From Sporosarcina sp. Te-1 (GTDB lineage: Bacteria > Bacillota > Bacilli > Bacillales_A > Planococcaceae), in the NCBI RefSeq assembly GCF_017498505.1, contig NZ_CP071798.1, positions 496,001-560,000 of the forward strand: a stretch of 64,000 nt of DNA, written 5' to 3'. Every line of letters starts with the position of its first letter. The stretch's first letter is position 1. Positions 1 to 64,000 of this stretch are shown in pieces. The notes below the pieces were generated by a model. The model did no database searches and was not told where the DNA came from. It saw nothing but the letters and a program-made list of their open reading frames with translations. Position numbers and translations under genes: made by a program.

Positions 1-952
1 TTGGAGCAGCCTTGTTTCGGAAACGGTACGGAAAATTGCCCGCAAAGATGAGCGGGTCGTCGCTATTACCCCGGCTATGCCGGTTGGTTCGAAGCTGGAA
101 GGGTTTGCCGCAGAATTTCCGGATCGGTTCTTTGATGTGGGAATCGCGGAACAACATGCCGCCACGATGGCAGCGGGTCTTGCAACCCAGGGGATGAAAC
201 CATTTTTGGCAATCTACTCAACGTTCCTTCAGCGGGCGTACGACCAAATGCTGCACGATATAACAAGACAGAATTTAAATGTGTTCATTGGCATTGACCG
301 GGCTGGTCTTGTCGGAGCGGATGGCGAAACCCACCAAGGGGTTTTTGATATTGCCTTCTTGCGTCATATGCCAAATTTAGTTCTTATGATGCCGAAGGAT
401 GAGAACGAAGGGCAGCATATGGTGAAAACCGCATTGGAGTATGACCAAGGACCAATTGCGATGAGATATCCTCGGGGCAACGGCCTCGGTATCCAAATGG
501 ATGATGAACTCAAGACAATCCCGATCGGCACATGGGAAGTCCTGCGGGTCGGAACGGACGGCACGATACTGACTTTCGGTACGACCATCCCGATGGCCTT
601 AAATGCAGCCGAGCAATTGGCCGCGAAAGGCATGAATGTGCAAGTGGTAAATGCGCGTTTCATCAAACCGCTTGATACGGCGATGTTGGATTACTTATTT
701 GCAGCAGGAAAACCGATTATTACCCTCGAGGAAGCTGTATTGGCAGGTGGGTTCGGAAGCGCAGTCATCGAATATGCCCATGACACCATGAAAAATCCGG
801 CACCAATCAGGAGAATGGGGATTCCAGATCAATTCATCGAACACGGCAATGTGGATAAACTGCTCGAGGAGATCGGTATGACCACTGAAAATCTGGCCCG
901 GATGATGGAAGAATTCATTCTTGAACAGCAGACGGAAAGGGAAATCGTATGA
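1..952 (+). CDS. dxs: 1-deoxy-D-xylulose-5-phosphate synthase, C-terminal half (partial)
   Basis: The frame is open from base 2 to the TGA at 950-952, giving 316 residues of a protein normally near 620-630; the N-terminal half lies outside the window. Dxs condenses pyruvate and glyceraldehyde-3-phosphate in the thiamine-dependent first step of the MEP isoprenoid pathway. The visible part covers the transketolase pyrimidine-binding domain ([29 protein letters not shown]) and the C-terminal transketolase domain ([20 protein letters not shown]). The internal ATG at base 77 is not a start, because Dxs-like sequence ([17 protein letters not shown]) runs upstream of it. The stop overlaps the tlyA start as ATGA, so translation of the two is probably coupled. 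This is the same neighbour pair as in B. subtilis (dxs-yqxC). Confidence 0.95.
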
Positions 953-1767
953 CAGGCCAACGGAAAGAACGGGTCGATGTCCTGCTCGTCGAACAAGGAT
1001 TAGCGGAGACCCGGGAAAAAGCGAAGAGATCCATCATGGCGGGTCTTGTCTTTTCAGGTGAGACCCGGATGGACAAGCCTGGAGAAAAAATTGCTGTTGA
1101 CGCTCCCTTGACCGTAAAAGGATCGGCTTTGAAATACGTCAGCCGCGGCGGCTTGAAATTGGAGAAAGCATTAGAGGAGTTCGATGTTTCGGTAGAAGGT
1201 AAAACAGTTTTGGATATCGGTTCTTCGACGGGCGGTTTTACGGATTGTGCGTTGCAAAACGGAGCAAAGCATTGCTATGCCCTCGATGTCGGAACGAATC
1301 AGCTTGCTTGGAAAATACGGCAGGATCCACGGGTGACGGTCATGGAGCGAACCAATTTTAGGCATACAACCCTTGATCAGTTCCAAATGGGCCGTCCTGA
1401 GTTTGCGACAATCGACGTGTCGTTCATTTCCCTAGGGCTGATTTTCCCTCCACTAAAGCAGATCCTCGAGCACAAAGGCGACGTTATCGCGCTTGTTAAG
1501 CCGCAATTTGAAGCGGGGAAAGAAAACGTCGGGAAAAAAGGAATTGTGAAAGATCGGTCCATCCATCTGGATGTATTGAGAAAAGTAGCGGATCTCGCAA
1601 TGGAAGAAGGATTCTCCCTTTACGGAATGTCATATTCCCCGGTAACGGGCGGGGAAGGGAATATTGAATTTCTCTTTCACTTGCGTTCGGAAGAACAACC
1701 GTCAACCCGCTTTGAAGAAGATGACTTCAAGGCGTTGATTGCAACCGCACATGATGAATTGACGTAA
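949..1767 (+). CDS. tlyA: TlyA family rRNA (cytidine-2'-O)-methyltransferase
   Basis: A 272-residue protein with an N-terminal S4 RNA-binding domain (about residues 6-65) and an FtsJ-like Rossmann methyltransferase domain from about residue 70. The SAM-binding stretch [17 protein letters not shown] is near residues 86-102 and the motif [10 protein letters not shown] is near residue 180. The family methylates the 2'-OH of cytidines in 16S and/or 23S rRNA. Which substrates apply here cannot be read from sequence. B. subtilis YqxC is the syntenic homologue. The ATG overlaps the dxs stop by four bases, and a terminator follows immediately after the stop, so tlyA ends this operon. Confidence 0.93.
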
Positions 1768-1788
1768 CGCGCAAACATGCGCGTTTTT
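1767..1788 (+). terminator. Rho-independent terminator after tlyA
   Basis: Perfect stem ACGCGC/GCGCGT (1767-1772 and 1779-1784) with a six-base loop, running into a T tract. It starts at the tlyA stop codon and separates dxs-tlyA from argR. Confidence 0.85.
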
Positions 1789-1838
1789 CGTCTTACCGAA
1801 TCAAAGCGGTACATACTATGGTTATCGGAGTGATGAGT

Positions 1839-2288
1839 ATGAACAAAGGACAACGGCATATCCGCATACGAGATATAATAATGAATGGCGAAGTAGAAAC
1901 ACAGGATCAGCTAGTTGATAAATTGAAAAGTGCAGGTGTCGATGTGACACAAGCGACCGTTTCGCGTGATATTAAGGAATTACATCTTATTAAAGTGCCT
2001 TTGCCGGATGGCCGATATAAATATAGTTTGCCGCAGGTCCATAAATTCAACACTGAAGATAAGCTGCGCAGGATGTTGTCAGATGCCTTTATCAGCATCG
2101 ACAGTGCCGGATACTTCATTGTGTTGAAAACATTGCCTGGCAATGCCCATGCAGTTGGTTCGCTAGTTGACAATTTATCATGGGATGATATGCTTGGCAC
2201 CATTTGCGGGGATGATACGTGCATGATCATTTGTCGGGATGAAACGGTTACGCAGGAAGTGAAGGAACGCTTGCTAGCCATGATTTGA
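1839..2288 (+). CDS. argR: Arginine repressor ArgR/AhrC
   Basis: A 149-residue protein, the usual length for AhrC. The N-terminal winged helix (residues 1-70, with [14 protein letters not shown]) binds ARG-box operators. The C-terminal domain (about 80-149, with the conserved GTICGDDT turn) forms hexamers and binds L-arginine. It represses arginine biosynthesis and activates catabolism in response to arginine. I chose the ATG at 1839 (MNKGQRHI), which matches the family N-terminus and has GGAG about ten bases upstream. The ATG at 1818 would add seven non-conserved residues. It is transcribed apart from tlyA, as a terminator lies between them. Confidence 0.95.
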
Positions 2289-2420
2289 TGAATTGTTAGG
2301 GAGCGCAACAATCTTCGATTAAAGAATGTCACCTATGAAAGTTTCAAACAATAAGGAATACAGTTTTGTTGACTTCTAATCTAGGCGGACGGGCTCTTGG
2401 AGATAGCGAGAATGGCTCAA

Positions 2421-2517
2421 TTGCAGCTCCTGTCAGCCTATAACAAGACTTTTCCTATTCGAAACGACGGAAGTAGGCTTTGACAGAAACAAATGAGCTC
2501 TATAGCTGCAAAGGGGG
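2421..2517 (+). promoter_or_regulatory. Folded 5' leader ending at the recN Shine-Dalgarno
   Basis: The space between argR and recN can fold into nested helices. TTGCAGCT (2421-2428) pairs perfectly with AGCTGCAA (2504-2511). Inside that, CTGTCAGCCTA (2430-2440) pairs with TAGGC plus TGACAG (2474-2478 and 2481-2486) with a two-base bulge. The outer helix touches the AAGGGGG ribosome-binding site (2511-2517). I do not recognise a known riboswitch class, and no LexA-type GAAC-N4-GTTC box was seen. The pairing is seen in the sequence; a regulatory role is inference. Confidence 0.4.
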
Positions 2518-2526
2518 ACAAGTGGA

Positions 2527-4224
2527 TTGTTACGGGAATTATCAATCCGAAATTTTGCCATCATCGATCATCTCGAAGTGGCATTTGATGAAGGTCTGAC
2601 TGTATTGACAGGAGAAACTGGTGCCGGTAAATCGATCATCATTGATGCTGTCCAATTGCTTGCGGGCGGCAGAGGCTCTCAGGAGTTCATCCGCCATGGG
2701 GCACCGAAAGCCGAGCTGGAAGGATTGTTTACCATTGACGATCCGAATCATCCGGTTTTTGAGAAGTTGTTGGATGCTGGAATTGAATCCGATGAGGGAA
2801 TGCTCATCCTTCGCCGGGATTTGAATACAAATGGAAAGTCGACATGCCGTATAAACGGAAAACTTGTCACAATCGGCATATTGCGTGAAATCGGTGCGCA
2901 GTTGATCGACATCCATGGCCAGCATGACAATCAAGAGCTGATGATGGAAAAACGGCATATCCATTTGCTCGACCATTTTGCGGGGAACGCATTACAACAG
3001 GCTCTCGATAATTATTCAGAATTGTATTCAGGTTACGTAAAGCTGAAAAGGAAGCTCGAGGCAGCAACTGAGAACGAACAACAAATAGCTCAGCGGATTG
3101 ATCTTTATTCCTTCCAATTGAATGAAATCGATGCAGCGGGACTCACAATTGGAGAAGAAGAGGAACTGGAAGAGGAAAAAAATAAATTACAGCACTTTCA
3201 TCGCCTGTTTGAACGGTTGAATACCGCTTATGAATCGATCAGTGGGGATATGCATGCGTTGGACTGGGTCGGGTCGGCTATGAGTGATTTGGAAGATGCC
3301 GCCTCTGTCGATAAGTCGCTAGCTGTCCATGCAGAATCTGTTGCAAATAGTTTCTACACGTTACAAGATACCGCCCATGATATAAAAAACTTGATCGATC
3401 AGATGGAATTCGACCCGGGACGCTTGGATTTTGTGGAAGGCCGTTTGGCACAGCTGCTCACATTGAAACGGAAATATGGCAGTTCAGTCGAAGAGATCTT
3501 GCTCTATCGCGATAAAATTGCGGATGAGTTAGACCAATTGATCCACCGGGATGAACGATTGGAGAAAGGGCAAGAAAAACTGGACCAGCTTGTCCAAGAC
3601 CTTGAAGTGGAAGCAATGGAACTCTCCTTGATCCGGCAAGCTGCTGCGTTGCAATTGGAAACTGCCATTTTGCAACAGTTAAAGGAGCTTCATATGGAAA
3701 AGGCGTCCTTTGAAGTAAGAGTGAGCCAGCAACCGGGAATATATGATGCAAAAGGATTTGATGAAGTGGCTTTCTTTATCTCGACAAATGTTGGCGAACC
3801 GATGAAGCCGCTTGTTAAAATTGCTTCGGGTGGAGAATTGTCCAGAATCATGCTGGCGCTGAAGACCATCTTCTCCAAGCATCAAGGCATTACATCAATC
3901 ATTTTTGATGAAGTGGACACAGGTGTCAGCGGACGGGTGGCGCAAGCCATTGCCGAGAAGATCGCCATGATCGCGACGCATTCCCAAGTACTTTGCATTT
4001 CACATTTACCACAAGTTGCCGCAATGGCCGATCACCATTATCTCATTAAGAAAGAAGTAAAGGATGATCGGACAACAACTGCGATTGCCGAAATTACAGG
4101 AATAGATCGGACAAAAGAACTGTCCAGAATGCTTTCCGGTGCTGAGATTACCGAGCTTACCTTGCGCCATGCTGATGAATTGCTGTCATTGGCAGACAAT
4201 CGAAAAAAAGCGTTCCGTTCGTAA
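2527..4224 (+). CDS. recN: DNA repair protein RecN
   Basis: A 565-residue SMC-like ATPase that acts early in double-strand-break repair and recombination. The Walker A motif GETGAGKS is at residues 29-36. A long coiled-coil region spans about 150-370 with a central break. The ABC signature ASGGELSRIML is near 436-446 and Walker B IIFDEVDTGVSG near 458-469. The length is normal. The start is TTG at 2527, giving MLRELSIRNFAIIDH, with AAGGGGG at 2511-2517 and nine bases of spacing. Its leader is strongly folded (see 2421-2517). A terminator follows, so it is probably monocistronic or read with argR. Confidence 0.96.
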   Translation: MLRELSIRNFAIIDHLEVAFDEGLTVLTGETGAGKSIIIDAVQLLAGGRGSQEFIRHGAPKAELEGLFTIDDPNHPVFEKLLDAGIESDEGMLILRRDLNTNGKSTCRINGKLVTIGILREIGAQLIDIHGQHDNQELMMEKRHIHLLDHFAGNALQQALDNYSELYSGYVKLKRKLEAATENEQQIAQRIDLYSFQLNEIDAAGLTIGEEEELEEEKNKLQHFHRLFERLNTAYESISGDMHALDWVGSAMSDLEDAASVDKSLAVHAESVANSFYTLQDTAHDIKNLIDQMEFDPGRLDFVEGRLAQLLTLKRKYGSSVEEILLYRDKIADELDQLIHRDERLEKGQEKLDQLVQDLEVEAMELSLIRQAAALQLETAILQQLKELHMEKASFEVRVSQQPGIYDAKGFDEVAFFISTNVGEPMKPLVKIASGGELSRIMLALKTIFSKHQGITSIIFDEVDTGVSGRVAQAIAEKIAMIATHSQVLCISHLPQVAAMADHHYLIKKEVKDDRTTTAIAEITGIDRTKELSRMLSGAEITELTLRHADELLSLADNRKKAFRS

Positions 4225-4244
4225 ATTGGATGGAACCACAGGCG

Positions 4245-4275
4245 AAAACGTGCATGCTTCTATGTACGTTTTTTC
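4245..4275 (+). terminator. Terminator after recN
   Basis: Stem AAAACGTGCAT / ATGTACGTTTT (one G-T pair) followed by a T tract. It closes the recN transcript. I see nothing else certain between here and spoIVB at 4509. A forespore-type promoter is expected there, but no convincing match was found. Confidence 0.8.
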
Positions 4276-4508
4276 TTTGTGAATGACGGAAGACAATTGT
4301 CGTCTTTAATGGAGATGGATGCCACCTGATTTATTGGAACTTTGGTCGGTTTTGCTGAATGTCATGGATAGTGTATGCTCTTTTTCCGCATCCTATTATG
4401 GATAATTCCAATTTGCATGCGTAATTCATGTCGTTTTGCTTGAATTACCCTCTTATAACATCCGGGTGAACGGACATACCATTAGTATCTTATTTGAGGA
4501 GGTGAACT

Positions 4509-5474
4509 ATGGGATGGAATAGACGACTCAAGCTGACCGTTTCGTTTGCCGCACTGTTATTTTTATTGCCATTCCATTATGACAAAGCTGCTGCGGAAAG
4601 CGGTTCGGTCATCCCGATGGGGCAATCCATCGGCATCCAAATGGATTTATCCGGTGTATTTATCACTGGTGACGTGCTTGTCAATGACGAGACGTGGTTA
4701 AAAGCCGGCGACTCCATCCGTCAGCTTGGTGATAAAGAAATCAAAACAGTGCAAGATGTCGAAAGCATCTTACCGCAAGTCAAACAGGAACAGATCCGAT
4801 TGCTCATTGTCCGAGATGGAGAAGAGAGCGTTGTGAATGCCGATTCAAATGCCTTAAAACGTCTTTTTCCGTTTTTGAAAGACCGGACGGAAGGGACAGG
4901 GACCTTGACGTATGTCGATCCGCAAAAAGGGACATATGGGGCGTTAGGCCATCAAATCGTCGACAGTTCCTTAAAATCACCACCTTCCTTCAAAGACGGT
5001 GCGATTTACCTCTCAGAAATTGAACAAATCAAGAAAAGTGTTCCCGGGGTACCGGGTTATAAAATTTCTTCCATCGTCAAAGATGAAGATTATTTAGGAA
5101 AGATCAGGACCAATGGAATTTATGGCATCTTCGGAACATGGAATGATGCCTCAAAGAAAGTGTTAGCTGAGCCCTTGGAAATTATGCAACCAGCTGAGCT
5201 TCAAATGGGGGAAGCTCAGATCTATACAACCGTCAAAGGGACGGATGTGGGGATCTTCACCATAAAGATCACAAAAATCGAAGAAGAACAATTCCATTTC
5301 ATATTGACTGATTCAAAATTGCTTGCTGAAACCGGCGGAATACTGCAGGGCATGAGCGGTAGCCCGGTCATCCAGAATGGAAAATTTGTTGGGGCCGTCA
5401 CACATATGTTTGTGGATGAGCCACAAAAGGGAGCCGGTCTTTTCCTCGTCACGATGCGTCACGGTGAAAAGTAA
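4509..5474 (+). CDS. spoIVB: SpoIVB sporulation serine protease (PDZ, S55)
   Basis: In the SpoIVB family, the protease is made in the forespore, crosses into the intermembrane space and cleaves SpoIVFA. That releases SpoIVFB to process pro-sigma-K. Here a signal-anchor (residues 7-25) is followed by a PDZ domain (about 35-110) and the S55 peptidase domain. The catalytic triad is visible: His in GALGHQI, Asp in ILTDSKLL, and Ser in GMSGSP, with the Asp-Ser distance of 15 as I recall for B. subtilis. At 321 residues it is about 100 shorter than the B. subtilis protein, and its C-terminus after GAVTHMFV differs. I found no frameshift that restores a longer ending. AGGAGG lies just upstream of the ATG. 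It precedes spo0A, as in B. subtilis. Confidence 0.93.
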   Translation: MGWNRRLKLTVSFAALLFLLPFHYDKAAAESGSVIPMGQSIGIQMDLSGVFITGDVLVNDETWLKAGDSIRQLGDKEIKTVQDVESILPQVKQEQIRLLIVRDGEESVVNADSNALKRLFPFLKDRTEGTGTLTYVDPQKGTYGALGHQIVDSSLKSPPSFKDGAIYLSEIEQIKKSVPGVPGYKISSIVKDEDYLGKIRTNGIYGIFGTWNDASKKVLAEPLEIMQPAELQMGEAQIYTTVKGTDVGIFTIKITKIEEEQFHFILTDSKLLAETGGILQGMSGSPVIQNGKFVGAVTHMFVDEPQKGAGLFLVTMRHGEK

Positions 5475-5508
5475 TATTTTTTACGAATTCTTCATAAACG
5501 ACAGGCAG

Positions 5509-5534
5509 AGGAAGGAAAATACGTTTTCCTTCCT
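5509..5534 (+). terminator. Hairpin terminator after spoIVB
   Basis: Perfect 11-bp inverted repeat AGGAAGGAAAA / TTTTCCTTCCT with a TACG tetraloop. There is no separate T tract beyond the stem, so termination efficiency is uncertain. Confidence 0.6.
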
Positions 5535-5585
5535 GTTGCTTGACGAATTGACAGCATCTTTCCTCAACATAAAAACGTAGAAGTT

Positions 5586-5665
5586 AGTCGAAATTTAGGG
5601 AATTCGTAATACATAAGATGCATTTTTTAGTTCTAAAGAGGATTCTTTAACGTTTTGTCGAAAAT
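5586..5665 (+). promoter_or_regulatory. spo0A control region: sigma-H-like promoter and 0A boxes
   Basis: AGAGGATTC (5637-5645) fits the sigma-H -35 consensus RNAGGAWWW. After 11 bases, GTCGAAAAT (5657-5665) fits RNNGAATWW in most positions. A Spo0A box core TGTCGAA lies at 5656-5662, over the -10, and a weaker AGTCGAA at 5586-5592. The layout matches the known self-controlled sporulation promoter of spo0A in B. subtilis; its function here is inferred. Confidence 0.6.
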
Positions 5666-5718
5666 TTCCTAAGCACAGGACGATACAATCATTATGGACA
5701 TTATTTAGGGGGATCGGA

Positions 5719-6510
5719 ATGGAGAAAGTGAAAATTGCAATTGCGGACGACAATAAGGAACTTGTTAGGACAATGAAAACCTATTTGGAAAACCAGGCTG
5801 AATTTGAAATCATTTGGACCGCTCATAACGGGAAGGTCTGTTTATCAATGTTGCAAGAGGAAGTCCCGGATATTTTACTGCTCGATATAATTATGCCCCA
5901 TTTAGATGGCATAGCTGTTCTGGAAACACTGAAGGCAGATTCGGAGTACAGTGATATGCACGTCATCATGCTGACCGCTTTTGGCCAGGAAGACGTCATG
6001 TCGCATGCTGCGAGCTTGGGCGCGTCTTACTTTATGCTAAAGCCGTTTGAATTGGATCGTCTGGTCAATCAAATTTTCCAAGTGGCGGGGACGCAGAAAC
6101 CAGCCAAACAGGCAAATCAGGAATCATCAAGTCATGAAGAAGGACCAATCAATCAAAAAATGCTTGATACGACCATTACCTCCATCATCAAAGAAATTGG
6201 TGTCCCGGCCCATATCAAAGGGTATGCATTTCTTCGGGAAGCGATCCAGATGGTTTACATGGACGTGGATTTGCTTGGTTCCGTGACTAAAGTCCTTTAT
6301 CCAGATATTGCGGAAAAGTATAAAACTACACCATCCAGAGTGGAACGTGCTATCCGGCATGCTATCGAAGTTGCTTGGAACCGTGGGAACTATGATGTCA
6401 TATCCAAAACTTTTGGATATACAGTACACCATTTGAAAAGTAAACCGACAAACAGTGAATTTATTGCAATGATTGCAGACAAGATCAGAATTGAGCATAT
6501 GGCAAGCTAA
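5719..6510 (+). CDS. spo0A: Sporulation master response regulator Spo0A
   Basis: A 263-residue protein. The receiver domain (1-120) has the acidic pair D10/D11, the phosphoacceptor D56 (in [10 protein letters not shown]), the switch Thr in MLTAF and the Lys in MLKPF. A Q/S/E-rich linker (about 125-145) leads to the Spo0A C-terminal DNA-binding domain, with the recognition helix near [17 protein letters not shown]. When phosphorylated it binds 0A boxes and starts sporulation. The length is typical. A GGGGGATCGG Shine-Dalgarno precedes the ATG. A sigma-H-like promoter and 0A box lie upstream, suggesting autoregulation. A terminator follows. Confidence 0.97.
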
Positions 6511-6547
6511 CAGCAATTTTATATATAAATATCAAATGATTTCAAAG

Positions 6548-6583
6548 CCGACGAGCATATAATTTCGTTGGTTTTATTTTTTT
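6548..6583 (+). terminator. Terminator after spo0A
   Basis: Stem CCGACGA / TCGTTGG (one G-T pair) followed by TTTTATTTTTTT. Confidence 0.85.
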
Positions 6584-6710
6584 AGAATAGATAGTTGCCT
6601 GATATTCAATAAAACCTGTATCATTTCCCTCTAACACCTTTGTATCCTTATAACTATCCAAATAGTCGTGTAAATCGATTATAATGGTAATAAAACAGTG
6701 GAGGTGAGGA

Positions 6711-8279
6711 ATGTTGCTGCAAGAGAACGATTTCTTCGACTTGTATGTTGTGGATGAGCTGAATGTCTATTTGCGCTTAAAAAAAGGAGGATTCCCAATT
6801 AAATCCTTCGATCGGATCATTCAACAACATCCAAGAATAAAGATTCAATCATTCCCTATCTTGAAGAAAGCGCTTACAGAAGTCGATAAAGAGCACTTAA
6901 TCGGTACCTATACACCACTTCTCGAAATTGATGTTCAGCCCGATCGAATGAAGGCACACCTCTATTTGAATGTAACAATGGAGGATTTTGGGAATAACCG
7001 AGAGAGCTTGCTTCAAAAGGCGGAACAAGAAATGGATGAACTGGGAATTTGTTTTGGCCGGGAGCCGCTAGATTCATTGGTATTCATTCCAGGCTCTCCA
7101 CTCCCTATCGCCATTGGAAAAGAACCGGTGCAAGGGGAGGATGCCGTTATCACTTATATGAAACGGCCTGTACGGAAACCGGTCATTCGGGAGGATGGAT
7201 CTGCGGATTATTATGAAATGAATTTTGTTACCCATATCAATCAAGGCGATTGGCTCGGGGAAAAAATCCTTCCGCAAGAAGGCACTCCTGGAATGGATAT
7301 TTTCGGCAATGCAATTCCGGCGCCAAGGGGCAGTGATGCCAAGCTGGAATACGACAGCAAATCCATATTTGAAGTGGAAGAAGAGAATAGGATTGTGTTG
7401 CGCGCGTCACATAGCGGCGCCTTGGAATTCAACCACGGGGTGATTAGCGTCGGTGCCGAACTCGTGATCAATGGAGATGTAGGACCGGAAACTGGGTCGA
7501 TTACGTTTGATGGCGCAGTTCGAATTCTTGGTACGGTACTTGCCGGCTATTCCGTGAATGCAACAGGGGACATTTCGATTGAAGGAAGAGAAGGCGTAAC
7601 GAATTCTAAAGAAATTTGTTCCTCGGAAGGAGATCTATACATAAAAGGGGGCGTGTTTGGCGGAGGCATGTCTGTCATTGAGGCAAAAGGAGATATTTTT
7701 CTTAAACATGCAAACAATTGCAAAATATTCGCTTCTACTGTTCACGTCGGTCTTTATATGCTGGGGTGTGAGGTCATTGCTGACCGAGTACATGTCGATA
7801 AAAATCGGGGCAAGATCATTGGCGGCCATGTCGAAGCAATGTATACCATTGAGTGTGCTTATGCCGGTAATCAGCATGAACGCACAACCCACTTACATGC
7901 CAAAGGAGTGGATAAAGACTTGATCTATAAGGAAATCCAGCATCTGGCACAAGAATTGAAAGAGATCCAGGAAACAACCCGCCAGCTGGAGGAACACACG
8001 GGCAAATTCCAAACGAAGGGAGACCTGTTGGGTGGACAACAGGCGGAGGCATTGCAGAAGATGCAGCAATCGATGGAGGCGGGTCATGGTAGAATGTTGG
8101 AGTTAGATGCTGAAATCCAATTAGGCATGCGGAAAATTAAAAATGCCCTTCCGCCGAAAATTGAAGTGGCCAAAGAAGCTTACCCGGGCGTCGTCATCCA
8201 CATTGGCCAAAAATCCACCACACTTACAAAGACAACAAAAGGCGTTTTTGAGGTCTTTGACAATGTTCTTAATGTCTAG
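6711..8279 (+). CDS. FapA/DUF342 family polymer-forming protein
   Basis: A 522-residue protein. The middle (about residues 150-390) is rich in Gly/Val/Ile turns typical of DUF342 parallel beta-helices (VNATGDISIEG, LYIKGGVFGGGMSVIEAKGDIFL). A coiled coil (about 400-470, LAQELKEIQETTRQLEEHTG) and a small beta-rich tail follow. No signal peptide or membrane segment is seen. Proteins of this family are annotated as FapA or flagellar assembly protein A-like, but their biochemical role is poorly known. GGAGG lies six bases before the ATG. It overlaps the next gene by 17 bases, so the two are translationally coupled. Its position after spo0A differs from B. subtilis 168, where I recall yqiG-yqiI. 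Confidence 0.8.
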   Translation: MLLQENDFFDLYVVDELNVYLRLKKGGFPIKSFDRIIQQHPRIKIQSFPILKKALTEVDKEHLIGTYTPLLEIDVQPDRMKAHLYLNVTMEDFGNNRESLLQKAEQEMDELGICFGREPLDSLVFIPGSPLPIAIGKEPVQGEDAVITYMKRPVRKPVIREDGSADYYEMNFVTHINQGDWLGEKILPQEGTPGMDIFGNAIPAPRGSDAKLEYDSKSIFEVEEENRIVLRASHSGALEFNHGVISVGAELVINGDVGPETGSITFDGAVRILGTVLAGYSVNATGDISIEGREGVTNSKEICSSEGDLYIKGGVFGGGMSVIEAKGDIFLKHANNCKIFASTVHVGLYMLGCEVIADRVHVDKNRGKIIGGHVEAMYTIECAYAGNQHERTTHLHAKGVDKDLIYKEIQHLAQELKEIQETTRQLEEHTGKFQTKGDLLGGQQAEALQKMQQSMEAGHGRMLELDAEIQLGMRKIKNALPPKIEVAKEAYPGVVIHIGQKSTTLTKTTKGVFEVFDNVLNV

Positions 8280-8982
8280 GCCGCTCGTGTTCGCTCATCG
8301 GGGTGCCTCTGCCCATCGATTTGAAAATACGATGGCAGCCTTTAAGGAAGCCGTTCATTTAGGCGCTGATGGTCTTGAGATTGATGTCCAGATTACGAGT
8401 GATGGCATTCCTGTCGTCCTGCATGATCCGGGTTTGCAACGAGTCGCAGGGACAAGACGGTCGGTTTCTACGCTGGCATGGAGCGATCTGGAGCATATCC
8501 GGATCGGGAAAAGATTTTGGAGACTGTTCATGGGCAGTCGGATTCCCACATTACGAGAAACTATTTCTTTTTGTTTATTGCAGAATGTCGCACTAAACAT
8601 CGAATTAAAAGAAACTGTCATCGAGAATCCCGAATCTTTACTAGACATTTTGAATATGGCTACTTTGCTGGATCAAGTACATTTCTCCTCTTTTGATTAT
8701 AATATACTGCAACGGGTGCGAGAGCTTGAACCAAAGATGGAAACTGCATTGTTATTGAAAAAGCGGCAACTGGACCCAAACCTTCTGGCTAACTTTGAAG
8801 TAGATAGCTTCCATTTCCATAAGAGGTTATGGAAAGAGCCGTACAAGGAGATGCTGATCGGATCGGGCAAGGTCCTCAGGATGTATGGGGTAACAGGGAA
8901 AGAGCAAGCCATTCAACATGAAGAACGGATTGCCGGATGGATCACAGACTATCCAGAACGATTTGTACGTGAAGAAAGTTGA
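8263..8982 (+). CDS. Glycerophosphodiester phosphodiesterase (YqiK-like)
   Basis: A 239-residue cytoplasmic GDPD. The catalytic pattern is complete: LVFAHRGASAHRFENTMAAF at the N-terminus, LEIDVQ with metal-binding acids, and VVLHDPGLQRV with the second His. It hydrolyses glycerophosphodiesters to glycerol-3-phosphate and an alcohol. Two in-frame starts are possible, 8263 (MFLMSRPL) and 8272 (MSRPL). I prefer 8263 because a GAGG lies about ten bases upstream; both overlap the end of the DUF342 gene. B. subtilis yqiK occupies the same place near yqzF and bkdR. A strong terminator follows, facing the convergent yqzF. Confidence 0.88.
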   Translation: MFLMSRPLVFAHRGASAHRFENTMAAFKEAVHLGADGLEIDVQITSDGIPVVLHDPGLQRVAGTRRSVSTLAWSDLEHIRIGKRFWRLFMGSRIPTLRETISFCLLQNVALNIELKETVIENPESLLDILNMATLLDQVHFSSFDYNILQRVRELEPKMETALLLKKRQLDPNLLANFEVDSFHFHKRLWKEPYKEMLIGSGKVLRMYGVTGKEQAIQHEERIAGWITDYPERFVREES

Positions 8983-8989
8983 ATACTTG

Positions 8990-9025
8990 AAAAAGCAGTC
9001 GGAACATGTATCCCGACTGCTTTTT
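8990..9025. terminator. Bidirectional terminator between GDPD gene and yqzF
   Basis: Perfect stem AAAAAGCAGTCGG / CCGACTGCTTTTT with a ten-base loop. A/T runs on both sides serve both convergent genes. Confidence 0.9.
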
Positions 9026-9066
9026 CGCATACGCGTAAAAAACTTATGTAACGTCTTTCAACTAAA

Positions 9067-9306
9067 CTAACGTTTTTCCTGAAACTTCTCCTGAACCCGT
9101 CCTTTTCTCCGGTCGCGTCGAAGCAAAAACCCGGCAAAGAATCCGAGGCCTGCAGCAAACAGGAGAAAACCGATTAAAAATTGCAGCCAGATAAACGGGA
9201 AGGGACTGAATAACACGCCAAACAATGAATCCCTCATCAATTTGATACCGAAAGCAGCCATCAAACCGGGAACAAGAAGGACGATAAACGCCGCTAAACG
9301 GGCCAT
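9067..9306 (-). CDS. yqzF: YqzF/DUF2627 small membrane protein
   Basis: A 79-residue protein with two hydrophobic segments (about residues 5-25 and 38-60) joined by a conserved-looking loop with KLMRDSLFG and PFPFIWLQF, then a basic tail (RRDRRKGR). It is recognised as DUF2627/YqzF by its pattern and its place between yqiK and bkdR. No function is known to me. I chose the ATG at 9306 (MARLAAF), with AGGAG about nine bases upstream. An extra MFT start upstream is possible but lacks a Shine-Dalgarno. Confidence 0.85.
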   Translation of the reverse strand: MARLAAFIVLLVPGLMAAFGIKLMRDSLFGVLFSPFPFIWLQFLIGFLLFAAGLGFFAGFLLRRDRRKGRVQEKFQEKR

Positions 9307-9352
9307 TGTAAACAACTCCTTATCGAATTTAATTTTACAGCGTCATCAATTA

Positions 9353-9381
9353 TTGTCAAGAAAGGAGTAATGGTGTATGAT
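9353..9381 (+). promoter_or_regulatory. Sigma-A promoter of bkdR
   Basis: TTGTCA (9353-9358), a 17-base spacer, then TATGAT (9376-9381). No GG-N10-GC sigma-54 (-24/-12) element was seen in 9307-9426. This matters because BkdR homologues normally drive sigma-54 promoters. Confidence 0.7.
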
Positions 9382-9426
9382 AAAAATGGATTTGCAAAAG
9401 ATTGCATTCTTGTTAAAGGAGATTGA

Positions 9427-11460
9427 ATGTCCTTGCAAAAGGTTCTTATTATTGGAGCAGGGAAAGGCGGCTCTGCATTACTGTATCTCATTAACAATTT
9501 AGATTTCATGCAAGTTTTCGCAATCGTGGATAAGGATGAAAATGCTCCGGGGTTACAACTCGCTGAGGAACTGGGGATCCGTACCGGGCATCGATGGAAG
9601 CCTTTTTTGGCGGAACCCGTCCACATCGTATTTGATGTAACAGGAGATCCTGCCGTCTTTGCGGAATTGATGGAACACAAACCACCGGGAACTATGCTTG
9701 TACCAGGTTCTGTGGCCAATTTGATCGTCCATCTGTTAAACGAGAAGAATCATTTCATTCAACAGGTTCAAACAGAAATCCATAAACAGCAGCTCATTTT
9801 CAATTCGGTTGAAGAAGGGATGATCGGCATCAATGCGCAAGGGATGATTGATTTTATCAATGAAAGCGCTTGCAGGATGTTAGGTGTCCAAAGTAAATCG
9901 GTAATTGGAACAGCAATCGGAGAGATCATTCCAGAAAGCAAACTTGTCAGGGTTTTCAATTCAGGTAAGGTGGAGTCAAATGTAGAGCTCCAATTGCCCA
10001 ATGGTTTGAAGATTGTCAGTTCCAGGTTCCCTCTCTTTACTTCGGAAGGGAAAAAAATCGGAGCGTTTGCTGTATTTAAAGACGTTTCAGAAGTATTGAA
10101 GCTAGCTGAGGAAATAACAGATTTAAAGCAAGTGAAAACGATGCTGGAAGCCATAATCCACTCAAGTGATGATGCTATTTCGGTCGTTGACAACAAGGGC
10201 AACGGCATATTGGTCAATCCGGCCTATACACGGATTACCGGCCTGTCTGAAGACGAGGTAGTCGGAAAGCCTGCGACTGTAGACATTAATGAAGGCGAAA
10301 GCATCCATATGAAAGTACTGAAGACGAAAAAGCCTGTACGCGGTGTAAATATGCGTATTGGCGAATCGAATCGAGACGTCATTGTCAACGTGGCGCCAAT
10401 CATTGTCGACCAGCATGTAATGGGCAGTGTGGGGGTCATTCATGATATAACAGAAATGAGAAGTCTCATGCGCGAGTTGGATTGGGCGCGTTCCATCATC
10501 CGGAAACTTGAATCTACATATTCGTTTTCTGATATCAACGGAAGTTCACCGGATATTGAGCTGGCAATTGAACAAGCTAAAGTTGCCGCAAAATCTTCTG
10601 TCCCTGTCCTGCTTAGAGGCGAACCGGGGACGGGAAAGGAACTGTTCGCACACGCCATTCATTCGGGAAGCGGCCGGAAGGTCCATAATTTTATACGGGT
10701 GAATTGCAGCGTGATTGATCCAGCCATTATCGAAAAAGAACTGTTCGGTGAGGATCAGGTCAATGCGGGAGGAAGAAGGGCAGGTCTGTTAGCTGAAACG
10801 GGCGAAGGCACTTTGTTTCTTGATGAAGTTTCTGATCTGCCGCCTAAAACGCAAAAAAGACTGCTGGATTATATTATGACCAAAGCGGGTCAAATGCATC
10901 CAGACCAAAAAGGTCAGCATGCCCGTATTATTACGGCCAGTTCGAAAAACTTGGAGAAGGCGATGCACGACGGCAAATTCGACGAAGAACTATACTACCA
11001 TCTTAATCGTTTGTCGATCCACATCCCGCCTTTGCGGACGCGAAAAGGGGATATTCCAGAAGTGGCCAACCACTTGCTTGGAAAGCTGAATCAGGAATTC
11101 GGCATGAATGTGGAATTGATAACAGAGGAAGCGCTGGAACGGCTTGCACAATATGACTGGCCTGGAAATGTGCGAGAGTTAGAGAATGTCCTCAGCAGGG
11201 CGATGATTTACATGCAACCGGGCACAGTGACCATTAAGGAAGAAGATATCCGGAAATCCCTCTTCTCGAATGAGACAAAGGTAGAAGAGGAAGTATCTCT
11301 GGAAAAGAGCACCCTTGCATCCATCATGGATGATTATGAGCGGGCTGTACTTGAAAAGGCACTCCAAGAGAACGATGGCAATAAATCGCTGACCGCGAGC
11401 CGTTTAGGCATTTCGCTCCGCTCGCTCTATTACAAGCTGGAGAAATACAAACTTATTTAA
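9427..11460 (+). CDS. bkdR: BkdR-type enhancer-binding regulator of the bkd operon
   Basis: A 677-residue protein. A Rossmann-like sensor (1-95, VLIIGAGKGGSALLYL) is followed by two PAS-like domains (about 115-215 and 235-345). The AAA+ domain has Walker A GEPGTGKE (398-405) and Walker B GTLFLDEV. A Fis-type helix-turn-helix (about 635-677, TASRLGISLRSLYYKLEKY) ends the protein. B. subtilis BkdR activates the sigma-54-dependent bkd operon. Here the GAFTGA loop that contacts sigma-54 is replaced by EDQVNAGGRRAG (about 442-453). The gene lies only 15 bases upstream of ptb and has its own sigma-A-like promoter. It may act as a sigma-54-independent regulator, or it may have lost activation; either is inference. 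Confidence 0.88.
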   Translation: MSLQKVLIIGAGKGGSALLYLINNLDFMQVFAIVDKDENAPGLQLAEELGIRTGHRWKPFLAEPVHIVFDVTGDPAVFAELMEHKPPGTMLVPGSVANLIVHLLNEKNHFIQQVQTEIHKQQLIFNSVEEGMIGINAQGMIDFINESACRMLGVQSKSVIGTAIGEIIPESKLVRVFNSGKVESNVELQLPNGLKIVSSRFPLFTSEGKKIGAFAVFKDVSEVLKLAEEITDLKQVKTMLEAIIHSSDDAISVVDNKGNGILVNPAYTRITGLSEDEVVGKPATVDINEGESIHMKVLKTKKPVRGVNMRIGESNRDVIVNVAPIIVDQHVMGSVGVIHDITEMRSLMRELDWARSIIRKLESTYSFSDINGSSPDIELAIEQAKVAAKSSVPVLLRGEPGTGKELFAHAIHSGSGRKVHNFIRVNCSVIDPAIIEKELFGEDQVNAGGRRAGLLAETGEGTLFLDEVSDLPPKTQKRLLDYIMTKAGQMHPDQKGQHARIITASSKNLEKAMHDGKFDEELYYHLNRLSIHIPPLRTRKGDIPEVANHLLGKLNQEFGMNVELITEEALERLAQYDWPGNVRELENVLSRAMIYMQPGTVTIKEEDIRKSLFSNETKVEEEVSLEKSTLASIMDDYERAVLEKALQENDGNKSLTASRLGISLRSLYYKLEKYKLI

Positions 11461-11475
11461 TGAGGAGTGATAACA

Positions 11476-12387
11476 ATGGCATCACTCGATTCACTTATTG
11501 AACAGGCGGCCGCGCTTGAAAATCGGCCAGTCGTTGCGGTCGCCAGCGCTGCTGATTCCCATGTGCTCGGAGCTGTTAAAATGGCTTTGGAGAGGAAACT
11601 TGCTGCGTTCCGATTATTCGGGGAAGCAAAAGAAATCCGCACACTCCTTGCCAGTGTCGACTCTCATCTGCTGGACCATCCATCTATTGAAATTGTGGAT
11701 GCGACAGATCAGCGGCAGGCCGCCCAATTGGCTGTCCAAACAGTTTCCAGCGGCGAAGCGGATGTTCTTATGAAAGGGAACTTGCCAACCGCAACCATCC
11801 TGAAGGAAGTGCTCAATCGAGATTACGGGTTGCGTAAGGAAACGATCCTATCCCATGTTGCGGCTTTCGAAGTGCCAGGATATGAGCCTTTGCTATTTGT
11901 AACGGACGCAGCGATGAATATTGCACCTGATCTAATGGAAAAAGCACAAATTGTCCGCAATGCAGTTCAGGCTGCGCATGCATGCGGCATTGAAAAGCCG
12001 ATTGTTGCTCCTCTGGCCGCAGTGGAAACGGTGAACCCGGCAATGCAGCCGACGTTGGATGCGGCAGCACTTGTTGCCATGAATCATAGAGGGCAAATTA
12101 GTGGCTGTTTTATCGATGGTCCATTGGCGCTTGATAATGCGGTATCACAGGAAGCTGCCGAACATAAGGGAATTGCGGGAGAGACGGCGGGGAAAGCAGA
12201 TATTCTTATCGTTCCAACTATAGAAGCGGGAAATATCCTCTATAAGTCGCTCATGTATTTTGCGAAAGCGAAAGTTGGGGCAGTCATTCAAGGCGCGAAA
12301 GCACCCGTCGTCCTCACTTCGCGATCGGATCATATGGAAAGCAAATTATATTCACTTGCATTAGCTATACTCGTATCAAAAAACTAA
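11476..12387 (+). CDS. ptb: Phosphate butyryltransferase (branched-chain acyl)
   Basis: A 303-residue member of the phosphate acetyl/butyryltransferase family (VLMKGNLPTATILKEVL, FVTDAAMNIAPDL, PTIEAGNILYKSL). It exchanges CoA for phosphate on butyryl- or branched acyl-CoA. The acyl phosphate feeds Buk two genes downstream for ATP formation. The ATG at 11476 has GAGGAG seven to ten bases upstream; the GTG at 11467 lies too close to that site. It is second in the bkd operon, as in B. subtilis. Confidence 0.93.
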   Translation: MASLDSLIEQAAALENRPVVAVASAADSHVLGAVKMALERKLAAFRLFGEAKEIRTLLASVDSHLLDHPSIEIVDATDQRQAAQLAVQTVSSGEADVLMKGNLPTATILKEVLNRDYGLRKETILSHVAAFEVPGYEPLLFVTDAAMNIAPDLMEKAQIVRNAVQAAHACGIEKPIVAPLAAVETVNPAMQPTLDAAALVAMNHRGQISGCFIDGPLALDNAVSQEAAEHKGIAGETAGKADILIVPTIEAGNILYKSLMYFAKAKVGAVIQGAKAPVVLTSRSDHMESKLYSLALAILVSKN

Positions 12388-12408
12388 CCAATAACTGGAG
12401 GAATCATC

Positions 12409-13503
12409 ATGGAACTATTCAAATATATGGAGAAATACGATTACGAACAACTTGTCATCTGCCAAGACGAGGCATCTGGCCTTAAAGCAATCATCGCTAT
12501 TCACGACACGACACTCGGACCGGCACTTGGTGGAACTCGTATGTGGACATACGCATCCGAAGAGGAAGCGATTGAAGATGCGCTTCGTTTAGCACGCGGG
12601 ATGACATACAAAAATGCGGCTGCAGGTTTGGATCTTGGCGGCGGAAAGACAGTTATCATCGGTGATCCAAAAAAAGATAAAAACCCTGAATTGTTCCGCG
12701 CATTCGGACGCTATATAGAAGGTTTGAACGGCCGTTATATTACGGCGGAAGATGTAGGAACAACAGAAGAGGATATGGACCTTATTCACTTGGAAACAGA
12801 CTATGTGACGGGCGTTTCCGATGCCGGTTCTTCTGGCAACCCATCCCCGGTGACTGCATTTGGCGTGTACAAAGGGATGAAAGCCGCTGCAAAGGAGGCA
12901 TTTGGAAGTGACTCCCTAGAAGGGAAAACAGTCGCGGTCCAAGGTGTCGGAAATGTTGCGTATGCGCTTTGCGAATATTTACATGAGGAAGGCGCAAAGT
13001 TGATCGTCACAGACATTAACAAAGAGGCTGTTCAACGTGCAGTAGATGCTTTCGGTGCAGTAGCTGTCGACACGAATGAGATTTATTCGCAAGACGCTGA
13101 TATTTTTGCTCCTTGTGCACTTGGTGCGGTCATTAACGATGAGACGATTCCGCAATTGAAGGCAAAAGTGATTGCAGGGTCTGCGAACAACCAGTTGAAA
13201 AATACGGAACACGGTGACTTGATTCATGAGATGGGCATTGTTTATGCACCAGATTATGTCATCAATTCAGGCGGAGTCATCAACGTCGCGGATGAACTGG
13301 CAGGCTATAACAGAGAGCGTGCGTTGAAACGTGTTGCGGGAATTTACGATACGATCGAGCAGATTTTTGCTATTTCCAAGCGAGACAGCATCCCAACATA
13401 CATGGCAGCGGACCGCCTTGCGGAAGAACGTATTGCCCGCGTCGCAAAGTCACGCAGCCAATTTTTACAAAATGAAAAAAGTGTATTGAGCCGCAAGAAA
13501 TAA
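12409..13503 (+). CDS. bcd: Leucine dehydrogenase
   Basis: A 364-residue Glu/Leu/Phe/Val dehydrogenase. The N-terminal catalytic domain has [10 protein letters not shown], the catalytic Lys in [16 protein letters not shown], and [11 protein letters not shown]. The NAD-binding Rossmann domain has [17 protein letters not shown]. It oxidatively deaminates leucine, valine and isoleucine to 2-oxo acids, the substrates of the Bkd complex encoded downstream. A strong GGAGG precedes the ATG. Length is typical. It sits between ptb and buk. Confidence 0.96.
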
Positions 13504-13536
13504 TAGACAGTTTTCTTATCGAAGGTAGGGTTGAAA

Positions 13537-14619
13537 ATGCCGAAAGACATTTTTCAGATTCTGGTCATCAATCCGGGATCCACATCGACGAAAATCGGCG
13601 TATTTGAAAATGACACACAAGTGATGGAGAGTACGATACGCCATTCCACAGAGGAGATTTCGCGATATCCTTCGATTATCGATCAATTTGAATTCCGAAA
13701 AAAAGCGATTGTGTCCTCATTGGAAGAGCATGGTTTCCATCTGGACGGATTTTCTGCCATTTGCGGAAGAGGTGGATTGCTGAGATCGATTTCTGGCGGC
13801 ACATACGCTGTAAATGAAACGATGCTCCAGGATTTACGAAAAGGGGTTTCGGGTCAGCATGCATCCAACCTGGGAGGCATTCTGGCGAATGAAATCTCAA
13901 TGGAACTGAACGTTCCCGCTTTTATTGTAGATCCTGTCGTCGTAGATGAATTACAGCCGCTCGCCCGGATATCAGGCTTTCCGCTCATTGAACGAAAATC
14001 AATTTTCCATGCGTTGAATCAAAAAGCGGTTGCCCGCCGTTACGCAAAACAAATAGGTAAAACGTACGATGAACTTCGTCTCGTTGTCACCCATATGGGA
14101 GGCGGAATAACAGTCGGTGTACATGAATACGGCAAAGTGATTGATGTGAATAACGGGTTGCACGGGGATGGCCCGTTCAGCCCGGAACGTGCAGGAACGG
14201 TCCCGGCAGGTGATCTAATCGATCTATGCTATTCGGGTACCTATTACAGACAAGAATTAATGGCGAACCTCGTCGGCAAAGGTGGGCTCGTCGGTTATTT
14301 AGGGACGAACGATGCGGTCGCTGTCGAGCAGCGGATTGAAGCGGGAGACGACCGCGCAAAACTCATCTATGAAGCCATGGCATACCAAGTGGCGAAAGAA
14401 ATCGGCAGTGCGGCCGCCGTATTAAGCGGGAAAGTGGACGCCATCCTCTTGACAGGGGGCCTTGCCTATGGAAAAGGATTTGTCCAATCGATTGCGGATC
14501 GGGTCGATTGGATAGCCGATCTCGTCGTCTTCCCGGGTGAAGATGAACTGCAAGCTCTTGCAGAAGGTACATTACGTGTCCTGTTGCAGGAGGAACAAGC
14601 AAAAACCTATCCTTCTTGA
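13537..14619 (+). CDS. buk: Butyrate / branched-chain fatty-acid kinase
   Basis: A 360-residue ASKHA-fold kinase. The phosphate-binding start [16 protein letters not shown], the middle motif [36 protein letters not shown] and [10 protein letters not shown] are all present. It makes ATP and the free acid from butyryl- or branched acyl phosphate made by Ptb. I chose the ATG at 13537 (MPKDIFQIL); an in-frame TTG six bases upstream is less likely. Spacing to bcd and lpdV is about 30 bases each, so it is in the same operon. Confidence 0.94.
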
Positions 14620-14646
14620 GGGTAGTAATGAAGGAGGCCATGTTCG

Positions 14647-16074
14647 ATGGCACAGGAGTATGATGTGGTAATACTTGGTGGTGGAACGGGCGGTTACGTA
14701 GCCGCAATCCGTTCAGCACAATTGGGCTTGAAAACGGCGCTAGTTGAAAAAGGGGCACTTGGGGGAACTTGCCTGCATAAAGGGTGTATTCCAAGCAAAG
14801 CTCTTCTAAAAAGTGCTGAAGTCTATCAATTGGCAAAACATAAAGCCGCCCAGTACGGGGTGGAAACGTCTGATACAACCTTAAACTTTGCTCGTGTGCA
14901 AGCCCGCAAGGACGAAATTGTCAATCAGCTGCACAACGGCGTAAAATCCTTGATGAAAAAAGGAAAAATTGATGTATTTGAAGGCACAGGCAGAATGTTG
15001 GGTCCGTCAATCTTTTCTCCAATGCCAGGGACCATTTCCGTTGAAATGAACAATGGCGAGGAAAATGAGATGTTAATTCTCAAAAACTTGATCATCGCGA
15101 CAGGCTCTCGGCCACGGACATTGCCGGGTCTTGACCTGGATGAACAACAGGTTATGTCCTCTGACGGGGCCCTCGCAATGGAGACGCTGCCAAAATCTAT
15201 TGTAATCGTTGGCGGTGGCGTTATCGGAATCGAGTGGGCTTCCATGCTTCATGACTTCGGTGTCGAGGTGACGGTTATTGAATATGCGGATCGTATCATC
15301 CCGACAGAAGACGAGGACATCTCGAAAGAAATGAAAAAGATTTTATCCAAAAAGGGCATCACGTTTGCCGTCGGTGCAAAAGTGCTCCCTGGGACATTAA
15401 AGAAAACGGCTGACTCTGTAACCATATCAGCTGAAATAGATGGTCAGACAGCAGAGTTCACAGCTGAGCGGATGCTGGTATCGGTTGGAAGACAGGCGAA
15501 TGTGGAAGGAATTGGTCTTGAAAACACTGAAATACAAGTCGAAAACGGCTTTATTCAAACAAAACCGACCTTCCAGACGAAAGAAAGCCATATTTATGCT
15601 ATTGGCGACGTCATCGGGGGGCTCCAGTTGGCCCATGTAGCGTCCCATGAAGGCATCGCGGCTGTCGAACATATTGCCGGGCAGCCGGTGGAGCTGCTCG
15701 ATTATACGAAGATCGCACGCTGCATTTATTCAAGTCCAGAAGCATCCAGCGTTGGTTTAACTGAAAAACAAGCGAAGGATCAAGGCTATGATGTAAAAGT
15801 CGGCAAATTTCCGTTCGCTGCAATTGGAAAAGCACTCGTCAATGGAAACGCGGATGGTTTTGTGAAAATCATTGCGGATAAAGAGACGGATGATCTTTTG
15901 GGTGTTCATATGATCGGTTCCCATGTGACCGATTTGATCTCCGAGGCTGGCTTGGCAATGGTTTTAGACGCTACGCCTTGGGAAGTTGCTTCTACAGTCC
16001 ATCCGCATCCGTCCTTATCGGAAGTGATGGGTGAAGCAGCGCTAGCTGTTGACGGCAAAGCAATTCATACGTAG
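14647..16074 (+). CDS. lpdV: Dihydrolipoyl dehydrogenase (E3) of the Bkd complex
   Basis: A 475-residue class I disulfide oxidoreductase. It has the FAD site LGGGTGGYVAAIRSAQLG, the redox pair in GGTCLHKGCIPSK (about 39-51), the NAD site VGGGVIGIEWASML, the second FAD motif IYAIGDVIGG, and the C-terminal His pair in VHPHPSLSE of the dimer partner active site. It reoxidises the dihydrolipoyl group of BkdB. GGAGG precedes the ATG at 14647. It is the E3 placed at the head of the complex genes, as in B. subtilis. Confidence 0.95.
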   Translation: MAQEYDVVILGGGTGGYVAAIRSAQLGLKTALVEKGALGGTCLHKGCIPSKALLKSAEVYQLAKHKAAQYGVETSDTTLNFARVQARKDEIVNQLHNGVKSLMKKGKIDVFEGTGRMLGPSIFSPMPGTISVEMNNGEENEMLILKNLIIATGSRPRTLPGLDLDEQQVMSSDGALAMETLPKSIVIVGGGVIGIEWASMLHDFGVEVTVIEYADRIIPTEDEDISKEMKKILSKKGITFAVGAKVLPGTLKKTADSVTISAEIDGQTAEFTAERMLVSVGRQANVEGIGLENTEIQVENGFIQTKPTFQTKESHIYAIGDVIGGLQLAHVASHEGIAAVEHIAGQPVELLDYTKIARCIYSSPEASSVGLTEKQAKDQGYDVKVGKFPFAAIGKALVNGNADGFVKIIADKETDDLLGVHMIGSHVTDLISEAGLAMVLDATPWEVASTVHPHPSLSEVMGEAALAVDGKAIHT

Positions 16075-16128
16075 ATGGAAAGGTGTTCCAGACTAGCGGA
16101 AGCTTATTAGGAGAAGGGGGAATTGAAA

Positions 16129-17136
16129 ATGGCTCAATCGCGTCATGAAGAACTTGGATTGACGAATGACGATGTGCTTCAAATTTATGAAACAATGGTA
16201 ATGGCACGTCGCCTCGATGAAAGGATGTGGCTTTTGAACCGTGCAGGCAAAATCCCATTTGTCATTTCATGTCAAGGACAAGAGGCAGCTCAAGTTGGCG
16301 CTGCTTTTGCACTGAATAAAGAGAAGGATTGGATTGCCCCGTACTACCGTGACATGGGGGTTGTACTCCATTTTGGCATGACACCTCGCGAACTCATGCT
16401 TTCTGCTTTTGCGAAAGCAGAAGATCCGAACTCGGGAGGACGTCAAATGCCTGGACATTTCGGTCAACGGAAAAACAGGATTCTGACGGGTTCTTCTCCA
16501 GTGACGACTCAATTGCCGCATGCAGTCGGTGTTGCACTGGCAGCGAAAATGAAGAAAGAGGATTTTGTCACATTCGTCACATTGGGCGAGGGTTCCTCTA
16601 ACCAAGGGGACTTCCATGAAGGGATGAACTTTGCGGGTGTTCATAAATTACCAACTATTGTCATGGTTGAAAACAATAAATATGCCATCTCCGTTCCGCT
16701 TGAAAAACAATTAGCATGCGAGCATGTCTCGGATCGTGCAGTTGCTTACGGAATGCCAGGGGTCACTGTAGACGGTACAGATCCGCTAGACGTCTTTAAA
16801 GTTGTGAAAGAAGCAGCAGACCGTGCTCGTTCCGGCGAAGGTCCGAGCTTGATCGAAGCTGTCTGCTACCGCTTGACTGCTCATTCCTCCGATGATGATC
16901 ATCGCCTGTACCGAGATGCGGAAGAATTAGAGAAGGAACGGAAGCTCGATCCGATCCCGAAATTCTCAGCATATTTGAAAGAGACGGGAGTTTTGGATGA
17001 GGCATCAGAAAAAGAACTGGAAGATCGGATTTCGGCTTTAGTGAATGAGGCGACTGATTATGCGGAAAAAGCCCCGTATGCTGAACCGGAATATGCATTG
17101 CGCCATGTTTACAAAGAGGAAGGGGGCGACGAGTGA
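16129..17136 (+). CDS. bkdAA: Branched-chain 2-oxoacid dehydrogenase E1 alpha
   Basis: A 335-residue thiamine diphosphate enzyme subunit. The ThDP motif is LGEGSSNQGDFHEG through VENNKYAIS. The phosphorylation-loop-like region TAHSSDDDHRLYR is conserved in E1 alpha subunits. With BkdAB it decarboxylates branched-chain 2-oxo acids and passes the acyl group to the lipoyl arm of BkdB. The ATG at 16129 has an AGAAGGGGG Shine-Dalgarno; the TTG two codons upstream is unlikely. The stop overlaps the bkdAB start by one base (TGATG). Confidence 0.95.
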   Translation: MAQSRHEELGLTNDDVLQIYETMVMARRLDERMWLLNRAGKIPFVISCQGQEAAQVGAAFALNKEKDWIAPYYRDMGVVLHFGMTPRELMLSAFAKAEDPNSGGRQMPGHFGQRKNRILTGSSPVTTQLPHAVGVALAAKMKKEDFVTFVTLGEGSSNQGDFHEGMNFAGVHKLPTIVMVENNKYAISVPLEKQLACEHVSDRAVAYGMPGVTVDGTDPLDVFKVVKEAADRARSGEGPSLIEAVCYRLTAHSSDDDHRLYRDAEELEKERKLDPIPKFSAYLKETGVLDEASEKELEDRISALVNEATDYAEKAPYAEPEYALRHVYKEEGGDE

Positions 17137-18119
17137 TGGCAGTACTTTCCTATATCGATGCAATCACCCAAGCAATGAAAGAAGAGATGGAGCGCGACGA
17201 AAACGTATTTGTCCTCGGTGAGGATGTCGGTCGCAAAGGCGGCGTTTTCAAAGCAACTACAGGTCTCTATGACCAATTCGGTGAATACCGTGCGCTTGAT
17301 ACCCCGCTTGCTGAATCTGCCATCGCAGGCGTCGGAATCGGGGCTGCTATGTATGGAATGCGGCCGATCGCAGAAATGCAATTTGCCGATTTTATCATGC
17401 CGGCAGTTAACCAAATCGTATCGGAAGCTGCAAAAATCAGGTATCGTTCCAACAACGATTGGTCCTGTCCTATCGTCATTCGTGCGCCATTTGGAGGCGG
17501 AATCCACGGAGCGCTTTACCATTCGCAATCGGTCGAGTCCATGTTTTCCAGTACGCCGGGATTGAAAGTTGTCATCCCTTCGACTCCATATGATGCGAAA
17601 GGCTTGCTGAAAGCTGCCATCCGGGACGACGATCCAGTTCTTTTCTTTGAACATAAGCGTGCATACCGGTTGATTAAAGGAGAAGTGCCGGAAGAGGAAT
17701 ATGTTTTGCCAATCGGAAAAGCCGACGTGAAACGAGAAGGCGATGATATTACGATCATTACGTATGGCCTGTGTGTACACTTCGCTCTCCAAGTAGCAGA
17801 GCGTCTGGCGGAAGATGGTATTTCGGCGCACATTCTGGATTTGCGTACGGTCTATCCATTGGATAAAGAGGCGATTATTGAAGCAGCTTCCAAAACGGGC
17901 AAAGTGTTGCTTGTTACCGAAGATAATTTGGAAGGAAGCATCATGAGCGAAGTGTCGGCCATCATTGCTGAAAATTGCCTATTTGAATTGGATGCGCCAA
18001 TCAAACGACTTGCCGGTCCTGACATTCCGGCCATGCCATATGCGCCGACAATGGAAAAGTTCTTCATGGTGAACCCGGATAAAGTTGAAAAGGCTGCCCG
18101 CGAATTGGCAGAGTTTTAA
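17136..18119 (+). CDS. bkdAB: Branched-chain 2-oxoacid dehydrogenase E1 beta
   Basis: A 327-residue transketolase-like beta subunit. An N-terminal pyrimidine-binding domain (VFVLGEDVGRKGGVFKATTG, DTPLAESAIAGVGIGAA, GGGIHGALYHSQSVE) leads to a C-terminal domain (ILDLRTVYPLD, EDNLEGSIMSEV). It pairs with BkdAA in a heterotetramer. The ATG at 17136 uses the A of the preceding TGA. A GTG three bases earlier is less likely. AGGGGGCGAC lies upstream. Confidence 0.95.
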   Translation: MAVLSYIDAITQAMKEEMERDENVFVLGEDVGRKGGVFKATTGLYDQFGEYRALDTPLAESAIAGVGIGAAMYGMRPIAEMQFADFIMPAVNQIVSEAAKIRYRSNNDWSCPIVIRAPFGGGIHGALYHSQSVESMFSSTPGLKVVIPSTPYDAKGLLKAAIRDDDPVLFFEHKRAYRLIKGEVPEEEYVLPIGKADVKREGDDITIITYGLCVHFALQVAERLAEDGISAHILDLRTVYPLDKEAIIEAASKTGKVLLVTEDNLEGSIMSEVSAIIAENCLFELDAPIKRLAGPDIPAMPYAPTMEKFFMVNPDKVEKAARELAEF

Positions 18120-18140
18120 TTCGAAAGGAGGTTGACAGAA

Positions 18141-19460
18141 ATGGCTATTGAAAATATCGAAATGCCGAAACTTGGTGAGAGTGTCACTGAGGGGACGATA
18201 GAGAAATGGCTTGTGAAACCAGGTGATCGTGTCAGCAAGTATGACCCGCTTGCCGAAGTGAATACCGATAAAGTGACAGCGGAAATTCCATCCTCGTTTG
18301 AAGGAACGATCAAGGATATCGTCGTACAAGAAGGGGAAACTGTCGAAGTTGGTGTCGTGGTCTGTACGATTGAAGTGGAAGGCGTAGGATCATCCCAGCC
18401 AACCGAAACCCTGCCAGTAAAAGAGGAACCGGCGAGTGAAATGCCTGCAGCCGGTTCTCAAAAACCTTCTTCCCCAGTGAAGCGTGAAAAAGGGAAGGCT
18501 TCGGGACGATATTCGCCTGCGGTTTTACGGTTGGCACAGGAGCATGACATCGACCTCACGCTCGTGGAAGGTTCCGGAAAAGAAGGACGTATCACACGGA
18601 AAGATCTAATGAAACTGATTGAGAGCGGTGAGATTCCAACAGCAGCACCGGAATCTTCTAGTTCTTCATCAAGCTCTTCCGAAGCGTCTGTCCAACCGGC
18701 AAAACAGGAAAATGCTTCTGCTTCCATGCGTCCTCAGGAATCAGTGCCAGTGGCAGCCGGAGATATTGAAATTCCGGTGAGCGGCGTGCGACGCGCCATC
18801 GCAAATAATATGCTGCGTTCCAAGCACGAAGCGCCGCATGCTTGGACAATGATTGAAGTAGATGTAACCACTTTGGTCAACTATCGCGACTCGCTGAAAT
18901 CCGATTTCAAGCAAAAGGAAGGATTCAACCTTACGTATTTTGCATTTTTCGTCAAAGCAGTCGCACAAGCGTTAAAGGAATTCCCAATGATGAACTCGAT
19001 GTGGGCAGGCGATAAAATTGTCCAGAAGAAAGACATTAATATTTCGATTGCTGTCGCCACGGAAGATGCGTTGTTCGTTCCAGTCATCAAGCATGCCGAC
19101 GAGCTGACGATTAAAGGAATCGGTCGCGAAATCAATGATCTGGCGTCGAAAGTCCGTTCCGGTAAATTGAAATCCGATGAGATGCAAGGCGGAACTTTCA
19201 CAGTTAATAACACAGGATCTTTCGGTTCCGTCCAATCAATGGGTATCATCAATTACCCACAAGCAGCAATCCTGCAAGTGGAATCGATTGTCAAACGGCC
19301 CGTCGTCATGGAAGGCGGTATGATTGGTGTCCGTGATATGGTAAACCTTTGCCTCTCCCTCGACCATCGCATTCTAGATGGTCTCGTAGCTGGACGATTC
19401 CTTGCACGGGTAAAAGAAATTTTAGAGAATATCTCAAAAGAAAACACATCGATTTATTAA
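18141..19460 (+). CDS. bkdB: Branched-chain 2-oxoacid dehydrogenase E2 (dihydrolipoyl acyltransferase)
   Basis: A 439-residue protein. The lipoyl domain (1-80) has the lipoylated Lys in EVNTDKVTAE (K44). Linkers are Ser/Pro/Glu-rich, including a run of serines near 175. The peripheral subunit-binding domain is at about 122-158 (YSPAVLRLAQEHDIDL, EGRITRKDL). The catalytic domain (about 210-439) ends with the active-site LDHRILDG. It transfers the branched acyl group to CoA and forms the core of the complex. AAAGGAGG precedes the ATG at 18141. It is the last bkd gene before a strong terminator. Confidence 0.95.
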   Translation: MAIENIEMPKLGESVTEGTIEKWLVKPGDRVSKYDPLAEVNTDKVTAEIPSSFEGTIKDIVVQEGETVEVGVVVCTIEVEGVGSSQPTETLPVKEEPASEMPAAGSQKPSSPVKREKGKASGRYSPAVLRLAQEHDIDLTLVEGSGKEGRITRKDLMKLIESGEIPTAAPESSSSSSSSSEASVQPAKQENASASMRPQESVPVAAGDIEIPVSGVRRAIANNMLRSKHEAPHAWTMIEVDVTTLVNYRDSLKSDFKQKEGFNLTYFAFFVKAVAQALKEFPMMNSMWAGDKIVQKKDINISIAVATEDALFVPVIKHADELTIKGIGREINDLASKVRSGKLKSDEMQGGTFTVNNTGSFGSVQSMGIINYPQAAILQVESIVKRPVVMEGGMIGVRDMVNLCLSLDHRILDGLVAGRFLARVKEILENISKENTSIY

Positions 19461-19467
19461 TTTATTC

Positions 19468-19501
19468 ATCCCCATGCCGGCATGCACGCATGGGGATTTT
19501 T
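19468..19501 (+). terminator. Terminator after bkdB
   Basis: Perfect stem ATCCCCATGC / GCATGGGGAT with a ten-base loop, then TTTTTA. It separates the bkd operon from mutA. No promoter for mutA could be assigned with confidence in 19502-19650. Confidence 0.9.
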
Positions 19502-19669
19502 ACTAAGTTTTTAGAACGGAAGCACCTATCGCTTGCAGGAGGATTTATGGGCTTTATTTATTATAAAAACCGTAGGCTGCCTGCTGCGTGTTTATACTTT
19601 TAAAGGAAAGAGATGTCAGGTACACTAGTTATATATGGTAGAGATATCGATTAGGAGGGAAACGCCCTT

Positions 19670-21349
19670 ATGACCATACATACAATGAAAAATGGAACAT
19701 TCGATACGCCGAAAATAGAGGACTGGAAAGCTATTGCCATTGAATCATTAAAAGGCAAGCCGTTTGAAAGATTAGAGACAAAGACGTGGGAAGGCATCGA
19801 TTTACAGCCTCTCTATACGGAAGCCACTACGTCCCAATCATCCCATCTCATTCGTTCGACAAAGTCGAAGCCGGGTTGGACGGTCGCCCAATCGGTAGTA
19901 GCCAAAACAGGCGCAGAGTTTTTGGAACGTTTAAAAAGCTCTTTGCAAAGAGGAAATGAAGCCATTGTTTATTATGGCTATCCGGCCATTCATTGGAATG
20001 ACGAGGATCTAAATGCGCTCGCTGCGCTGCTTGTTGACTTTCCCGTCTTTTTCTACTCATTACAAAATGATGATCCCATATTACGGGTGTTTGATTTTGT
20101 GAATCATGAAGTCCGATCCAAAGTGAAAGGGGTTGTTCAAGCGGAACAGTGGAACGTTCCAATCGGTTATTCGGGGTTACGTACAAAAGGAGCCGATTTA
20201 ACTGCTGTCCACCACGAAGGAGCAGATGTAGTTTCGGAACTGGCACTTGCTCTTTCAATCGCTGCCGCTCGTTCGGAGACGGCGAATGCCTTTGATGCAT
20301 TTTGTGATTCGTTTTATGTCAAGTTTTCTATCGACACACATTTCTTCATGGAAATTGCCAAACTCCGGGCGTTCCGTCTATTATGGCACGCCTTTTCGGA
20401 GGCACATGGGGAAAAGGCGACCGCCATTCCAGTTATTACGGAGACGTCCTTGCGATCGTACTCTAAAATTGATCCGAACGTCAATTTGCTCCGTGCAGGA
20501 AATGAAACCTTTTCTGCCATTCTTGGGGGAGCAGATGTCATCACTGTTTTTCCGCATGATGTATTGACGGGTCCGACACCCAATTCAATTCGATATGCAC
20601 AAAACATTCAATTGGTTTTAAAAGAGGAAACGAATATTACGAAAGTGAATGACCCTGCTGCCGGCTCATACTTTATTGAATCGTTGACAGAAACACTAGT
20701 TGAGAGAGCATGGGAACGATTCCTTGAAATTGAGAAAAAGGGTGGCTATGAGGTGTATCTTGCTTCAGGTGTCTTGAAAGCTCTTTGGAAGAAACGACAG
20801 GAGGAAGCCGAAAAAGCGAGCAAATCATTGATTGGCACAAATGTATATGCAGACCTTCACAAGGACTCGCTGGAAGATTGGAATGACGGGAATAAATGGA
20901 ATCGGCTTGCAGTTCCATTTGAACAGTTGCGTGCACAGTTTTCGATTGAACAGCCGAAGACCGTTCTCTTAAATTTCGGCACATTGAAAGCAGTGAAGCC
21001 GCGCGCTGATTTTGTCAGCGGTTTTCTGGCGACGGGCGGAGTCGAGAGTGAATGGAGCCCGTTTTTCACTGAGGTAAAGAAAGCGGTTGCATGGGTGAAG
21101 GAGAAAGGTCCGGATTATGTCATTATTTGTGCTCCTGCTGATTTGATAGAGGATACCATGGAGCCATTACTGCAGCAATGGCCTGCTGGCATCCTTCTGG
21201 ATGTGGCCGGGTCTTATGATGCGGAAACAGAAGCGAAATGGAAAGCCCTCGGTCTAAACGGTTTCCTTCATGCCAAACAGAACCGGATCGAAAAAATGCG
21301 AAGCATTCTGGAACGTTGGAAAGGAGGAATTGGAAATGGCGAAGCCTGA
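19670..21349 (+). CDS. mutA: Methylmalonyl-CoA mutase small (beta) subunit
   Basis: A 559-residue MM_CoA_mutase-family protein ([48 protein letters not shown]). The C-terminal cobalamin-like domain is degenerate and lacks the DxHxxG motif, as expected for the non-catalytic small subunit of heterodimeric mutases. It pairs with MutB. The ATG at 19670 has TTAGGAGGGA upstream with a slightly long spacing of about 11 bases. It overlaps mutB by 14 bases, showing tight coupling. B. subtilis 168 lacks these genes, to my knowledge. Confidence 0.93.
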
Positions 21350-23495
21350 TTATAAGTCAGTCAATGTAAATCGTATCCTGCAGGATGCCAAAGAGGCAAA
21401 TGGCGCGGCAGATAAACCGTTCCTGACAAATGAAGGGATCGAAATTAAACCGTTTTATACGGAACATGACACGGCAGATGCCTCCCATCTGCAAGATTTG
21501 CCTGGAGTGGCACCAAACACCCGCGGACCCTATCCGACGATGTATGTCGCAAGACCTTGGACAGTAAGGCAATATGCCGGATTTTCCACTGCGGAGGAAA
21601 GCAACGCGTTTTATCGCCGCAACTTGGCGATGGGTCAGAAAGGTCTCTCCGTCGCCTTCGATTTGGCGACACACCGCGGCTATGATTCCGACCATCCACG
21701 TGTGACTGGGGATGTCGGGAAAGCTGGCGTGGCGATTGATTCGGTCGAGGATATGAAGATCTTGTTTGACGGAATCCCTCTCGATCAAATGTCCGTTTCC
21801 ATGACAATGAATGGCGCGGTTCTGCCCGTCATGGCGTTTTATATCGTTGCAGCTGAGGAACAGGGCGTCCAACCGGAACAGCTTGCAGGTACGATTCAAA
21901 ATGACATTTTGAAGGAATACATGGTGCGGAATACATATATATTCCCTCCTGAAATGTCGATGCGGATCATTGCCGATATTTTTGAATATACCTCGAAGAA
22001 TATGCCGAAATTCAATTCAATCTCTATTTCCGGCTATCATATGCAGGAGGCTGGCGCTACGGCGGACATCGAGCTTGCCTATACGCTGGCGGACGGCTTG
22101 GAATACGTCCGAACGGGGCTTGCGGCAGGCATTGATATTGATAAGTTCGCTCCACGTTTGTCGTTTTTCTGGGCGATTGGCATGAATTATTTCATGGAAA
22201 TCGCCAAAATGAGGGCTGCCAGACGGATCTGGGCACAAATGATGCAATCCTTCGACCCGAAAAATCCGAAGTCCCTTGCCTTGCGGACCCATTCCCAAAC
22301 ATCGGGATGGAGCTTGACAGAACAAGACCCATTTAATAATGTGACGCGCACATTGATCGAGGCGAATGCAGCGGCAATGGGGCACACCCAATCCTTGCAT
22401 ACCAATGCACTGGATGAAGCGATTGCCTTGCCGACTGATTTTTCGGCCCGTATTGCTCGGAATACCCAATTGTTCCTACAAGAAGAGACATTTATGACAA
22501 AGACGATCGATCCATGGGGCGGTTCTTTTTATGTGGAATCCCTCACTGCCGAATTGATGGAAAAAGCATGGGAGTTAATTGAGGAAATTGAAGACCTGGG
22601 CGGTATGGCAAAGGCGATTGAAACAGGCCTGCCAAAGATGAAAATTGAAGAGGCCGCGGCGAAACGACAGGCCAAAATTGATTCGAAGGCGGAAACGATC
22701 ATTGGGGTCAATCAGTATCGACTTGAAAAAGAAGAGCCGATCGATATTTTGGACATTGACAATACGTTAGTACGTCAAAAGCAAATAGATCGCATCAATC
22801 GGATGAAAGAGACACGTGATGACGCAGCGGTGCAGCATGCATTGCAGAATCTAACAGAAGCCGCAAGAAGCGGGGAAGGCAATCTTCTTGCATTGTCTGT
22901 CGAAGCAGCGAGAGTACGGGCCACCATTGGGGAGATATCCGATGCAATTGAAAAAGTTTCCGGCCGCCATAAAGCGGTCATTAGATCAGTCAGCGGCGTA
23001 TACAGCTCCAATTTCTCCAATCAGGAAGAAATTGAAGAAGTAAAGGAAATGACAGAGGAGTTTTTGGAAAATGAAGGACGTCGGCCTCGTATCCTCATTG
23101 CCAAAATGGGGCAAGACGGTCATGACCGTGGAGCGAAAGTCATCGCGTCATCGTTTGCTGACCTTGGATTTGATGTCGACATTGGTCCGTTATTCCAAAC
23201 ACCTGAAGAGACAGCCCGCCAAGCTGCCGAAAATGACGTCCATGTGGTCGGTGTCAGTTCCCTTGCCGCTGGCCATAAAACGCTCGTCCCAGCACTTCGC
23301 GATGAACTTGCGAAAGTAGGACGGGAAGATATCCTGATTGTTGTGGGTGGTGTTATCCCGGCGCAGGACTATGAATTTTTACGGGCCAATGGGGCTTCTG
23401 CTATTTTTGGGCCAGGAACGGTCATTCCGGTGGCGGCACAAAAAGTGATTGAAGATATTTACCGCCAGCTCGGTTACGAGGAAGTGATGGAGTGA
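21336..23495 (+). CDS. mutB: Methylmalonyl-CoA mutase large (alpha) subunit
   Basis: A 719-residue catalytic subunit. The TIM-barrel substrate domain (about 30-560) contains [36 protein letters not shown] and [16 protein letters not shown]. The B12-binding domain (about 590-719) has the cobalt-ligand motif DGHDRG and [12 protein letters not shown]. It interconverts methylmalonyl-CoA and succinyl-CoA with adenosylcobalamin. I chose the ATG at 21336 (MAKPDYK), inside the end of mutA, with AAAGGAGG eight bases upstream. Its stop overlaps the meaB start. In this context it would use propionyl-CoA-derived carbon from Ile and Val. Confidence 0.96.
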
Positions 23496-24583
23496 ACGGC
23501 AACAAAGACGGAGCTCTTCATATCATGGGAGGCATTGAGTCGGCGCATGACGGGATGGTATCCGGACCGCGGAAACGGTTTATTAAAAAGAAACAGCCGC
23601 TGGAAACAGCAGAGCTGGCAACAGAGCTGACGAATGGCTCAAGGCTTCACCTGGCGAAAGCCATTACGCTGCTCGAAAGTACACATGCAGAAGACAAGCG
23701 GGCCGGTCAAGAGCTCCTCAGAGAGTTGCTGCCTCAAACAGGGGGCAGCATCCGAATCGGAATTACGGGTGTCCCAGGAGCTGGGAAAAGCACGTTCATC
23801 GAAGCGTTTGGCTTGAAGTTGGCAGAAACAGGACATAAAGTGGCTGTTCTGGCAATCGATCCGAGCTCGACAATCACGGGGGGCAGCATACTGGGCGACA
23901 AGACACGGATGGAGCTGCTGGCGAAGCACCCGAATGCCTTCATCCGTCCGTCTCCATCTTCCGGTACGCTTGGCGGCGTCCATAAGAAGACGAGAGAAAC
24001 AATGCTGTTATGCGAGGCAGCCGGCTACGATGTCATTCTAGTCGAAACGGTCGGTGTCGGCCAAAGTGAAACGGTCGTCCGCGGCATGGTCGATTTCTTT
24101 CTATTGCTCGTTCTGACGGGAGCGGGGGATGAATTGCAAGGCATGAAAAAGGGGATTATGGAACTGGCAGATGGCATCATCGTTCATAAGGCGGATGGGG
24201 ACAATGAGCGTCTCGCCAAGAAAACAGTGCGGGAGTACCGTCAAATTCTTCATTTCCTTCAACCGGCCACGCCGGGCTGGACAACAACTGCCATGCCGGT
24301 ATCTTCTCTACACAAGACTGGCTTGGATGAAGTTTGGACAACCATACTACAGTTTCAAGAAGAGATGGAGAAGAGCGGCGTATGGAACCGCAGGCGTTCG
24401 GAACAAACAAAGGACTGGTTCCACGCCACCATTCAAGATCATTTGCTGGATCAGTTCTTTGCCGAGCCGGGAAAAAAAGAACAAGTGGCCCTGCTGGAAC
24501 GTGGTTTGTTGGAGGGGAAATCGACTGTAGCAGGCGCGGTCGAAGAATTGTTTGGATTACATGAAAAGCGGAGAGGGGATTGA
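23492..24583 (+). CDS. meaB: MeaB/ArgK G-protein chaperone of methylmalonyl-CoA mutase
   Basis: A 363-residue P-loop GTPase with Walker [10 protein letters not shown], switch-like [32 protein letters not shown] and the guanine-specificity-like HKADGDN. MeaB protects and reloads adenosylcobalamin in the mutase. Start: GTG at 23492 overlaps the mutB stop (GTGA). An ATG at 23525 ([10 protein letters not shown]) is the alternative. Residues before about 30 are poorly conserved in the family, so the start is uncertain. The terminator hairpin begins within the final codons. Confidence 0.93.
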
Positions 24584-24600
24584 CCCTTCTCCGCTTCTGC
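24566..24600. terminator. Convergent terminator between meaB and stalk-domain gene
   Basis: A 13-bp stem, AAGCGGAGA then GGGG paired with CCCT and TCTCCGCTT (one G-T pair), with the loop ATTGA. It includes the meaB stop codon. The T tract is weak on both sides. Confidence 0.65.
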
Positions 24601-24603
24601 TGC

Positions 24604-26064
24604 TTATTCAGCAGCTTTTAATTCCGTTTCCAATTCAGCTTCCAACTCTTTCATATAGTCTTCGAGAGAGATGGCATTCTTTTTCACTTCTTCAGGAATT
24701 ACGATTGCTTTCACTGCATTGAAGTTGCTCATCGTGCCTGTCACCGTTTGGACAATTTTCACTGTGACATCATCGATTGTCATGGAAATTTTTGTTGTGC
24801 CTTTCGTGTCTTGAGGGAATAATGTCTTCTTGTCGATTGTTGTAACAAAATACATTTCCTCAATTTCAAGGCCAAGTGCGTCTAATGAAAAATCGCCTTC
24901 CAGAACGGATTCTTCAGTTGTCGGCTCATTTTCTTTTGTTGTTTCTTTATTCTCTTCCGCAGTTACGGTTTCTTTAGTCGCCTCGGATGCTTTTGCATCT
25001 TCTTTTGCTGGCTCATTTTCTTCTGTCGTTTCTTTATTCTCTTCCACAGTTACTGCTTCTTCAGTCGCTTCTTCCTTTGACTCTTCTGCAGTCACTTCCA
25101 CCGCTTCCTCAGCTTTAGTTTCGCTTGAGATTTCTTCCAATGGGATATCCATGCCGCCAAGAGTTGTACCGATCAATGAAAGCGCTTCGCCCATCAATTC
25201 ATTTAAATCTTCTGTTGTCAACGTTTGAACCATGATATAGACATCATCATACTCAAATACGTGAACACCTTTCATGAACATCTTCGCCATTTCCAATTGC
25301 GCTGTTGGATCAAGTGCAGTCCCAGCATCCAAACCAAGACCGAAGTCGCTGCCGTAGTTGATCCACTTGTCCCCATCATACTGATAGAATTCTTCTTCCG
25401 TCATATATGATTCGGTCGTGAAATCTTCTTTTTCACCGCCGATATCGGAAGTCATCTTCTGTTTCATATGAATGGCCATTGGTTCTTGCGTGATATCCAT
25501 GTCCATATCCATGATCATGGATATGGAATTTGGCTCTTCAGATGATTCCATTTTCTGATCAAGCTTCATTTTAGCAGAGTAGCTTTTCAGATCCGCAGTC
25601 ATCATCTTTTCAAGGAATTTGTCTAGATCCTTTACGCGGTTCGTTGTAACCGAAACAGTTTGCTCGTCCTCGGATACTTCCACTTCAAAGCCTTCCAGTG
25701 TGGATAAGAACTCACCAGAAACATAATTTCCGTAGTTCTTAAGTGTCAATGGAAATGTTGTATCCGCTTTCGTTCCATTTACTTCGATTGAACCAGCCGA
25801 CGCATTAAAGTCAACCGTCAAATACGTATTCGTCACGGACACCTTGCCGGACTTGTCCTTAGATACTTTGTAGCCTGCTTCAGTGAACAGGTTTTCAATT
25901 GGAATTAAGACGTCCCCGTGTGACATGAACGCTTGTTCATAACCTTCTACTTCCACGCCATCAACCACAAGCTTTACTGTGCCTGCTGCGGATGCCATGT
26001 TTTGAGGCAATGCGAACGACAAAATAAAGACGAACGCGAGTGCCCATGTTGCCAACTTCCTCAT
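24604..26064 (-). CDS. Secreted stalk-domain (copper amine oxidase N-like) protein
   Basis: A 486-residue exported protein. It has a signal peptide (MRKLATWALAFVFILSFALP...ASA), a stalk domain (about 28-135: VKLVVDGVEVEG, DVLIPIENLFTEAGYKVS), and then a DUF6612-like lipoprotein/LolA-type region. A Met-rich stretch is near 185-215 (MIMDMDMDI). An acidic Glu/Thr/Ala/Lys segment at about 325-400 contains a duplicated unit of 29 codons. No LPXTG or lipobox is seen. I chose the ATG at 26064. Function is unknown; stalk domains are usually carbohydrate- or surface-associated. Tandem TTGCAAGT copies lie in its promoter region. It is transcribed opposite to its neighbours. Confidence 0.75.
   Translation of the reverse strand: MRKLATWALAFVFILSFALPQNMASAAGTVKLVVDGVEVEGYEQAFMSHGDVLIPIENLFTEAGYKVSKDKSGKVSVTNTYLTVDFNASAGSIEVNGTKADTTFPLTLKNYGNYVSGEFLSTLEGFEVEVSEDEQTVSVTTNRVKDLDKFLEKMMTADLKSYSAKMKLDQKMESSEEPNSISMIMDMDMDITQEPMAIHMKQKMTSDIGGEKEDFTTESYMTEEEFYQYDGDKWINYGSDFGLGLDAGTALDPTAQLEMAKMFMKGVHVFEYDDVYIMVQTLTTEDLNELMGEALSLIGTTLGGMDIPLEEISSETKAEEAVEVTAEESKEEATEEAVTVEENKETTEENEPAKEDAKASEATKETVTAEENKETTKENEPTTEESVLEGDFSLDALGLEIEEMYFVTTIDKKTLFPQDTKGTTKISMTIDDVTVKIVQTVTGTMSNFNAVKAIVIPEEVKKNAISLEDYMKELEAELETELKAAE
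24923..25080 (-). repeat. In-frame tandem duplication inside the stalk-domain gene
   Basis: Two similar copies start at 24923 and 25010 (period 87 bases, 29 codons). Each begins GGCTCATTTTCTT on the plus strand and encodes a VTVEENKETTEENEP-like unit. The copies differ at scattered positions, so the duplication is not very recent. Confidence 0.7.
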
Positions 26065-26091
26065 GATCCTAACCCCCAACAAAATTTTTAC

Positions 26092-26107
26092 TTGCAAGTT
26101 TGCAAGT
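26092..26107 (-). promoter_or_regulatory. Tandem TTGCAAGT sites in the stalk-gene promoter
   Basis: TTGCAAGT is repeated head to tail at 26092-26099 and 26100-26107. The first overlaps the palindrome ACTTGCAAGT. On the minus strand a possible -10 (TATACT) lies immediately upstream of them, so the sites would sit near the transcription start. Operator function is inferred. Confidence 0.4.
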
Positions 26108-26209
26108 ATACTAGTTTATACGATCATTTTGAAATAAAGTTTCAATTTTTTATAATATTTTACTGGAATGTTTGATTCACACCACTTTCACCACAACCAA
26201 ACACTCTTT

Positions 26210-26238
26210 TTGCAAGAAAGAAAGGCAACTGCTATGAT
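26210..26238 (+). promoter_or_regulatory. Sigma-A promoter of brxB
   Basis: TTGCAA (26210-26215), 17-base spacer, TATGAT (26233-26238), about 30 bases before the brxB start. Confidence 0.7.
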
Positions 26239-26268
26239 AAGCCTATAAGCTGAAAGGGGAAGAGATGC

Positions 26269-26709
26269 ATGACAATGAACTTCAATTTTTATATGGACGA
26301 TATAGTCAATCAAGCCCGGTCTGAAATGGAAACGAGCGGGTATGAACAGTTGAAGACAGCAGAGGAAGTAGACGCAGCTTTCAACCGTCCGGGCACAACT
26401 CTCGTTATGGTGAATTCGGTATGCGGATGCGCGGGAGGCATTGCCCGTCCGGCCGCTTCACATGCTATCCACTATGATAAGCGTCCAGATCACCTGGTGA
26501 CGGTATTTGCAGGTCAAGACAAAGATGCAACAGCGCAAGCGCGTATGCATTTCGGGGAAGACCACATCCCATCTTCGCCTTCTTTTGCATTGTTAAAAGA
26601 TGGCGAATTGGTAGCAGAAGTCGGCCGTTTTGAAATCGAAGGCCACGATCCCATGTCTGTTGTCGTGAATTTGCAAAGTAAATTCGAAGAATATTGCGAG
26701 GAAGTATAA
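26269..26709 (+). CDS. brxB: Bacilliredoxin BrxB (YqiW/YphP family)
   Basis: A 146-residue thioredoxin-fold protein with the family CGC active site in [15 protein letters not shown] (near residues 53-55). It also has [13 protein letters not shown] and a cis-Pro-like [11 protein letters not shown]. Bacilliredoxins remove bacillithiol from S-bacillithiolated proteins. The close match in pattern and the location after the bkd region point to BrxB (B. subtilis YqiW) rather than BrxA. The ATG at 26269 (MTMNF) has AAGGGGAAG upstream. It has its own promoter, and a terminator follows. Confidence 0.93.
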
Positions 26710-26712
26710 TGA

Positions 26713-26761
26713 AAGAAGTCCAACCTGGCCGTTTTTGGCCGGGTGGACTTCTTCTTTTTTT
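26713..26761. terminator. Long terminator hairpin after brxB
   Basis: AAGAAGTCCA-CC-GGCC pairs with GGCC-GG-GGACTTCTT around a short T-rich loop, followed by a long T run. It also faces the end of the minus-strand prli42-like gene, so it may act both ways. Confidence 0.9.
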
Positions 26762-26765
26762 GTTG

Positions 26766-26861
26766 TTATAAAATCATGCTGAGGCCGAACAAGATACTAG
26801 AAGCCACCATGGCAGCGATCATTAAATAAACGACGATCTTTTGCACCTTTTTATTACTCAT
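26766..26861 (-). CDS. prli42: Prli42-like 31-residue stressosome-associated membrane protein
   Basis: A 31-codon gene, MSNKKVQKIVVYLMIAAMVASSILFGLSMIL: a short basic N-terminus followed by one transmembrane helix. Size, the NKKVQK start and the single helix match the Prli42 miniprotein, described in Listeria as anchoring the stressosome at the membrane. AAGGAG lies about ten bases before the ATG, and a possible promoter (TTGAGT-N16-TAAAAT, 26922-26895 on the minus strand) lies just upstream. The match is from memory, not from a search. Confidence 0.75.
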   Translation of the reverse strand: MSNKKVQKIVVYLMIAAMVASSILFGLSMIL

Positions 26862-26894
26862 CGGGCAAGTCTCCTTACTCTGTACTATACCTCC

Positions 26895-26922
26895 ATTTTA
26901 ACAGAATATGAGGAGAACTCAA
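26895..26922 (-). promoter_or_regulatory. Possible sigma-A promoter of the prli42-like gene
   Basis: On the minus strand TTGAGT (26922-26917), 16-base spacer, TAAAAT (26900-26895). Confidence 0.4.
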
Positions 26923-26975
26923 CATGTAGCGGAATTATTCGGGACACGTTACAATAAGAAGAGGGAGGAATGACA

Positions 26976-27389
26976 ATGAAGAAAGTCGATCATATCGGAA
27001 TTGCTGTCAAAAGCATGGAAGAGGCATTGGACTACTACATACATACGTTAGGCCTGGAATTATTGGGGATAGAAGAAGTGCCGAGCCAACAGGTGAAAGT
27101 CGCCTTCCTTGACGCGGGCAATATCAAGCTTGAATTGTTGGAACCGACTGGGGAGGATGGCGCAGTTGCCAAATTCATTTCTACACGGGGGGAAGGCATC
27201 CACCATGTGGCCTTTGGTGTGACAGATATCCGAAGTAGCATGGCAGAGTTGAAAGAAAAAGGGATCCGGCTGTTGTCGGATGATCCGAAACCGGGTGCCG
27301 GCGGTGCGGAAGTCGCATTCCTGCATCCTAAATCTTCATTTGGCGTGCTGTATGAACTGTGCGATAAAAGTGGTAAAGGGGACATGTAA
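26976..27389 (+). CDS. mce: Methylmalonyl-CoA epimerase
   Basis: A 137-residue glyoxalase/VOC-fold protein. Metal ligands are visible: His in KVDHIGIAV, His in IHHVAFGV and Glu in LYELCDK. It converts (S)- to (R)-methylmalonyl-CoA, the isomer used by MutB. I chose the ATG at 26976 because the GGGAGGA site abuts the ATG at 26970, leaving no spacing. The next gene starts one base after its stop, so the two form an operon linking carboxylation and epimerisation of propionyl-CoA. Confidence 0.9.
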   Translation: MKKVDHIGIAVKSMEEALDYYIHTLGLELLGIEEVPSQQVKVAFLDAGNIKLELLEPTGEDGAVAKFISTRGEGIHHVAFGVTDIRSSMAELKEKGIRLLSDDPKPGAGGAEVAFLHPKSSFGVLYELCDKSGKGDM

Positions 27390-27390
27390 T

Positions 27391-28938
27391 ATGGATATTT
27401 ACGATAAAATCAATGAATTATACGATAAAAAACGTGAAATCGAATTGGGCGGTGGCGACGACCGAATCGCCAAACAACATGAAAAAGGAAAACTGACTGC
27501 CCGCGAACGAATCGATCTGCTGCTCGATGAAGGGACATTTGTGGAATTGAATCCATTTGTCGTCCACCGGACCCGTGACTTCGGGATGGATAAGCAGGCA
27601 GGAGCCGGCGATGGGGTAGTGACAGGGTACGGCAAAATTGATGGCCGCCCGGTATATTTATTCTCCCAGGACTTCACGGTATTCGGTGGTGCACTTGGTG
27701 AAATGCACGCGATGAAAATCGCAAATGTCATGGACTTGGCCGCGAAGAACGGAGCTCCTTTTATTGGTTTAAATGATTCAGGAGGTGCACGGATCCAGGA
27801 AGGAGTTGTGTCGTTGGATGGATATGGAGACATCTTCTATCGCAACGCCATTTATTCGGGAGTAATCCCGCAAATCTCTGTCATTCTCGGACCATGTGCG
27901 GGCGGGGCGGTATATTCACCTGCCATTACGGATTTTGTTTTCATGACAGACAAAACGAGCCAAATGTTCATTACCGGTCCGAAAGTAATCGAGACGGTGA
28001 CGGGGGAGAAGATTACATCGGAAGATCTAGGCGGTTCGAAAGTACATAATACGATTAGCGGAAACGCCCATTTCCGTGGTCCTGATGAACAATCGGTATT
28101 ACAGGACGTTCGGCGGCTGCTCTCCTATTTGCCGCAGAACAATGAGGAGAAACCACCGTACCAACCAACCGGTGAAGGGGATGATTACCGAGAGGATTTG
28201 GCAGATGCCGTTCCGTTCGAAACGATTCGTCCTTATGACGTGCGTAAAGTGATCGAGCTGGTTGTCGATCCGGATACATTTTTGGAGGTGCAGCCGGAAT
28301 TCGCTAAAAACGCAGTCGTCGGATTTGCGCGGATGAAAGGGGAGACAGTGGGGCTCGTTTGCAATCAACCGAAAGTGATGGCGGGTGGACTTGACATCGA
28401 CTCGTCGGATAAGATAGCCCGTTTTATTCGAACTTGCGATTCATTTAACATTCCAATCATCACATTTGAAGATGTCACTGGCTTCTTTCCGGGCATTAAA
28501 CAGGAGCACGGAGGCATTATCCGACATGGCGCCAAAATTTTGTATGCCTATTCGGAAGCGACAGTACCGAAAATCACAGTGATTTTGCGTAAAGCGTTCG
28601 GCGGTGCCTACGTCGCATTGAACTCTAAAGCGATCGGTGCCGATATCGTATACGCATGGCCAAATGCTGAGATTGCTGTGATGGGTGCAGAAGGAGCTGC
28701 CAATATCATTTTTGCCCGTGAAATTGAGGGCAGTGATAATCCGGAAACGACTCGCGCAGAGAAAATCGAGGAATACCGTACTAAATTCGCAAATCCATAT
28801 GTGGCTGCTTCGCATGGGATGGTCGATGATGTAATTGACCCGAGAGAAACACGTATTAAACTATTGCAAGCGCTCGATATGATGCGCAACAAAAAGGAAT
28901 CAAGACCTCGCAAAAAACATGGAAATATCCCATTGTAA
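27391..28938 (+). CDS. Acyl-CoA carboxylase carboxyltransferase subunit (YqjD/PccB-like)
   Basis: A 515-residue biotin-dependent carboxyltransferase with two crotonase-like halves (GGALGEMHAMKIANVMDLA, IGLNDSGGARIQEGV; then ITFEDVTGFFPGIKQEHGGIIRHGAK, RKAFGGAYVAL). It is probably the beta subunit of propionyl-CoA carboxylase, or of a methylmalonyl-CoA decarboxylase-type enzyme. B. subtilis YqjD is the syntenic homologue. No biotin carboxylase or biotin-carrier gene is in the window, so the partner must be elsewhere. The ATG at 27391 follows the mce stop by one base; AAAGGGG inside the end of mce is the Shine-Dalgarno. Confidence 0.9.
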   Translation: MDIYDKINELYDKKREIELGGGDDRIAKQHEKGKLTARERIDLLLDEGTFVELNPFVVHRTRDFGMDKQAGAGDGVVTGYGKIDGRPVYLFSQDFTVFGGALGEMHAMKIANVMDLAAKNGAPFIGLNDSGGARIQEGVVSLDGYGDIFYRNAIYSGVIPQISVILGPCAGGAVYSPAITDFVFMTDKTSQMFITGPKVIETVTGEKITSEDLGGSKVHNTISGNAHFRGPDEQSVLQDVRRLLSYLPQNNEEKPPYQPTGEGDDYREDLADAVPFETIRPYDVRKVIELVVDPDTFLEVQPEFAKNAVVGFARMKGETVGLVCNQPKVMAGGLDIDSSDKIARFIRTCDSFNIPIITFEDVTGFFPGIKQEHGGIIRHGAKILYAYSEATVPKITVILRKAFGGAYVALNSKAIGADIVYAWPNAEIAVMGAEGAANIIFAREIEGSDNPETTRAEKIEEYRTKFANPYVAASHGMVDDVIDPRETRIKLLQALDMMRNKKESRPRKKHGNIPL

Positions 28939-28959
28939 GGATAGAAAGGACTGTTAGCA

Positions 28960-30093
28960 ATGAATGAAAAAAGACTGCTTGACGAATTTTTCGAATTGGT
29001 TCAAATCGACTCGGAAACAAAACATGAAGGTTCCATCGCCCCGGTGCTGAAAATGAAAATGGAACAGCTCGGTTTTGAAGTCATAGAAGATGATTCAGCA
29101 TCATGCACCGGTCATGGTGCAGGCAATTTGATCGCCAACCTGAAAGGAACTGTAGAAGGAGCCGATCCAATTTACTTTACATGCCATATGGATACAGTCG
29201 TGCCGGGACAAGGGATCAAACCGGTTCTCAAAGAAGATGGTTTCATCTATTCCGATGGGACAACCATCCTAGGGGCTGATGACAAAGCGGGTCTTGCTGC
29301 GTTATTTGAAATGTTGAAAGTACTGAAAGAAGAAAAGATAGAGCATGGAGACATCCAATTCATCATTACGGCGGGCGAGGAAAGCGGCCTAGTCGGTGCG
29401 AAAGAATTGGATCCTTCCCATTTGAAAGCGAAATACGGATATGCAGTTGATAGTGATGGGAAAGTCGGCGGCATTGTAACAGCAGCTCCATACCAAGCGA
29501 AACTGTGGACGACCATTCAAGGGAAAACAGCACATGCCGGCGTCGCACCGGAAAAAGGTGTTTCAGCTATCAATATCGCTGCCAAGTCTATCGCAAAAAT
29601 GACACTCGGGCGAATCGATTCCGAAACAACAGCGAATATCGGCCGTTTTGAAGGGGGCCAGGCAACAAATATCGTCTGTGATGAAGTGCATATTTTGGCA
29701 GAAGCCCGCTCCATTGATCAGGAAAAGCTTCAGAAGCAAACCGCTCATATGGTGGAAACGTTTGAGAAAACAGCCGAAGAGATGGGCGGAAAAGCGAGAA
29801 CTGAAGTGAAGCTTATGTATCCTGGTTTCCGGTTTGCTGAAGATGCCGAAGTGGTTCAAACGGCTATCCGAGCCATCAAGAACGTTGGACGGACACCGGA
29901 GTTGATGACGAGCGGAGGAGGCAGTGATGGCAACGTGTTCAACGGTGCAGGCGTTCCAACCGTTACATTGTCAGTAGGATATGAAGAGATTCATACAAAG
30001 AACGAGCGGATGCCTGTCGAAGAATTGAACAAACTGACAGAATTGCTTGTGGAAATTGTGAAGGTGGCAGCAGGAGCTGCTAAGGAGGGGTAA
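28960..30093 (+). CDS. M20-family metallopeptidase, tripeptidase T-like (YqjE)
   Basis: A 377-residue zinc peptidase of the M20 family. Metal-ligand motifs FTCHMDTVVPG, GADDKAGLAALFEML and the catalytic TAGEESGLVGAKEL are present, with the dimerisation insert in the middle (TTIQGKTAHAGVAPEKG). It resembles PepT-type tripeptidases and YqjE of B. subtilis, whose natural substrate is not known to me. AGAAAGGA lies nine bases before the ATG at 28960. It follows the carboxylase gene and is followed by the CheW gene two bases after its stop, all one operon. Confidence 0.87.
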   Translation: MNEKRLLDEFFELVQIDSETKHEGSIAPVLKMKMEQLGFEVIEDDSASCTGHGAGNLIANLKGTVEGADPIYFTCHMDTVVPGQGIKPVLKEDGFIYSDGTTILGADDKAGLAALFEMLKVLKEEKIEHGDIQFIITAGEESGLVGAKELDPSHLKAKYGYAVDSDGKVGGIVTAAPYQAKLWTTIQGKTAHAGVAPEKGVSAINIAAKSIAKMTLGRIDSETTANIGRFEGGQATNIVCDEVHILAEARSIDQEKLQKQTAHMVETFEKTAEEMGGKARTEVKLMYPGFRFAEDAEVVQTAIRAIKNVGRTPELMTSGGGSDGNVFNGAGVPTVTLSVGYEEIHTKNERMPVEELNKLTELLVEIVKVAAGAAKEG

Positions 30094-30095
30094 GA

Positions 30096-30572
30096 ATGTC
30101 GACATTTAAAGCAGTTATCGTACAATGTGGAAATGAGGAGTATGCCATTGCGGTCGACTCAGTCGTGTCCATCGAAAAACTTGAGAAGGTCAATCCAATA
30201 CCCCATCTTCCGGATTATATGCTTGGGTTGATGAAAATCCGAGGTGAGCTTGTTCCAATCTTGGATTTTGAACGGATCTTATACGGTAAATCCGCCGCCA
30301 ATATGCAAGATGTACGGATTGTCGTCGTGCAAACAGATGATTTGTATATCGGGCTTGTCGTCCTGGATGCGAAAGAAATTATGGAGATTCCGCAGAGCAG
30401 CTTGACCACTTCAGGCTTGATGGCCTATTCCCGGACACCTTATTTCACGTCCGTCGCTAACCTGGATGATCGGATGATCACTCTTGTAGATCCTGTCATT
30501 CTTTCCAAGACATTGGCGGGTATGGATGAGATCGGCGACTACGTCCATGCTCAAACGAAACAGGAACAATAA
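30096..30572 (+). CDS. CheW-domain protein (orphan)
   Basis: A 158-residue single CheW domain (VIVQCGNEEYAIAVDSVVSIEKL, GLMKIRGELVPILDFERILYG, IGLVVLDAKEIMEIP). CheW couples chemoreceptors to the CheA kinase. Here it is at the end of a metabolic operon with no other chemotaxis gene near. GGAGGGG precedes the ATG. It could be the main CheW or an accessory adaptor; the window cannot decide. Confidence 0.87.
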   Translation: MSTFKAVIVQCGNEEYAIAVDSVVSIEKLEKVNPIPHLPDYMLGLMKIRGELVPILDFERILYGKSAANMQDVRIVVVQTDDLYIGLVVLDAKEIMEIPQSSLTTSGLMAYSRTPYFTSVANLDDRMITLVDPVILSKTLAGMDEIGDYVHAQTKQEQ

Positions 30573-30578
30573 TCAATG

Positions 30579-30607
30579 CCGGGCAGCTCAATGCCCGGTT
30601 TTATTTC
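30579..30607 (+). terminator. Terminator after the cheW-like gene
   Basis: Stem CCGGGCA / TGCCCGG with a six-base loop, then TTTTATTT. It lies about 20 bases before the dinB start. Confidence 0.85.
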
Positions 30608-30626
30608 CTTGCAGCGAGGTGATCCG

Positions 30627-31817
30627 ATGAACAGCGCCGACACCCCACAGGCAAAAGTCATCTTGCATCTTGATATGAATAGTTTCTTCGCTTCAGTCGA
30701 ACAGGCGCATGATCCCTCTTTGAAGGGGATTCCAATGGCGGTCGCCGGCAACCCGAAGGAACGGCGCGGCATTCTCGTCACTTGTTCCTATGAAGCGAGG
30801 GCACTCGGTATTTATACGACCATGACGGTTGGTGAGGCCAGGCGTCTGTGCCCTGATCTCGTAATCGTCCCGCCGGATCGGGAGAAATATTCCGTTGCAT
30901 CGCAAGCAGTGTTCGCGATCTTGCGTTCATACACGGAATTGGTAGAGCCAGTATCCATTGATGAAGCATATTTGGACATCACGGATATCGGTGGCTTGAC
31001 CCATGCTGTCTCGATCGCTGAGCAGATGCAGCAGCGCATCTTGCGTGAATTGGATCTTCCTTGTTCGATCGGCATTGCGCCGAATAAATTTCTTGCGAAA
31101 ACCGCCTCTGACATGAAAAAGCCAATGGGTATCACCGTTCTGCGCAAGCGAGAGGTCCCTGCTATACTTTGGCCGCTTCCGGTCATTGAAATGCATGGGG
31201 TTGGGCAAAGTACAGAAGCTCGATTACAGGCAATCGGCATTTCCACAATTGGGGATCTAGCCAATGTGGAAGAGGCGCTCATAAAAAGTGAACTCGGCAA
31301 AAATGGCTTGCGGCTGCGGAACCGTGCGAATGGCATCGATTCCCGTCCTGTCGACCCGGATGCTGCCGAGGAACGAAAAAGTGTCGGTAGTTCTACGACG
31401 CTGCCGATCGATGAAACGGAGGAACAAGCCTGTTTGGAAGTGTTTAAGCAATTAGCGCAGCGCGTGGCGGATCGGCTGGAAAGAAAACAGCTCGCCGGCA
31501 CTTCCATCTCAATCCAAATTCGAACCGCGGATTGGCGCAACCAAACGAGAAGCCGGACCGTCTTGAACCCGTTGTACACGAAGGAAGCAATATACAAGGA
31601 AGCGGCAGATCTCTTCACCCGCAACTGGAACGGAGATCCAATCCGTCTGTTAGGCATTACGGTAGCTCACGTCATTCCAAGAAGTGAACTGCATGAACAG
31701 CTTTCTTTTGATACATTCGAATTTCATGCGAAGGATGCGAGAATGGAGCAGTTGCTTCATGAGCTGGAACAAAAATTTGGCCCGGATAAAGTGAAACGCG
31801 GATTGGGTGAAAGGTAG
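30627..31817 (+). CDS. dinB: DNA polymerase IV (Y family)
   Basis: A 396-residue translesion polymerase. The palm motifs VILHLDMNSFFASVEQ and VSIDEAYLDIT give the catalytic acids. HhH region EMHGVGQSTEARLQAIGI and the C-terminal little-finger domain follow. The last residues (ELEQKFGPDKVKRGLGER) contain no obvious QLxLF beta-clamp motif. I chose the ATG at 30627 (MNSADTPQ) with GAGGTGAT upstream; the more 5' ATG lies inside the terminator. It matches B. subtilis yqjH (polYA-type), with rnz nine bases downstream. Confidence 0.93.
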   Translation: MNSADTPQAKVILHLDMNSFFASVEQAHDPSLKGIPMAVAGNPKERRGILVTCSYEARALGIYTTMTVGEARRLCPDLVIVPPDREKYSVASQAVFAILRSYTELVEPVSIDEAYLDITDIGGLTHAVSIAEQMQQRILRELDLPCSIGIAPNKFLAKTASDMKKPMGITVLRKREVPAILWPLPVIEMHGVGQSTEARLQAIGISTIGDLANVEEALIKSELGKNGLRLRNRANGIDSRPVDPDAAEERKSVGSSTTLPIDETEEQACLEVFKQLAQRVADRLERKQLAGTSISIQIRTADWRNQTRSRTVLNPLYTKEAIYKEAADLFTRNWNGDPIRLLGITVAHVIPRSELHEQLSFDTFEFHAKDARMEQLLHELEQKFGPDKVKRGLGER

Positions 31818-31826
31818 GGAAGTCCA

Positions 31827-32765
31827 GTGGAAGTCATCTTTTTAGGTACAGGGGCGGGCATGCCCTCCAAACAACGGAATACCTCCTCGTTGGTCATTAA
31901 TCTGGCTGCCGAGGAAGAGGGATATTGGATGGTGGATTGCGGTGAAGCGACACAGCATCAATTGCTTCATACGACCATCAAACCAAGGAAGATTAACAAA
32001 ATTTTTATCACCCATTTGCACGGCGATCATATTTTTGGTTTGCCGGGCTTCTTGGGTTCGCGATCTTTTTTAGGCGGCGATGAACCGCTCGATATATATG
32101 GACCCGCAGGTTTGAACGATTGGCTTTTGGCTACATTACGTTTGACTAAAACCCATTTGACTTATCCATTGAGAGTCCATGAAATCGAAGAAGGCATCCT
32201 CTTTGAAAACGATCATTTTATCGTCAGGACGAAGCGATTGCAGCATGTCGTTCCGAGTTATGGCTTCCGGATTGAACAGAAGCCGCTTTTGGGCAAGCTG
32301 CTCATCGACAAGGCGATCGCAGCCGGCGTTCCGAAAGGGCCTTTATTACAGAAATTAAAGCAAGGAGAGGACATAATTCTGGAGGACGGCCAGATGGTCC
32401 GCAGCAAAGAGGTTACGGGCGAACCACAAAAGGGATTCATCCTTGCTGTTCTTGGGGACACCAGTTTTTGCGGGGCCTCCATCGAACTTGCCGAACAGGC
32501 TGATGTCGTCATCCATGAAGCGACATTCGACAGCGAAACCGGCCAATTGGCAGCGGATTATGGTCATTCCACGATAGTGGACGCAGCGACCATCGCGAAA
32601 ATGGCGGCAGCAAAAAACTTGATTGCCAACCATATCAGTGCGCGTTTTCTTCCTGGAGATCTGGCAGTTTTGCTGGATCAAGGCAAAGCGGTCTTTCCAA
32701 ATCTCTTTATCGCAAACGACTTTTCTAAATATGCCTTGCAAGACGGCCAAGTGACCGAATTGTAA
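31827..32765 (+). CDS. rnz: Ribonuclease Z
   Basis: A 312-residue metallo-beta-lactamase-fold endonuclease that trims tRNA 3' ends. Zn motif THLHGDHIFGLPGFLGSRSF, the later AVLGDTSFC and ATFDSETGQLAADYGHST, and the final NHISARF are as in RNase Z. The start is GTG at 31827 (MEVIFLGTGAGMPS) with GTAGGGA upstream. It follows dinB by nine bases, and a terminator follows. Confidence 0.95.
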   Translation: MEVIFLGTGAGMPSKQRNTSSLVINLAAEEEGYWMVDCGEATQHQLLHTTIKPRKINKIFITHLHGDHIFGLPGFLGSRSFLGGDEPLDIYGPAGLNDWLLATLRLTKTHLTYPLRVHEIEEGILFENDHFIVRTKRLQHVVPSYGFRIEQKPLLGKLLIDKAIAAGVPKGPLLQKLKQGEDIILEDGQMVRSKEVTGEPQKGFILAVLGDTSFCGASIELAEQADVVIHEATFDSETGQLAADYGHSTIVDAATIAKMAAAKNLIANHISARFLPGDLAVLLDQGKAVFPNLFIANDFSKYALQDGQVTEL

Positions 32766-32770
32766 GAGTA

Positions 32771-32803
32771 CAACTGCTTCTCCGCCGGGAGGCAGTTTTT
32801 TTA
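32771..32803 (+). terminator. Terminator after rnz
   Basis: AACTGC / GCAGTT stem, extended inside by TCTCC / GGGAG, followed by seven T. Beyond it, 32804-32987 holds no gene that I can recognise, only a short GGCG/CGCC hairpin near 32886. Confidence 0.75.
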
Positions 32804-32987
32804 TGAGCTAATAATTGGTGATTCATCATTTCTGTCAATCTCAACTGCTTCCATCAATCACTGTGTTTGAGTAGCTTTCAAACTGGCGTTGCTTCGTTGC
32901 GCCCTGCTTTTCAGATATAAAAATTTGAAGAGAGTGGAGCAACTCAAAATGTGTAAGTGCTGCTGGGAGATGTTTAGCTCCTTCCAT

Positions 32988-33034
32988 AAAAAAATCAGGT
33001 AGTGATAAACAAATCGTTTTTCACTACCTGATTG
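32988..33034 (-). terminator. Terminator of namA (minus strand)
   Basis: On the minus strand AATCAGGTAGTGA / TCACTACCTGATT, a perfect 13-bp stem, is followed by seven T. Confidence 0.9.
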
Positions 33035-33054
33035 TAAAGTTCTAATATGAAGTA

Positions 33055-34074
33055 CTAAAAAACCCAACCACGGTCATATTGCTTCGGTACTTCAATCTCC
33101 ACACCCAGTTCTTTGGCCGCCCGATATGGCCAATACGGATCCCTTAATAGTTCGCGAGCGAGGAGAACCATGTCGGCACGCCCGTTTTTTAAGATTTCCT
33201 CTGCCTGGATAGCTGATGTAATCAAGCCAACTGCTCCAGTCGGGATATCGGCTTCCTTTCGCAGGAATTCGGCGTAAGGCACTTGGTAGCCTGGGAAGGC
33301 TTCGATCCGCGCGGGAACGACAGCTCCTGAACTGACGTCGATGAGATCGACATCCTGCGTTTTCATCCATCTCGCCATTTCGACGTAATCTTGCGGTGTC
33401 ATTCCGCCTTCCGCATAGTCGTGTGCCGAAATGCGGACGAATAAAGGACCTTCCCAAACAGAACGGATTTGATCGATGATTTCCCGCAGGAAACGATACC
33501 GTTTCTCACTGGAACCACCGTATTCGTCCGTCCGTTGATTTGACAGGGGGGAGAGGAATTCATTGATAAGATAGCCATGGGCTGCATGGATTTCAATGAC
33601 ATCGAATCCAGCTTTTTTGGACCGGATGGCCGACGCTTTGAAAGCGGCAATCGTTTCTTCTATATCATCCATTGTCATTTCAGCAGGTGTTTTGTATTGA
33701 TCGTTGAACGCAATCGCACTCGGTGCATAAATCGTTCCATCCACAGTTGCTTTCCGGCCAGCGTGTGCCAGCTGGATGCCGGTCGCCGCACCGTGCTGTT
33801 TCATTAGCGCGACCAATTCGGATAATCCCTCAACATGGTCGTCACTCCAAATACCGAGGTCCTGAGCTGAGATACGTCCTTGCGGCAGGACAGCCGTCGC
33901 TTCGACAATGAGGAGACCGACCTGCCCGACAGCACGCGATGCATAATGAATTTTATGCCAATCCATTACGTTGCCGTCCTCGTGATCGGAAGAGTACATA
34001 CACATCGGCGCCATGACAATCCGATTTTTAAACGTCACATTCCGGATCGTGTAAGGTTCAAACAATAATGCCAT
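33055..34074 (-). CDS. namA: NADPH dehydrogenase NamA (old yellow enzyme, YqjM)
   Basis: A 339-residue FMN TIM-barrel oxidoreductase. Motifs: [13 protein letters not shown] with the redox-tuning Cys, [31 protein letters not shown] with the active-site His pair, [11 protein letters not shown], and a terminal YDRGWVF with the Arg-Trp end typical of YqjM. It reduces alpha,beta-unsaturated carbonyl compounds and is often linked to oxidative stress. The ATG at 34074 has AAGGAGG eight bases upstream. It lies 73 bases after proI on the same strand. Confidence 0.94.
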
Positions 34075-34147
34075 GAGAAATCCTCCTTTTAATGACATAT
34101 GCAGTGGTTTCCGTTCGTTCCGCCTCCAGTATATCAAATGTCTTCTC

Positions 34148-34957
34148 TCAGAACATCGCACCTAGCTCACGGGATCGTGCTTCCGCCCGGCTGACACACG
34201 CCGCTATCGCTTCCTTGAACAAACATTCTTCCAGCGTTTGCAATCCCGCTTCCGTCGTACCTCCAGGGCTCGTGACATTTTTTCTCAGCTCCATTGGTTC
34301 GTCACCGGTCTGCTTCAGCATGGCGGCGGCTCCTTCAACAGTTTGAATGATTAAATCCCGCGCCACTTCTCTCGATAAGCCGTTCGCCATTGCGGCTTCT
34401 TCCAAAGCTTCCACCATGTAATAAATATATGCCGGTCCGCTGCCTGATAGGGCGGTCACTGCATGTAGCTCATCCTCTTCCACTTCCTTGACGATTCCAA
34501 TGGATCCGAGCAAGTGAAGAATATGCGTGCGGATTGATTCGTCGACAAAGTGATTAAAGGCAACACCACTTGCTGATTTCCCGATAGTGGCCGACGTATT
34601 TGGCATGGAGCGTGCAATCGGCCGCTTCCCAAGACCGTCTTCCATCGTCTTGATCGACACGCCCGCTATGACGGAGAGAACAGCCGCCTCGTTAGTTAAT
34701 AATGGGGCGATGTCTCGCATGGCTTGTTGAATGTCCTTCGGTTTCGTTGCCAGGACGATTATATCCGCTTCTTGCAGTGCCCGTCTTTCCGGACAAACGA
34801 TGGCCACTCCATATTTTTCTTTCATCTCTTTTAGCCGATCATCATCCGATTTATTCATCACATACACCTGATCGGCCCGCATGACGTTATTCTCAACAAT
34901 GCCTGCCACAATTGCCTCTGCCATGGAACCGGCCCCTACAAAAACGATCGATTTCAT
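34148..34957 (-). CDS. proI: Pyrroline-5-carboxylate reductase
   Basis: A 269-residue P5C reductase. N-terminal NAD(P) site [18 protein letters not shown] and the C-terminal dimer domain with [21 protein letters not shown] and [19 protein letters not shown]. It makes the last step of proline synthesis. The ATG at 34957 (MKSIVF) starts after a T-box leader, which suggests proline/tRNA-Pro control of anabolic expression. The symbol follows B. subtilis (yqjO/proI); proC is the general name. Confidence 0.94.
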
Positions 34958-34983
34958 CCTTCCAACACCCTTTCCATTCAAAT

Positions 34984-35222
34984 AAAAAAACGTCTTCATC
35001 CTCTATTGAGAGGACGAAAACGTCAGTTTCCGCGGTACCACCTTCATTTGCCGCGAACTGCGGCACAACTCATCCTTCCTTAACGCGGAAGGGACGGCTA
35101 TGTTTCCACAGCAGCTCGGAAGCAGGTTCGAATGGGGAGTGGGACGCAACGCTTGCAGCCGATGACGTTGCTCTCTGAATTCCTTCACCCATACTACTGA
35201 TCTTCCTCAACGCTCTAAATAT
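34984..35222 (-). promoter_or_regulatory. T-box riboswitch upstream of proI
   Basis: The minus strand carries AAGGTGGTACCGCG (about 35046-35033), the T-box core whose TGGT bulge would pair with an uncharged tRNA ending ACCA. Stem I with an AGTA-type bulge lies near 35190. A terminator (34984-35023) with stem TCCTCT/AGAGGA plus flanking pairs and a seven-T tail completes it. A CCT triplet in GAACCTGC (about 35125) could be the proline specifier, but its position in the loop was not modelled. Confidence 0.9.
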
Positions 35223-35262
35223 TGGAACGATTATGTCATATCAATAGAAAAAAGTCAACCAG

Positions 35263-36381
35263 TTACGTCACATCGAAAAAGTATAGAGCGAATGCTATAA
35301 CAGCCAAGACGGCAAGTACAGCGAAAGATACCTTCCAAAAGCTGATTGGTGCTTGCCCGCTCACTTTTCCGGTTTGACCGTTAACGAGAAAGCGGTACAC
35401 TTTTTGGTTAAACCGGAACGAAGAGATCCAAAGAGGCAGCAAGATGTGTTTATATGTAATTCCCTTATAGCTTGTCGACACGGTGACAATCTGAACTTCG
35501 TCCCCGCGCTCCTTGCGTAAAATGCCGCTGCGAATCTCACTGTCAATAATCGATTTGGCATCTTGCCAGCCGACCTTCAAGGGAATCGAATACCGTTCAG
35601 CAAGGAACCCGGAAACGTATTCAGTTTTATAATCCACGAGATGATTCAACTGGAAGGGTTCTACGTTGTTGATCAGCCCAGAGGCGACGTTGCGGGATGC
35701 TTTTACGAGCACATCATCAAAAAACTCCGAATATCGGCCATGCTGCGTCCGCCATCTGATCTTTCGCACCTGTTCGGTCACCTGCTTCGGCTTGCCGTCC
35801 TCATACACCGTCCTCGTTACGGTAACATAATAGTAGGTCCCAATTCGGACGGTATAGGTGGAATCAGTTTGAGAGTCGAAAGTCCAGTAGGGGATATAGG
35901 CCCCGCTCAACCGATCGAGTTCATAGGAATTCTTCAGTTTGGACGGGGCAAAGTATCTTTTGCCGATCCATGTCTTAAATTTTGCGACGGCTTCCTCTTG
36001 CGGCACCTTGAAAGGGACGACGAGAGCAGGTTTAATTCCCGGCCGATTTTCACTCTTCGCTATATGGCTGGATCCACAGAAAGAACAGAAATCCGCATCG
36101 GCATCCCGGTCGAGTACCGTTTCGGCGCCACAGCTATCACAGCGAAAAACGCGCTTCTCCTTATTCCAGCTTACATCTTCTTGTTCAAGCCCTTCATTGA
36201 AATCAAGTTCAACATGATTATGCTGAGTCGCCTCGATGACATTTTCCGTTCCGCAAAACGGGCATTTCATGGTACCGGTCGCTGGATCGAAAACGGTATT
36301 CCCTCCGCAACTATCACAAGTCAGAACTTCTGTCTCCTCTTGCTTCTTCGATTCCAGTACATTCAATTGTCCTTCCGTCAT
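35263..36381 (-). CDS. TFIIB-type zinc-ribbon membrane protein (YdjG-like)
   Basis: A 372-residue protein. Two N-terminal zinc ribbons (CDSCGG...CPFCGT near 22-43 and CDSCGA...CSFCGS near 81-103) lead to a large beta-rich domain (about 110-340, YIPYWTFDSQTDSTYTVRIG). A transmembrane helix sits near the C-terminus (about 347-368). It resembles B. subtilis YdjG, which works with YdjH and YdjI in membrane recruitment of the phage-shock protein LiaH/PspA. It follows the SPFH gene by 18 bases. No YdjH homologue is seen here. Function by analogy only. Confidence 0.75.
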   Translation of the reverse strand: MTEGQLNVLESKKQEETEVLTCDSCGGNTVFDPATGTMKCPFCGTENVIEATQHNHVELDFNEGLEQEDVSWNKEKRVFRCDSCGAETVLDRDADADFCSFCGSSHIAKSENRPGIKPALVVPFKVPQEEAVAKFKTWIGKRYFAPSKLKNSYELDRLSGAYIPYWTFDSQTDSTYTVRIGTYYYVTVTRTVYEDGKPKQVTEQVRKIRWRTQHGRYSEFFDDVLVKASRNVASGLINNVEPFQLNHLVDYKTEYVSGFLAERYSIPLKVGWQDAKSIIDSEIRSGILRKERGDEVQIVTVSTSYKGITYKHILLPLWISSFRFNQKVYRFLVNGQTGKVSGQAPISFWKVSFAVLAVLAVIAFALYFFDVT

Positions 36382-36399
36382 ACGATCACCACCCGCATG

Positions 36400-37542
36400 T
36401 TAATTGCTCAATCCTTCGCCGCATTCCCCGCAAAATTTTGCGGAAGGGGCGTTCGTCGCTCCACATGCCTGGCACTGGACCTCGGATACTTGTTGGGCCC
36501 CGCATTCCCCGCAGAATTTGGAATTCGCTTTGATTTCCACATGGCAGCGAACACATGGAACCTTTTGAGGCTGTACCGATTGTCCACAGTCTGGACAGAA
36601 TTTCGCTGTGGCCCTGATTTGTGATTGGCAGTGTGGACAAGCAATTTTCTGCTCCTCGGCCGGCGATGGAACAGGTTGGGCCGGTGTTGCAAAGGCACCT
36701 GCCATTACATTACCGAGCGCCGCACCCGCTCCGAGACCGGCGCCCGCCCCCGCAAGACCGCCTCCTTCATTCTTCGCGATGTCCCGAATTGCTTCTGCCG
36801 CCTGATATTGCTGGTATTGCCCCAGATTTCCGAGAACGCCCATCGTCGTCCGCTTATCCATCGCCTCTTCAACTTCTTTAGGCAAGGAAAGGTTTTCAAT
36901 ATAAAGGGAGGTGATTTCAAATCCGAATTGGCTGAACCGCTCCTGCATCTTCTGCCGTCCGCTCTCACTCAACTCATCGTAATGCATCGCAAGATCGAGA
37001 GCTGGAATTTGGGATTCCGCGAAAAGGTCTGTCAAACCGGATAAAATCATTTTTTTCAAATGGCTTTCAATGCTCTGTGTATCATACGAAGCATTCGTTC
37101 CGAACAATTCCCGTAAAAATACGACAGGCTCTGCTACCCTGTAGGAGTAGATCCCGTATCCGCGCAGACGGATCATGCCGAAATCTCGATCTCTCATCAT
37201 GATTGGATTGGACGTGCCCCATTTTTGATCAATGAACTGCTTGGTATTGATAAAGTAGACCTCTGCCTTAAAAGGCGAATTAAAACCTGTCTGCCACGAT
37301 TTCAGCTTCGTCAAAACGGGCATATTCTGTGTGTAGAGGACATGGTGGCCCGGGTGGAATACGTCTGCAATTTCTCCTTCATTGACAAAAACTGCAACTT
37401 GCGATTCTCGTACAATTAAACTGGCTCCCATTTTGATTTCATTATTTTGCACAGGAAATCGATAGACCATCGTGTTGGAATTTTGGTCCGTCCATTCGAT
37501 GACTTCGATAAATTGGCTCTTAAAAAAATTGAAAATACCCAT
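36400..37542 (-). CDS. SPFH-domain protein with three C-terminal zinc ribbons (YdjI-like)
   Basis: A 380-residue protein. The SPFH/virion-core-like region (about 25-245, MGASLIVRESQVAVFVNEGEIADVFHPGHH) is followed by a Gly/Ala linker (about 277-305). Three zinc ribbons end the protein (pairs starting CPHC, CVRC and CQAC, each closed by CPDCG or CGECG). It corresponds to B. subtilis YdjI with an enlarged ribbon tail. SPFH proteins scaffold membranes. I chose the ATG at 37542 (MGIFNFFKS) with GGAAGGGG upstream. It is the first gene of a two-gene operon with the YdjG-like gene. Confidence 0.8.
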   Translation of the reverse strand: MGIFNFFKSQFIEVIEWTDQNSNTMVYRFPVQNNEIKMGASLIVRESQVAVFVNEGEIADVFHPGHHVLYTQNMPVLTKLKSWQTGFNSPFKAEVYFINTKQFIDQKWGTSNPIMMRDRDFGMIRLRGYGIYSYRVAEPVVFLRELFGTNASYDTQSIESHLKKMILSGLTDLFAESQIPALDLAMHYDELSESGRQKMQERFSQFGFEITSLYIENLSLPKEVEEAMDKRTTMGVLGNLGQYQQYQAAEAIRDIAKNEGGGLAGAGAGLGAGAALGNVMAGAFATPAQPVPSPAEEQKIACPHCQSQIRATAKFCPDCGQSVQPQKVPCVRCHVEIKANSKFCGECGAQQVSEVQCQACGATNAPSAKFCGECGEGLSN

Positions 37543-37709
37543 ATGATATACCCCTTCCGTCCTTCTTCTGATGCGCTCATTATACCATACTACGAATGAC
37601 CGTTTGAAAGGTTTCAGAGAGGAAGGATTCCCAAGGGTGACGGCTTTGGGGAAACAATGTACAATGGACTGAACAACCATTCATTCTGACGAATAAAGGA
37701 GTTTCTGAG

Positions 37710-38651
37710 ATGATACATAAAATTGTAATACCTACACCGTTTGCTGTCGGAGATGTGAACGCTTTTCTAGTGAAGGGGGATTCCTTATCGCTTGTTGACG
37801 CGGGACCCAAAACCCCGGAAGCCTATGAAGCACTGAAAAGGGGGCTGAAGGAAGCAGGCTACACATTCCGAGACATAGAGCAAGTCATTCTGACACACCA
37901 TCATCCCGATCATGCGGGATGGATGGACGCATTCGATCGGGCAGAGGTGATCGGACATCCATATAATGATCTTTGGTTGAAAAGGGATCAAGAATTCCTC
38001 GCCTATCATGATCGATTTTATTTGCAATGCCTTCTCGAGGAAGGGGTGCCTGAACAGTATTTACCGTGGGTGGAGAAAATGAAACGGCCGCTTGCATTAA
38101 TGGGCGACCGGACATTGGATCGTACGCTCGGCGAAGGGGATGAACTTCCCGGCCATCCGGGTTGGACGGTCATGGAAGCACTGGGCCATGCGCAAAGCCA
38201 TCTCGTCTTCTGGAATGAGAAGGATCGCGTCATGATCGGAGGAGATGTTGTGCTGGAAAGAGTCTCCTCGAATCCACTGATCGAGCCGCCAGCCAATCCA
38301 AATGACTCACGTCCACGGTCTCTCCTGCAATATAACGCTTCGTTACAGCGAATCCACGACTTGCCGGTCAATATCATTTACAGCGGGCATGGAAATGAAG
38401 TGCAAAACATCCAGCCGCTTATTGAATCGCGGCTCGCAAAACAAAAAGAGCGGGCGCACAAAGTGCACGGGATGATGGAGGATGGAAGGAAGACCATTTT
38501 TGAATTGACAACAGAATTATTCCCGGCTGTCTATGAAAAGGAACTCGGTTTGACATTGTCTGAGACGATCGGGCAAGTCGATTACCTGCTATCGACAGGG
38601 AGCATCAGGGAATCGGAAGAAAGCGGCGTCCTATACTATGAGCAGGCGTAA
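37710..38651 (+). CDS. Metallo-beta-lactamase-fold hydrolase (YqjP)
   Basis: A 313-residue MBL protein with LTHHHPDHAGW (HxHxDH), HAQSHLVFW and the final-half IYSGHGNE. The C-terminal helical part (about 235-313) resembles the winged-helix tail of LACTB2-type hydrolases. Substrate unknown. AAAGGAG precedes the ATG. It overlaps the following SDR gene by 14 bases, so both are co-translated. This is the yqjP-yqjQ pair of B. subtilis. Confidence 0.85.
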   Translation: MIHKIVIPTPFAVGDVNAFLVKGDSLSLVDAGPKTPEAYEALKRGLKEAGYTFRDIEQVILTHHHPDHAGWMDAFDRAEVIGHPYNDLWLKRDQEFLAYHDRFYLQCLLEEGVPEQYLPWVEKMKRPLALMGDRTLDRTLGEGDELPGHPGWTVMEALGHAQSHLVFWNEKDRVMIGGDVVLERVSSNPLIEPPANPNDSRPRSLLQYNASLQRIHDLPVNIIYSGHGNEVQNIQPLIESRLAKQKERAHKVHGMMEDGRKTIFELTTELFPAVYEKELGLTLSETIGQVDYLLSTGSIRESEESGVLYYEQA

Positions 38652-39396
38652 GAAGGTGTTTCTGACTGGCGCAACAAGCGGTGTTGGACGGGAAGTGGCG
38701 AAGCGGCTGCTTTCCATGCCAGATCTCTATCAGGTAATTGCTACCGGACGTGCTCTCGATGCCCTGTTTGAATTGCAGAATGAAGGGGCGACTGTCATTC
38801 CAGCCGATATAGGGAATGATGCGGATATCGGAAAATTGATAGAACAAGTCGGCACTCCTGACATTGTGATTCATTCGGCAGGCGTCGGCACCTTTGCGTT
38901 AGCACACGAACTGACCGACAGCCAAATCGAGAAGATGCTGGATGTGAATGTCCTGGCACCCATGAAGCTGACAAAACGTCTCCTCCCGGGCATGCTGGAG
39001 AGAAGGGAGGGACATCTGATCTTTATCGGTTCTCAGGCGGGTAAGGTGGCAACACCAAAAGCATCTGTTTATGCCGCCACGAAACACGCGCTGATCGGCT
39101 ACATTAACGCACTTCGGATGGAAGTTGCCCCGCGCGGCATCAAGGTATCCGCCATCCATCCGGGACCGATTGACACACCATTTCTCGACCATGCCGATGC
39201 GACCGGTACATATCGGCATTCGGTCGGGGCCCATTTGTTGTCGACCGAGACCGTTGCAGAAGCGGTTGTCAAAATCATTGCTACTCCGGTTAGGGAAGTC
39301 AACTTGCCCGGCTATATGGGGTGGACAAGTAAATTATATGGCCTGGCCCCGGGTTTGATTGAAAAATGGGGAAAGCGTTTTTTTGATAAGAAGTAA
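38638..39396 (+). CDS. Short-chain dehydrogenase/reductase (YqjQ)
   Basis: A 252-residue classical SDR with cofactor motif LTGATSGVGREVAKRLL, HSAGVGTFA (NAG-like), catalytic Ser in FIGSQAGKV and YAATKHAL (YxxxK). After the active site comes the PG motif IHPGPIDTPF. Substrate unknown. Start ATG at 38638 within the end of the yqjP-like gene. A weak terminator hairpin (CCTT/AAGG plus a T run) follows the stop. Confidence 0.87.
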   Translation: MSRRKKVFLTGATSGVGREVAKRLLSMPDLYQVIATGRALDALFELQNEGATVIPADIGNDADIGKLIEQVGTPDIVIHSAGVGTFALAHELTDSQIEKMLDVNVLAPMKLTKRLLPGMLERREGHLIFIGSQAGKVATPKASVYAATKHALIGYINALRMEVAPRGIKVSAIHPGPIDTPFLDHADATGTYRHSVGAHLLSTETVAEAVVKIIATPVREVNLPGYMGWTSKLYGLAPGLIEKWGKRFFDKK

Positions 39397-39491
39397 CGGG
39401 TCCTTGGAAAGGGCTCTTTTTTTATTTGCCTTCTCTACGTTGCTGTCCGTATGTATCCAATAAGGAATTTGCGTAAACGATACTAAAAGGG

Positions 39492-39534
39492 TTGCATAGT
39501 TCTTAACAAAAGTTTAAAATGTAAACAAAAGTTT
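39492..39534 (+). promoter_or_regulatory. psuK promoter with paired AACAAAAGTTT operator-like sites
   Basis: TTGCAT (39492-39497), 17-base spacer and TAAAAT (39515-39520) form a sigma-A promoter. AACAAAAGTTT occurs at 39505-39515 and 39524-39534, starts 19 bases apart. Each contains AAC/GTT inverted arms. One site lies over the spacer and the first -10 base and the other around +1, the place for repression. The psuK product carries a helix-turn-helix and is the natural candidate regulator (inference). Confidence 0.55.
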
Positions 39535-39563
39535 GAGTGTGCTAGGGAAAGGAGGCCCGACAG

Positions 39564-40664
39564 GTGAATGAAAAAGAGCAGCTCGTCCTCGAGTTGATCC
39601 GAAAAAATCCGTTTGTGTCCCAACAGGAAATTGCTGATGAAATGAAGTTGTCTCGGCCCGCGGTAGCCAATTTGATCTCCGGTTTGATGAAAAAAGGCAT
39701 CATCACTGGACGAGCCTATGTCATTCCAGAGATGCAGAAGATTGTCTGTATTGGCGGAGCCAATGTAGACCGGAAATTCCACTTGAAAAATGATGCTCAG
39801 CTTGGAACGTCCAATCCGACGACAGCGACAGTTGCAATTGGTGGGGTAGCGAGAAATATTGCAGAAAATTTAGGGAGACTGGGCCATGCAGTCAAACTCA
39901 TGACGGTCGCGGGGCAAGATGCGGATTGGGAGTTAATCACGACGTATTCAGAACCATTCATGGATTTGTCCTCCGTCCAACAACTTCCTGGTGAGTCGAC
40001 AGGCTCTTACTCTGCCGTTCTCGATCCGCATGGAGAGCTTGTCATCGCGATGGCGACGATGGATGTCTATACGAGCCTTACGCCGGATTATATCAGTCTA
40101 AATGAACGGCATATCGCCCAAGCTTCGATGATCGTCATGGATCTCAATTGTACCAAGGCAACGTCCGAATTCGTAAGGCGACTGGCGGTTCGGCACGGCA
40201 CGCCTCTGACGATCGTCCCGGTTTCCTCCCCTAAAATGGCGAACATGCCGGATACGTTGGAAGGGGTGACGTGGTTCATCTGCAATGAAGACGAAGCGGA
40301 GGCGTATACGGGCATCCCAATCGATACAATCAATGATTGGGAACGGGCTGTTCTCGCTTTGCTGGACGCAGGAGCAGAGCACGTTGTTGTGACACGGGGG
40401 TCGGAAGGGGTCATGGCAGCAGATCGACAGACGAAACAGATTCTGCATGCGAAAGCGATCCAGGAAGTGCAAGTGGAAGATGTGACGGGTGCCGGCGACG
40501 CCTTCATCTCAGGATTGCTACATGGTGTCGTGTCAGGCTGGCCGAACGACAAAGCAGTTCAGGCGGGCCGGGTAAACGCCGCGAAAACGTTAGAATCACC
40601 ATCTACGGTCAGACCGGAGTTGACTGTATCACAACTAGAACATGAAATGGAGGAATACAAATGA
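39564..40664 (+). CDS. psuK: Pseudouridine kinase with N-terminal winged helix-turn-helix
   Basis: A 366-residue fusion. Residues 1-55 form a MarR-like winged helix-turn-helix ([32 protein letters not shown]). Residues 60-366 are a PfkB ribokinase domain ([31 protein letters not shown], and the C-terminal [14 protein letters not shown] with catalytic Asp). With PsuG next to it, the substrate is most likely pseudouridine. The HTH suggests sugar-responsive autoregulation. Start GTG at 39564 with AAAGGAGG upstream. It overlaps psuG by ATGA. Confidence 0.88.
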
Positions 40665-41572
40665 ATCAATATCTCTCATACTCAGAAGAAGTCAAACAAG
40701 CAATGGAAGCAGGGAAACCCATAGTCGCGCTAGAATCGACTATCATTTCACACGGCATGCCGTATCCACAAAACGTGCAAACAGCAAGGGAAGTGGAACA
40801 AATTATCCGAGATAACGGCGCCGTTCCGGCAACCATTGCATTAATTGACGGCAAAATAAAAATTGGCCTATCCGATGAAGAGCTCGAAATGTTTGGAAAC
40901 AGTAAAAATGTTGCGAAAGCTTCGCGCCGTGACTTGGGCTACTTACTAGCGACAAAGCAACTTGGTGCAACGACTGTCGCTGCGACGATGATCTGTGCCG
41001 ACCTTGCCGGCATCCGTATATTTGTGACAGGTGGGATAGGCGGCGTCCACCGTGGTGCCGAAACGACGATGGATATTTCCGCTGACCTGGAAGAATTGGC
41101 CCAAACGAATGTGGCGGTCGTCTGTGCGGGAGCTAAATCGATTCTTGATATTGGCTTGACGCTCGAATACCTTGAGACAAAAGGTGTTCCAGTTATTGGC
41201 TACCAAACAGATGAATTACCTGCATTCTATACAAGAAAAAGCGGCTTTTCGATCAATTTCCGAGCAGATGATGAGAAGATCGTGGCGGGCACATTGCATG
41301 CCAAATGGGAGTTGGGCTTACAAGGCGGGGCAGTCATTGCCAATCCGATTCAGGCCAAGGATGAACTCGATCCTGAGCTGATTGACGGCATTATCGCCCA
41401 AGCATTGAAAGAAGCCGAAGCAAACGGGATAAAAGGGAAAGACACGACGCCGTTTCTTCTGGCAAAAGTAAAAGAACTGACGGAAGGCAAAAGTCTCGTT
41501 GCCAACATTGCGCTTGTCAAAAACAATGCCGTTGTCGGTGCAAAGATTGCAGTTGCATTCCAACAATTCTAA
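40661..41572 (+). CDS. psuG: Pseudouridine-5'-phosphate glycosidase
   Basis: A 303-residue PsuG-family protein with [18 protein letters not shown], the catalytic region [29 protein letters not shown] and [20 protein letters not shown]. It cleaves the C-C glycosidic bond of pseudouridine 5'-phosphate to uracil and ribose 5-phosphate. The start overlaps the psuK stop, so kinase and glycosidase are made together. A terminator follows. Confidence 0.95.
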
Positions 41573-41576
41573 TGAT

Positions 41577-41606
41577 TAAAAACGTCCAGTTGGGCGTTTT
41601 TTTTTG
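41577..41606 (+). terminator. Terminator after psuG
   Basis: Stem AAACGTCC / GGGCGTTT (one G-T pair) with an AGTT loop, then a long T run. Confidence 0.85.
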
Positions 41607-41690
41607 GATATGAAACGTTCCCGAGAATACATTCTATTATATGGGGTAGAGCAAGAAAAGAACCATATGGCAAGGGAGGCTTTTCCTAAA

Positions 41691-42380
41691 ATGAAAAAAG
41701 ACCCTCTGCAGCATGAGCGAATTAAAACGAGCTTGACCATCATCGCGACATTTTTAATGGGATTTATTGATGCTTATACATTTGATGAGCGCAACGGAAC
41801 GTTTGCGAGCGCGCAGACTGGAAATATGATTATGCTTGGTGCCAAACTGTTCTCTGGAGAATGGCAAGAGTCCGCCAGTCATCTAACTGTTCTCGCCGGC
41901 TTTGCGCTAGGGGTATTTGGGGGAGAAGCAATTTCTTCGAAGTACTCATTTCTAGGCTTGCAGCAATACCGTCTGTTTTTAATGACGGAAGCCGTTCTGT
42001 TACTGCTGTTAGCGTGTTTTCAGTCCATCCTGACAGATTCATTAATGGTCCTCTTTCTAGGAATTCTTGCAGGTTATGTCTTAACCCTGTTCCGAACGAT
42101 CCGGACTACGGGAGTGAATAATGGCATCATGACAGGGAATACGAAAAATTTAATGAATAACCTTTATAAAGTGCTGTTCCAAAAAGATCAACAAGCGAAA
42201 GAAGAATGCAGAAATTTATTGATTGGCATCCTTTTGTTTATTCTCGGTGTGGGAGCCGGCACACTCGTAGTGAAATTGGATGCCCGGTTGAACTTATGGT
42301 GCGCATTTTCCATCGTTTGCCTAACCGCCATTTGGATTGAGGTGAAATGGATTTCTAAAATGAAGCGATTGAACGGCTAG
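41691..42380 (+). CDS. DUF1275/YoaK family membrane protein
   Basis: A 229-residue protein with about six hydrophobic segments. DUF1275 motifs: GFIDAYTF near residue 25, FASAQTGNMIMLG and TTGVNNGIMTGNTKNL. No biochemical function is established to my knowledge. I chose the ATG at 41691 (MKKDPLQHER) with GGGAGG about ten bases upstream; starts at 41667 and earlier are possible. A terminator-like hairpin for the convergent gene lies at 42452-42481. Confidence 0.8.
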   Translation: MKKDPLQHERIKTSLTIIATFLMGFIDAYTFDERNGTFASAQTGNMIMLGAKLFSGEWQESASHLTVLAGFALGVFGGEAISSKYSFLGLQQYRLFLMTEAVLLLLLACFQSILTDSLMVLFLGILAGYVLTLFRTIRTTGVNNGIMTGNTKNLMNNLYKVLFQKDQQAKEECRNLLIGILLFILGVGAGTLVVKLDARLNLWCAFSIVCLTAIWIEVKWISKMKRLNG

Positions 42381-42451
42381 GTGAGCAGCAAAACTCTGAC
42401 TAAAAAATAATCGAATTAATTGAAATACATTGATCCCATCTTACAACAAAA

Positions 42452-42481
42452 GGACGCACCCGCCTTAAAGGGATGCGTCAT
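42452..42481. terminator. Hairpin between the DUF1275 gene and the DinB-like gene
   Basis: GACGCA-CC / GG-TGCGTC stem with an eight-to-ten-base loop. T runs are weak on both sides. Confidence 0.5.
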
Positions 42482-42490
42482 AAAGTATGG

Positions 42491-42993
42491 TTATGTTTGT
42501 GAACGAGTCAAACCGAGCTTTTCTTTTACTTCCTTCAGTTGTTCGGTATGTCGCATTTCATGATAGGCGATAAAAGGTATCCATTGTTTCAAATTTAAGT
42601 CGCCGAAGACAGGTGAGGATATGCCTTTTTTTCTAAATCGTCGGCTGAGGACTGTTCGACAAATTCGCGTAATGCTTCATGCGTCTGAAATAGCTTAGTT
42701 TTTAACTCGGCAAGCGAACGAGCGTCTTCAGTTGGTACTGCAAATGGAGGCGCCTGGACTTTTGTAGAACGATTCACGGACAGTTCGATCGGCTTGTCAG
42801 CAACTCTCTTCTCATCCCCTGTTGCAAGTTGGTGGGCAATTGTTTGCGTAATGCCACCCTCCATCAAATATAAATGCTCCAGGATTTGTTGTATAGACCA
42901 TTCTCGGTCGGAAGGCTTTTTATTAATATCGTCATCTGAAAGGTCATTCAACTCATTCAGTAGCTCTTCTCGTGCCTTATCGTTGATCTGCAT
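42491..42993 (-). pseudogene. DinB-like (DUF664-type) four-helix protein, frameshifted
   Basis: Starting at MQINDKAREELL (ATG at 42993, GAAAGGGG upstream) the frame reads like a DinB/DfsB-family four-helix protein (REWSIQQILEHLYLMEGG with a metal-type His). It stops early after KKAYPHLSSAT. The -1-shifted frame continues with GISSPVFGDLNLKQWIPFIAYHEMRHTEQLKE and ends at 42491, carrying the second metal-site motif YHEMRH. One extra A in the seven-A run (plus-strand T 42626-42632) would restore a full gene of about 167 residues. It is either a pseudogene or a homopolymer sequencing error. Confidence 0.8.
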
Positions 42994-43164
42994 ATGGTTG
43001 CCCCTTTCTACATGAGTTTTCATCATATCATCTTGGACACTGAATTACTTTGATAACGACCTAGATAGACAAGAGTGATAAAGGAGAATAGACATGCGAT
43101 AGATGTACACTCAAAAAACAGCAGCAAATTATCCCACGATGAGCGGGTTGTTTGTCCAAGTAAT

Positions 43165-43655
43165 TTACAGTATGTTCATTCTAAGGTGTATCACTCGGCC
43201 AAGATGAATGAGAGTAACTGACACTGGTATTCTTTCCGTATTCAATTCCATCCGGATACTTTCTGTCCAGCCATGAACGGCAGCAGACGCATAGGTGGAC
43301 TGTAAAACAGTGCCCTGATCCCCGAAAAATAAAAGCAACAGGAGAATTTGTTTTAAAATGCGAAACAGCTGCTTTGGTACCATAGGCGACACTCCAATGT
43401 CATATCGAACATGCGTCTCATATTCTCTGTGCTAACATCCTTCGCATGATCAAAAAATTGAAATACTAGCATTATTTACCATTTATCAAAAAGCAGTATT
43501 CTGCAATCGCAGTTTTCGTATTCCGATAGACATGCTTTCTCGCCCGACATCTGCCACAACATAAATTGCTGATTGACTTTTACTCGTCAATTCAGCGACC
43601 AGTTCCTGAAGACTTGAGGCCCCTGTTATAACAATTACCAGATATTTAAATTATC
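43165..43655 (-). pseudogene. Degraded short-chain dehydrogenase remnant
   Basis: On the minus strand KYLVIVITGASS joins LQELVAELTSKSQSAIYVVADVGRES (about 43650-43530), an SDR N-terminus missing the cofactor-loop helix. After frame breaks, LQSTYASAAVHGWTESIRM and PVSVTLIHLGR (43300-43185) match the YxxxK region and the following strand. The YASAA sequence has lost the catalytic Lys. No open frame connects the parts and there is no C-terminus, so it is a dead gene. Confidence 0.7.
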
Positions 43656-43799
43656 TCCAGTCCGGACAAATTGAGTGGGTTCTCCGCTTTGTTAACGGGA
43701 TGATCGCTATACTTTTAATCCAGATTAAAAAAATGATTTAGATGATTGGAATGACCTATCAGTAAAGCGAATATATTCAAGGGGAAGGAGGCATATCAC

Positions 43800-44150
43800 A
43801 TGTCGCAAAAAAACAAGCAAAAATATATTGCCACACCTGTGCAGACGATTTTTAAAAAGTTTGCCGATTATCGTGATGTTACCCTCGTCTATGGCGAACC
43901 CATCGAGGTAGGATTAAAAAAGGTTGTTCCTGTAGCAAAAGTGAAGTATGCAGTAGGTGGTGGGGGCGATGGCAACGGTGGAGAAGGAGGCGGTGGTTCC
44001 TTTTCTATCCAACCGATTGGTATGTTTGAAATATCCCCTGACAAGCTTACCTTCACATCGGTAAAAAATATGCAAAAACGAAATGTCCTGATTCTACTTG
44101 TAGTTGGTCTGGCTGGATTACTACTCTTTCGGAAGAAAAAAAGAAGATGA
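43800..44150 (+). CDS. GerW/YtfJ-like protein with C-terminal membrane anchor
   Basis: A 116-residue protein. The core VTLVYGEPIEV...KKVVPVAKVKYAVGGGG, a Gly-rich loop, and GGGSFSIQPIGMFEIS follow the pattern of the sporulation protein YtfJ/GerW (GDPVET...VSKVGFGFAAGG...GGGVSITPIAFL in B. subtilis, from memory). Unlike that soluble protein it ends with a hydrophobic helix (about 95-111) and a basic tail RKKKRR. GGAGG precedes the ATG. It lies beside coat genes, so a spore role is likely but unproven. Confidence 0.7.
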   Translation: MSQKNKQKYIATPVQTIFKKFADYRDVTLVYGEPIEVGLKKVVPVAKVKYAVGGGGDGNGGEGGGGSFSIQPIGMFEISPDKLTFTSVKNMQKRNVLILLVVGLAGLLLFRKKKRR

Positions 44151-44157
44151 GCACAGC

Positions 44158-44188
44158 ATCCCCTAATATTATCGTAGGGGATTTTTTT
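44158..44188 (+). terminator. Terminator after the GerW-like gene
   Basis: Perfect stem ATCCCCTA / TAGGGGAT with a loop of about nine bases, then seven T. Confidence 0.9.
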
Positions 44189-44394
44189 GTTTCTTAGGTT
44201 ACTAGTTATACAGCAACAAAGCAACCGTTCCTTCTACTTCTCTTCATCTCGGAAAAGAGCCGATCAATTCTTGTCGAAAAGGTAATAACGTTAGTTGGAA
44301 CTTGTACAAAATTTACGTGCTAGTGTATAGAGGCCCGACCAATGAACTGCTTATTGAGTATACATACTAGAAAGCGCAATAGGAGGTGAATGGA

Positions 44395-44694
44395 TTGGAA
44401 AAAAAAGAGAGCCGAGAAGAATTGTATGGGCTGTCCAGCCAGCTGATGGAATTGTTTGTGTCAGATTTATTCACAAAGAACAAGGTGAATGTTAAAGAGG
44501 CGAAACAACGTTTAACACTGGAACAAAAATTGCAGCTAAAACAAACGGTAGAACAGCTTAAAATTCAAGTAGAAGACTTTTTAGAATCAAAAGCCGTACG
44601 TCAAGTCACCTCAACGACAGAAAAAACAGCGGAGCCTGCTGTAAATCCGCTGCGTCAGGCAATCATTCAGAAGATACAAAATAAAGGGAAATGA
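44395..44694 (+). CDS. CotW-like spore coat protein
   Basis: A 99-residue hydrophilic, helix-rich protein. The middle (LMELFVSDLFTKNKVNVKEAKQRL...LKQTVEQLKIQVEDFLES) and the basic C-terminus (NPLRQAIIQKIQNKGK) resemble CotW of B. subtilis. The start is TTG at 44395, eight bases after AGGAGG. The GTG at 44386 overlaps that site and cannot use it. It lies directly before the cotX-like gene, as cotW is near cotX in B. subtilis. No confident sporulation-sigma promoter was assigned. Confidence 0.7.
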   Translation: MEKKESREELYGLSSQLMELFVSDLFTKNKVNVKEAKQRLTLEQKLQLKQTVEQLKIQVEDFLESKAVRQVTSTTEKTAEPAVNPLRQAIIQKIQNKGK

Positions 44695-44776
44695 AAAAAA
44701 TAAAAAAAACTAGATAGTTTGTCCAACTCTAACCATGAATTGAACATGTAATAGAAGAGAGAGGAGGGATGTAACA

Positions 44777-45235
44777 ATGGAATATTATTCTTCTGAGGAG
44801 AAGGAATGGTCTGCACTTGACCGATCCTCCGAGCATCCAATCGCTTCCTGTTCACGTGAATCTTCAAACACGGGGGCGGACGCTGATTTGATATCTGATA
44901 TTGAACAGCTTTCCAACGAACTAATTGTGATCCGGGATTCCTGTAATATCACAGTGAGAACGACGGATACGCAGGTAGCTGTATCTTTGCAAGCAGCACT
45001 TCAAGTCGCTATCGCTATCGTTGTAAACATTTCAATTGCAGACGGCAATCGGGCTGAACGTGTCACAGCTGAATTATTGGAGAGAGCACAAATCCGCCAG
45101 ACGAACCGTCAAAGATTGATTATTGTCAACTCCCGTGATGTTGATGTTACAACGGAAGATACGGACGTAGCGATTTCCTTGCAGCTGCTCCTTCAAATCC
45201 TTCTTGCGCTGATTGTCCAATTGGATATTCTGTAA
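44777..45235 (+). CDS. cotX: CotX/CotV-family spore coat protein
   Basis: A 152-residue protein with two copies of the Spore_Coat_X_V domain: residues about 50-95 (VIRDSCNITVRTTDTQVAVSLQAALQVAIAIVV) and 112-152 (IIVNSRDVDVTTEDTDVAISLQLLLQ). CotX proteins build the insoluble outer coat or crust. GAGGAGGG precedes the ATG. The N-terminal 40 residues are Ser-rich and acidic, and variable in the family. A strong terminator follows. Confidence 0.9.
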   Translation: MEYYSSEEKEWSALDRSSEHPIASCSRESSNTGADADLISDIEQLSNELIVIRDSCNITVRTTDTQVAVSLQAALQVAIAIVVNISIADGNRAERVTAELLERAQIRQTNRQRLIIVNSRDVDVTTEDTDVAISLQLLLQILLALIVQLDIL

Positions 45236-45306
45236 ATAACGCACTGGAGTAGAGGAAGAGAAAGTTCAGCAAATAGGTAGCCACCCCCCGTAAAATCTAT
45301 TCAATA

Positions 45307-45352
45307 AATAACCTCCTTCTGCAGCTCATACCTAACAAGGGAGGTTATTTTC
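45307..45352 (+). terminator. Terminator after cotX
   Basis: Perfect stem AATAACCTCC / GGAGGTTATT with a 23-base loop, then TTTCTC. The rest of the 45236-45611 gap (about 260 bases beyond this hairpin) holds no gene or element that I recognise. Confidence 0.75.
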
Positions 45353-45611
45353 TCATTTCTTTTGTACATAGTTTCATGATATTTGAAAGGCATGGTGTAT
45401 CTCCATCTAGCCACTATAATGGAATACTCTCCAGTCGATGCTTTGAGTCAAAAAGCTGCCAAAGATCTTATTCTGGGAAAGTCACTCGTTTGTATTTATA
45501 GAAGGCAAATATTCTCAAGCAAGTTCCTTTCTATAACTTTCTCGAATAATCCGCCAACTGTTCAACTGGAAACCTCGTCTTGTGCTATTTTTTGACCGAA
45601 TAGTCATTCTT

Positions 45612-46529
45612 TTAGCGGCCGTGGATACGACGATTAGCAGAAACTCCATAGACAGGGGAGCGGAAGTGCAAGATTGGATCAGCGGAATTCTCAATACCAT
45701 CTGTCATGACAGTTGGATCAAACACCATCCGATCCGCACTCTCCTCTCGAATGCTCTTTATGGTTAGTAGACCGGCGTCAACTGTTTTTCGCTCCTTTGG
45801 CCATTTGATACTTGGATCATCAATGTTATCTTCCGGGGCTGCCAACTGGAGGATTAGCCGAAAACGTATCTGATGTCCCGTTTCCAAACGTCTCCTTAAT
45901 TCACTCTCCAAATTTGTCGGTGGTCCAAATCCCTTTCTTTCTTTTAAGCCCTCAGACAGAAGAGGTTCCCAAGTAAATCGGACCGCTTGTCGTTCCCCTT
46001 CATGGGACACTAGATAAAATGAGTGTAAGGAATGGTAGCATTCTGTTGCAAAACTGATGGGCGGCTTCAAACTTCTCAATAAATCAGGGAGCGTCGAAAA
46101 CTCGGGCATTCTCCTTAAGACTTCCAACTTCTCTAGAAGGGATAATGGTTCTCTCGTCAGCACTTGTAATAAACGGACGAAGGCTTCTGGTGTTTTCGTG
46201 ATAAAAACAGGTATATTCGCCATAGTTAAATTTGTAAAGCTCCCATCTGGCAGCCGAAACTGTACAGCCATGCCTTTGATTGGAACCAACAGCTCATTTG
46301 GATCCGGTGTTGGCCAAAAATGAGAAAAGCGTACGACTGCCGGCACAGGATCTCTTTGCAAATGAAGTGCCCTTGTCCAATTAGACGCTTCACCGCTTGG
46401 CTCGAAGATTGCATCGAATGCAATCCCTTTTGTATGGGCACGACGATAACCAGGAAAAGTACCCACTACTCTCTCAATCGTATTGACTGCCTCTGCGGGC
46501 GTCACGTTCTTTTGAAGTTCCTTACTCAT
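45612..46529 (-). CDS. Small catalase-family heme protein
   Basis: A 305-residue member of the minimal catalase-like (SrpA-type) proteins, shorter than classical catalases at about 480. The distal His is in YRRAHTKGIAFDAIF. AVVRFSHFWPTPDPNE, VKGMAVQF-like IKGMAVQFRLPDG, and the C-terminal FDPTVMTDGIENSADPILHFRSPVYGVS with a probable heme-ligand Tyr are visible. Likely a peroxidase or weak catalase. AGGAG lies seven bases before the ATG. It stands alone, convergent with cotX. Confidence 0.85.
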   Translation of the reverse strand: MSKELQKNVTPAEAVNTIERVVGTFPGYRRAHTKGIAFDAIFEPSGEASNWTRALHLQRDPVPAVVRFSHFWPTPDPNELLVPIKGMAVQFRLPDGSFTNLTMANIPVFITKTPEAFVRLLQVLTREPLSLLEKLEVLRRMPEFSTLPDLLRSLKPPISFATECYHSLHSFYLVSHEGERQAVRFTWEPLLSEGLKERKGFGPPTNLESELRRRLETGHQIRFRLILQLAAPEDNIDDPSIKWPKERKTVDAGLLTIKSIREESADRMVFDPTVMTDGIENSADPILHFRSPVYGVSANRRIHGR

Positions 46530-46673
46530 TTTGTCACTCCTCTTGAAAAATGAATTCCTTGTATAGTGAATACCCTGCTATCCCTACAATCAAAAGCCGT
46601 TATCTTCTTTCTCATGTTTAAAAGAAAGTTGTACGTGAAGTTAAATACAGTAGAAGACGGACTATTCTTCTAA

Positions 46674-46702
46674 TTGTAAACATATCTTTGAATCGCTATA
46701 CT
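46674..46702 (+). promoter_or_regulatory. Sigma-A promoter of the DUF2829 gene
   Basis: TTGTAA (46674-46679), 17-base spacer, TATACT (46697-46702), about 33 bases before the start codon. Confidence 0.65.
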
Positions 46703-46734
46703 TTGTAGAGAATCGAAAATAAAGGATGATGAAG

Positions 46735-46953
46735 ATGAAGTTTGAAGAAGTACTACCTCGATTAAAAAAGGGAGAAAAGGTAATCCGTGAAGGATGGGGC
46801 GGAGCCGAGCTCTATGTCAAACTAGTTGGTGAGAAGGAATTGGATGGTTTGAAATTGAACCCTTATTTTGTCATCAACGTAGAAGGGGAAGGTTACACGA
46901 TGTTCACTCCGACGGTCTGTGATCTGCTAGCAGAAGACTGGAAAGTAGTTTGA
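46735..46953 (+). CDS. DUF2829 protein, Tad2 (Thoeris anti-defence 2) family
   Basis: A 72-residue protein, MKFEEVLPRLKKGEKVIREGWGG...GYTMFTPTVCDLLAEDWKVV, with the DUF2829 hallmarks: N-terminal FEEVLPRLKKGEKV, Trp in EGWGG, and the terminal LLAEDWKVV. Tad2 of phage SPO1 belongs to this family; it sequesters the gcADPR signal of the Thoeris defence system. Other members have unknown roles, so function here is a hypothesis. AAAGGA (46721-46726) sets the ATG at 46735. It has its own promoter and ends 17 bases before an IS3 element. Confidence 0.8.
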   Translation: MKFEEVLPRLKKGEKVIREGWGGAELYVKLVGEKELDGLKLNPYFVINVEGEGYTMFTPTVCDLLAEDWKVV

Positions 46954-46996
46954 GGTTGTGTGCATTGATGTGACCCCTAAAAGTTAGAGTTTTATA

Positions 46997-47764
46997 TTAG
47001 GCAGCTAATTGGCTGGTGTGAAGACGGTATTGAACCGGACTCATGCCAGCCAGTTTCTGTTTGATCCGTTTGTTGTTGTAATACTCTATGTATGCCTCGA
47101 TAGCCCTTTTCAGTTCCTCATAGGTGCGCGGCGGTTCGCCATAATACATCTCCTGCTTTAATAATCCAAAGAAATTCTCCATTGGCGCGTTGTCCAGACA
47201 GTTCCCCTTCCGTGACATGCTCTGGTATACTTTGTGTTTCTTTAAGGTCGCAACCCATTTTCCATGCTGGTAATGCCAGCCCTGATCCGAGTGGATCGTC
47301 GTCCGGTATCTTGCGTTCTTTACGATTTCAAGGGCTTCCTCTAAGGGTTTCATCACAAAGTCAAGCGTCGGGCGCATGCTGATGCCATACGAAAGAATCT
47401 CTCCATTATACATATCCATTACTGGGCTAAGATAGAGTTTGAGGCTGTCTGAACACTTGAATTCTGTACTATCTGTGGTCAGTTTCTGACAGGGGATTGT
47501 CGTCTTGAACCGGCGGTGAAGACGGTTTCTCACCACTGTGCCAACGTTCCCCTGGTATGAACTGTAACGGCGTGATTTCCGAGTGAACTTATTGCCTTTC
47601 AATCCTAGTTTCCGCATGATGCGCTGCACCTTTTTATGATTCACTACGAGTCCACGATTCTTTAATTCCATCTGGATTCTTCGATATCCATAGTTTTCAT
47701 TGTGTTCATCAAAAATGGATTGAATCGTTTCTTCCAACTTTTGATTAGGATTATCCTGTCTCAT
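46997..47764 (-). CDS. IS3-family transposase OrfB (DDE integrase)
   Basis: A 255-residue part with an HTH_21 region (SIFDEHNENYGYRRIQMELKNRG) and an rve integrase core. The catalytic acids are visible: Asp in LTTDSTEF, Asp in IHSDQGWHY and Glu in MENFFGLLKQEM. The frame is open further upstream (ELKEEFRLKDVLRKVGIPESSYHYHVKQ), overlapping the end of orfA. It is expected to be made as an OrfAB fusion by -1 slippage, probably at the AAAG stretch near 47845. No damage is seen. Confidence 0.92.
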   Translation of the reverse strand: MRQDNPNQKLEETIQSIFDEHNENYGYRRIQMELKNRGLVVNHKKVQRIMRKLGLKGNKFTRKSRRYSSYQGNVGTVVRNRLHRRFKTTIPCQKLTTDSTEFKCSDSLKLYLSPVMDMYNGEILSYGISMRPTLDFVMKPLEEALEIVKNARYRTTIHSDQGWHYQHGKWVATLKKHKVYQSMSRKGNCLDNAPMENFFGLLKQEMYYGEPPRTYEELKRAIEAYIEYYNNKRIKQKLAGMSPVQYRLHTSQLAA

Positions 47765-47823
47765 TTGTTTTACATGATAGTGATAAGAGGACTCGGGGAT
47801 GCCGACCTTCCGCAGGACATCTT

Positions 47824-48408
47824 TCAGTCGGAATTCTTCTTTGAGTTCGAATGATAGCGCTGCTTGTGCTTTTCGAGATAGCCGTCCGGATCCATCTGAA
47901 AAGCTCGCAACTTTTTTAGGTAAGCCACCTCCAAGCGGAGGAGTTCATTTTCCCGTTCCAACTCCTGTTCACGTGTCATTTCATCCTGTTGCGCTGGCTT
48001 CTGGACCTTCTTAACGTTCTTTGCTTTTTCAGGCATGGCTGGCCGTCCTTTCGGGTTGTCCAGGGCTTCCGCACCGCCTTCAAGAAACCTCTTTTTCCAT
48101 GAGGAGATGAGTGGTGGATTCGTCAGGCCGAAGTGAAGTGCCGTTTCTGCCCGCGAAGCGCCTGTTCTTTTCATAAAGCTTAGTACATCCAGCTTGAATT
48201 GAACAGAATAAACCTCATGGTTTTTCTTTCTCATGATTCCTTCCACACCATATTTCTGGTACGCTGACACCCACGCCCTAAGCTGTCCAGTTGACTTCAC
48301 ACCATATTTTTTTGTCAGTGCGTCATAGCCAAGTCGTCCAGTTAAATACTCGCAGACAATCATCACCTTAAATTCATCACTATATTTAGCCAAAAGAAAA
48401 CACCCCAA
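47824..48408 (-). CDS. IS3-family transposase OrfA
   Basis: A 194-residue protein with two helix-turn-helix segments (GYDALTKKYGVKSTGQLRAWVSAYQKYG, then ASRAETALHFGLTNPPLISSWKKRF). A C-terminal coiled coil (EMTREQELERENELLRLEVAYLKKL) is typical of the leucine-zipper region of OrfA. It binds the IS ends and multimerises with OrfAB. The start codon is near the right inverted repeat. Confidence 0.9.
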   Translation of the reverse strand: MGCFLLAKYSDEFKVMIVCEYLTGRLGYDALTKKYGVKSTGQLRAWVSAYQKYGVEGIMRKKNHEVYSVQFKLDVLSFMKRTGASRAETALHFGLTNPPLISSWKKRFLEGGAEALDNPKGRPAMPEKAKNVKKVQKPAQQDEMTREQELERENELLRLEVAYLKKLRAFQMDPDGYLEKHKQRYHSNSKKNSD

Positions 48409-48484
48409 AAGTTAGTTTTTGACTCTAACTTTTGGGGTGCACTTCAGAACTCCTGCGTTTTTTCTTTGGACTATGAAGAATTCT

Positions 48485-49351
48485 CTATGTAAGGAACACT
48501 TCAATTTCTTCTATGATAACCTTCAGATTCCGTTCATTTTGATAGTGGCTCGCACCCTGTAAAGTGATCGTTTTGGGTAACGAAGGGAACACTTCTTTTG
48601 CCCTTGGAATAACATCCTCAGCAGGGAAAAACACATCGTTTTCAGCCGCGATGAGTAGAGTAGGGGCTTGATAATTCGACAGTTCTTCCATTGTTGCATA
48701 GCTCGGAAAAGCAGTTTCCAATTTTACATAGTCATACACATATTTTATTTGCAATAGCAAGTCAGAATCAATTTCGGAATCAAACATTGCCTGACTGGCC
48801 CGAATTAAGTTTTTCTCATTAGGAAACAACTTGTATGCGGCGAGTGGAATGAGAATTTTGTTTAGCATGTTGGTCATCTTTCCGCCAGCAATTCCGGATG
48901 GTACGAGCAGAACAGCTTTCTCAATCCGTTCAGGAGCATAAGCAGCCAATCGAATAAGAATACCTCCTCCATATGATGGTCCGATAAATTTTGCTTTTGT
49001 GACGCCTAGACCATCCATCATGTCGCAAACCCATTGCGCATATTCATCGGACTTGGGTTGTAACCGGACTTCATCACTCTTCCCAGGATGGCCAATGGTG
49101 TCCGGCGCATAAAGCCGATAGTGTTTCGCAAGCGGTTCGAACCATTTTAAAGTAATAGGATTTACAACATTCCCTCCATGAAAGCAGATTAGAGGGTCTG
49201 CCTCCGGATTTCCTCCAAGCAGAATATGTGTTTTGCCAAATCGCGTTGTCACATATACACTTTCAAATTTGGTATCTAGTTTGTTTTTCAGTTTATCATA
49301 CATTTCAATGATTTTTTTCTTGCCTTCTGGACTTTTATAGATGGTCTTCAT
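48485..49351 (-). CDS. Alpha/beta hydrolase
   Basis: A 288-residue hydrolase with oxyanion motif CFHGGN, nucleophile elbow GPSYGGG, Asp in AAENDVFFP and His in QGASHYQNE, so the triad is complete. No signal peptide. Substrate unknown. GAGGAGG precedes the ATG at 49351. It starts three bases after the tetR-type gene, so the two are an operon likely controlled by that repressor. Confidence 0.85.
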   Translation of the reverse strand: MKTIYKSPEGKKKIIEMYDKLKNKLDTKFESVYVTTRFGKTHILLGGNPEADPLICFHGGNVVNPITLKWFEPLAKHYRLYAPDTIGHPGKSDEVRLQPKSDEYAQWVCDMMDGLGVTKAKFIGPSYGGGILIRLAAYAPERIEKAVLLVPSGIAGGKMTNMLNKILIPLAAYKLFPNEKNLIRASQAMFDSEIDSDLLLQIKYVYDYVKLETAFPSYATMEELSNYQAPTLLIAAENDVFFPAEDVIPRAKEVFPSLPKTITLQGASHYQNERNLKVIIEEIEVFLT

Positions 49352-49354
49352 GAT

Positions 49355-49942
49355 TCATGCCTCCTCAAATAGTTGATTAGCTAGACTCTTGATGAATAAC
49401 TGAATGACTTGGTCAAAATGATCCTCACCAATCTCATTTTTATGAAGCAATGTAAAGAAGATGCTTTTTAAAGCGGAAGATACAAATCCACTGTCATGGT
49501 CTATGTTCAAATACGTTAGGAGTCTTGCAATGCCCTCTTCATCCTTTTTTAGATGCTGTGCTATTTCCTCTTTGGGAAGTTTCTTGATAATATGTTCATA
49601 ATCGCCGTTCTGAAGATTCAATAGCCAGGGGTTCTTTTGTATTTCCAAAAATAGCTCCTGGACAGTGTGAATAAAAATTTGTTTAGGCTCTTCGTTTGAA
49701 GCTTGTGCATTTTCAAGCATTTTACATTTGACCCGCTCGTCGATTCTTTCAAGAACTTTAAAAAATAGAAGTTCTTTTGAAGGGTAAAACAAATAAAAAG
49801 CCCCCTTGGAAATCCCGACCCTTTTTACAAGTTCGTCGACGGTTGTTTTTTTGAGACCATAAATCGACCAGCATTCTTCTGCTGAGTTTAGTAGTTGTTC
49901 ATTTATAAGAATTCTCTCTTCCTCACTAAATCCTTTTGCCAC
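49355..49942 (-). CDS. TetR-family transcriptional regulator
   Basis: A 195-residue TetR protein with N-terminal HTH (LKKTTVDELVKRVGISKGAFYLFYPSKELLFFKV, residues about 30-63) and a helical ligand domain. It is transcribed just before the hydrolase. A near-palindrome at 49960-49987 in its upstream region is a candidate autoregulatory operator. Ligand unknown. Confidence 0.88.
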   Translation of the reverse strand: MAKGFSEEERILINEQLLNSAEECWSIYGLKKTTVDELVKRVGISKGAFYLFYPSKELLFFKVLERIDERVKCKMLENAQASNEEPKQIFIHTVQELFLEIQKNPWLLNLQNGDYEHIIKKLPKEEIAQHLKKDEEGIARLLTYLNIDHDSGFVSSALKSIFFTLLHKNEIGEDHFDQVIQLFIKSLANQLFEEA

Positions 49943-49959
49943 GATATCACCTCAATTTA

Positions 49960-49987
49960 TATGACTGAAATTTTAAATTTGGTCATA
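49960..49987 (-). promoter_or_regulatory. Near-palindromic operator upstream of the TetR gene
   Basis: TATGAC ... GTCATA arms (49960-49965 and 49982-49987) with an A/T-rich centre AAATTTTAAATTT. It is about 18 bases before the TetR start codon. Such a site is typical for TetR autoregulation; the role is inferred. Confidence 0.5.
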
Positions 49988-50191
49988 AGCAATCGTATAC
50001 TAATTCTGTGCGAAATACAAATGGTTTTCTAGCTTCGTGTTTTACATGACTTTGTCTAGAATGTTAGTACTAATCACTGACCTCTATTCCTCTAAATGAG
50101 GACCTTTTGCTTTGAAATAATATAAAATTAACGTACAGGAGATGGATTGGAATAAAATATACGAGTATGAGACAGGAAAGGAGAATACCCC

Positions 50192-50723
50192 ATGAAATCC
50201 AAACAAAAGAAAGAGAAGACGCTAAGCCAACCATATAACCTAGTTAACAAAAGGATGGGGATATGCTGCGTCTCTCGTTCTGCTGCCTTATGCAATCCTA
50301 AAATCGCTTTGGGCCTGGGGATCAACTGTAGGACTAACCACAAACCAGGCTGTACAAGACATAGCAGGTGTTGGTGGCACATTGAAAGAAGGATCAACTA
50401 TTCTTTATTCGTTATATGAGAGGGGTATAGATTTCACAGCGATTTTGGCGATACTAGCTTCATTATTCCCATTAACTCTAGTTACTACCTGGGGGGAGAA
50501 ACTGCCAAAACGGATCATCATCTTGTTAGGATGGGCAATTGGCGGTCTTACAGTGCTGATCAGCTTTCTCACCGCTCTTCAATGTTTAGGTGTGCATTCG
50601 AAAGGTGACATGCAAGGGATGGCCATTTGGGTGTATCTCATTACGTATGGAGGGTTATTCTTGTGGGGAGTTACGGTGTTTCTGGCGACTCTGTCCTTCC
50701 AGAATCGAATTATAAATAAATAG
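50192..50723 (+). pseudogene. Membrane protein gene with a frameshift (DUF3995-like layout)
   Basis: The ATG at 50192 has GGAAAGGAG nine bases upstream and reads MKSKQKKEKTLSQPYNLVNK, then loses sense. The +1 frame gives GWGYAASLVLLPYAILKSLWAWG and continues without a stop to 50723 (ALQCLGVHSKGDMQ, then the last membrane helix). Removing one A from the AAAA run at 50249-50252 would give about 176 residues with four membrane helices. Hence a recent pseudogene or a sequencing error. Family assignment is only a guess. Confidence 0.75.
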
Positions 50724-50801
50724 TCTATCTGAATTCGCCCCATAATGATTCCAACTTTTCATGGTACCGGAGAAGGTACAAAGTCCAGTCTCTCAATTCA
50801 T

Positions 50802-50826
50802 GAAAAGAGCAACTGGGCTTTTCTTA
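50802..50826 (+). terminator. Hairpin after the broken membrane gene
   Basis: GAAAAG-GC / GG-CTTTTC stem with an AACT loop, followed by TTATG; moderate terminator. Confidence 0.5.
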
Positions 50827-50940
50827 TGTGTTTCTACAAATTTTTTGCAAAGGGAACAGAAGAGGCATGTTAGATGATAAGATAGAATGGTTTCATCAAT
50901 CGGCACGATAATAAAATAGCTAATTTTGAGGAGGTATCCA

Positions 50941-51696
50941 ATGAAGTTCGAAGAATTTGTTGGAAGGACAGTCTTTATCACCGGTGCGGGATCCGGAATT
51001 GGGCAAGCACAGGCATTCGCTTTCTTGGCGAATGGCGCCAACGTATTTGGGATGGATGTCGACGTGGCTGGCATGGAAACAGTTCAACGGATGCATCCAA
51101 CCCGCTTTCATTTTAGGAAGGGCGATGTGCGAAGCAAGCAGGAGATACAGGAGGCTGTGGAGATGGCATTATCCCGTTTCGATGACATCCATATTTTATT
51201 GAATACGGCCGGCGTGCTCGACGGCTATTCGAAAACGCTCGAGACAGACGAGGAACTGTGGGACCGCATCATGGATACGAATGTGAAAGGGACATACTTG
51301 GTAACGAATTGTGTGCTGCCTCACATGCTAGCACGGTCGTCCGGCATTGTGGTCAACATGGCATCGATTGCTGGTTTGGTTGCAGGAGGGGGCGGTGCGG
51401 CCTATACTGCCTCCAAACATGCGATCGTCGGCTATACAAAGCAATTGGATTATGATTATTGCCGGGCCGGCATCCGGGCGAACGCGATTGCCCCGGGCGC
51501 CATTCAAACGCCGATGAATGCCGCGGATTTTGAAGGGGACGGGGCAATGGCGAAGTGGGTGGCGGATGAGACGCCGGCGGGTCGATGGGCGCATCCCTCG
51601 GAAGTCGCCAATCTTACGCTTTTCCTGGCAAGTGTTGCATCAGATTATATGCATGGCACCGTTGTGCCGATTGATGGAGGGTGGATTGCAAAATAG
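50941..51696 (+). CDS. Short-chain dehydrogenase/reductase (FabG-like paralogue)
   Basis: A 251-residue SDR with cofactor motif ITGAGSGIGQAQAFAFL, MDVDVAGM (NAD-type acidic residue after beta2), LNTAGVLDG, catalytic Ser in MASIAGLVAG, YTASKHAIVG and the PG-motif IAPGAIQTPM. The terminal YMHGTVVPIDGGW matches 3-oxoacyl-ACP-reductase-like SDRs. Substrate unknown; the acidic residue suggests NAD(H). Start ATG at 50941 with GAGGAGG upstream. Confidence 0.88.
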   Translation: MKFEEFVGRTVFITGAGSGIGQAQAFAFLANGANVFGMDVDVAGMETVQRMHPTRFHFRKGDVRSKQEIQEAVEMALSRFDDIHILLNTAGVLDGYSKTLETDEELWDRIMDTNVKGTYLVTNCVLPHMLARSSGIVVNMASIAGLVAGGGGAAYTASKHAIVGYTKQLDYDYCRAGIRANAIAPGAIQTPMNAADFEGDGAMAKWVADETPAGRWAHPSEVANLTLFLASVASDYMHGTVVPIDGGWIAK

Positions 51697-51754
51697 TCGT
51701 ATTCAGTAATTAGTATTTCTGTTATTCTACCCAAGTAAGCTTAAAGGGCTTGCA

Positions 51755-51840
51755 CTGCGGCACTTCGTTCAGATATTATATCTGACTTCCTTTGGCCGTA
51801 GTTATGACTAAAATGGCGAGCGTGCCATTTTACAAAGGAG
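51755..51840 (+). promoter_or_regulatory. Pseudoknotted leader of queT, candidate preQ1 riboswitch
   Basis: Outer helix CTGCGGC (51755-51761) with GCCGTAG (51795-51801). Inside its loop is hairpin TCAGATA/TATCTGA (51769-51775 and 51779-51785). The loop bases TCCTTT (51788-51793) can pair with AAAGGA (51834-51839), the Shine-Dalgarno. Between them is hairpin AAATGGC/GCCATTT (51811-51817 and 51824-51830). This H-type pseudoknot with an embedded hairpin, closing on the ribosome-binding site, resembles the preQ1-II (COG4708) class known from queT genes. Identity as preQ1 is inferred from layout and gene. Confidence 0.5.
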
Positions 51841-51848
51841 AAATCATG

Positions 51849-52358
51849 ATGAATACGACTTCCTTCAAGGAAACCCCTCAATCCACTGTCAGTGAAGTGG
51901 CCAAAACTGCCATTGTCGCAGCTTTGTATGTCGCTGTCACCCTTCTTTTAGCGGTCATCAGCTTTGGTGCCGTGCAGCTCCGCCTTTCTGAAATGTTTAA
52001 TTATCTTGCGCTATTCCATAAACGGTATATCGTCGCCGTGACCCTTGGTGTCATTTTGGCGAATTTTATGTCACCCACTTGGATTCTCGACGTACCAATT
52101 GGCGGTATTGCAACATTCCTCGTGTTGCTGATTTGTCGAGCTGCGACGAAGAAGATAAAGAACTTGGTACTCAAATTTGTAGTGACGGCAGTCATCTTTG
52201 CATTTTCTATGTTCACAGTAGCAATCCAGTTGGCCTTCATATATGGTTCACCTTTTTGGCCGACTTGGTTCACCGTGGGCATCGGCGAGCTGTTATCCAT
52301 GACAGTTGGCGGTATGGTCGTCTACTCGTTGCAGAAAAAATTAGATTTTACGAAATAA
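51849..52358 (+). CDS. queT: QueT family queuosine-precursor (preQ1) transporter
   Basis: A 169-residue membrane protein with about five hydrophobic helices. Family marks: AVTLLLAVISFGAVQLRLSEMFNYLALF and DVPIGGIATFLVLL. QueT is an ECF-type substrate-binding (S) component for queuosine precursors, used with the shared ECF module. AAAGGAG at 51834-51840 serves ATGs at 51846 and 51849; I use 51849 (eight-base spacing). The leader folds over this Shine-Dalgarno. Confidence 0.87.
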   Translation: MNTTSFKETPQSTVSEVAKTAIVAALYVAVTLLLAVISFGAVQLRLSEMFNYLALFHKRYIVAVTLGVILANFMSPTWILDVPIGGIATFLVLLICRAATKKIKNLVLKFVVTAVIFAFSMFTVAIQLAFIYGSPFWPTWFTVGIGELLSMTVGGMVVYSLQKKLDFTK

Positions 52359-52559
52359 AGCATGAAAGCACATTCTTTTATGGAGGGTGTGCTTTTTACT
52401 ATGCGTAGGACCTATCTAGTATTCTTTCTTTCCACACTAGCAAATAGTCTAGTCTTTTTCTATCGTTTTAACCAATTAACAGTTATTTAGATTGATTATT
52501 ACCTAATAGTTTTTGTATAGTAGGGGAGTTGGAAAATTGACTGAAGGAGTGATATGCAC

Positions 52560-53210
52560 ATGTTGAAGAAATGGACTGTCTTGCTTGCGGTAGGACTTTT
52601 AGCGGCTTCATTGGCCGCTTGTGGAGATGATAAAAAAGAGGACGCTGCAAAAGAGAATGCTGCTTCCTCCGTACAAAACGATACCGACAAAACAAAGTCT
52701 AATGAAGAACAAGACGACGACACTGGTGCTGTCGAATTGAAAGAAGATCAACTCGGCATCAGTGCGAAGGAGTTTCAAGCTGATTTTAATGAAGCGGCAG
52801 AGACAGAGGGGATAGCGTACCGGGTGAATCATTCCCAATGGTCTGATCCAAGAAACGGACTCCGGATCGTTGATATTCTTTTGGACGAGGATTATCGTAT
52901 CCAGCTGTTGGGCAACGAAGGTGAAGAGAATGTACGTGCTCTAATGTTAGATGCGGATGGTAATGATGACATCCGTACTATTAAAGCGTTGATTAAAACA
53001 GTAGATAAGCAAGCGACGGATGGAGACATTGACAATATTTTGAAGGAGTTGAAGTTAATCGACTCGCAAGATGAGAAGCAGGAGTATACTACAGCCACTT
53101 TACACAGCTATCAATTCTTGTTGCGGAACCAATCAGGTATCGAACTCATCATCGCAAATGAAAAGGATCCGTTGATTACAGAAGAAAATTGGAAAAATGG
53201 AGAATTCTAA
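52560..53210 (+). CDS. Lipoprotein of unknown function
   Basis: A 216-residue exported lipoprotein. Lys-Lys start, hydrophobic core, lipobox LAAC with Cys near residue 21, then an acidic/Lys/Asn-rich linker (about 24-60). A folded domain follows (about 65-216, LGISAKEFQADFNEAAETEGIAYRV...). I do not recognise the domain. An ATG two codons earlier (52554) is also possible; AAGGAG lies ten bases before 52560. A terminator follows. Confidence 0.8.
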   Translation: MLKKWTVLLAVGLLAASLAACGDDKKEDAAKENAASSVQNDTDKTKSNEEQDDDTGAVELKEDQLGISAKEFQADFNEAAETEGIAYRVNHSQWSDPRNGLRIVDILLDEDYRIQLLGNEGEENVRALMLDADGNDDIRTIKALIKTVDKQATDGDIDNILKELKLIDSQDEKQEYTTATLHSYQFLLRNQSGIELIIANEKDPLITEENWKNGEF

Positions 53211-53224
53211 TCAGGAGTTTTTCA

Positions 53225-53260
53225 GAAGTTCACCTGCAAGCGAGGTGGACTTCTTTTTTA
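53225..53260 (+). terminator. Terminator after the lipoprotein gene
   Basis: GAAGTTCACCT / AGGTGGACTTC stem (one mismatch) followed by TTTTTT. Confidence 0.85.
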
Positions 53261-53279
53261 TTCCAAAGCCAATTGCTGC

Positions 53280-53444
53280 CTATCTGGAAGCCTCCGAATC
53301 ATCTTTCAGCAACGCCAGTGCGTCTTGAAGCAAATCCATGTCATCGAGGATAACCGACTTCAAAGTGACGGGGGCAGCATGATATTCATTGGCGAGATGC
53401 TGAAGTTCCCTTGTGAGTATATACTGTTCGCGCTCAATTTGCAT
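53280..53444 (-). CDS. Small 54-residue protein
   Basis: A short frame, MQIEREQYILTRELQHLANE through DDSEASR, with an excellent GGAGG six to ten bases before its ATG at 53444. The sequence is helical and acidic (VILDDMDLLQDALALLKDD), with no membrane helix or cysteine. I do not recognise a family. It stands alone between the lipoprotein terminator and dapF, divergent from dapF. Confidence 0.65.
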   Translation of the reverse strand: MQIEREQYILTRELQHLANEYHAAPVTLKSVILDDMDLLQDALALLKDDSEASR

Positions 53445-53573
53445 ATGCACTACCTCCTAATACACAGGATACCCAGAAAATTGGTTGGGCAAACTCAGCC
53501 ACAATGGTAGATCTAGTAGATTACAAGATAGTATACTATACTATTTAAAAGGTTTTGATAATGGGGGCTTTGT

Positions 53574-54440
53574 ATGGAAATCATTGAAATTCCATTTACG
53601 AAAATGCATGGACTTGGAAACAGTTATATTTATGTAGATGCATTCCAAAATGTATTGAAGGAGGAATGGCTGGCCCCATTGGCAAGAGCCATTTCAAATC
53701 AAAATACAGGTATAGGCTCGGACGGATTAATTCTGATCCATCCGAGTGATAAGGCGGAAGTCGGTATGCGTATTTTCAACAAGGATGGTTCTGAAGGGCA
53801 AAGTTGTGGAAATGGATTGCGCTGCGTCGCCGCGTATGCAGTGAAGCAAGGGATTGTTTCGACACCAAGGTGCCGCATCGAAACGAAGGCTGGGTTAACC
53901 CAGGCGAAAGTATTTCAAAGTAGCGGCGACGTAAGTACCGTGAAAATAGATATGGGTCTGCCATTGTTAAACCGGCGAAGCATTCCGATGCTTGGAGAAG
54001 ACGATGCTTCCGTTATCTCTGAATCGTTCCCAATCGGCCCACATACATTGGAAGTGACAGCTCTCTTCTTGGGCAATCCACATGCAGTGTTTTTTGTTGA
54101 CGACATTAATTGCGCCCCTTTGCAGGAAGTTGGATCCATTGTAACGAACGATCTTCGATTTCCGGAACGGGTGAATGTAGAATTTGTAGAAATTATCAAT
54201 TCAAAGGAATTAAATTTCAGGGTGTGGGAAAGGGGGTCTGGCATCACGGAAGCCTGCGGGACAGGTGCTTGTGCTGCCGTGGTCGCTTCTATCTTAAATG
54301 GCTTTGTCTTACCGGATCATGAGATTACTGTCCATTTAAGCGGAGGGGATTTGACCATCCGCTGGGCGGCAAATGGTCATGTGTGGATGATGGGACCAGC
54401 TGAATTTACAGCTAAGGGTATTTTTTATTGGAAAGTGTAG
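53574..54440 (+). CDS. dapF: Diaminopimelate epimerase
   Basis: A 288-residue protein with both catalytic cysteines in DapF motifs: GQSCGNGLRC (N-half) and EACGTGACA (C-half). MHGLGNSYIYVD at the N-terminus and FLGNPHAVFFV are also characteristic. It interconverts LL- and meso-diaminopimelate for peptidoglycan and lysine. GGGGG precedes the ATG. A 12-bp palindrome ATAGTATACTAT (53528-53539) lies upstream, perhaps part of the promoter. Confidence 0.95.
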   Translation: MEIIEIPFTKMHGLGNSYIYVDAFQNVLKEEWLAPLARAISNQNTGIGSDGLILIHPSDKAEVGMRIFNKDGSEGQSCGNGLRCVAAYAVKQGIVSTPRCRIETKAGLTQAKVFQSSGDVSTVKIDMGLPLLNRRSIPMLGEDDASVISESFPIGPHTLEVTALFLGNPHAVFFVDDINCAPLQEVGSIVTNDLRFPERVNVEFVEIINSKELNFRVWERGSGITEACGTGACAAVVASILNGFVLPDHEITVHLSGGDLTIRWAANGHVWMMGPAEFTAKGIFYWKV

Positions 54441-54491
54441 ATAAAAACGGATTTTTAAAAGATGAAATAGAATAGAAGGAGGGGACGTGAG

Positions 54492-55712
54492 ATGAAATGG
54501 AAGGCGTATCGGTTTCCGTTGCTCTTATTAGCTTCGATCGTTGTCGGCTCGGTGATCGGTTTGATTTTTGGAGAGAAAGCAAATGTGCTCAAGCCGTTCG
54601 GTGAGATATTTTTGAATTTATTATTCATGGTCGTCGTTCCGCTTGTCTTTTTCTCGATCACCTCTGCAGTTGCCAATATGGATAGTATGAAGCGACTGGG
54701 GAGAATCATGGGTTCCATGATGACTGTCTTTGTCATAACAGGAATCATTGCTTCTATCGTCATGTTACTTGCAGTTCTGCTGTTTCCAGTCGGGTCCGGT
54801 ACTTCGATTCCGTTAGTGGAGCCTGATCATGTAGAAAAGTTGACGTTGTCTCAGCAATTGGTCAGTACATTTACAGTGCCTGATTTCGTTGAGCTGTTCA
54901 GCCGGAAAAACATGCTGGCGCTCATTGTCTTCGCTGTTCTAGTAGGAGTTGCGACGAGTTTAGCAGGAGAAGCAGGGCGCCCGTTTGCCAAGTTCCTTTC
55001 CAGCGGATCAGAGGTGTTTATGCGTGTCATCAAGCTGATCATGTATTATGCGCCAATCGGATTAGCCGCATATTTTGCTGCATTGATAGGCTCTTTCGGG
55101 GCAGAATTGATCGGTGACTATGCTCAAGCATTTCTCCTCTACTATCCAGTTTCATTTGCTTATTTTGCGATTGGATTTACGTTATACGCATTTTTGGCAG
55201 GTGGACGGAAAGGAATCAGCCGATTTTGGAAAAATATTTTAACGCCTGCTGCTACCGCGTTAGGGACGGGAAGCAGCTTTGCTACCTTGCCGGTCAATCT
55301 TCAGGCGGCTAAAGAAATTGGCGTTCCGAAAGATATTCGGGAAACCGTCCTGCCGTTAGGAGCGACAATTCATATGGACGGTTCCTGCCTATCCGCCATG
55401 TTGAAGATCGCCTTCGTGTTTGGCGTTTTCAATTTAGACTTTACAGGTATCGGTACATTTTTGACGGCGATCGGTATTTCATTGCTGTCGGGAGTGGTCA
55501 TGAGTGGAATCCCCGGAGGCGGTTTTATCGGCGAAATGGTTATCGTCACGATGTATGGTCTGCCGCTGGAGGCATTGCCGATCATCTCGGCAATAGGTGT
55601 TGTAGTCGATCCACCTGCAACCATGGTCAATTCTACGGGAGACACGGTTGCAAGTATGATTGTTTCCAGGCATGTTGAAGGGAAGGACTGGATGGAAGCC
55701 GAGATAGAATAA
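54492..55712 (+). CDS. Dicarboxylate/amino acid:cation symporter (GltP/DctA family)
   Basis: A 406-residue DAACS transporter with about eight helices. Substrate-site motifs: the serine-rich TGSSFATLPV, GATIHMDGSCL, SGIPGGGFIGEM and DPPATMVNSTGDTVASMIV. It likely takes up glutamate, aspartate or C4-dicarboxylates with Na+ or H+; the exact substrate is not readable. Shine-Dalgarno GGAGGGG before the ATG. Confidence 0.92.
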   Translation: MKWKAYRFPLLLLASIVVGSVIGLIFGEKANVLKPFGEIFLNLLFMVVVPLVFFSITSAVANMDSMKRLGRIMGSMMTVFVITGIIASIVMLLAVLLFPVGSGTSIPLVEPDHVEKLTLSQQLVSTFTVPDFVELFSRKNMLALIVFAVLVGVATSLAGEAGRPFAKFLSSGSEVFMRVIKLIMYYAPIGLAAYFAALIGSFGAELIGDYAQAFLLYYPVSFAYFAIGFTLYAFLAGGRKGISRFWKNILTPAATALGTGSSFATLPVNLQAAKEIGVPKDIRETVLPLGATIHMDGSCLSAMLKIAFVFGVFNLDFTGIGTFLTAIGISLLSGVVMSGIPGGGFIGEMVIVTMYGLPLEALPIISAIGVVVDPPATMVNSTGDTVASMIVSRHVEGKDWMEAEIE

Positions 55713-55722
55713 ATAGAATGCC

Positions 55723-56586
55723 TTATGGATGAACACCAAAAAAAGAATAAAAAGGGGCTTTCTCCAACTTATTTAATTCTAATTGAAAGATAAATTCTTC
55801 CTTTGTTTTTTCGTTCATTGGATAAAAGTAAAACGGAATGTAATGTTCTATCGCAACTTCCCGTATTCGATTTCCAATTTCAATATCCTCTTGATTCAAA
55901 TAGAAGGTGTACGTGGTTTCTTGTTTTGCCTTCGTTGAGAAGACCATCTTCCAAACAAAGTACGTATCATCGGACGGGTCGCTTAAAGAGGCATTTTTAA
56001 TATAAGGAAAGACTGTAATCTCAGCTATATCATCGTATGGAATGGTTTCTGCATCTCCTTTATAACTGTGAGAAAGAAGGCCGTGTTCTGCATGGATTCC
56101 ACGATAATCATTCCACATGATGTATTGGTAATAGACAAATCCGGTTGCCACCAATACAGTAGAACAACCTGCTATCCATTTGCCTCTTTTTGAAAGCTCC
56201 ATGAAGGGGAATGTGAACAACAGTAATAAAACCATGACAAAAGCGATGGATTGTCCAGTACCTGTAGCATCGGAGAAGGGCTCATATGTTATGAAATGCT
56301 GATCGGCAAACGTCTTTCTTTTCAAGTCCTCATATCCTTCAATAGATAAAAAGAGCGCCGGAACAATGACTAGGCTATAGATGAATGCCCAAATGTAGCG
56401 GATTCCATACTTTTTAAACTTGTCCGTTCCTGTTCGTATCAATTGTCCAATGGTGTAAAGAGGTAAACCAAAAAACAAAATTCCAAGGATGGCCGCGTTA
56501 AAGTCCGAAGAAATTTCTAAAAGGGCACCGACAGATAGTAACAAACTTACGAGAACAAGAAATAACCCAATTGGCTTTTTCAACAT
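55723..56586 (-). CDS. Predicted membrane protein, unknown function
   Basis: A 287-residue protein with five or so hydrophobic segments (about 6-25, 29-48, 66-85, 117-140, 150-165). A soluble C-terminal domain (about 175-287) contains YDDIAEITVFPYIK, resembling PH-like or bPH domains. I do not recognise the family. ATG at 56586 with AGGAGG upstream. It ends 10 bases from the convergent symporter gene. Confidence 0.65.
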   Translation of the reverse strand: MLKKPIGLFLVLVSLLLSVGALLEISSDFNAAILGILFFGLPLYTIGQLIRTGTDKFKKYGIRYIWAFIYSLVIVPALFLSIEGYEDLKRKTFADQHFITYEPFSDATGTGQSIAFVMVLLLLFTFPFMELSKRGKWIAGCSTVLVATGFVYYQYIMWNDYRGIHAEHGLLSHSYKGDAETIPYDDIAEITVFPYIKNASLSDPSDDTYFVWKMVFSTKAKQETTYTFYLNQEDIEIGNRIREVAIEHYIPFYFYPMNEKTKEEFIFQLELNKLEKAPFYSFFGVHP

Positions 56587-56651
56587 TTCACCTCCTATGC
56601 TATCTTTACGCTTCATTTTCATCTTAGTTTCACTGAATTCGAATGATACAT

Positions 56652-56702
56652 AAAAGTACCTATGAGTTGCCCGTTTAAAGGGCAGTCATCATAGGTACTT
56701 TT
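56652..56702. terminator. Long bidirectional terminator
   Basis: AAAAGTACCTATGA / TCATAGGTACTTTT perfect 14-bp inverted repeat with an inner GCCC/GGGC hairpin. It follows the ABC-exporter gene on the minus strand. Confidence 0.85.
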
Positions 56703-56708
56703 GTCAAT

Positions 56709-58418
56709 TTATAGTTGGTTCGCATGCAGCCGAGCGAAAGTTCCGCCTTGTTCTACGAGTTCCGAATACGTTCCTTCTTCCTCGATGCCGTTCGGAGTGA
56801 CCACGATGACACGATCGGCATTCCGTATGGTCGTCAAACGGTGGGCAATGACAAGAGTCGTTCGATTTTCGGACAGTTCTTCAAGTGACTGTTGAATAAT
56901 CCGTTCGGTTTCTGTATCAAGTGCGGAAGTCGCCTCATCCAGGATGAGGATCGGCGGATTTTTCAGGAACATTCTGGCGATGGCAAGGCGTTGTTTTTGC
57001 CCGCCGGACAATTTTAAACCGCGTTCGCCGATCTGTGTCTCATAGCCTTCTGGCAGATTGGCGATGAATTCCTCTAAATGGGCTCGTTTGGCCGCTTCGT
57101 AAATTTCTTCGTCAGAGGCAGCGAGATTTCCATAGGCGATATTTTCTTTCACCGTCCCTGTAAACAGAAACACATCTTGTTGGACAATCCCGATTTGGCT
57201 GCGCAATGAGCGTTGCGTCATACGGCGTATATCGAGCCCGTCGATTTCGATCTGGCCTTCATCCACGTCGTAAAAACGGGGAATGAGGGAGCAGATCGTT
57301 GTTTTTCCAGCACCAGACGGACCGACAAATGCTACCGTCTGTCCCGCTTTGATCGAGAGGCTGACATTGTTCAAGACCGGTTTGTTATTGTCATACCCGA
57401 ACGTGACGTTGGAAAGTTTGACGTCGCCGTTTAAATGGGGCACATCGATGGCATCGGGGGCGTCTTTGATTTCAGGTTCTTGGTTAATCAACTCACGGAA
57501 ACGTGAGAAGCCCGCCATTCCTTTCGGATACAATTCAAGAAGGGCACTAATTTTGTCAATTGGTTTCGTTAAAATATTGACGAAAAGGATAAAGCTGACG
57601 AGTTCTCCGTAAGTCAGCAATTCTTTATAAGAGAACCAAGCCCCGACAACAAGTATGACGAGTGTCATAAGCCGAGTGGACATGTAAATGGAAGATGAGG
57701 TCCATGACATCACTTTGTAAGCGACAAGCTTTGCCAATCGAAAATTGCCGTTGTCCCGGTTAAAACGCTTCATTTCGAAGTCTTCGTTCGTAAACGATTT
57801 GACGACACGCGAGCCGGAAACGGAGTCTTCGACGCGGCCGTTCACTTCCGCAATTTTCCCGTACATATTATGCCAGGCAGCGTTCATTTTCTTATTGCAA
57901 TAGGTGACGATGACGACAAGCAATGGCACCATGACGAGCGTGATCAATGCCAGTTCCGGATTAATAGAATACATAAGACCGAATGCCCCGGCAATGGTCA
58001 TCACAACGATGAATGCATCTTCCGGACCATGATGGGCAAATTCCCCGATATCGAACAGGTCTGTCGTGATGCGGGTCATAATATGACCGGTTTTTGTGTT
58101 ATCAAAAAATCGAAATGATTGCTTCTGGACGTGGTCGAATAATTCTCTTCGCATATCTGTCTCGATGTTAATGCCGAGCTTATGACCAAGATAGCTGACG
58201 ATATACTGCAGAAACGTGCTAAGGCAATAAACGAGCAGCAAAAGGATGCTGACAGTTGTAATGCGTCCCCAATCACCGGAAGGGAGCAGGGAGTCAATGA
58301 ACCACTGGACGGCTAGTGGAAACACAAGTTCAAGCAAAGCGACGAATACCGCACTTGAAAAGTCGATGATGAATAAACGGCGGTGTGGTTTGTAATAAGA
58401 GAAAAATTGTTTAAGCAT
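56709..58418 (-). CDS. ABC transporter, fused permease/ATPase (exporter type)
   Basis: A 569-residue half-transporter: six-helix ABC membrane domain (about 1-310) plus ATPase (about 335-569). Walker A GPSGAGKTT, signature LSGGQKQR, Walker B ILILDEATSAL and switch His in VIAHRLTT are intact. It is in the MsbA/BmrA/YfiB-like group of lipid or multidrug exporters. Probably works as a homodimer, since no partner gene is adjacent. Confidence 0.92.
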   Translation of the reverse strand: MLKQFFSYYKPHRRLFIIDFSSAVFVALLELVFPLAVQWFIDSLLPSGDWGRITTVSILLLLVYCLSTFLQYIVSYLGHKLGINIETDMRRELFDHVQKQSFRFFDNTKTGHIMTRITTDLFDIGEFAHHGPEDAFIVVMTIAGAFGLMYSINPELALITLVMVPLLVVIVTYCNKKMNAAWHNMYGKIAEVNGRVEDSVSGSRVVKSFTNEDFEMKRFNRDNGNFRLAKLVAYKVMSWTSSSIYMSTRLMTLVILVVGAWFSYKELLTYGELVSFILFVNILTKPIDKISALLELYPKGMAGFSRFRELINQEPEIKDAPDAIDVPHLNGDVKLSNVTFGYDNNKPVLNNVSLSIKAGQTVAFVGPSGAGKTTICSLIPRFYDVDEGQIEIDGLDIRRMTQRSLRSQIGIVQQDVFLFTGTVKENIAYGNLAASDEEIYEAAKRAHLEEFIANLPEGYETQIGERGLKLSGGQKQRLAIARMFLKNPPILILDEATSALDTETERIIQQSLEELSENRTTLVIAHRLTTIRNADRVIVVTPNGIEEEGTYSELVEQGGTFARLHANQL

Positions 58419-58454
58419 AGATGATTCCTTTCTATTTAGATGCAGCGACTAACA

Positions 58455-58646
58455 TCAATTAGAAGCGCGTTTATATTTTTCCAGACAAGCTTTACAAATG
58501 CAGGTCTTTCTGATTTCTTCCTCCGGGACTAACGCAAATATACCTTCTGGAAATGATTCTTCTGTGCACCAGCAAGACCCGAGTGACTTGTCCTGCCCAT
58601 TGCAGCATTGATTTGGACCTTGGCAGAGCGGGCAGATTTCCGCCAT
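58455..58646 (-). CDS. Cysteine-rich CWC family protein
   Basis: A 63-residue protein with CPLC, CC, CWC and CICKAC, the spacing of the cysteine-rich CWC family. It probably binds zinc or iron; function unknown. AAGGAGGG lies upstream of its ATG. It lies just upstream of the ABC exporter on the same strand (36-base gap), so the two may be cotranscribed. Confidence 0.8.
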   Translation of the reverse strand: MAEICPLCQGPNQCCNGQDKSLGSCWCTEESFPEGIFALVPEEEIRKTCICKACLEKYKRASN

Positions 58647-58794
58647 ATGTTTCGCCCTCCTTCTTTTCGTTGGGGTAATAGAACGTATTCGGAGAAAGGT
58701 TTACGGACTCAACGTGAGAGTAAAATCGACATTCCTTCCCTAATTCTTTAACTAGTCTACCATTTTTTGAAGGGAATTAGTGAGAAAAGCGAAA

Positions 58795-58823
58795 TAAAAA
58801 CCCTGTCACCGAAGTAACAGGGT
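58795..58823 (-). terminator. Terminator for the minus-strand membrane gene
   Basis: On the minus strand ACCCTGT / ACAGGGT with a nine-to-ten-base loop, followed by TTTTTATTT. Confidence 0.8.
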
Positions 58824-58835
58824 CGTTAGAGAAAT

Positions 58836-59294
58836 TCAAGTTTCCATTTCAAATGTTTTGCCGGCAACCGATTCTTGCCGATGAAGCCAATAGATGATAA
58901 GTTCGGCGACTATCAAGCTGTAAACGGCATGACTGATCGTCCAATACAGCCACGCTTCCATATCATTGGCAGCTGGCGGTTTTTCCGATAAGGCAGTCAA
59001 GAAGTAAAGGATGCCGCTGCCTGCCGTATAGGTAAGAAAGTAGGGTAGGATGCGCCGTTCTATATGAAAGAGACGCAAAATGAAATAGAGACCGACAACG
59101 CTGGCAATGCAAAAGACAAAATGAAAGGCATTCCCAACAAATGGAGATGATTCCCATCTGTTAAGTATTGGGATATAATCAACATTATATAAAAGAACAT
59201 ACGCTTTATTGCCCGTTGCTTCATAGACTAATTGTAAGAGGCCGGCAAGTGCAACGCCGGCTAGGATCCCGATCACAACCAATTTACTGATCAT
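58836..59294 (-). CDS. Small multi-pass membrane protein, unknown
   Basis: A 152-residue protein with four hydrophobic segments (about 3-22, 50-75, 82-102, 115-138). Features: LYNVDYIPILNRW and HAVYSLIVAELIIYW. I do not recognise a family with confidence. I used the ATG at 59294 (MISKLVVIG). A TTG at 59300 or GTG at 59309 could also serve; the AGGTGAGG site sits nearest to them. Confidence 0.6.
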   Translation of the reverse strand: MISKLVVIGILAGVALAGLLQLVYEATGNKAYVLLYNVDYIPILNRWESSPFVGNAFHFVFCIASVVGLYFILRLFHIERRILPYFLTYTAGSGILYFLTALSEKPPAANDMEAWLYWTISHAVYSLIVAELIIYWLHRQESVAGKTFEMET

Positions 59295-59378
59295 CTTCAA
59301 ACGAAACACCTCACCTAATTTTTCTTTCTAGATTCCCGCAAGAAAATATCGTAAACATACAATAGGAGGTAGAGTAAT

Positions 59379-59795
59379 GTGGAAAACGCATATAAGGAAA
59401 CGTTTGACCGTTTTGCGATGTATTTGTTTGCTGCCTTTTTAACGCCTGTGTTGTTCGGTGCTTGCTTTGCACTTTATATGATGGTGGCTTTCGATAATTC
59501 TTGGACCTATCTATCCATGTTCCTTTTAGCTGCTGTTTTTTCGTTTCCTCTCTTTTTAATCGCTGCAGTTCCTATTTCACTATTCATTGATTTTTCAAAG
59601 CAAGGGAAAACGCTTCCGGTACCAAAGAAGATTCTTATGTATGGGGGGAGTGGAGGTATCTTTGGATTGTTGGCTGGCATTTGGGTATTCGGTGCTCATG
59701 ATATGGTCAGCTATCTTACTGCAGGAATATACGGGGTGGCTGGCGGCCTGCTTCATTCTTTTGTCTTGTTGTTACTTACTAAACTGTTTCGTTAA
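59379..59795 (+). CDS. Small four-helix membrane protein, unknown
   Basis: A 138-residue protein with four membrane helices (about 13-35, 42-66, 85-104, 112-136) and short polar ends. The start is GTG at 59379 with AGGAGG eight bases upstream. The ATG two bases earlier is in another frame that stops after about 20 codons. No family recognised. A terminator follows. Confidence 0.65.
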   Translation: MENAYKETFDRFAMYLFAAFLTPVLFGACFALYMMVAFDNSWTYLSMFLLAAVFSFPLFLIAAVPISLFIDFSKQGKTLPVPKKILMYGGSGGIFGLLAGIWVFGAHDMVSYLTAGIYGVAGGLLHSFVLLLLTKLFR

Positions 59796-59835
59796 ATTAA
59801 TCGTGAGACTGTTAGCAATATCGTATTGTAAAATA

Positions 59836-59882
59836 AAACGGCATTCTTTCATTCAGAACCGAGCGAATAGAATGCCTTTTTC
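59836..59882 (+). terminator. Terminator after the four-helix membrane gene
   Basis: GGCATTCT / AGAATGCC perfect stem, loop of about 21 bases, then TTTTTC. Confidence 0.7.
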
Positions 59883-59915
59883 AATTTTTAGGTATTATCC
59901 TGGATTGTCGTCTGA

Positions 59916-60146
59916 TTATGCATATACAAAATTCAGGCTGGATAGTGTTTTAGCGAGAACCTGCTCGGCGTCCTCCGCCCAGCTCGATTTCTTTTCAATC
60001 GGTGCATCCTTATCGACAGGTTCCTGAAATTGTTCCAGGCCCGTCACGGTAAGAACGGGGCTTTCTTCCTCGTCCAGCCCGATATTTAGGGTATGTTTAA
60101 TGATGAAAGGCGTTTTAAAAAGTAAAAGAGCTTCCTCCTGATCCAA
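59916..60146 (-). CDS. Hypothetical protein, possibly 5'-truncated
   Basis: From a TTG at 60146 it reads 76 residues (MDQEEALLLFKTPFIIKHTLNIG...), acidic in the middle, with no membrane helix. The open frame continues upstream with a protein-like YRREKWLSEGIGVTIYLRCPFD to a stop near 60266, but no ATG, GTG or TTG is available there. Either the 5' end is lost, or an unusual start is used, or the frame is not a gene. No family recognised. Confidence 0.35.
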   Translation of the reverse strand: MDQEEALLLFKTPFIIKHTLNIGLDEEESPVLTVTGLEQFQEPVDKDAPIEKKSSWAEDAEQVLAKTLSSLNFVYA

Positions 60147-60361
60147 TTCCCCGCGGATAACATCAAATGGACAGCGTAAATAGATCGTTACGCCGATCCC
60201 TTCCGATAGCCATTTCTCACGTCTATACCCATTCGATAGCCTTATAAACTTGTTGTTTATGATGGACTATTGGTCTGGAAAGAGAGATATGGATGTTCAA
60301 GGTGAAAGGGTTGCGATATGATATGATGTAGAAAAGTATATAGGTCAAAGGGATGAAGTGT

Positions 60362-61003
60362 ATGACATTCAAAGAGAAACGGACAGTACAAATTTTACAA
60401 GCGGCATATAAAGTGTTTGTAGAAAAAGGATTCGAGTGGGCTACAATGCAGGATGTAGCGGAGGAAGCGGGTCTCGGTGTCGCCACCGTTTTTCGCTACT
60501 TTCCGAAAAAAAACAAGCTGATCATTGCGGTAATTGTGAAGCTATTGCAGGAAAGGCTGCCGTCCTTTGAGCGTATTTATGAGAGTGAGGGGACGTGCTA
60601 TGAAAAATTTGAAATGTTGTTGAATCATTATATTAAAGCAAGTGATTCATTACTTTGGAATGACATGAAATTACTAGAGGCATTTGAGACATATGCCGCG
60701 TTCGCACAGGAACCGATGGAGGATATCGCTGAGTATCACCAGGCGTATGCCAATATTACAAACGTTATCGCCAAAATCATTGAAGAAGGAAAGCATGATG
60801 GTTCTATCCGTCCGGAAGTTGCAAATGTAGACACATTAGGAGCCATTTCGAATATATTCGGTTTGTTTACACGAAAATTATCGTTTTTTGAAAGTGTCCG
60901 AATGGGGGAGATGGTCATATTGCCCGTAGAACAGGCACTAAGGATGAGGGATCTTTTTCTTGATTATTTGAAGCCGCTACCGGGCGAACATCCGGTAGAT
61001 TAA
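60362..61003 (+). CDS. TetR-family transcriptional regulator
   Basis: A 213-residue TetR protein with the HTH near residues 24-55 (GFEWATMQDVAEEAGLGVATVFRYFPKKNKL) and a helical effector domain. ATG at 60362 is preferred because AAAGGG abuts the ATG at 60353. The GNAT gene follows 19 bases after the stop. Effector unknown. It could also act on distant genes such as the oxidoreductase at 62-64 kb. Confidence 0.88.
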   Translation: MTFKEKRTVQILQAAYKVFVEKGFEWATMQDVAEEAGLGVATVFRYFPKKNKLIIAVIVKLLQERLPSFERIYESEGTCYEKFEMLLNHYIKASDSLLWNDMKLLEAFETYAAFAQEPMEDIAEYHQAYANITNVIAKIIEEGKHDGSIRPEVANVDTLGAISNIFGLFTRKLSFFESVRMGEMVILPVEQALRMRDLFLDYLKPLPGEHPVD

Positions 61004-61022
61004 GTTTTTGGAGGAATGCAAA

Positions 61023-61535
61023 ATGGGGGAGCAAAAAGTGCATGAGGCCGTTGTCTTACGGCAGTTGTCGATGGAAGATTTGGAAACAGTTATCGAGTGG
61101 AGCAAGGATGATATATTCTGCTTGGCGAATGGATGGGAGACCGGGCGGGAACGGGACGAGCTGTTTAGATGGTGGACACGATGTGTAGAAGAAAGGACGG
61201 ACAAGTTTATTCGACTCGGTGTCGAATATGGCAATGTACTTGTTGGTTACGTGGATTTACTGGCAATGGAAGAGGGGAGTGCTGAATTGGGAATCGCCAT
61301 CGGAGACCGGTCGGTATGGGGAAAGGGAATAGGAGTTCTGGCTTCGCGATTGATGATGGACTATGCGGCAAAGGAACGGGGCATCCATTCCTTCTTAGCG
61401 GAAACACATGAATCCAATTATCGGGCTCGTCGAATGTTGGAGAAATTGGGTTTCCAAGAAACGAGTCGAAACAGTACTGAAGAATATAAAGGGAAGATCA
61501 GTCGATTGTTGCAATATACATTGGAAACAACTTGA
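61023..61535 (+). CDS. GNAT-family N-acetyltransferase
   Basis: A 170-residue acetyltransferase with an RimJ/RimL-like pattern: VVLRQLSMEDLETVIEW, AELGIAIGDRSVWGKGIGVLASRLMMDYA (acetyl-CoA site) and ETHESNYRARRMLEKLGFQE. Substrate unknown. GGAGG (61010-61014) eight bases before the ATG. It lies downstream of the TetR gene and ends in a terminator. Confidence 0.87.
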   Translation: MGEQKVHEAVVLRQLSMEDLETVIEWSKDDIFCLANGWETGRERDELFRWWTRCVEERTDKFIRLGVEYGNVLVGYVDLLAMEEGSAELGIAIGDRSVWGKGIGVLASRLMMDYAAKERGIHSFLAETHESNYRARRMLEKLGFQETSRNSTEEYKGKISRLLQYTLETT

Positions 61536-61536
61536 A

Positions 61537-61576
61537 AGAGGGAAACCGGTTTGGATCGGTTTCCCTCTCTATTTTG
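61537..61576 (+). terminator. Terminator after the GNAT gene
   Basis: Perfect 12-bp stem AGAGGGAAACCG / CGGTTTCCCTCT with an eight-base loop, then CTATTTTG. It overlaps the end of the gene by no more than a few bases. Confidence 0.8.
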
Positions 61577-61635
61577 TGTTCTTTATAGAAGTGGCAGAAG
61601 TTTGTCTGCGTGACGTATCCTCCTGATTCTTTCTA

Positions 61636-62091
61636 TTAGACAGTGACACCTTCGATTTCATTGATTTTGCCTGCAATCGCTTCAGTCAATTGTTGAGCGG
61701 TTTCCGGCACAAAGTTCTTTAGGATCGTATTAATCATCGCACCCATCATGCCGCCTGCTGTGATATCCAAGTGACCTGTCATGCTCGTCGCAGTATCAGA
61801 GATCTTTTCGGCTTCGAAATAGCCGCCGCCAGTAAAGTTATCGGAAAGGCCTTTTAAGTCAAATGTTACTTTTGAAGGTTCAATCCATTCTTGGATATCG
61901 ATTTGAAGCTTGACTGTCTTCTTCATAAAGCCAAGATCGCCCTTGAATTTCCAAGTGGATTGTTTGTCGCTTAGGATTTCGTGTTCGATGTATCCTGGAA
62001 CAAGAGGTGCCCAGTTATTCATATCGCTGACAAAATTCCAGATGTTTTCGATTGGTACTTGCAATTCTACTGTATGTGTTCCGTTTGGCAT
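61636..62091 (-). CDS. CoxG-like SRPBCC-domain protein
   Basis: A 151-residue START/Bet v1-fold protein of the CoxG (carbon-monoxide-dehydrogenase subunit G) type: VPIENIWNFVSDMNNWAPLVPGYIEHEIL and GGYFEAEKISDTATSMTGHLDIT. Members bind hydrophobic ligands or membranes. No CO dehydrogenase genes are here. It follows the flavoprotein gene by 30 bases on the same strand, so it probably serves that enzyme. The Shine-Dalgarno (GAAGGAAG) is about 13 bases away and weak. Confidence 0.82.
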   Translation of the reverse strand: MPNGTHTVELQVPIENIWNFVSDMNNWAPLVPGYIEHEILSDKQSTWKFKGDLGFMKKTVKLQIDIQEWIEPSKVTFDLKGLSDNFTGGGYFEAEKISDTATSMTGHLDITAGGMMGAMINTILKNFVPETAQQLTEAIAGKINEIEGVTV

Positions 62092-62121
62092 TCTAGTTCA
62101 CGCTTCCTTCTTTAATGTCAA

Positions 62122-63789
62122 TTATAAAGCTAGTGCTTCCACTTCCTTGATTTCACGTGCTTCTTTTGTGCCGACTTCCTTGCCGACGATATAGCCCATG
62201 GTCATTGCAGGTCCGATAGTTCCCCCTGCGCTTGTGTAAACATGGCCTAAAATTCCCATCGCAGCGTTGCCGGCTGCATACAATCCGTCAATGACACCAC
62301 CGCGGAGACTGATAACTTCTCCTTTTTCATTGATGCGCGGCCCGCCATTTGTACCAAGAGCGCCAAGGTGGACAGGGATTGCGTAGAAAGGACCTTTTTC
62401 AATTTTTCCAAGGTTTGCTTCCGCATTTCCACCGCCGCCTAGGATGTTCTCAAAGTGGGTGGTTCCTCGATGGAAGTCCGGGTCCACACCGTTTTCTACG
62501 TGTTCATTCCAACGAGCAACGGATGCTTCCAACCCGTCTGCGTTGACTCCGATTTTCTCAGCAAGCTCCCGTAAGGAATCCGCACGGTCAACCCATTCAG
62601 GTGCCTCTTCGCCTGGCATCATCGTGATGATCATTTGAGAATCCTTCAATTGCTGGTCAAAGATCATCCAGTTCGGTGCTTCGTTCGGATATTCAAGTGC
62701 GACTGGATCGTACTCGAAGAACGAGCGAGGAAGATCATTGTATGTAGTGCCTTCATGGGCAAAACGCTTTCCGTGTTTGTTGACGATTATACTGTTCGGG
62801 CCCATACGTCCGCCACCTGTTTGGTTCATGACGTGGTCTTCGTATTCAAACGTCGGGTCTTGCATTGTCGGATAGTACCAAGCCTCTGTCATGTTGCCAA
62901 GAGCAGCGCCGGCCTCCATAGCCATAATCAACCCGTCACCTTCATTTCCAGGAGGGGACATTGGATGTGTAACATGGCCTTTCAAGAATGTCTTGATCAA
63001 TTCTTGGTTCCATTCAAAACCGCCAGAAGCGAGCACGACACCTTTGCGAGCGCCGATGAAGAGTTTTTCTCCATTGTTTTCAGCAACAACACCGATTACT
63101 TTGCCTTCCTCATCAAGGACTAGCTCTTTACCTGGCGTGTTCAACTCGATGGTGATTCCGCGATCAAGTGCAGCTTTTAACAAGGATCCGATTAAGGAAC
63201 GTCCCATCGTTACGATGTTATTTTCCATCCGCTCCGCAATTTTTGTGAAGTCGATCCCGCCTACCGCGCCGCCTTCTGCGAGTGTGAGAGGAGGGAATAC
63301 AGGATTTTGACGTACTAGCGGACCCCATTCGCCCACTTGGTTCAAATCGAACGGTTCTGGATCTAGGGAACGTGTACCGTTTTTCAATGCTTCCCGCAGG
63401 TGACCGTAGTATTCTGAATATCCTTTTGGTGTCGCAAAACGGACAGGTGTATTTTCATGCAAATAATCGATCATGACATGACCAGTGTCTACAAATAAAT
63501 CGATGAACTTTGGATCTGGCTCTTTGCCTTGTGTCAACCGTTTGATGAATGTGATGGCAGATTCACGATCATCTTCGATGCCAGCATCTTTCATGTAACG
63601 GTTCATTGGAATCCAAGGTACACCGCCTGAAAAGGCAGTCGTTCCACCGACTTGATGAGTTTTTTCAAGCATCAACACTTCAGCGCCTTGATCTGCTGCT
63701 AAAACAGCGGAGACAAATGCGGCACCTCCTGTACCGAGAACGACTACATCCACTTCACGATCCCACGTTGCAGGTCTTTTTGCAGGCAT
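62122..63789 (-). CDS. FAD-dependent oxidoreductase, KstD/fumarate-reductase family
   Basis: A 555-residue flavoprotein of the FAD_binding_2 family. N-terminal FAD site DVVVLGTGGAAFVSAVLAADQGAEVLMLEK with GGTTAFSGGVPW and the C-terminal DGLYAAGNAAMGILGHVYTSAGGTIGPAM. The latter pattern and the substrate domain look like 3-ketosteroid delta1-dehydrogenases and related dehydrogenases. No signal peptide or heme motif. Substrate unknown. GGGGGAATT precedes the ATG at 63789. It is first in an operon with the CoxG-like gene. Confidence 0.87.
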   Translation of the reverse strand: MPAKRPATWDREVDVVVLGTGGAAFVSAVLAADQGAEVLMLEKTHQVGGTTAFSGGVPWIPMNRYMKDAGIEDDRESAITFIKRLTQGKEPDPKFIDLFVDTGHVMIDYLHENTPVRFATPKGYSEYYGHLREALKNGTRSLDPEPFDLNQVGEWGPLVRQNPVFPPLTLAEGGAVGGIDFTKIAERMENNIVTMGRSLIGSLLKAALDRGITIELNTPGKELVLDEEGKVIGVVAENNGEKLFIGARKGVVLASGGFEWNQELIKTFLKGHVTHPMSPPGNEGDGLIMAMEAGAALGNMTEAWYYPTMQDPTFEYEDHVMNQTGGGRMGPNSIIVNKHGKRFAHEGTTYNDLPRSFFEYDPVALEYPNEAPNWMIFDQQLKDSQMIITMMPGEEAPEWVDRADSLRELAEKIGVNADGLEASVARWNEHVENGVDPDFHRGTTHFENILGGGGNAEANLGKIEKGPFYAIPVHLGALGTNGGPRINEKGEVISLRGGVIDGLYAAGNAAMGILGHVYTSAGGTIGPAMTMGYIVGKEVGTKEAREIKEVEALAL

Positions 63790-63829
63790 TTCAATTCCCC
63801 CAATTCTTTACTATTCTAGTTTTTTCATA

Positions 63830-63850
63830 AATGATAGTATCGCTATCATT
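63830..63850 (-). promoter_or_regulatory. Palindromic operator before the KstD-like gene
   Basis: AATGATAG-TATCG-CTATCATT, perfect eight-base arms and five-base centre, 41 bases upstream of the start codon. A weak promoter (TTGATT-N18-TACACT on the minus strand) lies just upstream of it, so a bound repressor would block transcription. The rest of 63851-64000 is A/T-rich with no gene seen. Confidence 0.6.
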
Positions 63851-64000
63851 AATTACAGTGTACTGCAACATATTCAGTAAAATCAATAAGAATTTGATTA
63901 AATTTACCTAGTTTACTATAAGTATATAGACTTATATAAGTCATAAATTTAATTTTTTCATACAAATCTCTATTCTTTGCTATGCATGTGGTTACAAAAA

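Follow-up and report, generated by a model that had tools for sequence, protein, structure and literature searches.

The gene queT of Sporosarcina sp. Te-1, encoding a queuosine-precursor transporter, is preceded by a leader in which a pseudoknot covers the Shine-Dalgarno (SD) sequence and an extra hairpin is present, raising the question of whether this leader belongs to a known class of preQ1 riboswitch, is a variant of one, or represents a class of its own. The analysis was carried out on a stretch of 64,000 nt, hereafter the window, which corresponds to positions 496,001-560,000 of the forward strand of NZ_CP071798.1 (assembly GCF_017498505.1), the single contig of the 4.30-Mb genome. queT (51846-52358, + strand, as are all features of the leader) encodes a protein of 170 aa with a match to PF06177 (122.6 bits, 2e-35) and 92% identity to QueT of S. 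luteola. The leader spans 51735-51848 and contains, in the 5' to 3' direction, hairpin P1, helix P2 with hairpin P5 in its loop, the anti-SD strand, the 3' strand of P2, hairpin P4, and the SD. Upstream of it, we infer a candidate extended -10 promoter element from the sequence TGTTATTCT at 51720-51728 (+), since a consensus promoter scan did not pick it up; TGCTATAAT or TGTTATACT is found at the equivalent place in most relatives, and the element would probably put the transcript start at about the beginning of P1.

P1 is formed by pairing of 51735-51740 with 51748-51753, and P2 by 7 bp between CUGCGGC (51755-51761) and GCCGUAG (51795-51801). Inside P2, A51762 and G51794 form an A.G "ceiling" pair, followed by CUU (51763-51765) and by P5 (51769-51785), in which UCAGAUA (51769-51775) pairs with UAUCUGA (51779-51785) in 7 bp around a loop of 3 nt. 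The anti-SD strand (51787-51792) and U51793 complete the loop of P2. On the 3' side, the junction J2-4 (UUAUGACU, 51802-51809), in which UUAUNAC is conserved, leads to P4 (51810-51831), formed by 8-9 bp between AAAAUGGC (51810-51817) and GCCAUUUU (51824-51831), and then to A51834 and the SD AAGGAG (51835-51840). Unprompted folding of the leader recovered P1, P2, P5, and P4, and the minimum-energy fold without the pseudoknot had -36.7 kcal/mol (z = -3.64), with none of 200 shuffles as good. A first-pass annotation of the window had described a pseudoknot of 6 bp between UCCUUU (51788-51793) and the ribosome-binding site AAAGGA (51834-51839), together with an extra hairpin at 51769-51785, and both can be read directly in the sequence at exactly these coordinates. 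It had counted four helices of 6-7 bp, which is true of P2 (7), P5 (7), and the pseudoknot (6) but not of P4, and it had overlooked P1. Homology to preQ1-II favours a ligand-reading role for U51793 over pairing with A51834, and the pseudoknot helix P3 would then consist of 51787-51792 paired with 51835-51840.

Hexamers complementary to an SD are common, and the leader could thus be chance secondary structure in a short sequence without any riboswitch. Its relatives leave this reading a negligible probability, with structure, covariation, and context conserved across the 66 related loci obtained by a QueT search. The same leader architecture was present in 66 of 66, immediately before queT, in Sporosarcina, Lysinibacillus, Viridibacillus, Kurthia, Oceanobacillus, Virgibacillus, Lentibacillus, Cerasibacillus, Amphibacillus, Bacillus, Enterococcus, and Companilactobacillus. 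In an alignment of 93 leaders fitted to the model structure, changes on both sides were found in 24 of 26 pairs, and 96.2% of the cells were paired, compared with 85.0% after shuffling and 30-59% after sliding; double changes were seen in all six pairs of P1 and all eight of P4, and the cells of P2 were paired at 99.5%. Branches of the queT-gene tree on which both partners change and yet stay paired were then counted against 300 null replicates. P1 had 22 such branches (null mean 3.3, maximum 9), P2 15 (1.6, 5), P5 14 (0.55, 4), and P4 25 (1.3, 6). Covariation in queT leaders, the check proposed by the first-pass annotation, is therefore well beyond the tree-based null for these four helices. 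When all 5565 column pairs were tested on the tree in a stricter, R-scape-like way, only two P1 pairs had E<0.05 and none did outside the structure; the event counts per helix are far stronger evidence. P3 is invariant, as expected of an SD helix: CCUUU is the same in the relatives, the pairs are intact in 89 of 90 leaders, and AAAGGAG occurs in 89 of 90. Since invariance leaves covariation nothing to test, P3 rests on conservation and homology.

A short-chain dehydrogenase gene (50944-51696, +) lies directly upstream of the riboswitch-queT unit. Its counterpart was kept at 65 of the 66 queT loci with 53-93% identity, including those of Enterococcus and Companilactobacillus, and the contig of the 66th ends early. 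The four tested loci scoring above the cut-off of RF01054 (L072, L074, L076, and L081) had no match to it.

In searches against Rfam, no family reached its gathering score anywhere in the window. With permissive filters, the best of 4227 families on the leader was RF01054 (preQ1-II), with 25.6 bits (E 0.041 over all families) against a gathering cut-off of 47 bits; the alignment ran end to end from P1 to the AUG, over model positions 1-99, with large insertions including P5. preQ1-III (RF02680) had no match up to E 10 within 51500-52000, and preQ1-I (RF00522) had none at the leader even at E 10, its sole match in the genome being at the other queT. Of the three classes for which a covariance-model search had been suggested, only class II was thus returned, below its cut-off. 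Freshwater-2 (RF02980) was considered and rejected, as its match (21.6 bits versus 49.9 needed, E 0.49) arose from the SD tail and a fortuitous hairpin; a search of literature with few subscription papers found no paper on this family.

Two covariance models were used to place the leader relative to RF01054. R1, a model of the hairpin form, matched 42 of the 151 genomes sampled from the host's family, always once per genome; these represent 9 of 19 genera, and every parsed match stands before queT. In the host genome it matched a single copy at 103.8 bits, a score that, like those of the R1 source sequences, is partly by construction; the next best match had 18.2 bits (E 8.6). Dispersal of the element through the genome without queT, which the first-pass annotation had named as a ground for rejection, was accordingly not seen. 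Used alone, R1 reached none of the five supplied over-cut-off RF01054 loci at E<=0.01, and R2 was therefore made from leaders lacking the hairpin in order to examine the link. Twenty related loci were scored with RF01054, and such leaders from Bacillus, Enterococcus, Companilactobacillus, and Virgibacillus had 34-45 bits, just under 47. R2 included only hairpin-less Bacillales and Enterococcus-like leaders, with no over-cut-off RF01054 or hairpin-bearing sequence. It detected the window (60.9 bits, E 1e-10). Of the 17 over-cut-off RF01054 loci it matched 10, all co-located with the RF01054 match before queT, at E values of 0.001-0.23 in 130 kb that are each weak alone. No further match to R2 was found in a 249-genome sample of the phylum. 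Because R2 detects both, the hairpin-bearing leaders and canonical preQ1-II form one lineage. One leader from a Lactobacillales MAG (L068:884-986) combines a J2-4 of the streptococcal type, CAUAUUAC, with a P5 hairpin and scored 44.6 bits to RF01054; it is an intermediate between streptococcal preQ1-II and the hairpin-bearing variant.

The leader resembles preQ1-II (RF01054, COG4708 motif; known from Lactobacillus rhamnosus, 4JF2, and S. pneumoniae) in the order P1-P4, in the SD-sequestering P3 with P4 between P2 and the SD, in the H-type (HLout) P2/P3 pseudoknot whose P3 is formed by the SD itself, in the pocket nucleotides described below, and in its location before queT (COG4708/DUF988). 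It differs in the 17-nt hairpin between U32 and the anti-SD strand, where 16 hairpin-less relatives keep a short, hairpin-free loop, and also in the A.G ceiling (mostly G-C in preQ1-II), the J2-4 UUAUUAC (that of preQ1-II being the streptococcal type given above), and a longer, A/U-rich P4. As had been noted from the sequence, the extra hairpin departs from the textbook form; it is absent from the RF01054 consensus. With preQ1-III the leader shares the HLout pseudoknot and the gamma-mode pocket nucleotides (PMC11625349), whereas in class III the SD is far from the pocket. preQ1-I too controls a queT, including the second one of this host, but is a much smaller H-type fold.

The RF01054 score below the gathering cut-off and the additional P5 might instead indicate a distinct preQ1 class, convergent on an SD-sequestering pseudoknot and the pocket. 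Ten pocket nucleotides are common to classes II and III, which show no evident shared ancestry (PMC11625349), and for this reason pocket identity alone is no proof of class II. We consider such convergence very improbable, given the full P1-P2-P3-P4 order, the first A of the SD in a pocket position, the queT context, the continuous sequence intermediates (the hairpin-less leaders and L068) with cross-detection by R2, and the lack of matches to preQ1-III or preQ1-I at the leader. We take the leader, with high confidence, for a riboswitch of preQ1-II descent that would act as a translational OFF switch. Of the two options left by the first-pass annotation, the variant is supported over a new preQ1-sensing class by the topology, the pocket nucleotides, the position of the SD, the gene context, cross-detection, and covariation. 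The leader belongs to a diverged branch of preQ1-II that carries the hairpin and lies outside the curated RF01054, a new variant and not a new class, although an earlier mention in the literature is possible. No paper on preQ1 riboswitches of Lysinibacillus was found in a search that lacked most subscription papers.

The published pocket contacts of preQ1-II are C30, U31, U40, U41, A55, A70, and A71 (PMC11625349), and the canonical 12-nt loop from C30 to U41 maps by spacing onto CUU...CCUUU of this leader. By this mapping, CUU (51763-51765) corresponds to C30, U31, and U32, that is, the ligand-reading C and the major-groove strand; U51793 corresponds to U41, which reads the ligand edge, A51807 to A55, and A51834 to A70, with roles taken from the same study. 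The equivalents of C30, U31, U32, U39-U41, A55, A70, and A71 were invariant in a 45-sequence MAFFT alignment (A1) and identical in the Rfam-positive loci. A pocket parser was also run on 90 leaders; as it used CUU and YYUUU as anchors, the unanchored alignment is the cleaner evidence for the pocket.

By analogy to known class II members, which are translational OFF switches (PMC11625349), abundant preQ1 would sit between P2 and P3, kept in place by C51763, U51793, U51764, A51807, and A51834-51835. Bound preQ1 would stabilise P3 and bury the SD AAGGAG, turning off translation of queT; when preQ1 is scarce, P3 would open and the importer would be made. The host genome encodes Tgt (611 bits), has no match to QueC and none to QueF above the cut-off, a QueF-II match being sub-threshold (22.3 versus 86.9 bits). 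This gene content suggests that the host probably imports and salvages preQ1. A preQ1-II-type OFF switch on queT fits such a salvage economy, as import would stop when preQ1 is sufficient.

A further possibility weighed was that this preQ1-II-derived variant has come to bind preQ0, queuine, or a different deazaguanine, P5 or the A.G ceiling being part of the change. Altered-ligand variants exist in other riboswitch classes, and bacteria import other queuosine precursors as well. The ceiling is unlike that of most Rfam-positive members, being A.G in 88 of 90 leaders of the present branch and G-C or A-U in the Rfam-positive leaders. All ligand-contacting positions are unchanged, however, and the ceiling is reported not to be conserved even among canonical members (PMC11625349). 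Moreover, with no match to QueC and with QueF below its cut-off, Tgt would have to be supplied with preQ1 itself. A changed ligand therefore appears highly unlikely, and preQ1 is the expected ligand.

The site of P5 is either occupied or nearly empty. Among 90 distinct leaders, the loop was 19-32 nt long and folded as a hairpin in 74, and was 4-6 nt long in the other 16, with no intermediate lengths. About nine gains or losses were counted on the queT tree, compared with a mean of 15.1 and a minimum of 11 for shuffled labels. The stem sequence is wholly changed between groups with pairing retained, and the apical loop is unconserved; in single sequences, the stems were modestly better than shuffles (37 of 57 distinct loops at p<0.05). 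These features suggest a structural extension that is tolerated at a single site; a functional role is possible. In the leader from Enterococcus sp. BWR-S5 (L063:847 onward), approximately 100 nt are inserted at the P5 site, with the riboswitch flanks intact.

P5 could be a site for a second regulator, such as a protein, an sRNA, or an RNase, by which the leader integrates two signals; retention of the stem by covariation and its presence in 74 of the 90 leaders would agree with this. Against it stand the free variation of stem and loop sequences between groups, the lack of P5 in 16 leaders with the gains and losses described above, and the insert of approximately 100 nt at this site in L063, and we judge a second regulator improbable. 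In the window, P5 stops 1-2 nt before the 5' strand of P3, which would allow coaxial stacking beneath P3 on the side far from the pocket. Most likely, P5 is a structural extension stacked under P3 that would tune the stability or folding rate of P3 without contacting the ligand, a role we propose on the basis of its position at the end of P3 far from the pocket and its unconserved loop. Tentatively, and with low probability, Bacillales and some Enterococcus-like bacteria may have a structurally distinct subtype of preQ1-II, either with the covarying fifth helix under the SD pseudoknot as a working part of the switch that sets its kinetics or senses a second signal, or with an altered ligand preference. 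The naturally occurring leaders, which have or lack the helix at a single insertion point, offer a ready comparison for the tuning of a translational riboswitch by a distal helix.

preQ1-II has been reported as mostly limited to Streptococcaceae and Lactococcus (PMC11625349). Among 299 genomes sampled from the class, RF01054 was found in only 2 of 118 genera, over the cut-off in one (17 genomes, presumably Streptococcus), and was absent from the host's own family. With the present leaders, the lineage reaches 9 of the 19 genera sampled in that family, other Bacillaceae, and Enterococcus, all missed by the standard library at its cut-off.

The second queT of the genome (L001:1471-2007, - strand; genome positions 3245636-3246142) has a canonical preQ1-I riboswitch (56.7 bits). 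This genome, which probably depends on salvage, thus has its two QueT paralogues under preQ1 riboswitches of two unrelated classes. Across the family, several same-genus genomes with the preQ1-II variant have no or weak preQ1-I matches, and those without the variant have 2-3; this pattern within genera suggests class swapping with loss of de novo synthesis.
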